Assembly: GCA_022072415.1 (NCBI GenBank)
Contig: JAJVHW010000125.1
Location: 1-41,788, forward strand
Origin: Planctomycetota bacterium
GTDB lineage: Bacteria; Planctomycetota; JAJSAM01; JAJVHW01
Direction: 5' to 3'
DNA: 41,788 nt
In this document: positions 1-41,788 of the stretch, piece by piece
Layout: each line of letters begins with the position of its first letter
Position numbering within the stretch: position 1 is the first letter of the stretch
The notes under the pieces: model-generated
The model's database searches: none
What the model saw: the letters and a program-made list of their open reading frames with translations, nothing else
Told to the model about the DNA's origin: nothing
Made by a program: the position numbers and the translations under genes

Positions 1-2657
1 CGTTCGGCGCGCGCGGCCGCGAGGTCGGCGGCGCCCGACCATGCGGGCGGCGCGTCGGCGGTCTCGCCGCGGGTGAGCGCGGGGAGTTCCTCCGCGGCCG
101 CCACGGCGCCGTCGGCGTCCCCTGCGAGGAACCGGGCGCGCACGAGCAGACGCAGCACGACGATCCGGAGCCGGCGCGCGGTCTCCTGCTTCGTCCCCGC
201 CGCCGCGACCTCGAGTTCGCGGACCGCCTCCTCCACCTGCCGCATCGCGAGCCACGCGAGTCCGCGCAGCGCGGCCTTCCGCGCGACGCGCGTGACGTCC
301 TCGGCCCCCGCGTCGAGCGGCGGCCATCCGGAGACCCCGGACTCGAGACGTCCCTTCGGAGTCGAGATCCCGGCCGGATCGAGCGCGACCGCTTCCTCGA
401 GGAGCAGGTCGGCGCGGGTCCCGGCGCCGTCCTCGAGCGACTTCACGGCGCGCTCGACCAGCACCGACGCGAGCTGTTCGCGGATCCGCAGCCCCGCGCG
501 GTTCATCACGTGGGCCTTCCGGAGGTGGACCGCCGCCGCCTCGAGGTCCCCAGCCCTGCGCGTGACGATGCCGAGGATCTGGTGCGGCATCCACGAGTCG
601 GGGATGACCTCGCGGGCCTTCTCCGCCGCCGCCACCGCCGCGGCGAGGTCGTCCCGCGCGGCCAGCGACTGGGCCTGGTCGAGCAACGCGGTCGCGAGCC
701 CCTGCGTCGCGGCGGAGTCGCCGGGACGCACGTCGAGCGCGCGCCGCCACCATCCCTCGGCGTCGATCGGACGCATGAGACGCGCGTCGAGCGCGGCGGC
801 CTCCGCGAGGAGGTCGTAGTTCCGCGGCGACGCCGCGATCGCGTCCTCGAGCTCCTTCTTCGCCCGCTCGCGGTCGCCGACGGCGATGCGGATCCGCGCG
901 CGCTCGAGCGCCGCCGACGGATCGGTCGGCGCCGCCTCCGCCGAGAGCCGGAGCGTCTCGATCCCCTCCTTCGCGCGGCCGACGAGGAAGTAGAGCCGGG
1001 CGAGCACGTGGAGCGCCTGCACGCACTTCGGGTCCACGAGGACGGCCTTCCGCGCGTCGTCGAGCGCGGGTTCGCGCTCTTCGAGCAGGTCTCTCGCCGT
1101 GGCGCGGTTCGTCAGGAGGAGCGCGGACTCCCGAGGGCGCTCCGATGCGCGCACGTTCGCCGTCGCGAGCGCGCGCTCCGCCTCGTCGAAGTACGTGACC
1201 GCCTCCCGCACGCGGGTCACCGTGTTGCCGCCCGGCGGCGCCACGGTGAGCAGGTGCGTGCCGAGCCCGCGCGCGCCGCGGTAGCGGTCGAGGTCGGTCG
1301 CGGCGAGCCGCCGCGCGTCGCGCCACTGCGCCTCGGCCTCCTCCGCGAACGCGCGCTCCGCGGGCTTCGCGCGGTGCGCCTCGGTCAGCGCGTCGGCGAG
1401 CTGCTGCCGGACGATCGACGACGCGGGCGCCTTCCTCGCGGCGTCGCGCCAGAGCGCGACCGAGTCCGCCCAGACCGGAAGCCGGAGCCACGTGGTGACG
1501 CACGCGGCGAGCACCGCTCCCGCGGCGATCGCGCTCCGGACGGGACTCGGCCGCGAGGTCAGCCACCCCGCGATCCCGATGCAGAACGGGAGCAGGGCGA
1601 CGTGCGCGTACCGCTCGGCGAAGAGCACGCTCGTCCGCGGGAAGACGTTGTTGAACGGAGCGAGCGCGAGGAGGACGCACGCGACCGTCGCCGCGATGCC
1701 GGGCCGGGACTTCCGGAACGCCGCCGCCGCGGCGAGGCACGCCGCGAACGCGATCCATCCGATCAGCGCGCGGGACACGTCCGCGGTCTGCGGCGAGATC
1801 CCCCACTCGACGCTCTGGCCGAGGAACGGCGCGACGAGCAGGCGCGCGTATCCGAACAGCACCTCCCCGTTCGCGCCGAGCACCGCGAGCAGCGGATCGC
1901 CGGACGCGACGGCCGTCGCCTCGCGCCGCGCGATCCAGAGGTGGACGCCCGTCATCAGCGCCGCGACCGCCGCGTACGGGACGACCGGTCGGAGCCTCTC
2001 CCGCGCCGTGCCGTCGGTCCGGAGGAGGAGCGCGTGCGCCGCGAGGAGGAGCGGCAGCACGAGCGTCGTGCCCTTCGCGGTCAGGGACACCGCGAGCAGC
2101 GCCGCGCCGAGCGCGTGCCAGCGCTTCCCGCCGCCGTCGATCCCCCGGAACCAGCAGAGCGCGGAGAGCGCCATCCAGGCGAACGAGAGGACGTCCTTTC
2201 GGCTCGCGATCCACGCCACGTTCTCCGTGGCCGCGGGATGCGCCGCGAAGAGCACCCCCGCGAGCGCCGCGGCACCCGCGGAGAGGCGTAGCCGAGCCGC
2301 GAGGAACACGACCAGCGCCGCGCCGCACGCGTGGAGGAGCGCGGAGTGCAGGTGGTACCAGCGCGCCGCTTCCGACGCGGGGCCGAAGAGCGCGTGGTCG
2401 AGGCCGAGCGACCCGTAGTAGAGCGGGAGCCACGCGTGCATGAACTGCGGCGAGCGCGTGGGGTCGAGGAGGACGAGCATCCCCTCGGCGAGCCCCCTCC
2501 CGATCGCCGGGTTCTCCGGCGACAGGAGGTACGGGTCGTCGTAGTTGACGGTGCCGAAGCCTCCGCCGGCCCACGTCCTCGCGTAGACGATCACGGCCAC
2601 GACGGCCGCGACGATCGCCCCGATCCACGCCCGCCGGGTCGCGCCGCCCTCGCTCAT
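1..2657 (-). CDS. TMTC-like GT-C membrane protein with C-terminal TPRs (3' end beyond window)
   Basis: The frame is open from the ATG at 2657 to the window edge, so the ORF track, which needs a stop, does not list it. The N-terminus has a membrane segment (IGAIVAAVVAVIVYA), then VNYDDPYLL, an acidic first-loop motif typical of GT-C glycosyltransferases. It is followed by HPAATENVAWIASRKDVL, which matches the signature of the TMTC/DUF1736 family of TPR-linked O-mannosyltransferase-like proteins. Several hydrophobic helices follow, and from about residue 400 the chain becomes soluble helical repeats that read as TPRs. The ATG overlaps the asnB stop in an ATGA, implying translational coupling in a surface-glycan operon. 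Transfer of a lipid-linked sugar is inferred from the family; the substrate is unknown. The C-terminus is missing. Confidence 0.75.
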   Translation of the reverse strand, partial: MSEGGATRRAWIGAIVAAVVAVIVYARTWAGGGFGTVNYDDPYLLSPENPAIGRGLAEGMLVLLDPTRSPQFMHAWLPLYYGSLGLDHALFGPASEAARWYHLHSALLHACGAALVVFLAARLRLSAGAAALAGVLFAAHPAATENVAWIASRKDVLSFAWMALSALCWFRGIDGGGKRWHALGAALLAVSLTAKGTTLVLPLLLAAHALLLRTDGTARERLRPVVPYAAVAALMTGVHLWIARREATAVASGDPLLAVLGANGEVLFGYARLLVAPFLGQSVEWGISPQTADVSRALIGWIAFAACLAAAAAFRKSRPGIAATVACVLLALAPFNNVFPRTSVLFAERYAHVALLPFCIGIAGWLTSRPSPVRSAIAAGAVLAACVTTWLRLPVWADSVALWRDAARKAPASSIVRQQLADALTEAHRAKPAERAFAEEAEAQWRDARRLAATDLDRYRGARGLGTHLLTVAPPGGNTVTRVREAVTYFDEAERALATANVRASERPRESALLLTNRATARDLLEEREPALDDARKAVLVDPKCVQALHVLARLYFLVGRAKEGIETLRLSAEAAPTDPSAALERARIRIAVGDRERAKKELEDAIAASPRNYDLLAEAAALDARLMRPIDAEGWWRRALDVRPGDSAATQGLATALLDQAQSLAARDDLAAAVAAAEKAREVIPDSWMPHQILGIVTRRAGDLEAAAVHLRKAHVMNRAGLRIREQLASVLVERAVKSLEDGAGTRADLLLEEAVALDPAGISTPKGRLESGVSGWPPLDAGAEDVTRVARKAALRGLAWLAMRQVEEAVRELEVAAAGTKQETARRLRIVVLRLLVRARFLAGDADGAVAAAEELPALTRGETADAPPAWSGAADLAAARAE

Positions 2658-4534
2658 GCGTCGAACGCCCGCGTCCAGAGTTCGAGGTTGACGAGCGCCC
2701 AGAGGTGCCGCGCCTCGACCGACTGGCCCTCGAGGAGACGCGGCACGGCGTCCTCGCGGAGGTGCCCGCGCGCGCGGAGCGCGCCGCCGAGGAGCATGTC
2801 GGCGAGCGGCTTCCGGAGCGGACCGCGCGCCCACACCGCGAGCGGCACGGGGAAGCCCATCTTGTCGCGGCGCTCCCTCGCGGCGCGGGGAAGGTCCCGC
2901 TCGACCGCCCGCCGGAGGAGGTGCTTCAGCTCCCCGTCGCCGTAGAGCGCCGCCGGCGGCGCCGCGTCCACGAACGCGAGCACGCGGCGGTCGAGGAACG
3001 GGACGCGGCTCTCGAGCGAGTGGGCCATGCTCGTGCGATCTTCCACGTGGAGCAGCGCCGGGAGCAGGTGCTTCCGGTCGAATCGCACGAGACGGTCCAC
3101 CGGGTCGCGCCCCGACGTGACGTCGAACGCGTGCTGGAACCGCCCGCGCGCCGGGTGCGCCGCGAACTCGGCGGCGAGGTCCCCGGCGAGGGCGCCTTCG
3201 AGCCCCCCGCCGCGGTGGACCAGCGAGAACGCGCGGTCCGCGGGATCGCCGAACAGTCCCGACGCGAACTGGCGGCGGAGGAGCGGCTCGTAGCCGTCGA
3301 GGGACGAGAGATGCGGCGCGAGCCCGCGGAGCGTGCGCGTGTCGCCGCCGCGCATCGCCTCGACGAGCGCGCCCTCCAGTCTCAGGACGAGGTGCCGCAC
3401 GTATCCGGAGAAGAGTTCGTCGCCGCCCTGCCCGCCGAGCACCACCTTCACGCGACGCGCCGCCTCGCGCGCGACGAACCACTGCGGGAGGAGTCCCGGG
3501 CCGGCCATCGGCTCGTCCATCGCGAACGCCGCCGGCGCGAGAGCGGCCAGGAGGTCCTCGGGCGTCGGCACCGTCTCGTGCGCCCGCGCGCCGATCTCCT
3601 CGGCCACGGCGCGGGCGTGCGGCCGCTCGTCGAATCCCGCCACGTCGAACGCGCCGGTGAAGACGTCGATCGGGCCGCCGACGGCGCGCGCGGCCGCCGC
3701 GGCGAGATAGCTCGAGTCGGTGCCGCCGGAGAGGTGCGCGCCGAGGGGGACGTCGGCCCGGAGATGGACGCGCACGGCGTCGGCGAGGAGCTCACGCAGC
3801 GCGGCGGCGGCCTCCGCGGGGTCGTCGGGGACGCGCGGCGGCTCCCGCCACGCGGGGAGCGGCGCCTCCTCGGGCGCGCGGCCGCGGCGGAGGAGGAGCA
3901 TCGCTCCCGGCGGCACGCGGCGGATCCCCCGGAAGAACGTGCGGTCGCCGAGCGGCACCTGGAACGCGAGGTAGTCGAGCACGGACTCGCGGTCGGGCCC
4001 CGGCCGCGCGGGGAGCACGGCGAGGAGCGCCTTCGCCTCGCTCGCGAAGAGCACGCGATCTCCGAGGTCCGTCCACACGAGCGGCTTGATCCCGCACGGG
4101 TCGCGGGCGAGGACGGCCGAGCCGTCGGCCCCGTCGAACGAGGCCACGGCAAACATCCCGTTCATCGCCGCGAACGCGCCGGTCCCCCGCCGCGCGACGA
4201 GTTCCAGCGCGACCTCCGTGTCGCAGCGCGTGCGGAACGCCGCTCCCTCCGCGCGGAGTTCGTCGGCGAGCTCGCTGAAGTTGACGATCGCCCCGTTCAG
4301 CGCGAGCGCGTGACGCCCGTCGGCGGTGGCCATCGGCTGTGCGCCGCGCTCCGGATCGAAGATCGCGAGGCGGCACGCGCCGAGCACGCCGGCGCCGTTC
4401 TCGACGATGCGGGAGCCGTCCGGGCCGCGGTGCGAGATCGCGGCGAGCATCGCCGCGACGTCCCGCCGCGCGGCGGCGGACGCATCGCCCTGCGGCGCGC
4501 CGTCCCGGAACCAGACGCCGGCGATCCCGCACAT
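2654..4534 (-). CDS. asnB: Glutamine-hydrolysing asparagine synthetase
   Basis: The 626-residue protein starts MCGIAGVWF, giving the N-terminal Cys2 nucleophile of class II glutamine amidotransferases after Met removal. The ORF track's 996-residue version only adds out-of-gene sequence upstream. The C-terminal synthetase half carries the ATP PP-loop SGGTDSS at about 269-275 (usually SGGLDSS) and GGQGGDELFSGY. The family reaction makes asparagine from aspartate, glutamine and ATP. In polysaccharide clusters, paralogs often amidate sugars or other substrates, so the true acceptor is uncertain. The gene starts two bases after the stop of the upstream glycosyltransferase and overlaps the downstream TMTC-like gene by ATGA, so the three are surely one transcript. 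Confidence 0.9.
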   Translation of the reverse strand: MCGIAGVWFRDGAPQGDASAAARRDVAAMLAAISHRGPDGSRIVENGAGVLGACRLAIFDPERGAQPMATADGRHALALNGAIVNFSELADELRAEGAAFRTRCDTEVALELVARRGTGAFAAMNGMFAVASFDGADGSAVLARDPCGIKPLVWTDLGDRVLFASEAKALLAVLPARPGPDRESVLDYLAFQVPLGDRTFFRGIRRVPPGAMLLLRRGRAPEEAPLPAWREPPRVPDDPAEAAAALRELLADAVRVHLRADVPLGAHLSGGTDSSYLAAAAARAVGGPIDVFTGAFDVAGFDERPHARAVAEEIGARAHETVPTPEDLLAALAPAAFAMDEPMAGPGLLPQWFVAREAARRVKVVLGGQGGDELFSGYVRHLVLRLEGALVEAMRGGDTRTLRGLAPHLSSLDGYEPLLRRQFASGLFGDPADRAFSLVHRGGGLEGALAGDLAAEFAAHPARGRFQHAFDVTSGRDPVDRLVRFDRKHLLPALLHVEDRTSMAHSLESRVPFLDRRVLAFVDAAPPAALYGDGELKHLLRRAVERDLPRAARERRDKMGFPVPLAVWARGPLRKPLADMLLGGALRARGHLREDAVPRLLEGQSVEARHLWALVNLELWTRAFDA

Positions 4535-4536
4535 CG

Positions 4537-5331
4537 CTACGCGAGCCCCGCCGTCGCGCCGCGCCGCGCCGCGGCCGGCGTCACGCAGAGGCGCGCCGCC
4601 TGCCGGAGGTGGCCGAGCGCGGTGCGGACCACCTTCATCTTGCTCCGTCCCGCGAACCGCTTCCGCAGCGTGGACGGCACCTCGACGACGCGCGCGCCGG
4701 AGAGGAGGAGCACGGACAGAATCTCGGCCGCCGCGAGGAAGCCGTCGGCGCGCCACGCGGTCCCGCGGATCAGTTCCCCGCGGTAGGCGCGGAAGGCGCA
4801 CGTGAACGTGCGCACGCCGCCTGCGCGACCGCGGAGCGCCGTGCGGTAGATGGCGGAGCAGCCCCACGAGAGCAGGCGCCGATGGGGCCCGACGCGGAAC
4901 TCGCCGGCGCCGTCGGCCGCGGCGAAGGGCGTCGCCGAGGCCACGTCCACCCCGCGCCCGAGCGCCGCGAGGAGCTTCAGCACGTCCCCCGCCGGGTACG
5001 CGCAGTCTGCGTCGTAGGACACGACCACGTCGCCGGTACTCGCCTCGACTCCCGTGCGGAGCCCGGCGCCGAACCCGCGGTTCCGGTCGTGGCGGAGGAG
5101 ACGGAATGCCGGGCTCCGCGCGCAGAGCGACTCCGCGGCGGCGGCGGTGCCGTCGGTCGAGCCGTCGTCCACGAGGAGGACCTCGAGCTCGTCCCCTGCG
5201 GGCAGTCCGGAACGGAGCTCCGCCATCTCCCGCTCGAGCACGGGAAGGGAACCCTCTTCGTCCTTCATCGGGACCACGACGGACAGACGCAAGCCGGGCA
5301 CGGTAGGCTCGTTCCGTCCCGGGAGCGTCAC
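4537..5331 (-). CDS. Glycosyltransferase family 2
   Basis: The 264-residue protein has a GT-A fold pattern of the DPM/ArnC-like type. LRLSVVVPMKDEEGSLP marks the nucleotide-binding first strand, LLVDDGSTDGT the sugar-nucleotide loop, and SYDADCAYP the DxD-type metal site. A conserved basic region near the C-terminus (RKRFAGRSKMK) is also typical of polyprenyl-phosphate glycosyltransferases. I see no C-terminal membrane helices, so it is probably a peripheral membrane enzyme that charges a polyprenyl phosphate. That would suit the neighbouring GT-C protein, which needs a lipid-linked donor, although the pairing is an inference. Its stop lies two bases before asnB. The upstream hypothetical gene ends 33 bases before its start. 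Confidence 0.85.
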   Translation of the reverse strand: MTLPGRNEPTVPGLRLSVVVPMKDEEGSLPVLEREMAELRSGLPAGDELEVLLVDDGSTDGTAAAAESLCARSPAFRLLRHDRNRGFGAGLRTGVEASTGDVVVSYDADCAYPAGDVLKLLAALGRGVDVASATPFAAADGAGEFRVGPHRRLLSWGCSAIYRTALRGRAGGVRTFTCAFRAYRGELIRGTAWRADGFLAAAEILSVLLLSGARVVEVPSTLRKRFAGRSKMKVVRTALGHLRQAARLCVTPAAARRGATAGLA

Positions 5332-5364
5332 CGAATCGCGGGGAGCGGTCTCCCGGCTCCGGCG

Positions 5365-5994
5365 TCAGCGGCGGAGAGGCTCGGTCAGCTCGTCCGCCCG
5401 GCGGCGGGCGGTCGGGAGGAGCTTCCGGAGGTCGTCCAGGGCCCGCACGAAGTCGGTGACCGCCGGATCGAACCCCGCCGCGACCTTCGGCGAGCTCCGG
5501 TACGCCTCCTCGCGGAGCTCGTCGGCCTGCTTCACGAGCGTCTCCCCGAGTTCGCCGAACCCGGACTTCAACTTCGCGCGTGCCGTGTCGGCCGCGGCCG
5601 ACCGCCTGTCGGGAGTCATCCCGGTCCGGTAGATCTCCGCGCACTCCCCGTGCTCGACTTCCATGAAGTCGAGGTAGGCGTGGAGCCGCGCCCGGAGCTC
5701 GGCGAGGCGCTCGTCGGGATACCGCCCGCGCCGGGCGTCCCAGGCGTCCCAGAACGGCTTCTGTCCACGGAGGTCGATCCCGGCGCGGTCGGGCCTCACG
5801 AGCTCGAGCAGCGACCCGGCGTCCTTCGCGATCTGCCCGTCCCAGTCCGCGTCCGACACGCCGACCGCCCCCCGCCAGAGGTCCCGGATCGGCCCGCGGA
5901 ACACGATCCCCCCCGCCACGCCGAACGCGAGGAGGAAGACGAGGAACGTGACCGTCTTCCGGCGGGAGGACGGGTCGGACGCGGGCTCGGTCAT
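5365..5994 (-). CDS. Hypothetical protein with one N-terminal membrane helix
   Basis: No family is recognised. The track begins this ORF at 6069, but that start lies inside the tRNA gene. The ATG at 5994 gives MTEPASDPSSRRKT followed by a hydrophobic helix at about residues 14-31 (VTFLVFLLAFGVAGGIVF), then about 175 charged, mostly helical residues. The positive residues before the helix suggest an N-in, C-out anchor with the body outside the cytoplasm. It lies just upstream of, and in the same direction as, the glycosyltransferase, so it may belong to that operon. It begins 37 bases after the tRNA 3' end, and the tRNA promoter may serve both. Confidence 0.65.
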   Translation of the reverse strand: MTEPASDPSSRRKTVTFLVFLLAFGVAGGIVFRGPIRDLWRGAVGVSDADWDGQIAKDAGSLLELVRPDRAGIDLRGQKPFWDAWDARRGRYPDERLAELRARLHAYLDFMEVEHGECAEIYRTGMTPDRRSAAADTARAKLKSGFGELGETLVKQADELREEAYRSSPKVAAGFDPAVTDFVRALDDLRKLLPTARRRADELTEPLRR

Positions 5995-6030
5995 CGCGGC
6001 GAGGCTACCGCATCGCCGCGCGCGCGCTTG

Positions 6031-6112
6031 TGGGAGAGGCGGGACTCGAACCCGCACGGTTTTCACCACGGGCTCCTAAGACCCGCGCGTCTGCCAATTC
6101 CGCCACTCTCCC
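6031..6112 (-). tRNA. tRNA-Leu (anticodon TAG)
   Basis: On the minus strand, acceptor strands GGGAGAG and CTCTCCC pair over seven bases. The D-arm reads GCGGAATTGGCAGACGC, the class II form typical of tRNA-Leu. The anticodon stem-loop is CGGGT-CTTAGGA-GCCCG, giving anticodon TAG. A long variable arm (GTGGTGAAAACCGT) follows, then the T-arm GCGGG-TTCGAGT-CCCGC. The discriminator is A. The 3' CCA is not encoded (ACAA follows), so it must be added by the CCA-adding enzyme. Confidence 0.95.
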
Positions 6113-6359
6113 GCGCGGCCGGACGCACTCCGTCGCCGCGGCGGCGCGGACGCCGAAGGTACGGAACTCGTGCCGTGCGGAGCGATTCTTCGACCATCCG
6201 GAATCCGCCGAAGGACCGGCGCGGCGCGGACGATCTACTCTCCGCCGCCCGAGGGGGCTCCGAGCCCGCGCTCCTGCGCCGCGCCGACGAGGCGACGCGC
6301 ATCGTCGCGCCGCGCCGCGAGGCCCGGTGCCTTCCTGCGATCGGCGCACGGGGAGTCGC

Positions 6360-7172
6360 ATGAGCAGCCGGGAACCGCAGGGCGCGGGCGGGGTCCGCGT
6401 CGAGTCGATCACGGTCCGGTTCAAGGTGTTCGGCGCCGTCGCGGTGCTCGCGGCGGGGACGCTCGGGGGCATCCTCGGCGCGACGTGGATCGCGTCGCGG
6501 GCGTACAGCCGCCGGTGGGACCAGGCGTCGCGGGGCGAGCGGACGATGAACGTCACCGGCTCGGCGCGGGTGCGCGTTCGGTCGGACATGGCGACCTGGT
6601 CGATCTCCGTGCAGGGACGCGGGAAGGAGCTGACCGAGGCGTACGCCGAGATCAAGACGGGCGTGGACGCGGTGCAGCGGTTCCTCGCCGCGAACGACGT
6701 GAAGCCGGGCGAGATCACGCTCTCGGGCGTGGACACCGACACGCACTTCCAGCGCGACAAGGACGGGAACTCCACGCCGGAGGTCGCGGCGTACACGCTG
6801 ACCCGGAACTTCACGATCCAGTCCGCCGACGTGGACCGCATCGCGCGGATCTCGGGGACCGTCACCGAGCTCCTCGAGTCGGGGGTTCGGGTCGGCACGA
6901 GCGCGCCGTCGTTCACCTGTTCGAAGATCGCGTCGCTCAAGGTGGACCTCGCGGGCGAGGCCACGGCCGACGCGCGGCGGCGGGCGGACACGATCGCGTC
7001 CCAGGCGGGATGCCGCGTCGGCGAGGTGCGGACGGCGCGGCTCGGCGTCCTCCAGATCACGCCGCCGGAGTCGAACGAGACGAGCGGCGAGGGCGTCTAC
7101 GACACGACGACGATCGAGAAGGACGTTCGGGCGGTGGTGTCGCTGACGGCCGTGATCGAGGAGGCCCAGTAG
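6360..7172 (+). CDS. SIMPL-domain (DUF541) protein
   Basis: The 270-residue protein starts at an ATG preceded by GGGGAG. It has an N-terminal hydrophobic helix (FKVFGAVAVLAAGTLGGILGATWIA, about residues 21-45), probably a membrane anchor. The SIMPL pattern follows: MNVTGSARVRVRSDMATWSISV, then a central region on an excess variable (FLAANDVKPGEITLSGVDTDTHF), and an alternating C-terminal half with ADARRRADTIASQAGCRVGEV. The family includes E. coli YggE and Brucella BP26, periplasmic proteins linked to oxidative-stress phenotypes, but no biochemical reaction is established. The gene is isolated, between the tRNA and a convergent candidate selenoprotein. The longer track ORF starts inside the tRNA and is rejected. 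Confidence 0.85.
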   Translation: MSSREPQGAGGVRVESITVRFKVFGAVAVLAAGTLGGILGATWIASRAYSRRWDQASRGERTMNVTGSARVRVRSDMATWSISVQGRGKELTEAYAEIKTGVDAVQRFLAANDVKPGEITLSGVDTDTHFQRDKDGNSTPEVAAYTLTRNFTIQSADVDRIARISGTVTELLESGVRVGTSAPSFTCSKIASLKVDLAGEATADARRRADTIASQAGCRVGEVRTARLGVLQITPPESNETSGEGVYDTTTIEKDVRAVVSLTAVIEEAQ

Positions 7173-7179
7173 GCCGTCG

Positions 7180-7212
7180 CCGGGACGCGGGAGGCTTCGC
7201 CCGGCGTCCCGG
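7180..7212. terminator. Bidirectional hairpin between convergent genes
   Basis: CCGGGACGC (7180-7188) pairs with GCGTCCCGG (7204-7212) over nine bases. The loop may add GGG/CCC pairs. It lies 7 bases after the SIMPL gene stop and 12 bases past the end of the convergent thioredoxin-like gene. There is no T-run, so it may be a transcription barrier rather than a classic intrinsic terminator. Confidence 0.6.
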
Positions 7213-7224
7213 GCGGGAGAGTCG

Positions 7225-8202
7225 CTACTCCGCGCCGCCCGCCGCCGCCGCGAGGATCGCCCTCAGCGCGTCGTACTCGGTCTGCTGACGCAGGTCGTGC
7301 TCCGTCAGGTTGAACACGGCGAGCTTCCGGTTCTGCCGGTCGAGCACCACCACGTCGCGGTACGTCGGACGCCACGTCTTCCACGGTCCTGCGGCACCCG
7401 CCTCCTGGAGGAGGGGGATCGCTCCCGTCACGAAGGCGTTCCCTCCCTCGAACGTCGCGGGGTTCACCGCGAAGAGGCGCACGGGGCTCTGCGGATCCTC
7501 GGCCAGGAGATCCGCCTGCATGTCCGCGAGGCGACCGAACTGGTCGCGGCAGTAGCCTCAGGTGGTGTGGACGAAGTACCACGCCGAGATGCGGTTCACC
7601 TGTCCGCGCACGGTGACCGCCTGCTGGTAGGTGGGCGACCCGGCGTTGTCGTCGGTGAGCTCGAACGCCGGCATCGCCGGGAATGCGTCCGCGAGCGCGC
7701 CCGCCGCCGCGTCGAGGTCCCGGAGCGCCGCGAGCGCCGCCGACGGCCGCCGCGGTTTCGCGGGCACGGCGACCTGGAGCCGCTCCATCGCCGACGCGAC
7801 CTTCGCGTCCGCCCGGTCCAGTCGGCGCTGCATCGAGTCCGGCGCCCCGCCGGGCGGGACGAGGGCCGACACGGATTCCCGGTCCGCGCGCACGGCAGCG
7901 AGAAGGTCCAGCGCAAGCGACGTCTCCGCGTCGTCGAACGGGGTCTCGCCCCGGATCGCCGCGTCGGTCCGCTCGACGGCGCGGCGGGCGCCGCGGACTT
8001 CGTCCCGGAGAAGCGGGCCGCGCGCGAGGTCGTCCACGGCCTTCCCGAGCGCGCGCTCCTTCGAGGGCGACAACCCTCCCGCGGCGAGGCGGTCCTCGAC
8101 CCGGCCGCGGAACGCGTCGAGGAGCGCGGCCGACGAGGTCGCGGCTGCCGACAGGAGGATCGCCGCGCCGAGCGCCGCGGCGCGGACGAGGTTCGGGCTC
8201 AT
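7225..8202 (-). CDS. Probable secreted thioredoxin-like selenoprotein (in-frame TGA = Sec215, UxxC motif)
   Basis: The track splits this into ORFs 7558..8478 and 7225..7521, which are in the same frame and separated by one TGA (7558-7560). Reading the TGA as selenocysteine gives WYFVHTT-U-GYCRDQF, a thioredoxin-type UxxC active site after a beta-strand. About 110 residues of thioredoxin-like sequence follow (LFAVNPATF, YRDVVVLDRQNRKLAVFNLTEHDL). The start at 8202 gives a signal peptide (MSPNLVRAAALGAAILLSAAATSSA). Residues 26-200 are a charged helical domain of unknown role. A stem-loop fitting bacterial SECIS rules begins 10 bases after the TGA. Total length is 325 residues. Substrate unknown; an exported thiol-redox or peroxidase-like function is inferred. 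Alternatives are a nonsense mutation or a sequencing error. An alternative ATG lies at 8220. Confidence 0.75.
7531..7547 (-). promoter_or_regulatory. Putative bacterial SECIS hairpin
   Basis: On the minus strand, GCGACC-AGTTC-GGTCGC forms a perfect 6-bp stem with a 5-base loop. Its apical loop starts 17 bases after the candidate Sec TGA (16 bases between), and the second loop base is G. Both agree with the known bacterial SECIS pattern: the apical loop 16-37 bases after the UGA and a G among its first two bases. The hairpin lies inside the coding region, as expected for SelB-dependent recoding. Confidence 0.65.
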
Positions 8203-8410
8203 GGTCAGAGCGTACCGCATCCGGGCCGGAGATGCCCGCCGATGCGCGGAACCGACGCGACCCCTCGACCGATTCCGCGGCTGCGGACCCGGGCTGGACC
8301 GCACACAGGGTTCCGTCCGGGAACGTGCCCCGCGAAGGGGTCGCCCCATCCGTACGGCGTCGTCCCGGGTCCGGATGGGCCGTTTCTGCGCCGCGACGGC
8401 GCCCCCGGGA

Positions 8411-8416
8411 TAGACT
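8411..8416 (+). promoter_or_regulatory. Putative -10 box of tig
   Basis: TAGACT lies 34 bases upstream of the tig ATG and recurs upstream of clpP and asnS. No good -35 box is seen at the usual distance. Confidence 0.4.
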
Positions 8417-8450
8417 GCGAGGCTTCCCCGCACTCCCCGGAGATCTGTCC

Positions 8451-9791
8451 ATGACTTCGTCCGCGTCGTCTTCCGCAAGCGCCCCCGCCATCGAAGCGTC
8501 CGTCGAGGAGACGGGCCCCTGCTCCCGCAAGCTCGCGATCCGCGTCCCCGCGGCGCGCGTGGACCACGAGTACGAGTCCGCGCTGAAGAGCGTGATGGGA
8601 TCGGTCCAGTTCGACGGCTTCCGCCAGGGCCGCGTCCCCCGCCGGCTGGTCGAGGCCCGCCTCGGCGGCCGCGTGCTCGACGAGGTGAAGGAGCGGCTCG
8701 TCCAGACGGCGCTCGAGGACGTCATCAAGGAGAAGAAGCTCCAGCCGGTCGGGAACCCCCGCATGGACTGGGGCAAGCTCACGTGCGCCCGCGGCGCCGA
8801 CATGGCGTTCGACATCGCCCTCGACGTGCGCCCCACGGTCAAGCTCCCGAAGCTCGACGAGCTCGCCGTGAAGCGCCCCGACCTGACCGTCACCGACGCG
8901 CAGATCGACGCGGAGGTCGAGAGCCTCCGCATGGACCGCGCCGAGACCCGCGACGCTGGCGACGAGCCGCTCCGCGCGCACGGCATCTGCACGCTCGCCG
9001 TGAAGATCACGAGCACCGACGCGAACGGGGCGGAGCAGACAGTCGTCGAGGCCGACGACGTCGAGTGGCAGCTCGGCTCCGACGTGCTCGGCGGGATGCT
9101 CATCGCGGGGCTCGACGCGGGCATCCTCGGGAAGAAGAAGGGCGACACGGTCGAGTTCCGCCAGCCGCTCCCGGCCGACTTCCGCGACGAGCAGTGGCGC
9201 GGGAAGGACGCGGTGATCTCGGTGCGGATCGACGCCGCGCAGCACGTGGACCTCCCGGAGGTCACCGACGCCTTCGCGAAGGACATGGACTACGACTCCG
9301 TCGAGGACATGCGAAAGGAGCTCCGGAAGAAGCTCGAGCGCCAGGCGGAGTCCTCGAAGGAGCGCGCGCTCGACGAGGCCATCGTGGACGCGCTGCTCGC
9401 CGCCGCGCCGTTCGACGTCCCGCCCTCGCTCGTCACGAGCGAGACGGAGCGCATGCTCCGCCGCTACGAGGCGCAGCTCCGCCAGCAGGGCGTCCCGGAC
9501 CAGGACATCGCGCTCCAGCTCCAGCAGATGGTCTCCGCCGCGGCCACGCGCGTCACCCGAGACCTCCGCGCGAGCTTCGTCCTCGACGAGGTGGCGCGGG
9601 ACCGCAAGGTCCTCGTCACCGAGACGGAGATGCGCCAGGAGATCGCCCGCATCGCGGCGCGCTACAACCGCTCCACGAACGACATGGAGGAGATGCTCGA
9701 GAACCAGGGCATCCTCTCGTCGCTCCGGGTGGAGCTCCGCGAGCGCAAGACCGTCGCCGAGCTCCGCGGCGTGGTGAAGATCTCCGACTGA
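8451..9791 (+). CDS. tig: Trigger factor, ribosome-associated chaperone and prolyl isomerase
   Basis: The 446-residue protein matches trigger factor length (about 430). The N-terminal ribosome-binding domain includes [19 protein letters not shown], the GFRxGKxP docking signature with R in place of K. The middle (about residues 160-250) is the FKBP-like domain ([29 protein letters not shown]). The C-terminal half is the helical arm region ([22 protein letters not shown]). The ATG at 8451 was chosen because the ribosome-binding domain begins about 15 residues later; the track's 702-residue version runs through the intergenic region. The serine/alanine-rich first dozen residues are unusual. It lies directly upstream of clpP and clpX, the conserved tig-clpP-clpX order. 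Confidence 0.95.
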
Positions 9792-9825
9792 GCGCGGGAT
9801 CGCGCGGCCCGGCGCCGCGTGCTGG

Positions 9826-9831
9826 TAGACT
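9826..9831 (+). promoter_or_regulatory. Putative -10 box of clpP
   Basis: TAGACT in the 83-bp tig-clpP gap, 43 bases before the clpP ATG. It suggests that clpPX has its own promoter besides any read-through from tig. Confidence 0.4.
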
Positions 9832-9874
9832 CCGCTTCCGGCCCGAACCTCCCCCGAAGGAGACCCGCCCCGCC

Positions 9875-10522
9875 ATGCCAGATCCCAACGCCTCCCGCGG
9901 CGGAGACGCCGCGCACGGCTACCTCATCCCGGTCGTCATCGAGAAGACCGGCCGCGGCGAGCGCGCGTACGACATCTACTCGCGGCTCCTCGAGGACCGG
10001 ATCGTCTTCATCGGCACGCCGATCGACGACCACGTGGCGAACGTCGTGATCGCCCAGCTCCTGTTCCTCCAGAAGGAGAACAAGCACCAGGACATCAACC
10101 TCTACATCAACTCGCCCGGCGGGCTGGTGACGGCGGGGCTCGCGATCTACGACACGATGCAGTTCGTCCAGTGCGACGTCGCGACCTACTGCATCGGGCA
10201 GGCGTCGTCGATGGGCGCGGTGCTCCTCGCCGCGGGCACGAAGGGCAAGCGGTACGCGCTCCCGAACTCCCGGATCATGGTCCACCAGCCCTGGGGCGGC
10301 GCGCGGGGCACCGCGGCCGACATCGAGATCCAGGCCGAGGAGATCCTGAAGCTCAAGAAGACGCTGAACGGCATCCTCGCGAAGCACACCGGCCGGGAGA
10401 TCCGCGAGCTCGAGAAGGACACGGACCGCGACCGCTACATGGACGCCGCGGAGGCGAAGACCTACGGCCTCGTGGACGAGGTCGTCGAGACGCTGAAGCA
10501 GCCGGGCGCGAAGAAGGCCTGA
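9875..10522 (+). CDS. clpP: ATP-dependent Clp protease proteolytic subunit
   Basis: The 215-residue serine peptidase of family S14 shows the whole catalytic triad: Ser112 in [11 protein letters not shown], His137 in [12 protein letters not shown] and Asp186 in [10 protein letters not shown]. The spacing is the same as in E. coli Clp[12 protein letters not shown] and the helix that contacts ClpX hydrophobic loops are present. The N-terminus is about 15 residues of Gly/Asp-rich leader before [24 protein letters not shown], so a short propeptide may be removed. An AAGGAG lies 13 bases upstream of the ATG, a rather long spacing. ClpX follows four bases after the stop, and the two should form the ClpXP degradation machine. 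Confidence 0.96.
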
Positions 10523-10526
10523 CGCC

Positions 10527-11921
10527 GTGGCCCGCAGCCGCACCCCCGCCCCGCCTCCCGAGAAGTGCACGTTCTGCGGGAAGTCGCGGCACCTCGTCGA
10601 GAGCCTGATCGCCGGCCCGCCCGGGATCTTCATCTGCAACGAGTGCGTCGAACTCTGCAACTCGATCCTGATCGAGGACATGCACAAGTCCGACGGGCGG
10701 CCGGCGAGGAAGCCGGCGGCGTCCCGCGACGGCAAGGACGGAGGCGGCCGCGAGCCCCGCCGCGGGCCCCTCCGGCTGGACACGCTCCCCTCGCCCCGCG
10801 AGATCAAGGCGTGGCTCGACGAGTACGTGGTCTCTCAGGACGACACGAAGCGCGTCCTCTCCGTCGCCGTCCACAACCACTACAAGCGGCTCCTCTGGAC
10901 CGAAGAGCGCGCGAAGTCGGGCGCGGGGGACGGCGGTGCCGACGTCGAGATCGAGAAGTCGAACATCCTCCTCATCGGCCCCACCGGCTCGGGGAAGACG
11001 CTCCTCGCGAAGACGCTCGCGCGGTTCCTCGACGTGCCCTTCGCCATCGGCGACGCGACCACGCTCACCGAGGCGGGCTACGTCGGCGAGGACGTGGAGA
11101 ACCTGCTGCTGAAGCTTCTCCAGGCGGCCGACTGGGACAAGGACCGCGCGGAGCGCGGCATCATCTTCGTGGACGAGATCGACAAGATCGCGCGCACGCA
11201 GAACAACGTCTCGATCACGCGCGACGTGTCCGGCGAGGGCGTCCAGCAGGCGCTGCTGAAGATCCTCGAGGGCACGATGGCGAACGTGCCGCCGCAGGGC
11301 GGGCGGAAGCACCCCGAGCAGCAGTACATCCAGGTGGACACGACGAACATCCTCTTCATCTGCGGCGGCACGTTCGTCGGGCTGGAGGAGATCGTCCGGA
11401 GGCGCGTGGGCCGGAAGGTGATCGGCTTCGACCGCGACGCGGCCGAGGGCGGCGAGGCGGCGGCGCGCGAGGCGCTCCGCCACATCGAGCCCTCCGACCT
11501 CTTCGAGTTCGGGATGATCCCCGAGTTCGTGGGCCGCCTCCCGATCGCGGCCACGCTGGACCCGCTGTCGCGCGGGGACCTCGTGCGCGTGATGACCGAG
11601 CCGCGGAACGCGATCGTCCGCCAGTACGTGAAGCTCTTCGAGATGTCCGGCTCCGAGCTCGAGTTCACGCCGGAGGCGCTCGGCGCCATCGCCGACATGT
11701 GCGTCGAGAAGGGCACCGGCGTGCGCGCCGTTCGTTCGATCGTGGAGCACGTGCTGATGGACGTGCTCTTCGACCTCCCCTCCGCCCCCGGCGGGAGCGA
11801 GGCGGGAGGCGGACGCCGCTTCGTCGTCACCGCGGGCGTCGTGCGCGGCGAGGAGAAGATCGAGCCGCAGCCGCTCTCGCGCGCCCCGGCGCCGCTCCGC
11901 CGGAAGCGCGAGACGGCCTGA
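10527..11921 (+). CDS. clpX: ClpX, unfoldase subunit of ClpXP
   Basis: The 464-residue AAA+ unfoldase starts at GTG, four bases after the clpP stop. The N-terminal zinc-binding domain is CTFCGKS...[10 protein letters not shown]. The AAA+ core has Walker [16 protein letters not shown], pore-1 loop [11 protein letters not shown], Walker [12 protein letters not shown], the RKH loop ([20 protein letters not shown]) and the C-terminal sensor-2 region. An extra basic, disordered linker of about 30 residues ([18 protein letters not shown]) lies between the zinc domain and the ATPase, and the C-terminus is extended. These explain the excess over E. coli ClpX (424). The ClpP-binding loop should be an IGF-type motif; I see [13 protein letters not shown] near there but did not identify it with certainty. 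Confidence 0.96.
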
Positions 11922-11998
11922 GAGACCGGTTTCGCCCGTTCCCGACGCGGCATCGCATGGCATCTCCGGGCGCGGGGCATCCTGGGTTGCGCATCGCC

Positions 11999-12023
11999 GC
12001 GCGGGTGTCCCCGGGACCCGCGC
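11999..12023 (+). terminator. Putative terminator hairpin after clpX
   Basis: GCGCGGGT pairs perfectly with ACCCGCGC around a 9-base loop, 78 bases after the clpX stop. No T-run follows. It lies between clpX and a secreted-protein gene with its own Shine-Dalgarno sequence. Confidence 0.4.
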
Positions 12024-12168
12024 CCCGAGGCACCCCACCGCGGACGGGAACTCACCGGCGCGGAGCGTCGCGGTCCCGTCCTCGGACAGGTCGTCGAGTG
12101 ATACGCGGCACATCCGCCTCACTGCGAGGGGCTAACATCGACCAGGTTCTTCCACGACGGAGGTTCCG

Positions 12169-13323
12169 ATGCACCCGGTCGCCCAGCGAGTCCTCACCTG
12201 CGGAGTCGTCGCGCTCCTCCTTCCCATCGCCCACGCGTCGCTATCGACGTCCCCTCTGGACCCCGAGGAGGCGATGGAACTGCTCTTCGACACGGCGTCC
12301 ACCGCGCTCTGCGGCGCGTTCGTCACCGGCGGCGTCGTCGCCGCGAAGGACGTGCGGGTCTCGACCGACGACGCCGGGTTCCTCTCCGTCTTCGTCCGCG
12401 CGAAGTCCCACCATCTTCCCCCGAAGGCGCCCTCGAGCTCGTGGACGCTCCGGAACCCGGAGAGCGCCTTCGGGGACGTCGCGGTCGAGTGGAACATGAC
12501 CGCGCCGCCGGGGGCCGAATGGGGCCCGGGAGTGGGGACGTTCTCCGCGTCGGTGCTCTTCGACGGAGAGGACGAGCCGGACGGGCTCCGCGCGGATGCG
12601 GAGTTCCTCGGTCCGGACGGCGCCTTCGTGCGCGTCTCGCTCTTCCTCGACGGCGCGCCGCTCCTCGGCGACCCGGTGGACGTCGCCACGTCGGATCTCG
12701 ACGGCATGAGATCGGCGGATCTCCGGCTCGTCACTTCCGGCGACGACGTCGTCCTGGAGTCCGCCGACCCCAACGCCGCGCCGAAGGTCTGGACCGAGCG
12801 CGGCCGCGCAGCGGGAGCGCTCGCTCCGTTCGACGGTCAGTCCCGCCACGTCGCCGGCCGCGTGGAACTCGGGCCCGCGGGCGCGGAGCTCCGCACGACC
12901 GGGATCTTCCTCTCCGGCTTCGTGCACGGCGGGACGGGGAAGCAGATCGCGGTCTCCGGCAGCGCGGGCCGGAGCGCGATCTCGGCGCTCGGCGAACCCG
13001 ATGCGGCGGGCGCGGAGAAGCACCTCGTCGAGGCGGCGGACCAGGCGGGCGACGTGGCGGGGTTCATCGAGTTCCTCACCGAAGAGACGCTGGCGGAACT
13101 CGGCACGACGCCGAAGAAGCTGGTGAAGCCGCTCCTGAAGGCGCAGAAGCACTTCACGAAGGGCTCCGCTCTCTACGGCCTCGGGAACGACGCGGGCGGC
13201 GATGCGCGGGCGCGGAAGGGCCTCATCCAGACGATCCGCGCGCTCTCGCTCCTCCGCGGGATGAAGGCGTCCCGGACGAGGCCGTTCACGCGCCTCGTGC
13301 GGGGGTTCGCGCCGGAGGTGTGA
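12169..13323 (+). CDS. Secreted protein of unknown function
   Basis: No family is recognised. The 384-residue ORF begins at an ATG seven bases after a strong GGAGG, and codon use fits its neighbours. The N-terminus is a signal peptide (VLTCGVVALLLPIAHA, cleavage likely near AHA-SL). Residues 45-260 look beta-rich and acidic, with repeated strand-like stretches on a theme of aspartate and valine (DVRVSTDDAGFLSVFVRA, ADAEFLGPDGAFVRVSLFLDG). The last 90 residues are helical and basic (ETLAELGTTPKKLVKPLLKAQKHF). A possible -10 box TAACAT lies at 12133-12138. It converges on the PDZ-protein gene with only 15 bases between the stops. Confidence 0.75.
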   Translation: MHPVAQRVLTCGVVALLLPIAHASLSTSPLDPEEAMELLFDTASTALCGAFVTGGVVAAKDVRVSTDDAGFLSVFVRAKSHHLPPKAPSSSWTLRNPESAFGDVAVEWNMTAPPGAEWGPGVGTFSASVLFDGEDEPDGLRADAEFLGPDGAFVRVSLFLDGAPLLGDPVDVATSDLDGMRSADLRLVTSGDDVVLESADPNAAPKVWTERGRAAGALAPFDGQSRHVAGRVELGPAGAELRTTGIFLSGFVHGGTGKQIAVSGSAGRSAISALGEPDAAGAEKHLVEAADQAGDVAGFIEFLTEETLAELGTTPKKLVKPLLKAQKHFTKGSALYGLGNDAGGDARARKGLIQTIRALSLLRGMKASRTRPFTRLVRGFAPEV

Positions 13324-13338
13324 CCGGTCGGCCGGCCT

Positions 13339-14487
13339 TCACTTCGCGGAGGACCGCGTTTCGCGTCGCCCGCGGCGGATGAACTCGGCCTCGACGGTCC
13401 CGCCGTCCGCCACCGAGTCGAGCGCGCCGCGCACGTCCTCCGGCGACGCGACGTCCCGGCCGGCGAGGCGGAGCAGCACGTCGTGCCGCTCGAGCCCGAG
13501 CCGCGCGGCGAGGGAGTCCTGCGTCACCGACGTGACGACCATGCCGGGCTTCCCGCCCATCTGGTCGGAGAGCTGGGCGCGAAGGACGTCCGACGGCGGC
13601 TCCCAGAGGATGCCGAGGAGGCCCTTCTCCGGCGCGGCGCGCTCCGTCGCGCGCTTCCACCATCCGCCCGAGTCCACGAGGGACCCGTCGAGCAGAGGGA
13701 GCGGCACGAGCCGGTCGATGTCGACCGCGTGGGGGAACCCGCGGAGGGTCCACGTGTTCACCGATGCGATCTCGTCGAGCCGCTTCGCGACGTCGGGATG
13801 CTTCCGGCGGAGTTCCTCGCGGTTCGCGGCCTCGTACGTCTGCTCCTCCCGGTCGCCGTCCTTCACCGTGACCTTGACGCGCCCGTCCGCCTGCTCCTCC
13901 CACGAGAACCGGTTCCCGTCGCGCACGACGGTCCCGCTCGTCGCACCCCCGCCTCGGAGGTCGATCCGCGGAAGGTCCTCGAGCTTCGGGAAGCGGCTCC
14001 GCGCGTCGTCGAGGAGCTTCCGGGCTTCCGCCAGGTGCTTCTCCGACTCCGCCTGCCACGCGCGGAGCATCGCCTCGATCTCCTTCCCGACCTGGTCGCC
14101 GGCACCGCCGACGATGCGGATCTTCGTCCCCGGCCAGACGGGCCCCTCCGGCTTCGGAGGAGATTCCGCTTCCGGCTTCGCGCGGTCCCATCGGGGGCTC
14201 GCGAGGAGGCGGAGCGCCGCCATGGCGCGCTTCTGGTCGGGATCCCGGGCCAGGCGCTCGAGCTCGCTCCGGGCGGAGTCGCCGAGGGCGAAGATGCCAT
14301 CCTCGCCCCGCTGGCGGATCAGGTCGTCCGACGACCGGGCGTCGTCGAGGAAGGTCTCCACGCGCTGCGCGAGGTCCGGCGGCGCGTCTTCCTGAGGCTC
14401 GCCGGCGAGCGCGGGGACGAACGGCGCCGCCGCGGCCGCGAGCAGCACGGCGACGAGGGGGATCGTGTTCCGACTCAGGATTCGCAT
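13339..14487 (-). CDS. Secreted PDZ-domain protein
   Basis: The 382-residue protein starts at an ATG preceded by AGGAGG at good spacing; the track's longer ORF runs through the hairpin repeat and is rejected. A signal peptide (TIPLVAVLLAAAAAPFVPALA) precedes a short HEAT-like helical region (DLIRQRGEDGIFALGDSARSELERLA). A coiled, charged middle follows. The last 90 residues form a PDZ domain: GLLGILWEPPSD, then GKPGMVVTSVTQDSLAARLGLERHDVLLRLAGRDVASPEDVRGALD. PDZ domains bind protein C-termini, but there is no protease domain, so it may be a periplasmic scaffold or adaptor. The partner is unknown. It is downstream of accA, but 202 bases of repeat-bearing DNA separate them. Confidence 0.75.
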   Translation of the reverse strand: MRILSRNTIPLVAVLLAAAAAPFVPALAGEPQEDAPPDLAQRVETFLDDARSSDDLIRQRGEDGIFALGDSARSELERLARDPDQKRAMAALRLLASPRWDRAKPEAESPPKPEGPVWPGTKIRIVGGAGDQVGKEIEAMLRAWQAESEKHLAEARKLLDDARSRFPKLEDLPRIDLRGGGATSGTVVRDGNRFSWEEQADGRVKVTVKDGDREEQTYEAANREELRRKHPDVAKRLDEIASVNTWTLRGFPHAVDIDRLVPLPLLDGSLVDSGGWWKRATERAAPEKGLLGILWEPPSDVLRAQLSDQMGGKPGMVVTSVTQDSLAARLGLERHDVLLRLAGRDVASPEDVRGALDSVADGGTVEAEFIRRGRRETRSSAK

Positions 14488-14579
14488 GGGTCCGACCTCC
14501 TGGAGCACAGGTCCTCTTCCATGAGACGCGCGAGACCTCCCGGGTGTGAAACCGGCCCCTGTGCCACTCTCGAGGGGGT

Positions 14580-14690
14580 CACTTCGTCCCCCCGGCCCCC
14601 GTCCCCCTCTTGCCGGGGGCACTTCGTTCCCCCCACCTGTACCCCTCTTGCGGGGGAGCACTTCGTTCCCCCCGCCTCCCCCCCGCACTC
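14580..14690 (-). repeat. Degenerate tandem hairpin repeat, about 40 bp unit, 2.8 copies
   Basis: Units start at 14580, 14620 and 14659 with CACTTCGTTCCCCCC (the first has C for T). Two contain CCCCTCTTGC followed by a G-run, so CCCC/GGGG can pair around the TCTTGC loop. The third copy runs into the end of accA. A weaker related segment (CTCGAGGGGGTCACTTC) lies just upstream. The array fills the gap between accA and the PDZ gene and may act as an attenuator or mRNA end. Confidence 0.7.
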
Positions 14691-15685
14691 TAGGCGTAGA
14701 GCTTCGCGGCGATCCTCCGGTACTTCTCGAACCGGCGGTCCAGAAGTGCGTCGAGGGGGGTCGCCGCGAACTCGTCGAGCGCGCGGACGATCGCCGCCTG
14801 AAGCGCCGACGCCGCCCCGTCCGGGTCCCGGTGGGCCGCGCCGACGGGCTCCGGCACGATCTCGTCCACGATCCCCAGCCGGTGCAGGTCGGCCGCCGTG
14901 ATCTTCAGTTGCGCCGCCGCCTCGGGGGCGTGCTCGTTCGACTTCCAGAGGATCGCGGCGCACCCCTCCGGAGAGATCACGGAGTAGTACGCGTTCTCCA
15001 TCATGAGCATCCGGTCGCCGACGCCGATCCCGAGCGCGCCGCCGGAGCCGCCCTCGCCGATCACCGCGACGACGATCGGCGTGCGGAGCCCGATCATGTC
15101 CTGGATGTTCTCCGCGATCGCCCACGCCTGCCCGCGCTCCTCGGCGCCGAGCCCGGGATAGGCGCCCGGGGTGTCCACGAGCGTCACGACGGGGACGCCG
15201 AACCGCTCGGCGAGGCGCATCTTCAGCATCGCCTTCCGGTAGCCCTCGGGGTGGGCCATGCCGAAGTTGGCGGCCACCTTCTCCTTCACGTCCTTCCCCT
15301 TCCGGTGGGCGACGAGCAGGCAGCGGTGGCGGCCGATCCGGCAGAGGGCGGTCAGGATCGCGGGGTCGTCGCCGTACCGCCGGTCGCCGTGGAGCTCGAC
15401 CAGGTCCGTGGCGATGCGCTCCGCGAGGTCGGTCGAGAGCGGGCGGTTGGGGTGCCGCGCCACCTGCACGCGCTCCCAGGGCGTGAGCTTCGTGTAGAGC
15501 TCGCGGAGGCTCCGGGCGGCCTCCTCCTCTAGTTCGGTCGCGTCGGCGGCGGCTTTCCGGCGGGTCGCCTCGTCGAACTCGTCGGACGCCGCCTGGGCGC
15601 GGAGCATGGCCGCGCGGTCGAACATGTCCTGGACGGGGCGCTCGAACGAGAGCACCCCGGATGCGCCGGCCTGCGAGCGGGTCAT
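14690..15685 (-). CDS. accA: Acetyl-CoA carboxylase carboxyltransferase subunit alpha
   Basis: The 331-residue protein is near the family length (319 in E. coli). It has the crotonase-like carboxyltransferase signatures PEGYRKAMLKMRLAERFGVPVVTLVDTPGAYPG and GEGGSGGALGIGVGDRMLMMENAYYSVISPEGCAAILWK, the latter with the two oxyanion-hole glycines. With AccD it transfers carboxyl from carboxybiotin to acetyl-CoA, making malonyl-CoA for fatty-acid synthesis. The ATG at 15685 is preferred over the track's 15721 because the homologous helix begins soon after. No Shine-Dalgarno is seen, but TACCCT ends seven bases before the ATG, suggesting a leaderless mRNA. The divergent neighbour is purL. Confidence 0.95.
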   Translation of the reverse strand: MTRSQAGASGVLSFERPVQDMFDRAAMLRAQAASDEFDEATRRKAAADATELEEEAARSLRELYTKLTPWERVQVARHPNRPLSTDLAERIATDLVELHGDRRYGDDPAILTALCRIGRHRCLLVAHRKGKDVKEKVAANFGMAHPEGYRKAMLKMRLAERFGVPVVTLVDTPGAYPGLGAEERGQAWAIAENIQDMIGLRTPIVVAVIGEGGSGGALGIGVGDRMLMMENAYYSVISPEGCAAILWKSNEHAPEAAAQLKITAADLHRLGIVDEIVPEPVGAAHRDPDGAASALQAAIVRALDEFAATPLDALLDRRFEKYRRIAAKLYA

Positions 15686-15692
15686 CCCGGCA

Positions 15693-15698
15693 AGGGTA
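15693..15698 (-). promoter_or_regulatory. Putative -10 box of accA
   Basis: TACCCT on the minus strand, seven bases before the accA ATG. Transcription would begin at or within a base or two of the start codon, and no Shine-Dalgarno sequence is present. Confidence 0.35.
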
Positions 15699-15767
15699 CC
15701 CCGGCAGGCTCCGGCAGGCACGATCGGCGAAGCCCCGGCGGCGCTCCGTCCCGTCCCCCGGGTCCGC

Positions 15768-15773
15768 TAGATT
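15768..15773 (+). promoter_or_regulatory. Putative -10 box of purL
   Basis: TAGATT ends seven bases before the TTG chosen as the purL start, so the transcript may be leaderless. It matches the TAGACT-like boxes of tig, clpP and asnS. Confidence 0.35.
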
Positions 15774-15780
15774 CGCCCGC

Positions 15781-18741
15781 TTGAGCACCGCAACCACCAC
15801 GTTCGTGCAGGTTTCCTACCGAAGCGGCATCGCGGACCCGGCGGCGGGCGACGCGCGCACGGCCCTCGAGGCCCATCTCCGCGGCAGGAGGATCGCGTCG
15901 CTCCGGTTCGTGCGCGGATACGTCCTCGACGGCGTGGACCCGGCGTCCGGCGGCCCGCGGGCCATGCGGGACGTGCTGGCCGACCCCGTGGCCGAGGACG
16001 GATCCGTGACGGGCATCCCCGGCGGCGTCGCGCCCGGCGAGGAGGTCCTCACCGTCCTCCGCCGCGCCGGCGTCATGGACCCCGCCGAAGCGAGCTGCCG
16101 CACCGCGCTCCGCGCCGCGGGGATCGAGTGCGCGGGCGTCCGGACCGTGCGGCAGTACGTCCTCCGCGCCGACGGCGCGCCGCTCGGCGCCGACCTCCTC
16201 CGCGAGGCGGCGAAGAAGGCCCTCGCCAACGACGTGATCGAGGAGATCCACGTCGGCGAGCACCTCGACCTCCGGACGCCGCATCCGGCGCCCTACCGGT
16301 TCCAACTCGTCACCGTGCCCCTCCGCGACCTCTCCGACGAACGGCTCGTCGCGCTGTCGAAGGAGCGGACGCTCTCGCTCACGCTGCTCGAGATGCAGGC
16401 CGTGCAGGCGTTCTTCCGGAAGGAGGGACGCGACCCCACGGACGCGGAGCTCGAGACGATCGCGCAGACGTGGTCCGAGCACTGCAAGCACAAGACCCTC
16501 ACGGGCGAGGTCCGCTTCCGCGGGCCCGGCGGCGAGCGCACGTACCGGAACCTCCTCAAGGAGACCGTGTTCGAGGCGACGCGGCGGATCGGGCGGACGG
16601 ACTGCCTCTCCGTCTTCCGCGACAACGCGGGCGTCATCGCCTTCGACGACGAGTACGGCGTCTGCATGAAGGTGGAGACGCACAACCACCCCAGCGCGAT
16701 CGAGCCCTACGGCGGCGCGGGCACGGGAATCGGCGGCGTGATCCGCGACGTCCTCGGCACGGGGCTCGGCGCGAAGCCCGTGCTCAACACCGACGTCTTC
16801 TGCTTCGCGCCGCCGGACATGCCGGAGGGCGACGTCCCGAAGGGCTGCCTCCACCCGCGGCGCGTGATGCACGGGGTCGTCTCCGGCGTCCGCGACTACG
16901 GGAACCGGATGGGCATCCCCACCGCGTCCGGCGGACTCTTCTTCGACGAGCGCTACGTCGGGAACCCGATCGTCTACTGCGGAACCGTGGGGCTGATCCC
17001 GCGGAAGTACGTCGAGAAGGGCGCGCGGCCCGGGGACCGGATCGTCGCGATCGGCGGGCGCACGGGACGCGACGGCATCCACGGCGCCACATTCAGTTCG
17101 GCGGAACTCCACGACGAGTCCGACGTCGTGAGCGCCGGCGCGGTGCAGATCGGGAACGCCATCGAGGAGAAGCGCTGCCTCGACGCGATGCTCCGCGCCC
17201 GCGACGCGGGGCTCCTCCACGGGGCCACCGACTGCGGTGCGGGCGGCTTCAGTTCCGCCGTGGGCGAGATGGGCGCGGAGACCGGCGCCGAGGTGGACCT
17301 CGAGAAGGCGCCCCTCAAGTACCCCGGCCTCTCCTACGCCGAGGTGTGGATCAGCGAGGCGCAGGAGCGGATGGTCGTGGCGGTCGCGCCGTCGGACATC
17401 GCCGCGCTCCGCGCGATCTGCGACGGCGAGGGCGTCGAGATGACCGACCTCGGCCGGTTCACCGACACGGGCCGGCTCGTCCTCCGCTTCGAGGGGACCG
17501 TCGTCGGCGACCTTCCGATGGAGTTCCTCCACGACGGACTCCCGCGCACGCCGCGCGACGCCGAATGGGCGGCCCCGCCGACCGCGTGGACGTGGCCCGC
17601 CCCCCCCGCCGCGGACGGCGGGCACGGCGCGACGCTCCACCGGATCCTCGGATCGTGGAACGTCTGCTCGAAGGAGTGGGTGATCCGCCAGTACGACCAC
17701 GAGGTCCAGGGCGGCAGCGCCGTGAAGCCCCTCGTCGGCGTGCGGAACGACGGTCCGGGAGACGCGTGCGTCGTGACGCCGGTCGTCGGATCGCCGCGCG
17801 GCGTGGCCGTCTCGTCCGGCATGAATCCGCGGCTCGGCGACCTCTCGCCCTACGACATGGCGGCGAACGCGGTGGACGAGGCGCTGCGGAACCTGGCGGC
17901 CGTGGGCGCGGACCCGTTCCGCGCCGCGCTCCTCGACAACTTCTCGTGGGGCAACGCCACGCGGAAGGACCGCCTCGGCTCCCTCGTCCTCGCGTCGGAG
18001 GCGCTCCGCGACGCCGCGATCGCCATGGGCACTCCGTTCGTCAGCGGGAAGGACTCGCTCAACAACGAGTTCACCGCGCAGACGCCGTCCGGCCCGCGTC
18101 TCATCACGATCCCCTCCACGATGCTCGTCTCCGCATTCGGCGTCGTGGACGACGTCCGCCGCTGCGTCACGATGGACGCGAAGGAGCCCGGGAACCTCGT
18201 CTTCGTGGTCGGGATCACGCGCCCGGAGATGGGCGGGAGCCACTTCGCGCTCGTCTCCGGAGCGGCCGGAGGCACCTGCCCGAAGGTCCGCTTCGACGAG
18301 GCGCGCGCGGCGCTCGGGGCCGTCCACCGCGCGATCGCCGCGGGGCTCGTCCGGGCGTGCCACGACGCGTCCGAGGGCGGCCTCGCCGCGGCGCTCGCCG
18401 AGTCGGCCTTCGCCGGCGGGTTCGGGATCGACGCGTCGCTCGTCCACGCGCCGTGGGAGGACGCGGCCGACGGCGGCGCGGACGTTGGTGCGAACGGCGC
18501 GCGCGACGAGGCCCTCCTCTTCTCGGAGAGCCCGAGCCGGTTCGTCTGCGAGGTCCGCACCGGCGACGCGTCGGCGTTCCGCGAGGCGATGGCGGGCGTC
18601 CCCCACGCGGCGGTCGGCCGGGTGACCGAGCGGCCGCGCCTCGTCCTCCGCGGCGTCCGGGAGCGGCTGCTCCTCGACGAGGGAATCGACGCGCTCCGGG
18701 ACTCGTTCACGAGACCCCTCGCGCGGGGAGGCGTCCGATGA
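15781..18741 (+). CDS. purL: PurL with N-terminal PurS-like sequence, FGAM synthase subunit
   Basis: About 986 residues, beginning at a TTG. No ATG suits, and the nearest alternative, GTG at 15805, would cut the first strand. The first 200 residues look like two PurS-like half-units (FVQVSYRSGIADPAAGDA and EVLTVLRRAGVMDPAEAS). Next comes the PurL core: QTWSEHCKHKTL, DEYGVCMKVETHNHPSAIEPYGGAGTGIGGVIRD, and the second ATP-grasp-like AIR-synthase half (VKPLVGVRNDGPGD, SWGNATRKDRLGSLV). The enzyme makes formylglycinamidine ribonucleotide from FGAR, ATP and ammonia in purine synthesis. The glutaminase PurQ is encoded next, overlapping by ATGA. No separate purS is seen in the window, consistent with the fusion. 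Confidence 0.93.
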   Translation: MSTATTTFVQVSYRSGIADPAAGDARTALEAHLRGRRIASLRFVRGYVLDGVDPASGGPRAMRDVLADPVAEDGSVTGIPGGVAPGEEVLTVLRRAGVMDPAEASCRTALRAAGIECAGVRTVRQYVLRADGAPLGADLLREAAKKALANDVIEEIHVGEHLDLRTPHPAPYRFQLVTVPLRDLSDERLVALSKERTLSLTLLEMQAVQAFFRKEGRDPTDAELETIAQTWSEHCKHKTLTGEVRFRGPGGERTYRNLLKETVFEATRRIGRTDCLSVFRDNAGVIAFDDEYGVCMKVETHNHPSAIEPYGGAGTGIGGVIRDVLGTGLGAKPVLNTDVFCFAPPDMPEGDVPKGCLHPRRVMHGVVSGVRDYGNRMGIPTASGGLFFDERYVGNPIVYCGTVGLIPRKYVEKGARPGDRIVAIGGRTGRDGIHGATFSSAELHDESDVVSAGAVQIGNAIEEKRCLDAMLRARDAGLLHGATDCGAGGFSSAVGEMGAETGAEVDLEKAPLKYPGLSYAEVWISEAQERMVVAVAPSDIAALRAICDGEGVEMTDLGRFTDTGRLVLRFEGTVVGDLPMEFLHDGLPRTPRDAEWAAPPTAWTWPAPPAADGGHGATLHRILGSWNVCSKEWVIRQYDHEVQGGSAVKPLVGVRNDGPGDACVVTPVVGSPRGVAVSSGMNPRLGDLSPYDMAANAVDEALRNLAAVGADPFRAALLDNFSWGNATRKDRLGSLVLASEALRDAAIAMGTPFVSGKDSLNNEFTAQTPSGPRLITIPSTMLVSAFGVVDDVRRCVTMDAKEPGNLVFVVGITRPEMGGSHFALVSGAAGGTCPKVRFDEARAALGAVHRAIAAGLVRACHDASEGGLAAALAESAFAGGFGIDASLVHAPWEDAADGGADVGANGARDEALLFSESPSRFVCEVRTGDASAFREAMAGVPHAAVGRVTERPRLVLRGVRERLLLDEGIDALRDSFTRPLARGGVR

Positions 18742-19535
18742 GCGCGGTCCGGGCCGTCGTCCTCCGCACCGCGGGGACCAACTGCGACGCGGAGGCGATG
18801 CACGCGCTCCGGCGGGCCGGCGCGCAGCCGGAACTCGTCCATCTGCGGCGGCTCGTCGAGAAGCCGGAGGAAGCGCGCGGGTACCGCATCTTCTGCTTCC
18901 CGGGCGGGTTCTCGTACGGCGACGACATCGCGTCCGGAGTCGTCTTCGCCGTGGAGATGCGCGCGCGGCTCCTGCCCGCGATCCGCGCCTCCGTGGCCGA
19001 CGGCGCCCTCGCCATCGGCATCTGCAACGGGTTCCAGGTTCTCGCCCGCGCGGGCCTGCTCCCCGACACGCGCGGCGACGGCGGGCCCGAGGCGACGCTG
19101 CTCCACAACGATTCCGGCCGGTTCGAGTGCCGCTGGGTGCGGCTCGAGGCGGTCACCGACCGCTGCGCGTGGCTCTCCCGCGGGCAGGTGATCGAGTGCC
19201 CCGTCGCCCACGGCGAGGGGCGATTCATCGTGAAGGACGAGCGCGTCCGCGAGCGCATGCAGGCCGCGGGGCAGTTCGCGCTCCGCTACACGGCGCCCGG
19301 CGGCGGGAAGCCCGCGTACCCGGCGAATCCGAACGGCTCCCCGGACGACATCGCGGGCGTGTGCGACCCGACGGGGCGGATCCTCGGCCTCATGCCCCAC
19401 CCGGAGCGGAACGTCGAGGCGTGGCACCACCCGCACTGGACGCGTCGGAGCCAGTCGAACGCGGCGCTGCTCGAGACCCCCGGCGACGGACTCGCCGTCT
19501 TCGAGAACGGCGTGCGCGCGGCGCGGGCGACGTAA
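18738..19535 (+). CDS. purQ: Glutaminase subunit of FGAM synthase
   Basis: The 265-residue class I glutamine amidotransferase overlaps the purL stop in ATGA, after a GGGGAGG Shine-Dalgarno. GICNGFQVL contains the nucleophile cysteine, and MPHPERN holds the histidine and glutamate of the triad. PGGFSYGDDIASGVVF is typical of PurQ. It hydrolyses glutamine and channels ammonia to PurL. It is slightly longer than the family's 225-230, like the PurQ of long PurL systems; the extra length is in the loop KPAYPANPNGSPDDIAG. Its TAA stop is immediately followed by the MITE-like element, which may have replaced the native terminator. Confidence 0.94.
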   Translation: MSAVRAVVLRTAGTNCDAEAMHALRRAGAQPELVHLRRLVEKPEEARGYRIFCFPGGFSYGDDIASGVVFAVEMRARLLPAIRASVADGALAIGICNGFQVLARAGLLPDTRGDGGPEATLLHNDSGRFECRWVRLEAVTDRCAWLSRGQVIECPVAHGEGRFIVKDERVRERMQAAGQFALRYTAPGGGKPAYPANPNGSPDDIAGVCDPTGRILGLMPHPERNVEAWHHPHWTRRSQSNAALLETPGDGLAVFENGVRAARAT

Positions 19536-19784
19536 GGCGTCGTCCCGAAACAACTGACACACTTCGTCACGCGGCTTGCGGCGGTTCGCTCGTGCGGATC
19601 CCGCGGTCGCGCAGCGCAAGCCGCGCGCCAGCAAGCTGCCGCGATGCAACGGGCAGTCATGTCAACTGCCTGCTGCGTTGGGCTCGCGCCGCAACTCTCT
19701 CCGTTGAGTTGGCGCCGCTCGCCCGACTTGCAGCCGACTCGCCGCATCGCGGCCAAGTGTGTCACTTGTTTCGGGACGACGCCC
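19536..19784. mobile_element. MITE-like palindromic element with 29-bp terminal inverted repeats
   Basis: The first 29 bases (starting GGCGTCGTCCCGAAACAA) are the inverse complement of the last 29, with one mismatch at position 19. The 249-bp interior has at least three nested hairpins: CGCGGCTTGCG (19570-19580) with CGCAAGCCGCG (19615-19625), GGCAGT (19652-19657) with ACTGCC (19665-19670), and CAACTC (19692-19697) with GAGTTG (19706-19711). The track ORFs here carry no convincing domain. It sits exactly between the purQ stop (TAA, 19533-19535) and the prmC end. No transposase gene is inside, and I see no clear target-site duplication. A non-autonomous element or structured repeat is inferred. 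It fills the 305-base gap. Confidence 0.7.
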
Positions 19785-19840
19785 AAGTCCCGCGTGAAGC
19801 CGGGCCGTTCACGACGGGAACAGGCCGAGGCGTCCGTGCA

Positions 19841-20686
19841 TCACCGCCGGAGGACGGCGACGCGCGGGTGCCCCGCGAGGTCCGCGCGGACGAAAGGGTC
19901 CGCGTAGCCCGCCACGACGCGAAGCGCAGCGATGACCGGCGCGGACTCGGGACCCGGAAGCTCCAGCAGGAGCACGCCGCCGGGCGCGAGCAGCGGCCGC
20001 GCCTCCGCGGCGATCCGCGCGTAGAGGTCCGACGGTTCGCCGTCGCAGAACACGGCGCAGGCGGGCTCCCAGAGCACCTCGGGGTCCACCTCGCCCGCCT
20101 CGATCCTCCGCACGTACGGCGGGTTCGAGAGCATCACGTCGAACGGACCGAGATCGGCGAGCGGCGCCCAGAGGTCGCCGCGCCGGAGCACGACGCGGCC
20201 GCCGGCTCCGTGCGTCCGCACGTTCTCCGCCGCCACGCAGAGCGCCGCGCCCGACACGTCGCTGCCGCAGACGAACGCGTCCGGCGCGTCCGCCGCGATC
20301 GACACGACGAGCGCGCCGCTCCCGACGCCCGCCTCCGCCACGCGCGCCCCCGCCCGCCCCGCGACGGCCCGGAGCGCCTCCTCGACGAGCGCCTCGGTCT
20401 CGGGGCGGGGCGCGAGCACGTCCGCGGTCACGCGGAAGTCCCGCGAACGGAACTCCTTCACGCCGAGGATCTGCGACATCGGCCGCCGCGCCGCGCGGAG
20501 CCGGACGGCGTCGAGGAACCGCGCCTCTTCCGCCGGCCCGATCTCGCGCCCGGGTTCCGCTCGGAGGACCGTCCGGGGAAGCCCGGTCGCATGTCCGAGC
20601 AGCAGCGCGGCGTCGCGCTCGGGAACGGGCACGCCCCCCGCCGCGAGCCGTTCCCGGCCGAGGCGGAGGGCGTCGTGGAGGTTCAC
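19841..20686 (-). CDS. prmC: Release-factor glutamine N5-methyltransferase
   Basis: The 281-residue protein matches PrmC/HemK. The N-terminal helical domain is LHDALRLGRERLAAGG. RPETEALVEEAL precedes the SAM-binding EAGVGSGALVVSIA, and NPPYV is the catalytic NPPY motif that binds the substrate glutamine. The SAM-binding sequence has EAGVGSG where most homologs have DLGTGSG, a mild deviation. It methylates the GGQ glutamine of release factors. It starts with GTG at 20686, 19 bases after the preceding membrane-protein gene, and lies downstream of prfA, its substrate gene, the usual pairing. It ends 57 bases before the MITE-like element on the converging side. Confidence 0.92.
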   Translation of the reverse strand: MNLHDALRLGRERLAAGGVPVPERDAALLLGHATGLPRTVLRAEPGREIGPAEEARFLDAVRLRAARRPMSQILGVKEFRSRDFRVTADVLAPRPETEALVEEALRAVAGRAGARVAEAGVGSGALVVSIAADAPDAFVCGSDVSGAALCVAAENVRTHGAGGRVVLRRGDLWAPLADLGPFDVMLSNPPYVRRIEAGEVDPEVLWEPACAVFCDGEPSDLYARIAAEARPLLAPGGVLLLELPGPESAPVIAALRVVAGYADPFVRADLAGHPRVAVLRR

Positions 20687-20705
20687 CCGCGGACGCCGGC
20701 GGCGA

Positions 20706-21323
20706 TCAGCCGCGGCGCGCCTTGGAGGCGGCGGCGCGGGCCTTCGCCTTGGCCGCGCCCTTGGCGACGCCCTTCACGAGCGTCCAGAGCACCACGAGGC
20801 ATGCGAAGAAGATCACGTAGAGGCCGGGCCCGCCGAGCTTCACGACCCAGTCGCGGCCCTCCTTGATGACGTTCTCCCTCTGCGCCCAGTCGATCAGCGC
20901 GAGCTCCCGCGTGATCGTGAGGTAGAGCCCGTCGAGCGCGCCGAAGAGCATCGGCCACATGATCATCTTCCGGTTGTGGATGTTCATCCACGCGGCGAGC
21001 ACGCCGTAGCCCGCGAAGATCGCGAGGAAGCCGCCGGCGATCCCGTCCTTCGCGTACAGGTCGAGGTGCCGCGCCTCGATCGGGAGCATCGTGCACCCGA
21101 TGAACATGGAGAGCGACGCGAAGAGCAGCGTGTAGTGCTCGGAGAAGTCGCCGTCGTCGGCGAACCCTTCCTGGATCGTCGCGTCCATCTCCGTCGGGTG
21201 CGACGGGAGGATCGTCTCCTCCACGGGGTCCGCGGCCGCGCCGGACGACGGCTGCGACGCCGTCGGGTTCGGGAGGTCGTCGCCGCCGGACGGAGGCGTC
21301 TGTTCGGGGTTCGTGTCGCTCAT
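20706..21323 (-). CDS. Unknown four-helix membrane protein
   Basis: No family is recognised. The 205-residue protein starts at an ATG with an upstream GGAAGGA. A disordered, acidic and proline-rich N-terminus of about 60 residues is followed by four hydrophobic helices: YTLLFASLSMFIGCTML, GGFLAIFAGYGVLAAWMNI, WPMLFGALDGLYLTIT and LYVIFFACLVVLWTLVKGV. It ends with a Lys/Ala-rich tail (KGAAKAKARAAASKARRG). The long tail is basic and probably cytoplasmic. It lies between prfA (38 bases upstream) and prmC (19 bases downstream), so it is co-transcribed with the release-factor genes. A functional link to translation is unproven, and it may simply be a passenger gene. Confidence 0.7.
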   Translation of the reverse strand: MSDTNPEQTPPSGGDDLPNPTASQPSSGAAADPVEETILPSHPTEMDATIQEGFADDGDFSEHYTLLFASLSMFIGCTMLPIEARHLDLYAKDGIAGGFLAIFAGYGVLAAWMNIHNRKMIMWPMLFGALDGLYLTITRELALIDWAQRENVIKEGRDWVVKLGGPGLYVIFFACLVVLWTLVKGVAKGAAKAKARAAASKARRG

Positions 21324-21361
21324 CTGCCTGGGTTCCTTCCTTCGCTCGGGGTGCGCGGATC

Positions 21362-22480
21362 CTACCGCGACTCCCCGCCCTCCTGCTCCAGCCGTTTCAG
21401 CAGGGCCCGGAGCTTCTCCTCGCGCTGGGCCTGCCGGAGCCGCTCGTGCAGCGCGTCGATGTCGCCGTCCATCACCCGGTCGAGGTTGTGGACGGTGAAC
21501 TCGACGCGGTGGTCCGTGCACCGGTCCTGCGGGAAGTTGTACGTCCGGATCTTCGCCGAACGGTCCGCGTTCCCGATCATCCCCCGCCGTTCCGCGGTCC
21601 GCTGCGCGTCCGCCTGGCTCTGGAAGTGGTCGAAGACGCGCGCCGCGAGGATCTGGCGGGCCCGGGCCCGGTTCTTGTGCTGACTCTTCTCGTCCTGCAT
21701 GTGGACGGAGATGCCCGTGGCGAGGTGCGTCAGCCGGATGGCGCTCTCCGTCTTGTTGACCTTCTGGCCGCCGGGGCCGCCCGCGCGCATCTTGTCCTCG
21801 CGCACGTCCTTGTCCCAGTCGATCTTCACGTCCACTTCCTCCGCCTGAGGGAGCACGGCGACGGTGGCTGTGGACGTGTGGATGCGGCCCTGCGTCTCCG
21901 TGGCCGGGACGCGCTGCACGCGGTGGACGCCGCCCTCGGGGGAGAGCAGGCGGTAGGCGCCGGGTCCGGTCACCTCCGCGATGACCTCCTTGTAGCCCCC
22001 CATCTCGCCCGGGTTCTCGTCCATCACCTCGAGCTTCAGGCCCTTCAGCGCGCAGAAGCGCTGGTAGAGGCCGAGGAGGTCCCCGGCGAAGAGCCCCGCC
22101 TCGTCGCCGCCGACGCCCGCGCGGATTTCGAGGATCACGTCGTGGTCGCCGAGCACGTCGTCCTCGACGAGGAGGTCCTCGGCCTGCTTCCAGCGGGACT
22201 CGAGCCGCGGCTCCGCCTCGGCGATCTCGGCCTCGGCGAGCTCCTTCATCTCGGCGTCCCCGGACGCGAGGAGTTCCCGGGCGTCGGCGAGGGCCTTCCG
22301 GTCGGCGGTGATCGCGTCGTGGAGGTCCCGGAACGAGCGGAGCTGCCCGAGCTCGCGGGAGAGCGCCGTGACCTTCCGGTGGTCCTGGACGACGTCGGGG
22401 TCCGACAGCTTCGAGAGCACCTCGCCGTGGCGCGCGGTGCGGCGCGCGAGCGCGCGGAGGAGGGCGTCCCTGTAGTCCAT
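21362..22480 (-). CDS. prfA: Peptide chain release factor 1
   Basis: The 372-residue protein has the whole RF1 pattern. The N-terminal helical bundle is residues 1-100. IRAGVGGDEAGLFAGDLLGLYQRFC and GVHRVQRVPATETQGRIHTS follow, the latter with the PAT anticodon-like tripeptide that reads UAA and UAG. The GGQ is in AGGPGGQKVNKT (237-239), and IRTYNFPQDRCTDHRVEFTVHNLD is at the end. The PAT tripeptide separates it from RF2, so it does not read UGA; recoding of UGA in the selenoprotein would compete with RF2, not RF1. It starts 47 bases after rpmE, and prmC, which methylates the GGQ glutamine, is two genes downstream. Confidence 0.96.
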   Translation of the reverse strand: MDYRDALLRALARRTARHGEVLSKLSDPDVVQDHRKVTALSRELGQLRSFRDLHDAITADRKALADARELLASGDAEMKELAEAEIAEAEPRLESRWKQAEDLLVEDDVLGDHDVILEIRAGVGGDEAGLFAGDLLGLYQRFCALKGLKLEVMDENPGEMGGYKEVIAEVTGPGAYRLLSPEGGVHRVQRVPATETQGRIHTSTATVAVLPQAEEVDVKIDWDKDVREDKMRAGGPGGQKVNKTESAIRLTHLATGISVHMQDEKSQHKNRARARQILAARVFDHFQSQADAQRTAERRGMIGNADRSAKIRTYNFPQDRCTDHRVEFTVHNLDRVMDGDIDALHERLRQAQREEKLRALLKRLEQEGGESR

Positions 22481-22527
22481 GGTCTCGCCCCGTCACCTGC
22501 TCCGGCGGAGCCGCGCCGGGAGGCGGT

Positions 22528-22758
22528 TCAGGCCGTCGCGGCCTTCTCGACGGACGTGTCGAAGCCCTTGAACTTCTTGTTGAACTTCTCGATGCGGCCG
22601 GCGGTGTCCACGAACTTCTGCTTGCCCGTGTAGAACGGGTGGCAGGCGGAGCAGATGTCCACCGCGAGCTCGCCCACGGTGGCGCGCGTCTGGAAGGTGG
22701 TGCCGCAGCCGCAGCGCACCTTGCAGTCGACGTACGTGGGGTGGATCTTCTCCTTCAT
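22528..22758 (-). CDS. rpmE: Ribosomal protein L31, zinc-binding type
   Basis: The 76-residue protein is bL31. The four cysteines CKVRCGC...DICSACHPF are consistent with the zinc-binding (C+) form. [24 protein letters not shown] is the conserved core. It starts with ATG after GGAG. A likely -10 box TAAGCT is at 22786-22791. It is divergent from the GH18 gene and upstream of prfA, the common rpmE-prfA order in many bacteria. The C-terminal [13 protein letters not shown] is a short extension. Confidence 0.95.
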
Positions 22759-22785
22759 GGCCGGCTTCTCCGTGGGAAGCCGGGC

Positions 22786-22791
22786 AGCTTA
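22786..22791 (-). promoter_or_regulatory. Putative -10 box of rpmE
   Basis: TAAGCT on the minus strand, about 28 bases before the rpmE ATG, giving a leader with the visible Shine-Dalgarno. The -35 region is weak. Confidence 0.3.
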
Positions 22792-22889
22792 CCGCCACGC
22801 CCCGCAGGACGGAGAGGAATCGGTCCCCGCCGTCGGCATCGCTGCGTCCTCCGCCGCGGGCGGCCCTCCCGGCGGAGCCCTCGCCGGGG

Positions 22890-22895
22890 TAGAGT
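22890..22895 (+). promoter_or_regulatory. Putative -10 box of the GH18 gene
   Basis: TAGAGT ends nine bases before the ATG. The same GGGG-TAGAG bases might instead act as a weak Shine-Dalgarno, so leaderless initiation is only possible. Confidence 0.3.
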
Positions 22896-22904
22896 CCCGT
22901 CCGC

Positions 22905-24638
22905 ATGAGATTCGCCCGGATTCCGGTGATCGTGCTGGCGGCGGCGGCGGGGCGCACGGCGCTCGCGGACCCCTCCGTGACCGAGGCTCGGATCGAGCGC
23001 CGACGGACCGGCATCCGGGCGACCGTCCGCGGAACGATCTCGGCCGAGGACTGGGGCGCCTCCACCGCCGCGGACGTCCGCGTCGGCTCCGGCGAGACGA
23101 CGCTCGCCGCCCCCGGGCTCCGGTTCGACGCGCACCGGGGGCGCTGGTCCTGGAAGGGCGCCTCCGGCGACGCGATCCGGCGCCTGACTTGTGACCTCCG
23201 CAAGGGGGAGTTCACCCTGAAGGCGCGGACCGCGGATCCGGCCGACTACGCGGACCCCCTCGCGTTCGACCTCGCGCCGGGCACGCCGTGGCGGTTCGAG
23301 GTTCCCGTCGCCGAGGACCGCAGGGTCACCGTGTTCCACGGAAGCCTCGCCCCGCTGCAGGATGATCCCGGTGGCGGTGGCGGTGGCGGTGGCGGCGGTG
23401 GTGGGGGCGGGGGCGGCGGCGGGCCGCCTGAAGCGAAGCGCCTGATCGGTTACTTCACTTCGTGGGGCGTCTACGCGCGCGGCTATCACGTGAAGCACGC
23501 GGATCTCTCGGGCGCCGCCGCGCGCCTGTCGCACGTGAACTACGCATTCGCGAACATCGGCCCCGACCTCCGGGTCACCCTCGGCGACCCGTACGCCGAC
23601 ATCGACCGCTTCTACCCGGCGGACCTGTCCGTGGACGGCGCCGCCGACACATGGGACGCCGGTGCGCTGCGCGGGAGCTTCCACCAGTTCGCGAAGCTGA
23701 AGGCGAAGTACCCGGAGCTGAAGGTCCTCGCGTCGATCGGTGGATGGACGTGGTCCGGCCGCTTCTCCGACGCCGCGCTCACGCCCGAGTCCCGCGCCGC
23801 GTTCGTCGAATCCGCGATCGACCTGTTCATCCGCGGGAAGTTCGCGCCGGGCATCACCCGCGCCGGGATCTTCGACGGGATCGACCTGGACTGGGAGTGG
23901 CCCGGCGCGGCCGGCGCGACGGCGAACTTCCGGCCCGAAGACGGAGCGAACTACACCGCTCTCCTCGCGGCGTTCCGGTCCGCCCTCGACGCAGAGGGCG
24001 CGCTCGACGGCCGTACGTACCTCCTCACCATCGCCGCGCCGGCCGGGGCGTCGTACATCGCGAAGTTCGACATCGCGGGCATGGCGCCGCTCGTGGACGG
24101 CGTCAACCTCATGGCGTACGACTTCCGCGGAGGATGGGACGCGCGCACGGGGCACCACTCGCCGCTCCACCAGCCGACGGGAGAACCGTCGCCCGCGGAC
24201 GGCTTCTGGACCGACCACGCGGTCGGGCTCTGGCTCGCGGGCGGGCTGCCCGCGGAGAAGCTCTCCGTGGGGGTTCCGTTCTACGGCCGCGGCTGGACGG
24301 GAGTCGCTCCCGGCCCTGCAGGGACCGGGATGTGGCAGACGGCGACCGGTCCCGCGCCGGGGACGTGGGAGAGCGGAGTGGACGACTGGGAGGTGCTGGA
24401 CGCGCTCCCCTCGTCCTTCGTGCGCCGCAGGGACCCCGCGTCCGGCGCCGTGTGGCTCTTCGACTCGGCGGCGGGGATCTTCTGGTCGTACGACGACGCG
24501 CAGTCGCTCGCGGAGAAGGCCGCGTACGTGCGGGCCGAAGGGCTCGGCGGCGCCATGGTCTGGGAGCTCTCCGGCGACGACGGAACGGGCACGCTGATCG
24601 ACGCGCTCGCGGACGCGCTCGCCGCACCCGCGAAGTGA
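22905..24638 (+). CDS. Secreted glycoside hydrolase family 18, chitinase-like
   Basis: The 577-residue protein has a signal peptide (MRFARIPVIVLAAAAGRTALA-DPSV). A beta-rich domain follows (residues about 25-150, possibly carbohydrate-binding), then an 18-glycine linker and the GH18 barrel. LIGYFTSWGVYARGYHVKHAD opens the barrel, SIGGWTWS is the SxGG motif, and FDGIDLDWEWP is the DxxDxDxE motif with catalytic Glu331. MAYDFRGGWD and VPFYGRGWTG complete the usual GH18 pattern. Chitin or another beta-1,4-GlcNAc polymer is the expected substrate. The linker is encoded by a slippage-prone GGTGGC-type repeat. It is divergent from rpmE and convergent with the M19 dipeptidase. Confidence 0.9.
   Translation: MRFARIPVIVLAAAAGRTALADPSVTEARIERRRTGIRATVRGTISAEDWGASTAADVRVGSGETTLAAPGLRFDAHRGRWSWKGASGDAIRRLTCDLRKGEFTLKARTADPADYADPLAFDLAPGTPWRFEVPVAEDRRVTVFHGSLAPLQDDPGGGGGGGGGGGGGGGGGGPPEAKRLIGYFTSWGVYARGYHVKHADLSGAAARLSHVNYAFANIGPDLRVTLGDPYADIDRFYPADLSVDGAADTWDAGALRGSFHQFAKLKAKYPELKVLASIGGWTWSGRFSDAALTPESRAAFVESAIDLFIRGKFAPGITRAGIFDGIDLDWEWPGAAGATANFRPEDGANYTALLAAFRSALDAEGALDGRTYLLTIAAPAGASYIAKFDIAGMAPLVDGVNLMAYDFRGGWDARTGHHSPLHQPTGEPSPADGFWTDHAVGLWLAGGLPAEKLSVGVPFYGRGWTGVAPGPAGTGMWQTATGPAPGTWESGVDDWEVLDALPSSFVRRRDPASGAVWLFDSAAGIFWSYDDAQSLAEKAAYVRAEGLGGAMVWELSGDDGTGTLIDALADALAAPAK
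23370..23423 (+). repeat. Polyglycine-coding microsatellite (18 codons)
   Basis: A run of 18 consecutive glycine codons, starting as GGTGGC dimers (GGTGGCGGTGGC) and ending as mixed GGG/GGC. It joins the N-terminal domain of the GH18 protein to its catalytic barrel. Length changes by slippage would mostly preserve the frame when whole 6-bp units are gained or lost. Confidence 0.9.
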
Positions 24639-24669
24639 CCGGTCGGAGGGCGCAGGCGTCGGCGGCGCG

Positions 24670-25671
24670 TCAGCGCAGCACGCCGACGAGCACGCGCAGC
24701 GCGTTTCCGCCGAGGACGCCGTCCACCTGGCCCCGCGCCCAGCCGCGGGCGAGGAGCGCCGACTCGATCATCCCGTAGACGAGCGGCGTGTCCGCCCCTC
24801 CCGGGAGCCCGGGCGGGTCGAACCCGTCGAGGTCGGCCCCCACGGCGACGTGCTCCGGCCCCATCACTTCGGCGAGGTGCTCGAGGTGCGCGATCGCGTC
24901 GTCGAGCGAAGGCTCCCGTCCCTCGCGCGCCACGTGGGGCGGATAGCAGGTCACTCCCGCGAGGCCGCCCGTGGAGGCGAGGTCGCGGAGTTGCGCGTCC
25001 GTGAGGTTCCGGCGGTGCGGCGTGACGCTCATGCAGCCGGTGTGGGTGGAGACGACCGGCGGGCGCTCCCGGGTCCGCTCCCGTTCCTCCATCAGGTCGG
25101 CGAACCCTTCCGGCGCGAGGTGCGCGACGTCGAGGAGGATGCCGAGCTCCGCGCAGCGTCGGACGAGGAGCCGCCCGAACTCCGTGAGTCCGCGGCGCTC
25201 GCCGTCGGGGACCATGCATCCGTCCCCCGCCTCGTTCCGCGGGTTGTGCGTGAGCCCCAGCGAGCGGACGCCCATGGCGTGGAACCGGTCGAGGAGGTCC
25301 GGGTCCCCGCGGAGCGGCGACGCGCCCTCCATCGAGAGCACGCCCGCGAACGCCCCGGGCCGGAGCGCGAGGAGACCCGCACGGTCGCGCACCCACGCGA
25401 GCCGCCCGCCGCCGCGCTCGACGAGGGACACCCAGATGCCGTGGAGACGCTCCGCGTACGCGGTCGCCGCTTCGCCCGTCCGGTCGCCCGGCGTGTAGAG
25501 CGTGAACATCTGGAGGGTCGGCCCGTGCGTCTCCATCCGGGGCAGGTCGAGCATCTCGCCGCCGCAGACGGTCCACGGGTCCTTCCCCCGCTCTGCGGTC
25601 CGCCAGAGGAGGTCCGCGTGGAGGTCCACGGTGGCGCACGCGGGACGCGAAGAGCCGACGCGGTCCGTCAC
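24670..25671 (-). CDS. Membrane dipeptidase family M19
   Basis: The 333-residue protein has the metal-binding signatures of renal-dipeptidase-like M19 enzymes: VDLHADLLWR (HxD), LSMEGASPLRGDPDLLDRFHAMGVRSLGLTHNPRNEAGDG (metal glutamate and following motif), LLDVAHLAPEGF and VVSTHTGC. The family hydrolyses dipeptides, often L-D type, using zinc. No signal peptide is visible. The GTG start at 25671 overlaps the upstream stop in GTGA and follows AAGGAGG, preferred over the track's upstream ATG. It is the last gene of the ffh-rpsP operon and converges on the GH18 gene. Confidence 0.88.
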   Translation of the reverse strand: MTDRVGSSRPACATVDLHADLLWRTAERGKDPWTVCGGEMLDLPRMETHGPTLQMFTLYTPGDRTGEAATAYAERLHGIWVSLVERGGGRLAWVRDRAGLLALRPGAFAGVLSMEGASPLRGDPDLLDRFHAMGVRSLGLTHNPRNEAGDGCMVPDGERRGLTEFGRLLVRRCAELGILLDVAHLAPEGFADLMEERERTRERPPVVSTHTGCMSVTPHRRNLTDAQLRDLASTGGLAGVTCYPPHVAREGREPSLDDAIAHLEHLAEVMGPEHVAVGADLDGFDPPGLPGGADTPLVYGMIESALLARGWARGQVDGVLGGNALRVLVGVLR

Positions 25672-26141
25672 CGGCTTCCCTCCTTCGGCCGGCGAGGGCC
25701 GGGTCCGGCGACCGGGACGTACTGCCAGAGCCCCTTCTCTCCGACGCGCTCGAACGTGCGTTCGAACGAGCCGCCGGTCCACTCGACGCGGCACCGCATG
25801 GTGACCTTCGCCGTCACGTCGTCGAGGGCGCGGATCGCGCAGTACGCGGCCGCGTCGGCCGCCCGGGCCGGCGCGCCGGGGCGCAGGGCCACGGCGTCGG
25901 CGAGGCGGATCGTGATCTCGTACTCCCGCGGCGCCGAGGCGCCGGACTCACCCCGCGTCATCTCCACCCGCGGGTCCGTGCCCGGCGCGAGGTCCGCCCT
26001 GAGCTGTGCGCGCACTTCGCGGAGCACGCGGCCGACGCCGGAGTCCGGGACCTTGCCGAGCGCGAACACGTACATCACGGTGAGCAGCAGCGCCGCTGCC
26101 ACCCCCAGGCCGACGATCTTCCGGAGGGCGGAGGGTTCCAT
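25668..26141 (-). CDS. Hypothetical protein with N-terminal membrane anchor
   Basis: No family is recognised. The 157-residue protein has a hydrophobic helix at about residues 9-28 (IVGLGVAAALLLTVMYVFAL), followed by a soluble domain with an alternating strand pattern (EYEITIRLADAV, AKVTMRCRVEWTGG). It ends in GPGPRRPKEGSR. The ATG lies four bases after the DUF192 gene, and its stop overlaps the dipeptidase start, so it is tightly coupled to both. It may be a surface or exported partner of one of them, but nothing shows which. Confidence 0.65.
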   Translation of the reverse strand: MEPSALRKIVGLGVAAALLLTVMYVFALGKVPDSGVGRVLREVRAQLRADLAPGTDPRVEMTRGESGASAPREYEITIRLADAVALRPGAPARAADAAAYCAIRALDDVTAKVTMRCRVEWTGGSFERTFERVGEKGLWQYVPVAGPGPRRPKEGSR

Positions 26142-26145
26142 CGAT

Positions 26146-26610
26146 TCAGCGAGGTTCTACACCGCGCATGGGACGGTCTGCGTCCACGCGGTCGCCGGGA
26201 CGGATGCCGGCCCTCGCGAACCACCCGGCCGCCGCCTCGACGACCATCGGGACCGGCTCGCCGCTCTCCGCGGCCGCGGGCTCGGCGCCGCGCTCCGGCG
26301 GCGGCAGCGTCGCCACCGACACGATCGTGCGGTCTCCCCGTACGAACGCCACGTCGAGCCCGACGAGGCAGCCCTTCATCCAGAACCGCCGCGGCTCGGC
26401 GGACGGATAGGCGAACAGCATCCCGCGCCCGTCGGGCAGGTCCGCCACGCCGCCGAGGCCGCGCATGCGGGTCTCCGTGTCGGAGGCCACGTCCACCTCG
26501 AGCACCGCGTGCGCGCCGGGCGGCGCCGCCGCGCCGCGCGGAACGAGGACGAGCGTGCGCGGGCCGCCGCACGCGGCGAGCAGCAGCGCGACCGCCGCGG
26601 CGCGCGTCAC
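26146..26610 (-). CDS. DUF192-family lipoprotein
   Basis: The 154-residue protein begins with a GTG that overlaps the maf stop (GTGA). The lipobox LLLAAC sets Cys14 as the lipidated residue (MTRAAAVALLLAAC-GG). The DUF192 core reads RMRGLGGVADLPDGRGMLFAYPSAEPRRFWMKGCLVGLDVAFV. This small exported domain family has no known enzymatic function. Anchoring in a membrane through diacylglyceryl-cysteine is inferred from the lipobox. It sits in the tightly spaced ffh-to-dipeptidase string. Confidence 0.85.
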   Translation of the reverse strand: MTRAAAVALLLAACGGPRTLVLVPRGAAAPPGAHAVLEVDVASDTETRMRGLGGVADLPDGRGMLFAYPSAEPRRFWMKGCLVGLDVAFVRGDRTIVSVATLPPPERGAEPAAAESGEPVPMVVEAAAGWFARAGIRPGDRVDADRPMRGVEPR

Positions 26611-27191
26611 GGACCGGCCTCCTCGCGGAGCATCGCGAGCGTCTCGTCCACGGGGAGCCCCACCACGTTCGTGCGGCTCCCGCGCACGGCGGTGACGAAC
26701 CGGTCCGCGGTCTCCTGGATCGCGTAGGCGCCCGCCTTCCCGAACGGCTCGCCGGACGATGCGTACGACTCGATCTCGGCGTCCGAGAGCCGGCGCATGT
26801 CCACTTCGGTCACGACCGCCGCCTCGCGGGTCCTGCCCGAAGGCAGGCGGAGGCAGACGCCCGTCACGACGCGCTGCGTGGTCCCGGAGAGCCGGCGGAG
26901 CATCGCGGCGGCCTCGCTCGCCGAGGCGGGCTTTCCGAGCACGCCGCCGTCGGCCGCCACCACGAGCGTGTCGGCCGCGAGCACGGGAAGCGTCGTCCGC
27001 GTCGCCACCTTGTCGGCCTTGCGCCGCGCGAGGGTCACCGCGGCGCGCTCGGGCGGCGCGTCCGGAAGCGTCTCGTCCGCGTCGGCGGGGATGACGTCGA
27101 AGGTCAGCCCCGCCGACGCGAGGAGTTCGCGGCGGCGGGGCGACGCGGAGGCGAGCACGAAGCGCGCGCCCGCCGCGCCGCCGGCGACCAT
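26607..27191 (-). CDS. maf: Maf-family nucleotide pyrophosphatase
   Basis: Maf hydrolyses nucleoside triphosphates, mainly dTTP, UTP or modified nucleotides, and is associated with division arrest in Bacillus. LASASPRRRELLASAG is the nucleotide-binding N-terminal signature. LAADTLV carries the catalytic acidic residue, and the C-terminus has SSGEPFGKAGAYAIQ. From the ATG at 27191, with AAGGA five bases upstream, it is 194 residues, the usual length. A GTG at 27248 would add a low-complexity DDATDARDATDAKDA leader and lies one base from the upstream stop, so both starts are possible. The stop overlaps the DUF192 GTG. Confidence 0.9.
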   Translation of the reverse strand: MVAGGAAGARFVLASASPRRRELLASAGLTFDVIPADADETLPDAPPERAAVTLARRKADKVATRTTLPVLAADTLVVAADGGVLGKPASASEAAAMLRRLSGTTQRVVTGVCLRLPSGRTREAAVVTEVDMRRLSDAEIESYASSGEPFGKAGAYAIQETADRFVTAVRGSRTNVVGLPVDETLAMLREEAGP

Positions 27192-27235
27192 CGCGTCCTT
27201 CGCGTCCGTCGCGTCCCTCGCGTCCGTCGCGTCGT
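27192..27235. repeat. Tandem 9-bp repeat before maf
   Basis: Four complete CGCGTCCNT units (written on the plus strand) plus a partial fifth. If the GTG at 27248 is used, this encodes an Asp/Ala-rich leader on the minus strand; with the ATG at 27191 it is intergenic. Confidence 0.85.
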
Positions 27236-27249
27236 CGCGACGCGCCACG

Positions 27250-27930
27250 TCACGCCTTCGTTTTCTTCTTCGCCGCGGGCTTCGCAGGCGCCTTCTTCCT
27301 CGCGGCCGGCCCGGCCATCGGATCCGCGTCGTCCTTCCCCCGCGCCCCGTACGAGGCGAGGAGGTAGTGGGCGCGCATGCGGTCGTCGGCCCCGAACGCG
27401 GCGGCCAGCCCCTGGGCGACCTTCGCGGCCGACGTCGTCTTCGGGCCGATGCCGAGCTTCGCGGCGGCCTTCACGATGTCTCCGGTCGCGTGCCATCCGC
27501 CGTTCTCGGCGTCGAGGAACGCGAGCACGCACGCCTTCGCCGCGGGGCTCGCGCCGCGCACCTTCTCCATCGACGCGACCCAGTCGGGCTTCGGCTCGGC
27601 GGCCGGAACCTCGAAGTTGCAGCGGTTGATGGTCTGGTGCAGGGACTCGAGGAACCGGAGCGCGGCGCGGGCGAACGCCCTCGACGGCGCGTCCGGCGGG
27701 CACTCCATGGCGACGGTGATGTCCCACGGATCCGCGACGCGCATCTCGTTCCAGTCCGCGAACGCGGCGCGGAGCCGGTCGCGGACGGCCGGGGTGGAGT
27801 GCTCCGGGGCGTGGGCGGCGAGGAACGCGAGGATCCCCGCTTCCACGGCGTCCCCGGGGGCGACGTACCGGCCGTAGGCGGACTCGAGCTTGTCGAGCGC
27901 CGCCCCGGCCGCGGCGGAGCGTCCGGTCAC
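27250..27930 (-). CDS. Unknown protein, possibly divergent HhH-GPD/endonuclease III-like
   Basis: The 226-residue protein starts with GTG at 27930, two bases after the rpsP stop; the track's longer ORF overlaps rpsP and is rejected. It is all-helical. The segment AVRDRLRAAFADWNEMRVADPWDIT resembles the DWNEVRVS stretch I associate with endonuclease III-like proteins, but I see no helix-hairpin-helix DNA-binding motif and no iron-sulphur cysteines. The C-terminus is a basic Lys/Ala-rich tail (AARKKAPAKPAAKKKTKA), which could bind nucleic acid. A role in DNA repair is only a suggestion. It is embedded between rpsP and maf in a tightly packed operon. Confidence 0.5.
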   Translation of the reverse strand: MTGRSAAAGAALDKLESAYGRYVAPGDAVEAGILAFLAAHAPEHSTPAVRDRLRAAFADWNEMRVADPWDITVAMECPPDAPSRAFARAALRFLESLHQTINRCNFEVPAAEPKPDWVASMEKVRGASPAAKACVLAFLDAENGGWHATGDIVKAAAKLGIGPKTTSAAKVAQGLAAAFGADDRMRAHYLLASYGARGKDDADPMAGPAARKKAPAKPAAKKKTKA

Positions 27931-27932
27931 GG

Positions 27933-28256
27933 TCAGGCCTTCCGCGAGGCGGAGTTCGCCCCACCCTTGCCCTTGCTGCGGTTCCCGTTCTTGAGGACGT
28001 TGCGCGGGAGCACCGCGCCGCGCTTCTTCAGGAACGAACGGATCGTCTCCGTGCACTTGGCGCCCTTGTTGATCCAGTGGAGCGCGCGGTCCACGTCGAT
28101 CACCACGGACTTCTCGAAGTCCTTGACGAGCGGATCGTAGTGGCCGATCTGTTCGATCGGGCTCCCGTCGCGGCGCGTGCGGGAATCGAACACGCAGACG
28201 CGGAAGAAGGGCCGGTTGGTGCGGCCCGTGCGGGCGAGTCGGATGCGGACGGACAA
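27933..28256 (-). CDS. rpsP: Ribosomal protein S16
   Basis: The 107-residue protein is bS16: MSVRIRLARTGRTNRPFFRVCVFDSRTRRDGSPIEQIGHYDP is the conserved N-terminus, and the basic tail (GNRSKGKGGANSASRKA) is a lineage extension. The start codon is TTG, supported by GAGGAG eight bases before it. It lies 22 bases after ffh, matching the ffh-rpsP neighbourhood found widely in bacteria. Confidence 0.96.
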   Translation of the reverse strand: MSVRIRLARTGRTNRPFFRVCVFDSRTRRDGSPIEQIGHYDPLVKDFEKSVVIDVDRALHWINKGAKCTETIRSFLKKRGAVLPRNVLKNGNRSKGKGGANSASRKA

Positions 28257-28278
28257 GGCGTGTCTCCTCTGCTGGGCG

Positions 28279-29715
28279 TCAGTTCTGTTCTGCTTCCAGG
28301 CCCATGTCCGCGAGGCTCACCCCGCGGCGGCGCAGCTCCCGGATCTGCTGCTCCTTCATCTTCTTCATGCGGCTTTCCATCATGCGGCCGCTGAGCCCTC
28401 CGTCCTGGCGGAGCTGCTTCATCACCTGCCGCATCTGCTTCCAGCCCTTCACGAGCCGGTTCACGTCGTCGAGGGTCGTGCCGCTCCCGCGGGCGACCCT
28501 CCGGCGGCGCGCGGCGTCGAGGATGTCGGGCTTGCGGCGCTCCTCCGCGGTCATGCTGAGGATGACCGCCTTCGCGCGCTTCATGTGGCCGTCGTCGATC
28601 TCCTGGCCCTCGAGGGCGCCGGACATCCCGGGGATCATCCCGAGCCACTTCTTCATCGGCCCCATGCGCTCGATCTGCTCGAACTGCGCGAGCATGTCGT
28701 CCATGGTGAACGTGCCGGTGAAGAGCTTCTCCGCCGCGCGCTCGACCTCGTCCTTGCGGATGTTCTCCTGCGCGAGCTCGACCAGGCTGACCACGTCGCC
28801 CATCCCGAGGATGCGCGACGCCATGCGGTCGGCGTGGAACGGCTCGAGCGCCTCGGACTTCTCGCCCGTGCCGACGAAGCGGATGGGCTTCCCCGTCACC
28901 TCGCGCACCGACAGCGCCGCGCCGCCGCGCGTGTCGCCGTCGAGCTTCGTCAGCACCACGCCCGAGAGCGGGAGCGACGCGTCGAACGCCTTCGCGGAGT
29001 TGACGGCGTCCTGGCCCGTCATCGAGTCGAGGACGAGGAACACCTCGTGCGGGGATGTCCGCTCCGCGATGTCCTTCACCTCGTCCATCAGCTCGCGGTC
29101 CACGTGGAGGCGGCCGGCCGTGTCCAGGATGACGACGTCGTGCCCCTCGTCCGCCGCGCGCTTCACCGCACGCTCGCAGATCTTCGGCGGTCGGCCGGAC
29201 GGCTCCCAGTGGACCGGCACGCCGATCGACTCGCCGAGCACCTTGAGCTGCTCCACGGCGGCGGGGCGCTGCATGTCCGCGGCGACGAGGAGCGGGCGGC
29301 GCCCCTTCGACTTCAGCATGCGCGCGAGCTTGCCGCACGTGGTGGTCTTGCCGGACCCCTGGAGGCCCGCCATGAGGATCACCGTCGGGCCCTTCGCGGA
29401 CCACTGGAGCGGGATCGTCCCGTCGGAGAGCTGCTGCGGCTTCGACGGGTCGCCGCCGAGCAGCCGGACGAGCTCGTCGTAGACGATCTTCACGACCTGC
29501 TGGTCCGGGCGGACCTGCTCGATCACCTTCTCGCCGACCGCCCGCGCGCGGATGTCGTCCGTGAGCTTGCGGACCACCGACAGGTGCACGTCGGCCGCGA
29601 GCAGCGCCGTGCGGATCTCCCGCAGCGCTTCCTCGACGTCGTCGGCCGAAAGCGTCGCGCGCCGCCCGAGACGGGCGAACACCGACTGCATGCGCTGTGC
29701 GAGGGATTCGAACAA
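28279..29715 (-). CDS. ffh: Signal recognition particle protein Ffh
   Basis: The 478-residue protein has the N domain (MFESLAQRMQSVFARLG...LREIRTALLAADVHLSVVRKL), the SRP GTPase G domain (G1 GLQGSGKTTTCGKLA, G3 DTAGRLHVDREL, G4 TKLDGDTRGG) and a methionine-rich M domain (KQLRQDGGLSGRMMESRMKKMKEQQ). It binds signal peptides and 4.5S RNA and targets proteins to FtsY. A TTG start fits the family N-terminus; the nearest ATG (29691) would remove its first helix. A -10-like TAGGCT lies at 29776-29781. I see no 4.5S RNA gene nearby. Confidence 0.96.
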   Translation of the reverse strand: MFESLAQRMQSVFARLGRRATLSADDVEEALREIRTALLAADVHLSVVRKLTDDIRARAVGEKVIEQVRPDQQVVKIVYDELVRLLGGDPSKPQQLSDGTIPLQWSAKGPTVILMAGLQGSGKTTTCGKLARMLKSKGRRPLLVAADMQRPAAVEQLKVLGESIGVPVHWEPSGRPPKICERAVKRAADEGHDVVILDTAGRLHVDRELMDEVKDIAERTSPHEVFLVLDSMTGQDAVNSAKAFDASLPLSGVVLTKLDGDTRGGAALSVREVTGKPIRFVGTGEKSEALEPFHADRMASRILGMGDVVSLVELAQENIRKDEVERAAEKLFTGTFTMDDMLAQFEQIERMGPMKKWLGMIPGMSGALEGQEIDDGHMKRAKAVILSMTAEERRKPDILDAARRRRVARGSGTTLDDVNRLVKGWKQMRQVMKQLRQDGGLSGRMMESRMKKMKEQQIRELRRRGVSLADMGLEAEQN

Positions 29716-29889
29716 GGAGGCTCCGCGGGGGTTCCCGCACGCCGCGCACCGACACGGAGCGCGGGCAAACGGGGCAGCCTAGGGGGCGGGCCGCGCCCGG
29801 TCAAGGGATGCGGAAGCCGCGCGGCCGGAGCGGCGCATGCGGCCGGACGCGTCGCACCCCCCGGGGATCGGGACCGTTCGCGGCGCGGC

Positions 29890-31167
29890 TCAGTCCGCCT
29901 CGACGTCCTTCTCCCGGGCGATCCGTGCGCCGAGGGCCTCGAGCTTCTTCTCCATGCGCTCGTAGCCGCGGTCCATGTGGTAGACGCGGCGGACGGTCGT
30001 CTCCCCCTCGGCGACGAGGCCGGCGAGGACGAGGGCCGCGGAGGCGCGGAGGTCCGACGCGAGCACCGGGGCCCCGGACAGGTAGTCCGTCCCGTGGACG
30101 ATCGCGCAGTTGCCCTCCTTGCGGATCCGGGCGCGCATGCGCTCCAGTTCGGAGATGTGCATGAAGCGCTCGGGGTAGATCTTCTCCGTGACCACGGAGA
30201 CGCCGTCCGCGAGGCACAGCATCGCCATGAACTGGGCCTGGAGGTCCGTGGCGAAGCCCGGATACGGCAGCGTCGTGATGTCGCAGGCCTGGAGCCGCCC
30301 GCGCCGGGCGCACGACACCCAGTCGGGGCCGGACTCGATCCGGCACCCCGCCGCGATGAGACGTTCCGTGGCCGCCCGCAGGTGGTCGGGCCGGCAGCGG
30401 TTGACGCGGACGTTTCCGCCGGTGATCGCCGCCGCGACGAGGAACGTGCCCGCCTCGATCCGGTCCGGAATCGGCCGGTAGGTCGCGCCGTGGAGTTCCG
30501 TCACGCCGGTCACGCGGAGCGTCGGCGTGCCGATCCCCTCGATCTTCGCGCCCATCGCGACGAGGAACAGCGCGAGGTCCTGCACCTCCGGTTCGCACGC
30601 CGCCATGTCGATCAGCGTCTCGCCCTCGGCGAGCACGGCCGCCATGAGCACGTTCGCGGTCCCGGTCACCGTGGACCCGAACGGTCCGCCGAGATACATC
30701 TCGCCGCCGCGGAGACGCGACGCGTCGGCCACGATGTAGCCGCCCTCGAGGTCGAGGTCCACGCCGAGCGCGCGCATGCCCTTCAGGTGGAGGTCCACCG
30801 GGCGCGGCCCGAACACGCATCCGCCGGGGAAACTCACGCGCGCGCGGCGCCGGCGGCCGAGCAGCGGACCGAGCACGCACACCGACGCGCGCATCGTCTT
30901 CACGAGCTCGTACGGCGCCTCGACGGAACTCTCGTCGCGGACATGCGTGGCGATCGACCCGTCCTCCTCGCGGCGGGCCTCGATGCCGAGCGCCTCGAGG
31001 ATGCGGAGCATGGTGTCCACGTCCCGCAGACGCGGGACGTCGAGGATCCTGCACGGGTCGCGCGTGAGGAGCGTGGCCGCGAGGAGCGGGAGCACCGAGT
31101 TCTTCGCGGTGCCGACCTCGACCTCGCCTCGAAGGGCGACGCCTCCGTGGATGACGAACTTGTCCAA
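29890..31167 (-). CDS. murA: UDP-N-acetylglucosamine 1-carboxyvinyltransferase
   Basis: From a TTG at 31167 the protein is 425 residues, as expected. It opens MDKFVIHGGVALRGEVEVGTAKNSVLPLLAATLL, with the conserved Lys and Asn for UDP-GlcNAc. Cys117 in PGGCVFGPRPVDLHL is the active-site cysteine that PEP and fosfomycin modify, so fosfomycin sensitivity is expected. MurA catalyses the first committed peptidoglycan step in the cytoplasm. GGAG is eight bases before the TTG; the track's extra 43 N-terminal residues are not family-like. A possible -10 box TATGCT is at 31216-31221. Presence of murA argues that this organism makes peptidoglycan. Confidence 0.95.
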   Translation of the reverse strand: MDKFVIHGGVALRGEVEVGTAKNSVLPLLAATLLTRDPCRILDVPRLRDVDTMLRILEALGIEARREEDGSIATHVRDESSVEAPYELVKTMRASVCVLGPLLGRRRRARVSFPGGCVFGPRPVDLHLKGMRALGVDLDLEGGYIVADASRLRGGEMYLGGPFGSTVTGTANVLMAAVLAEGETLIDMAACEPEVQDLALFLVAMGAKIEGIGTPTLRVTGVTELHGATYRPIPDRIEAGTFLVAAAITGGNVRVNRCRPDHLRAATERLIAAGCRIESGPDWVSCARRGRLQACDITTLPYPGFATDLQAQFMAMLCLADGVSVVTEKIYPERFMHISELERMRARIRKEGNCAIVHGTDYLSGAPVLASDLRASAALVLAGLVAEGETTVRRVYHMDRGYERMEKKLEALGARIAREKDVEAD

Positions 31168-31215
31168 TGCGATGCTCCGGGGGACGGGAGCGACCGCGTC
31201 CGACAGTGCGCGCAG

Positions 31216-31221
31216 CATACG
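31216..31221 (-). promoter_or_regulatory. Putative -10 box of murA
   Basis: TATGCT (minus strand) is 49 bases before the TTG start, downstream of the glycine-rich gene's terminator hairpin, so murA is probably transcribed independently. The -35 region is not convincing. Confidence 0.3.
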
Positions 31222-31350
31222 CCGGCAGGAACGCGGCGACGCGGGGAAACGGCGCGTGCGGCCGCGGAATGCGGATCGTGCACGGGCCGCCGCCATGCGG
31301 CGGATGCCGGGCCCGAGCCGGGATGCGCGCAGGACGTCTCCGGAAACGCA

Positions 31351-31378
31351 GAGGGGCGGCGCCGTGGCGCCGCCCCTC
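31351..31378 (-). terminator. Rho-independent terminator of the glycine-rich gene
   Basis: GAGGGGCGGCGC pairs perfectly with GCGCCGCCCCTC (12 bp) around a CGTG loop, 20 bases after the stop. The minus-strand continuation TGCGTTTCC gives a short T-rich stretch. Confidence 0.75.
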
Positions 31379-31398
31379 GCGTCATCCGCCTGCGCGGA

Positions 31399-34248
31399 TC
31401 AGAGGTTGAACTGGAAGTGCGTCGTGAGGCTCTCGACGTGCGGCGTCGGATCGGTGCGCGCGTGGAAGTCGTCGAGCTGGAACGTGATGCGGAACCGGAT
31501 GAACCGGAAGCCGCGTCCGTTCAGCGCCGTGACCGGGAAGCCGGAGAACTCGGAACCGTTGGCCGTGGGGCTCCACCCGGCGGGCTGGAAGGCGCCGCCC
31601 GGCTTGTTCGTGCGGTCGTGGATCTTGATCGGGATCCACGGCGACGTCTGGTTCGCGTCGGTCGTGTTCTGGAAGCTGTCGAGGTAGGTCGTGTCGGGCG
31701 TGTCGAACACGAGCTGGCTCTCGCGCGTCATCTGGCACTCGACCAGGATGGCGTCGTTCGCCGTCGGGTTCGTCACGATGTCCGCGTTCGTCCAGGGGAG
31801 GACGCGCGGGTCCTGCACGCCGAGGTCCGCCCACTTCGAGTACACGAAGGACGGGACGCCGCCGCCGACCGGATCGAAGACGCCCTGCGTGCCGTTCGGC
31901 AGCGCGACGCCGCCCGCCGGGTCCTCGGTGCGGAGGAAGCCCGCGCCGCCCGCGCCGCCCGCCCCGCCGTACGCGCCCGCCAGCGCGCCGCCCGCCCCGC
32001 CGTTCAGCTCGAACGACGCAGCCGGGTTGGCGATGTTGAAGCCGGACGTGCTGCGGAGCAGGATCGAACCGCCCGAGCCGCCGCCGCCGCCGCCCGCGGC
32101 GCCGCCGCTGTACGGGTGCGGGAAGCCCGCGCCGCCCGCGCCGCCGTTGCAGCGGATGCGGCCGGTGGAGCCGATGCGGATCACGCGGGCCGTCTGGATC
32201 AGGATCGCGCCGCCGCCGCCTCCGCCGCCCGCGCCCATCGTGTAGTTGCCGTAGCTGCCGACGGCCCACGTGTTCGATCCGTGGCCGCCGGAGCCGCCGC
32301 CCGATCCGCCGGGGAGCGGCGTGAGCGTGGTGTTGGTCGACGCCGCGCCGCCGCGGCCGAGCGCGCCGTTCCAGGAAGCATAGGACGGGTACGAACCCGC
32401 CGTGCCGTCACGGCCGGCCAGGCGCTGGCCGCCGCCGCCGCCGCCGCCGCCGTACGCATATGCGTACGTGCCGGTCGGCTGGAAGCCGCCGAGACCGCCG
32501 AAGCCGCCGAACGTGCTCGGAGCCGCGCCGTCGGAGTCGCCGCCGCGGTTGCCCGTGTTGCCCTGCTGACCGTTCGTGGACGGGAAGAGGTGGCTGCCGT
32601 TGCCTCCCGCGCCGCCGCCGGGGCCGCCGGCGCCGCCGCGCGGCGTGTTCGACGAGGACGGCAGGCTGGACGAGTTCGAGCCCTGCGAGCCGGGACGACC
32701 GCTCGCGTCGATCACGCCGTCGAGCGTGAAGTCGATCGCCTTGATCGTGGCCGGACGCGTCCCGGTCAGGGTGATCGTGACGCCGTTCGGGATCGAGACG
32801 TTCCGGAAGTTGATGACGTTGCCGGGGTACGTGTCGGTGTTGATCGACGTGTTCGCTGTCGGCGCGAAGTCGCCGTTCGCCGCGGAGCCGCCGGCGATCG
32901 TGTTGATGGCCGAAGCCGCGTCGGGGATTCCCGCGTCCCACTCGCCGGTGGAGAGCTTCCCGTCATAGAGGCCGTCGGTCTTCAGGAACTCCACCACGAG
33001 CTCGGCGTTGGTGACCGGCTCGTCGCGCGTGGTGAAGATCACCATCACGCGCGGATCGAACTCCTCGGGGTGGGCGTCGCCGAGGGCGAGGATGTTCGCC
33101 TTCAACGTGCCGCGCGACGCGGCGTCGGACGGCCAGTCGCCGATCAGCGCGGGCGCCGGGTCGGGGAGCTGCGCCGCCGGCACGCCCGGAAGGGCCGCGC
33201 GCTGGCTGACGAGGAAGTCGTAGATCTGGCGCAGGCGCTCGCGGCTGCGGTTCGCCTTGAAGTCGTACTGCTCCGTCAGGTCGCGCACGTTCTTCGAGAT
33301 GCGGAGCACGTACGTGCCCTGGTCCGAGAGCGCAAACCGCGGACGGAACTGCAGCAGCGTGGTCTGGAAGTTCTGCTCGACGAACACCGAACCCGGCACC
33401 GGACGCCGGAGGACCGGCGCGCCGCTGCGCGCGACGACCGTGAGCTCCACGTTGCCCTGGACGCGGGCCGTGGAGGGCGAGAGCGGGATCTTCGTACAGA
33501 ACACCGACACGCCGATGTCGTTCGGGACGCCGCGGGTGCCCCCGAACGTGACGTACTGGGACGCCGCGGTCGGGAACGCGTCGGCGGGGTTCGCGAACGC
33601 GGCCTCGGGGGGAGGCGCGTCGGCGAAGGTCTTCGTCGTGTACTGCGTGTCGGGGCTCAGCGCGGCGGCCGTGGAGAAGTTCGAGAAGTAGTTGGTGCGC
33701 AGCGGCTTTCCGCGGGTGGAGCGGATCGTGGTGACCGCGGGCTTGCCGACGTAGAAGACCTGGTACTGCTTCGACGGCTGGAACGCGGCGTTGTCGCCCG
33801 CGTTGTCGAGGGCCGTGCCCTCCATGTAGAAGTTGCCCGTGCCGGGATCGCGGAGGTGTCCCGGGAGGCGCGGGAAGAAGCGGACCACGCTTCCCGCGAC
33901 CTGGTACGTGCCGGCGACCTGGATCGTGTAGCCGGTCCCCGTCGCGTTGGCCTCGCGGACGTAGAGCGTGGCCGGACCGATCGAGGTCGGGTCCACCGGA
34001 GCGCTGAACTTCGCCTCGATGATCTGGTTGCACGGCACGTCCGCCGTGAAGCCGACGTTGATCGCGAGCGGAATGAAGCTCCCCGCCCTGGCGGCCTCGG
34101 CCTCCCTCGGAGCGAGCGCCGCCGCGGCGACCGCCGCGACCGCGCACCCGCCGAGGGCCTTCACGGTGAAGGCGTTCCTGCCGAGGACGTTCAGCACGGA
34201 CGCCGGGCCTCGGCCCGAGTTGGATCGACCGGTCTTCTGTCCGTTCAT
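31399..34248 (-). CDS. Large secreted glycine-rich protein with Ig-like N-terminus
   Basis: The 949-residue protein starts at an ATG with GAGGAG upstream; the track's longer ORF reads through the leader. Residues 25-55 form a signal peptide (AFTVKALGGCAVAAVAAAALAPREAEA). The first 400 residues look like bacterial Ig-like (SbsA/Big_5-type) domains, for example FTADVPCNQIIEAKFSAPVDPTSI and GAPVLRRPVPGSVFVEQNF. A low-complexity Gly-rich region follows (GGAGGPGGGAGGNGS, YGGGGGGGG, TMGAGGGGGGGAILIQTARVIRI). The last 120 residues look like a folded C-terminal domain. The Gly-rich loops with AILIQTARVIRI and SIGGxGxI-like strands suggest a beta-helix or beta-roll. No catalytic motif is visible. It is probably cell-surface or extracellular; function unknown. 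Confidence 0.8.
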   Translation of the reverse strand: MNGQKTGRSNSGRGPASVLNVLGRNAFTVKALGGCAVAAVAAAALAPREAEAARAGSFIPLAINVGFTADVPCNQIIEAKFSAPVDPTSIGPATLYVREANATGTGYTIQVAGTYQVAGSVVRFFPRLPGHLRDPGTGNFYMEGTALDNAGDNAAFQPSKQYQVFYVGKPAVTTIRSTRGKPLRTNYFSNFSTAAALSPDTQYTTKTFADAPPPEAAFANPADAFPTAASQYVTFGGTRGVPNDIGVSVFCTKIPLSPSTARVQGNVELTVVARSGAPVLRRPVPGSVFVEQNFQTTLLQFRPRFALSDQGTYVLRISKNVRDLTEQYDFKANRSRERLRQIYDFLVSQRAALPGVPAAQLPDPAPALIGDWPSDAASRGTLKANILALGDAHPEEFDPRVMVIFTTRDEPVTNAELVVEFLKTDGLYDGKLSTGEWDAGIPDAASAINTIAGGSAANGDFAPTANTSINTDTYPGNVINFRNVSIPNGVTITLTGTRPATIKAIDFTLDGVIDASGRPGSQGSNSSSLPSSSNTPRGGAGGPGGGAGGNGSHLFPSTNGQQGNTGNRGGDSDGAAPSTFGGFGGLGGFQPTGTYAYAYGGGGGGGGQRLAGRDGTAGSYPSYASWNGALGRGGAASTNTTLTPLPGGSGGGSGGHGSNTWAVGSYGNYTMGAGGGGGGGAILIQTARVIRIGSTGRIRCNGGAGGAGFPHPYSGGAAGGGGGGSGGSILLRSTSGFNIANPAASFELNGGAGGALAGAYGGAGGAGGAGFLRTEDPAGGVALPNGTQGVFDPVGGGVPSFVYSKWADLGVQDPRVLPWTNADIVTNPTANDAILVECQMTRESQLVFDTPDTTYLDSFQNTTDANQTSPWIPIKIHDRTNKPGGAFQPAGWSPTANGSEFSGFPVTALNGRGFRFIRFRITFQLDDFHARTDPTPHVESLTTHFQFNL

Positions 34249-34403
34249 CGTGTCGCTCCTCACGCTCTGCTGCGCCGTCGCAGCTTCCAGGTGCACGCCT
34301 TCGCCTCGACGCACGACGCCCCGGCGCCGGACACGGTCCGGAGTCACCGAAGACGGAACGCACCAAGGCGGAAGGTGATGCACCTTCCGGAATGTTGCCT
34401 GCG

Positions 34404-34434
34404 AGTGTACCCCGCAGGCTCGGGGATGCTACAA
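34404..34434 (-). promoter_or_regulatory. Putative promoter of the glycine-rich gene
   Basis: TACACT (34404-34409, minus strand) is shared with the promoter of the Ig-like/propeller gene at 40805. Upstream TTGTAG (34429-34434) is a possible -35 box, but the 19-bp spacer is long. The predicted leader is about 150 bases. Confidence 0.35.
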
Positions 34435-34500
34435 GCAACCCGCTTGCCGTCCATCCGAGGAGACGCTTCCGGGCCTGCGGGCGGTGCTTCTCCAGGCGTT

Positions 34501-34518
34501 CGAGCCTGATCAGGCTCG
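34501..34518. promoter_or_regulatory. Perfect 18-bp palindrome, possible operator
   Basis: CGAGCCTGATCAGGCTCG is fully self-complementary. It lies between divergent promoters, about 90 bases upstream of the predicted glycine-rich promoter. Regulator binding is a guess based on symmetry alone. Confidence 0.35.
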
Positions 34519-34917
34519 CCCGACCGCCCCGTCCGTGCGCTTTCGCACGGCCCTTTCGAGCGCCGACAGCCTCCGGGCGTCGCCCGAGGGGCGCCGGAAA
34601 CCCACACCTCCACCGACGGGGCAGGTGGGCCCGACCGCGCGCGCGGCCCCCGTGTGCGGCCCGTTCGTGCCGCGCGCTTGCGCAACTCGCGTGCGCCGCC
34701 TCTTCCCTCCCCTTCGGCGGCTCCGGCGGAGCGCGCGCTCGAACTACTTGACCGCTCGATACCCGACGCGAGAATGCGGGGCTTCGCCCATGGTCCGGAT
34801 GCGTGTTCCAGCGCGGTCCGGACCCGCGCGCCGGGCCGGTCCCCGAGGGACCGTGCACCGACGCGGGGCGGCGACGGTACCAGACACAGAGCCCGTGGGT
34901 GCACGGCAGGAGATCGC

Positions 34918-36228
34918 ATGACGCAGGCTTCGGTGGACGTGCTCGGCGCGGTGACCAGGGACGGGACCAGCGCCGCGGAGCTCATGGCCGCGCGACGCGC
35001 GGCCGCCCGGGACGGCGACTCCCGCCGGAAGCTCGCGCAGCACGTCGCGTCCCTTCCGATGGACCCGAAGGGCGCGTCGGCCGCGAAGCGCGGGATCGCG
35101 TGCTTCGTCCTCGGGCGCGACGCCCAGGCCGCCGAGTTCCTCGCGCACGCCGGCACGAAGCCCGCGCGCGCCGCGCGGGTGCGCGCGCTCGTGTCCACCG
35201 GCCGTCCGGCCGAAGCCGCGCGCGTCGCGGAGGAAGTGTCCGACGATCCCGTCGCCGCCGCGGCGGCCGGGGACGCGTGGGCCGACCTCGGCGACTCCGA
35301 CAAGGTGCGCGCGGCCGCGGCCGTCGTCGCGAAGTCGGGCGACGACGCGGAAGCCACGTACCTGAAGGGCCGCGCGGCCGAGATCGACGGCGAGCGCAAG
35401 GCCGCGATGGACGCGTTCGAGAAGGCCGGCGCCGCCGGCCACTGCCGCGCGAACTTCCGCCGCGCCCGGATGGAGTACGCCTTCGGCGACGAGGAGACCG
35501 CGCTGGAGTTCTTCCGCAAGGCCTGCGACGGCGACGACGTCCCCACGAACGCGCTGATCGGCCTCGGCACCGTGTACGAGGACCGCGGCGAGTTCACGAA
35601 GGCGCGCGAGTGCTACCGCCGCGTGCTCGAGAACGACCCGGTGAACCCCCGCGCGCGGCTGTTCGACAAGGACGCCGCCGCCGCGCAGAACATGTACTAC
35701 GACGAGGACATCGAGCGCCGCGCCGACAAGCGCGCCGCGGTCCTCCGCCTCCCCGTCACCGACTTCGAGCTGTCGGTCCGGAGCCGCAACTGCCTCGCGA
35801 AGATGGGCGTCCGCACGCTGGGCGACCTCGTGCAGCGCACGGAGGCGGAGCTCCTCTCCTACAAGAACTTCGGCGAGACGTCGCTCCAGGAGATCAAGGA
35901 CATCCTCGCCCAGAAGGGCCTGCGACTCGGCATGGGCAAGGACGACCTCGCGGCGGACTTCGACGCGCGCCAGTTCATGGAGGGCATCGGCGGCAACGAC
36001 GCCGACCGGAAGAAGTCGCTCGCGAAGCCGCTGTCGGACCTCGAGCTCTCGGTCCGCAGCCGGCACTGCATGAACGTGCTCGGGCTGAAGACCGTCGCGG
36101 AGCTCGTCTCGAAGTCCGAGGCGGAGCTGATGACGATCAAGAACTTCGGCCAGACGAGCCTGAACGAGGTGAAGCAGAAGCTCGCGGAGCTCGGCCTCAC
36201 GCTCGCTCCGTCGGCGCCGGTGAAGTAG
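34918..36228 (+). CDS. TPR protein with two RNAP alpha-CTD-like C-terminal modules
   Basis: The 436-residue protein starts at an ATG after AGGAG. Residues 1-270 are helical TPR-like repeats ([58 protein letters not shown]). Residues about 280-342 and 370-432 each resemble the RNA polymerase alpha C-terminal domain: [19 protein letters not shown]...[19 protein letters not shown] and [19 protein letters not shown]...[19 protein letters not shown]. Of the E. coli DNA-contact residues, Arg265, Cys269, Gly296 and Ser299 are kept in both; Lys298 is Thr in both; Asn268 is kept in the first and His in the second. It lies eight bases before ruvA. A transcription-linked adaptor is inferred; no activity is known. 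Confidence 0.85.
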
Positions 36229-36235
36229 CCCCGGC

Positions 36236-36817
36236 GTGTACGAGCACGTCCGCGGACGGCTCGAGCGGAAGTCCCCCTCCGAGGCGGTGGTGGACGCCGG
36301 CGGCGTCGGCTACCGCCTGCAGATCCCGCTGACGACGTACGAGCGGCTTCCCGCCGCAGGCACGGAAGTCCGCCTCTGGGCGGAGCTCGTCGTCCGCGAG
36401 GACGCGCACCGCCTCTTCGGGTTCGCGACCGAGGCGGAGCGCGCCTTCTTCCTCGCGCTGCAGACGGTCAGCGGCGTGGGGCCGTCGCTCGCGCTCTCCG
36501 TCGTGTCCGCCATCTCCGCGGCGGACTTCCGCCGGGCCGTCGAGGACGGAGACGCCGCGCGGCTCCGGAAGGTCCGCGGCATCGGGAAGAAGCTCGCGGA
36601 CCGGCTCGTGGTCGAGATGCGCGACCGCGTCTCCGACCTGCTCCCCGCGCCCGACGACTCGGGTGCGGACCGCGTCACGAGGGACGCGCTCATGGCGCTC
36701 GAGGCGCTCGGATTCCCGCGCGAGGACGCCGCCGCGGCGGTGCGCGCATGCCGGGAGGAGCAGGGACCGGCGAGGGACCCGGGCGACCTCGTCCGGCAGG
36801 CGCTCCGCCGGCTGTGA
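36236..36817 (+). CDS. ruvA: Holliday-junction DNA-binding protein RuvA
   Basis: The 193-residue protein matches RuvA. The OB-fold domain I begins MYEHVRGRLERKSPSEAVVDAGGVGYRLQIP. The helix-hairpin-helix domain II follows (ALQTVSGVGPSLALSVVSA, RKVRGIGKKLADRLVVEM). A flexible linker leads to the C-terminal domain III that binds RuvB (DALMALEALGFPREDAAAAVRAC). It grips Holliday junctions and loads the RuvB motor. The GTG start is eight bases after the TPR/alpha-CTD gene stop, implying co-transcription. No ruvB or ruvC is seen in the window, so they must lie elsewhere. Confidence 0.93.
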   Translation: MYEHVRGRLERKSPSEAVVDAGGVGYRLQIPLTTYERLPAAGTEVRLWAELVVREDAHRLFGFATEAERAFFLALQTVSGVGPSLALSVVSAISAADFRRAVEDGDAARLRKVRGIGKKLADRLVVEMRDRVSDLLPAPDDSGADRVTRDALMALEALGFPREDAAAAVRACREEQGPARDPGDLVRQALRRL

Positions 36818-36828
36818 CCGCGCGCCTC

Positions 36829-36858
36829 GAACGGATCCAAGCGCTCGGGATCCGGTTC
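36829..36858. terminator. Convergent terminator hairpin between ruvA and asnS
   Basis: GAACGGATCC (36829-36838) pairs with GGATCCGGTTC (36848-36858) with one bulged base. It lies 12 bases from each of the two facing stop codons and could serve both strands. No clear T-run. Confidence 0.55.
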
Positions 36859-36869
36859 GCGACACCCTC

Positions 36870-38183
36870 TCAGGGATAGATGCGGTAGAGCGTCCGCGAG
36901 AACGGGATCGCCTCGCGCACGTGGGAGAGGCCGGTGATCCAGAGCACGGCGCGCTCGATCCCCATGCCGAAGCCCGAGTGCGGCACGCTGCCGTACTTCC
37001 GGAGGTCGAGGTACCAGCGGTAGTTCCCGGCGTCGAGTCCGTGCTCCTCGAGGCGGCGGCGGAGCAGGGCCTCGTCGAAGATGCGCTGGCTCCCGCCGAT
37101 GATCTCGCCGAAGCCCGGGGCGAGCATGTCGGCGCAGAGCACGACCTCGGGACGCGCGGGGTCGGGCTGCATGTAGAACGCCTTGATCGCGGCGGGGTAC
37201 CGCTCGACGAACACCGGACGGTCGAATTGGTTCGAGAGGAACACCTCGTGCGGCGCCCCGAGGTCCTCTCCCCACGAGAGCGCGGGCATCTCCTCGGTGG
37301 CGGCGGCGGCGATCCTGGCCAGCGCGTCGTCGTACGTGATCCGCGGGAAGGGCGGCTTCACGCGCTCCAGCGCGGCGAGGTCGCGCTCGAGCAGCGTCAG
37401 CTCGGCCCGGCGGCGCTCGAGGCACCGCTCCACCACGAAGCTGAACATGCGCTGCTGGAGGTCGAGGTTGCCGTCGTGGTCCACGAACGCCGCTTCAGGC
37501 TCCACCATCCAGAACTCGCAGAGGTGGCGGCGGGTCTTCGACTTCTCCGCCCGGAACGTCGGGCCGAAGCAGTAGACGCGGCCGAGGGACATCATCCCCG
37601 CCTCGACGTAGAGCTGGCCCGTCTGGGCCAGGTACGCCTTCCCGAGGTCGAAGTACTCCGTGGCGAAGAGGTTCGACGTGCCCTCGGCCGCGCACGGCGT
37701 CAGGATCGGCGTGTCGAAGCGGATGAAGCCCTCGTCGTGGAGGAAGTCCATCACGGCGCGCTCGACCTCGTGGCGGATGCGCAGCACCGCGTGCTGGCGC
37801 GAGGAGCGGAGCCAGAGGTGGCGGTGCTCCATCAGGAACGCGTCGCCGTGCTCCTTCGGGGTGATCGGGTAGTCCGGGCTCGCGCCGACGGGACGGAGCG
37901 ACTTCACGCCGAGTTCCACTCCCGAGGGACTCCGAGGATCGGCGCGCACCTCGCCCTCCGCGACCAGGCTCGACTCGATGGTGAGCGCGGACGCCGCGTC
38001 GAACGCGGCGTCGCCGACGTCCGCCTTCGACACGACGCACTGCACGGTGCCCGTGCCGTCGCGCACGACGAGGAACGCGAGCTTGCCCTTCGCGCGATGG
38101 TGCGTCACCCACCCGCCGACGCGCACGGTCGCGCCGATCCGGCGGGGAAGGCTCTCGATCGAGACGAGCGGGGACTCGGACAC
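36870..38183 (-). CDS. asnS: Asparaginyl-tRNA synthetase
   Basis: The 437-residue class IIb synthetase has an N-terminal OB-fold anticodon-binding domain ([32 protein letters not shown]). Motif 2 is [24 protein letters not shown] and motif 3 is [34 protein letters not shown], which fits AsnRS. It starts with GTG after GGAGGAG. With asnB also present, the organism seems able both to make asparagine and to charge tRNA-Asn directly. Whether the indirect GatCAB route also exists cannot be seen here. Confidence 0.94.
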
Positions 38184-38231
38184 GGGGCTCTCCTCCGGCG
38201 CCGACGGCCGGGACGGCGGACTTGCAGGGGA

Positions 38232-38261
38232 AGTCTACGGACCGCGCATCGGTCTGGTGAA
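38232..38261 (-). promoter_or_regulatory. Putative asnS promoter
   Basis: TAGACT (38232-38237, minus strand) lies 48 bases before the GTG start. TTCACC at 38256-38261 is a possible -35 box with an 18-bp spacer. The tandem 14-bp repeats lie just upstream of it. Confidence 0.45.
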
Positions 38262-38286
38262 CGCTCTGCGGGCCGTCGAACGACTG

Positions 38287-38341
38287 GTGTCGGGCGAACG
38301 GTGTCGGACGAGCCGTGTCGGGCGAACGGCTCGGACGAACG
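38287..38341. repeat. Tandem 14-bp repeat upstream of asnS
   Basis: About four imperfect copies of GTGTCGGGCGAACG: 38287-38300, 38301-38314, 38315-38328 and a degenerate 38329-38341, with a weaker remnant beyond. They lie just upstream of the predicted asnS -35 box. Confidence 0.7.
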
Positions 38342-38442
38342 GCGTCGGGGCGGAGGCCCGACGTCTCGAGCGGACACACGGGAACGCGGCTCCGCGGCCC
38401 GGCGGTCACCCCCGCAGGCTGCCGCGCGGGCCTCAAACGGAA

Positions 38443-38468
38443 GCGGGCGGGTGTCGCCACCCGCCCGC
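38443..38468 (-). terminator. Rho-independent terminator of the Ig-like/propeller gene
   Basis: GCGGGCGGGTG pairs perfectly with CACCCGCCCGC (11 bp). On the minus strand the loop is GCGA, a GNRA tetraloop. TTCCGTTTG follows on the transcribed side. It lies 25 bases after the stop. Confidence 0.75.
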
Positions 38469-38493
38469 CGGAGTCACCGAGAGACGTCTGCGG

Positions 38494-40767
38494 CTAGTGC
38501 GTGAAGGCGGTGAAGAAGCGGCGGACGCCGGGGACCGACTTCGTGACCGGCGGGAGGACGCGGGTCGGCTCCATGCCGCCCACCTGGCCGAGCCCGCCCA
38601 GCGCCACCCACAGGTACGGCGCGGTCGGGTTGAAGCCGTCGTACATCGCGGACGTCGGGTTGAGACCCACCTTCCGCGTGGACGCCGGCGTGAAGCTGAT
38701 GAGCTGGCCGAACACGCCCTGGATCGACACGCGGAGGTCGAGGACCGTGTCCCCGCCGGTGTTCGCCACGAACCACTGGTTCGCGCCGACCGTACCCGTC
38801 GAGAGCGCGTAGCCGTAGCGCGGGCTCAGCGGGTTGCAGTCCACCCACTGCTGGACCGCGAACACCGCCGTCGGGTTCTTCACCCCGTCCGTCAGCGTCG
38901 ACTCGATCCCGTCGCGGGACGCGTTCACGCGGAGATACATGCTCACGGAACCGTTCGGGTCCTGCACGCCGCCCTGGTTCACCACCGCGGCCATGTCGAG
39001 CGCGCCGAAGCCGATCATCGTGAAGTCCGCATCCACCGGGTTCGAGCCGGTCTTGTGCGTGTTGACCGCCTTCGACTGCTTGACGTCGATGACCGTGACC
39101 GAGCTGTCGAGCGAGTTCGTCGTCAGGCACCGGTTGAGGATGAACGAGTCGCTCGTGATCGTGCGCGGCCCGGCGCCGGTCGCGATCGACGTGCGGTTGC
39201 GCGGCGTGTCGCGGATCGCGTCGCAGGGCGACGGAGCCCCGGGCTGCCCGTTCAGGTTCACCGTGATCTGCTGCAGATCGATGAACTGCACGTTGTTCGC
39301 CGCGAAGTCCGTGACCGCCAGCGTCGTGTTGCGCAGGCCGAAGTCGCACGGGATCGCCACGTCCGTCGGCTGCGAGAAGCCGGGGAACCGGCCCAGCACC
39401 TTGAACGTCCTCGAGTCCACCACCAGCACCGTCGCCGAGCGCTGGTCCACCACGTAGAGGAACGTGTGGAACCCGTTGTTCCCGTCATAGCGCGGGTCCA
39501 CGATCATCCCCGACGGACGGCCCATCCGGACCGGCGCGTTCGCGATCGTCGTGAACAGCGAGAAGTCCGTGATGCCCTGCTGCAGGCGCGCGAAGAACGG
39601 TCGGAGGTCCACCTGACCGATCCCGTTGCCCGTGAAGTAGTACAGGCCCGAGCCGATCGCCTTGCACGACGGCGAGAGGAAGCACGACGACGTGCAGGGC
39701 GAGGAGTACGGGATCGGCGGGTTGAAGTGCGAGCTCCCCGGCGCGATCAGCGTCGGCGGAGGCGTGATCCCCTTCGTCGTGAACGCCAGGCGGTAGATCC
39801 CGTTCGTCTCGAAGTAGTCGCCGTTCGGCGAGTTGTAGACGAAGAACGTCGGCACCGGCGGCGTGCCGTAGAGCACCGTCTGCGTCGTGTCCGCCGTCCA
39901 CTGGAGCCCCGGGTCCCGGCGGAACTGGTTCCCGAACACGTCGGTCACCGTCGCCGGCTGCGCGAAGCCCGTCGGCGGAAGCCCCGCCACGCCCTGCATC
40001 AGGAGCTGGATCGTCGTGCGCGGCGGATACCCGAAGCACGGGTCCGGCGTGAACACCACGTCGAAGCCGTCGCGCTCCGTCGTGAGGCCCGTGCCGCCCT
40101 TCCCCGGGATCAGCGACACCGGGTTCGTGCTCGCGTTCTGCACCTGGATCGTGGACACGATCGACTGCGCGCTGATCGGCTCGTTGAACGTCAGCACGAT
40201 CGGCTGGTTCAGCCCGACGTTCTGCTGGTTCGACGACGGCGTCACCTTGCGAAGCACCGGCGCGAACACGTCCGTCCCCACCGAGAACGTCGTCGAGAAG
40301 TCGCGGCCCCCCGCGTTCAGCAGGTTGCCCTTCGAGTTCCGCACCGAACTCTTCACCGTGAGCGTGTACTGCCCCGGCGTCAGCAGACCGTTCGGCGCCC
40401 CGAAACGCGGGTCGAACCGGAACACGTTGCGCGTGATGGTCGGGTTGCCCGGCAGGCGCTGGAACGCGGAGTCGATGAACTCCACCTTCGGCGTCAGCTT
40501 GTTCAGGATGTTCTTGTTGTCGATGAAGTCCGACGCGCGGAGCACGCTCGAGAACCGCACCGTGATCACGTTGTTCACGCCCGGGTCCGAGAGGTCGGGC
40601 AGGACCTCCTGGTTGAGCGTCGGAGTCACCAGCGTGACGACGAGGTCCGACTCGTTCGAGAACGCGCGGCTTCCCGCGCTCGCGTCGGCCGCTCCCAGGA
40701 GCGCAGCCCCCGCGGACGTGCCGATCACGGCCAGCGCTGCGCCCGAGGCGACGAGGAATCGGTTCAT
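38494..40767 (-). CDS. Secreted Ig-like and beta-propeller protein, copy 1
   Basis: The 757-residue protein starts at the ATG at 40767, with GGAG nine bases upstream. The track's ATG at 40794 lies about four bases from the predicted transcript start and has no Shine-Dalgarno. The signal peptide is MNRFLVASGAALAVIGTSAGAALLGAADASA. Two bacterial Ig-like (SbsA/Big_5-type) domains follow, for example APVLRKVTPSSNQQNVGLNQPIVLTFNEPIS. The C-terminal half reads as YVTN/NHL-type propeller repeats (SATVLVVDSRTFKVLGRFPG, SSVTVIDVKQSKAVNTHKTG). No catalytic motif is seen; a surface or extracellular role is inferred. A near-identical partial paralog lies directly upstream in tandem. Its own terminator and promoter show that it is transcribed alone. 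Confidence 0.85.
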   Translation of the reverse strand: MNRFLVASGAALAVIGTSAGAALLGAADASAGSRAFSNESDLVVTLVTPTLNQEVLPDLSDPGVNNVITVRFSSVLRASDFIDNKNILNKLTPKVEFIDSAFQRLPGNPTITRNVFRFDPRFGAPNGLLTPGQYTLTVKSSVRNSKGNLLNAGGRDFSTTFSVGTDVFAPVLRKVTPSSNQQNVGLNQPIVLTFNEPISAQSIVSTIQVQNASTNPVSLIPGKGGTGLTTERDGFDVVFTPDPCFGYPPRTTIQLLMQGVAGLPPTGFAQPATVTDVFGNQFRRDPGLQWTADTTQTVLYGTPPVPTFFVYNSPNGDYFETNGIYRLAFTTKGITPPPTLIAPGSSHFNPPIPYSSPCTSSCFLSPSCKAIGSGLYYFTGNGIGQVDLRPFFARLQQGITDFSLFTTIANAPVRMGRPSGMIVDPRYDGNNGFHTFLYVVDQRSATVLVVDSRTFKVLGRFPGFSQPTDVAIPCDFGLRNTTLAVTDFAANNVQFIDLQQITVNLNGQPGAPSPCDAIRDTPRNRTSIATGAGPRTITSDSFILNRCLTTNSLDSSVTVIDVKQSKAVNTHKTGSNPVDADFTMIGFGALDMAAVVNQGGVQDPNGSVSMYLRVNASRDGIESTLTDGVKNPTAVFAVQQWVDCNPLSPRYGYALSTGTVGANQWFVANTGGDTVLDLRVSIQGVFGQLISFTPASTRKVGLNPTSAMYDGFNPTAPYLWVALGGLGQVGGMEPTRVLPPVTKSVPGVRRFFTAFTH

Positions 40768-40804
40768 GAGGTTTCTCCGGACTTCGAGGGACATGCTTCG
40801 GGCG

Positions 40805-40832
40805 AGTGTACGGCGGCCTGCCCGGGCGTCAA
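40805..40832 (-). promoter_or_regulatory. Sigma-70-type promoter of Ig-like/propeller copy 1
   Basis: On the minus strand, TTGACG (40827-40832) and TACACT (40805-40810) are separated by 16 bases, the best -35/-10 pair in the window. The predicted start near 40798 gives a leader of about 30 bases to the ATG at 40767. Confidence 0.6.
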
Positions 40833-40921
40833 CAACGCAACTCTTCGTGGGACGTTCCCGAGCTCGCGTCAGGCTCGGAACCGGGCGCTGCGGGGACAGG
40901 TAGGCCGAACGGTCCGAACGA

Positions 40922-40953
40922 CGGGTCGGGGGCGGGAAGCCGCTCCCGACCCG
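40922..40953 (-). terminator. Terminator hairpin of copy 2
   Basis: CGGGTCGGG (40922-40930) pairs with CCCGACCCG (40945-40953) perfectly, with 14 bases in the loop, about 21 bases after the stop of the upstream paralog. The minus-strand sequence after it is TCGTTCGG, without a long T-run. Confidence 0.55.
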
Positions 40954-40974
40954 GGAGCCCGGAGAGGATGGCCG

Positions 40975-41788
40975 CTAGTGCGTGAAGGCGGTGAAGAAGC
41001 GGCGGACGCCGGGGACCGACTTCGTGACCGGCGGGAGGACGCGGGTCGGCTCCATGCCGCCCACCTGGCCGAGCCCGCCCAGCGCCACCCACAGGTACGG
41101 CGCGGTCGGGTTGAAGCCGTCGTACATCGCCGAGGTGGGGTTCAGCCCCACCTTGCGGGTCGCCGCCGGGTTGAAGCTGACGAGCTGGCCGAAGCTTCCC
41201 TGCACGGAGACGCGGAGGTCGAGGACCGTGTCCCCGCCGGTGTTCGCCACGAACCACTGGTTTGCGGCGACCGTGCCCGTCGAGAGCGCGTAGCCGTAGC
41301 GCGGGCTCAGCGGGTTGCAGTCCACCCACTGCTGGACCGCGAACACCGCCGTCGGGTTCTTCACCCCGTCCGTCAGCGTCGACTCGATCCCGTCGCGGGC
41401 GTCCTGGAAGATGTTCACGCGAGGAATGCGGAGATACATGCTGACCGACCCGTTCGGGTCCTGCACGCCGCCCTGGTTGACGACCGCGGCGATGTCCACG
41501 CCGCCGAAGGCGAACATCGTGAAGTCCGCGTCCACCGGGTTCGAACCGGTCTTGTGCGTGTTGACCGCCTTCGACTGCTTGACGTCGATGACCGTGACGG
41601 AACTGTCGAGCGAGTTCGTCGTCAGGCACTTGTTGAGGATGAACGAGTCGCTCGTGATCGAGCGCGGCCCGGCGCCGGTCGCGATCGACGTGCGGTTGCG
41701 CGGCGTGTCGCGGATCGCGTCGCAGGGCGACGGAGCCCCGGGCTGCCCGTTCAGGTTCACCGTGATCTGCTGCAGATCGATGAACTGC
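40975..41788 (-). CDS. Secreted Ig-like and beta-propeller protein, copy 2 (5' end beyond window)
   Basis: This is the C-terminal 270 residues of a paralog of the preceding gene, in the same orientation. The frame is open to the window edge (the track's start at 41760 is an internal Met). It matches the propeller region of copy 1 from FIDLQQITVNLNGQPG to RFFTAFTH. The first 156 bases at the 3' end are identical between copies. It differs by scattered substitutions and by a short insertion (MYLRIPRVNIFQDARDGIES versus MYLRVNASRDGIES). The tandem arrangement implies a local duplication. Its function is unknown, as for copy 1. Confidence 0.85.
   Translation of the reverse strand, partial: QFIDLQQITVNLNGQPGAPSPCDAIRDTPRNRTSIATGAGPRSITSDSFILNKCLTTNSLDSSVTVIDVKQSKAVNTHKTGSNPVDADFTMFAFGGVDIAAVVNQGGVQDPNGSVSMYLRIPRVNIFQDARDGIESTLTDGVKNPTAVFAVQQWVDCNPLSPRYGYALSTGTVAANQWFVANTGGDTVLDLRVSVQGSFGQLVSFNPAATRKVGLNPTSAMYDGFNPTAPYLWVALGGLGQVGGMEPTRVLPPVTKSVPGVRRFFTAFTH

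Follow-up and report, generated by a model that had tools for sequence, protein, structure and literature searches.

Organisation of the locus

The window, i.e. the whole stretch of 41,788 nucleotides analysed here, is contig C17 of the MAG G000 (3.86 Mb, 174 contigs, 76% complete). It carries, between the convergent genes purQ (forward strand) and a prmC-like gene (reverse strand, ending at 19841), a complete 248-bp element with terminal inverted repeats (TIRs) that is very probably a non-autonomous DNA transposon (MITE). The features of the locus are the following.

18738..19535, + strand: purQ, upstream gene (ORF and codon-usage call; putative name from the purL/purQ order and from the earlier note)
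19533..19535, no strand: left target-site copy, TAA, which is the purQ stop codon
19536..19783, + strand: complete candidate MITE copy, 248 bp, ends set by comparison between copies (about 34 full copies in the genome)
19536..19564, + strand: left TIR, GGCGTCGTCCCGAAACAACTGACACACTT, 29 bp
19570..19580, + strand: stem 1, 5' arm, CGCGGCTTGCG, with compensatory variants in copies and relatives
19615..19625, + strand: stem 1, 3' arm, CGCAAGCCGCG, with compensatory variants by covariation analysis
19638..19647, + strand: stem 2, 5' arm, GCCGCGATGC, enclosing hairpins 3 and 4
19651..19671, + strand: hairpin 3, GGGCAGT/ACTGCCT, a length-variable module that is replaced or absent in other copies
19670..19733, + strand: conserved core hairpin 4 (CTGC/GCAG, GGGC/GCCC, AACTC/GAGTT), from fold and alignment
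19744..19753, + strand: stem 2, 3' arm, GCATCGCGGC, pairing with GCCGCGATGC
19755..19783, - strand: right TIR, complementary to the left TIR at 28 of 29 positions
19784..19786, no strand: right target-site copy, CAA, i.e. TAA with one change
19841..20686, - strand: convergent neighbour, putative prmC-like N5-glutamine methyltransferase by sequence (codon-usage call, translation)

The earlier note had described a 249-bp element starting at the base after the purQ TAA. The element is real and its start at 19536 is exact, but its length is 248 bp, base 19784 lying outside as the first base of the degraded right target-site duplication (TSD). The end match that the note had read, 29 bp with a single mismatch (19536-19564 against 19755-19783), was confirmed, and an imperfect match reaches 36 nt at 89%. 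The interior of this copy pairs as CGCGGCTTGCG/CGCAAGCCGCG, GCCGCGATGC/GCATCGCGGC, GGGCAGT/ACTGCCT and GGGC..GCCC/AACTC..GAGTT. The 248 bp have no coding capacity for a transposase, and weak matches elsewhere in the window are due to chance.

Copies within the genome

A BLAST-type search of the G000 assembly recovered about 34 full-length copies and several partial or decayed ones, about 40 in total. The full-length copies are mostly 83-95% identical to the window query, the lowest value being 75%. A search with the TIR pattern gave 85 hits, decayed and one-ended copies included, and the reversed control pattern gave 0. Most copies are 235, 248, 250 or 252 bp long and differ in interchangeable loop modules, the loops varying in both sequence and length. 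Stem 1 occurs in the versions GGCTTGC/GCAAGCC and GGGTTGC/GCAACCC, each combined with several loop versions, which suggests recombination between copies. The recent movement suggested in the earlier note is not demonstrated: any two of 29 aligned copies share 71-98% identity (median 88%), no two are identical, and about half of the TSDs are decayed.

Target site and insertion signature

In 17 of 35 G000 copies the same 3-mer stands on both flanks, well above the 5.5 expected (0 of 20,000 permutations as good). The same holds for related families in two other genomes: G001 has such a match in 5 of 18 copies (p = 0.011) and G004 in 12 of 12. The duplication spans 3 bp, the fourth flanking base almost never matching. 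The duplicated triplet is mostly TGA, TTA, TCA or TAA (T-N-A), and most copies of the G004 family lie within C|TCA|G. Many reconstructed empty sites place the junction exactly at a stop codon; where the element entered a TTAG target, its first G recreates a TAG stop (L004 and L020 in G000; L045, L047 and, with a two-base overlap only, L062 in G001).

At two sites (L050:1386-1658 with its right flank, and G004:C135:4241-4567) two element families stand back to back and share one TCA triplet, and look as if the target duplication of one had served as the insertion site of the other.

Taken together, about 40 genome copies, TIRs, 3-bp TSDs, the lack of coding capacity and the families in relatives are what a MITE would present, and we consider the window element to be one copy of such a family with a probability of about 0.88. 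A DDE transposase supplied in trans would bind the 29-bp TIRs, excise the element and integrate it into a TNA trinucleotide, the 3 bp of which are duplicated. The genome has 72% GC, and in it stop codons are a frequent source of TNA (TGA and TAA, or TCA and TTA when read from the opposite strand); the 3-bp duplication spares the frame and the stop codon of the gene upstream. Copies would for these reasons survive best at gene ends, and best of all between convergent genes, because no promoter or operon is interrupted there.

Placement at gene ends and between convergent genes

Genes were called with a codon-usage caller trained on G000. Overlap with a stop codon was found for 22 of 35 G000 copies (63%), a count that adds to the tool output L018, L027 and L029, judged by their right-hand target copy, and the two TTAG cases. 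The copies lie between convergent genes in 18 of 31 cases (58%), compared with 19-20% of background sites (p ~1e-6), and this bias persists under every background tried. Against a loosely called intergenic background the stop-codon excess is strong (p ~1e-10); with background gaps of 150-300 bp only, an overlap would be expected for 43-56% of copies and is observed for 63%, with p from 0.016 to 0.26. As the excess shrinks in this way, we do not claim active targeting of stop codons; TNA targeting together with selection against gene damage nearly explains the overlap with stop codons.

Related families in sister genera

Related families are present in G001 (JAIOPE01, a Planctomycetota MAG obtained from a lake sample), in G004 and, as a single copy, in G002. 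These genomes stand for three sister genera that belong to the same bacterial family as G000. No related element was found in G003, and a covariance model covering the element interior gave no match in the other 388 of the 392 Planctomycetota genomes under strict filters that weak members could escape. In the wider genome contig collection an exact TIR scan gave 0 matches and an interior scan matched only G001; two viral-contig matches to a core motif were set aside as chance.

The families share the T-N-A duplication and differ in their ends. The TIR is GGCGTCGTCCCGAAACAA in G000. G001 has GTGGCC.. ends in two variants, GTGGCCGTCC and GTGGCCGTGTC. G004 has GAGCGTGAGCAGGAATCCC and GAAGGTGTGGACAAGAG (beginning GAGCGTGAGCAGG.. 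and GAAGGTGTGGAC..), and the one copy in G002, flanked by the TSD TCA, has GAAGGTGTTCCCATCAAC (beginning GAAGGTGTTCCC..). At least four clearly different TIR types thus surround one common folded interior, in which all families have the motifs CGCG..TTGCG/CGCAA..CGCGCGCC, GCGTTG, ACTC..GAGT and CCTTGC. Between G000 and G004, agreement is 33-42% over the outermost 18 bp of the TIRs and 83-87% over the stem-1 arms.

These differences would fit an old non-autonomous lineage whose conserved and functional part is the folded interior rather than the ends. On this view four genera would have retained the interior, the TIRs would have been swapped or evolved anew on at least four occasions, and different transposases would mobilise the same structured module. 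We put this forward tentatively, with more doubt than confidence.

Two hairpins of about 50 bp consist of two TIRs only (L208:1500-1551 and L139:102-149) and are possibly minimal mobile units or deletion products, and the element L044 (G004:C147) is a hybrid whose two ends are of different TIR types; the minimal hairpins and the hybrid show that parts are shuffled. The G004 contigs C11, C36, C88 and C233 end inside an element, assemblies breaking at the repeat, so that copy numbers in the MAGs are underestimates. Another long imperfect palindrome in G001 (L093:1113-1340; 198 nt, 73%), beside a DDE_Tnp_1 ORF, is unrelated to the MITE family.

Fold and covariation

The interior hairpins and strong folding described in the earlier note were recovered. 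The predicted folding energy of the window copy is -154 kcal/mol, against -110.4 ± 5.2 for dinucleotide shuffles (z = -8.5; 0 of 200 as good). In an alignment of 56 copies, pairing is kept in 97.3% of cells across the 50 predicted pairs, and 27 of the 50 show changes on both sides. Cells with both-side changes number 338, compared with 93 in shuffles and at most 43 with the partners slid. Part of this excess is expected, because the structure came from the same alignment and the sequences are related. The covarying pairs fall mostly (18 of 27) in helices 1 and 2, in or beside the TIRs, where matching would be expected if both ends are bound by one transposase. The other 9 are interior (helices 3, 4, 6, 7 and 8), e.g. 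a stem-1 pair that is C-G, U-A or G-C. The double changes that separate genera in the interior carry more weight as evidence. The covariation supports the suggestion of the earlier note that the structure may be under selection. Selection acting on a single-stranded state, RNA or ssDNA, would maintain the folded interior, which may serve transposition or make insertions tolerable.

A reading in which the interior functions as a small RNA or RNA-guided module, and the element as its mobile carrier, would agree with stems kept across genera by compensatory changes while the TIRs diverged, and with loops free to vary in sequence and length. Against it, Rfam gave no match to the element at gathering score and only weak, chance-level ones below it (in the window the one match was a tRNA elsewhere, and the copies had no significant match), no sigma-70-like promoter was found, and the counts of G-U and A-C pairs show no clear strand preference for the fold. 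We regard this reading as unlikely.

The strong fold, the site between convergent genes and the convergent bias of the family would also suit a local bidirectional terminator, or an mRNA-stabilising 3' structure of purQ and prmC, that is not mobile. A single copy lacking relatives, which the earlier note had named as pointing to a terminator, is not what the genome search returned: about 40 dispersed copies with TSDs flank unrelated genes, and the search for intrinsic terminators gave no site of this type with a T tract. Copy number and TSD refute a terminator as the origin of the element, and an immobile structure of this kind is very improbable; once inserted, a copy may act as a terminator.

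REPs are 20-40 bp long and carry an unpaired GTAG or CGTC tag, and Y1 transposases are not known to make a TSD. A REP/BIME element, mobilised by a RAYT or by a TIR-associated Y1 tyrosine transposase, would likewise be palindromic and extragenic, and both REP/BIMEs and CGTC-tagged REPs lie near 3' ends and between convergent ORFs, a placement similar to that seen here (PMC3733652). TIR repeats have also been described around some tyrosine transposases (PMC3733652). The present element differs in its length (248 bp; about 250 bp in the family), its fully paired ends, the absence of an unpaired tetranucleotide tag and its 3-bp TSD, and we give this assignment hardly any weight.

The putative transposase partner

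A matching transposase, which the earlier note had advised looking for, was not found: G000, G001 and G004 showed no autonomous element with these TIRs when single or widely spaced TIR hits were examined for an ORF between matching TIRs. Its absence means little, because the genomes are fragmented, incomplete MAGs. By profile search, the PF01609 members of G000, G001 and G004 carry other ends and PF13586 is absent.

The only transposase ORF found between TIRs is an IS256-family gene on C123 (Transposase_mut, E = 1e-63), in an interrupted MITE copy (L067:520-2171 = G000:C123:8219-9870). Ends of its own, GGGGTACGGTCAAGAGTTGTGGAC, bound the inserted IS, which is flanked by a 9-bp TSD of MITE core sequence, GCGTTGGGC; the MITE sequence runs uninterrupted across the IS. 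A nested IS with its own 9-bp TSD indicates that the MITE copy was already resident when the IS arrived, and the IS256-family gene is ruled out as the autonomous partner, being a nested passenger. IS256-type TSDs are 8-9 bp long. That the MITE is a deletion derivative of the IS within C123:8219-9870, as its TIRs flanking the Transposase_mut ORF might suggest, can practically be dismissed, since the IS is bounded by its own ends and 9-bp TSD and not by the GGCGTCGTCCC.. TIRs of the MITE, whose family duplicates 3 bp. A second copy of the IS256-family transposase ORF, 100% identical over residues 33-488, is present at C3:4824-6191.

The transposase that mobilises the MITE family is probably of the DDE type and IS5/PHIS-like, an analogy drawn from one feature, the TNA target. 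A 3-bp TNA target duplication is common to the family and to IS5/PHIS (PIF-Harbinger, NuwaII); the target of NuwaII is C|TNA|G (PMC4482050), and the IS1031 group has three-nucleotide targets (PMC2516522). As no such transposase with matching TIRs was found by the PF01609 and PF13586 searches, the likeness is a lead to membership and not proof of it.

Significance of the family

As far as literature searches and Rfam show, this MITE family appears to be undescribed. The usual description of a MITE is one of conserved ends around an interior free to vary. The elements resemble bacterial MITEs such as MITEAba12 (PMC6382973) in being short, non-coding, TIR-bounded, TSD-flanked, multi-copy and non-autonomous, and differ in that from genus to genus the interior, with its conserved stems, changes less than the TIRs, and in that no parent IS was found. 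Between genera the usual pattern is reversed, with changing ends around a conserved folded interior in which the changed positions compensate. The placement data give a plain account of how TNA-targeting elements land on stop codons in GC-rich genomes. If the interior serves transposition or the tolerance of insertions, the family would be a natural end-swapped series for testing this.
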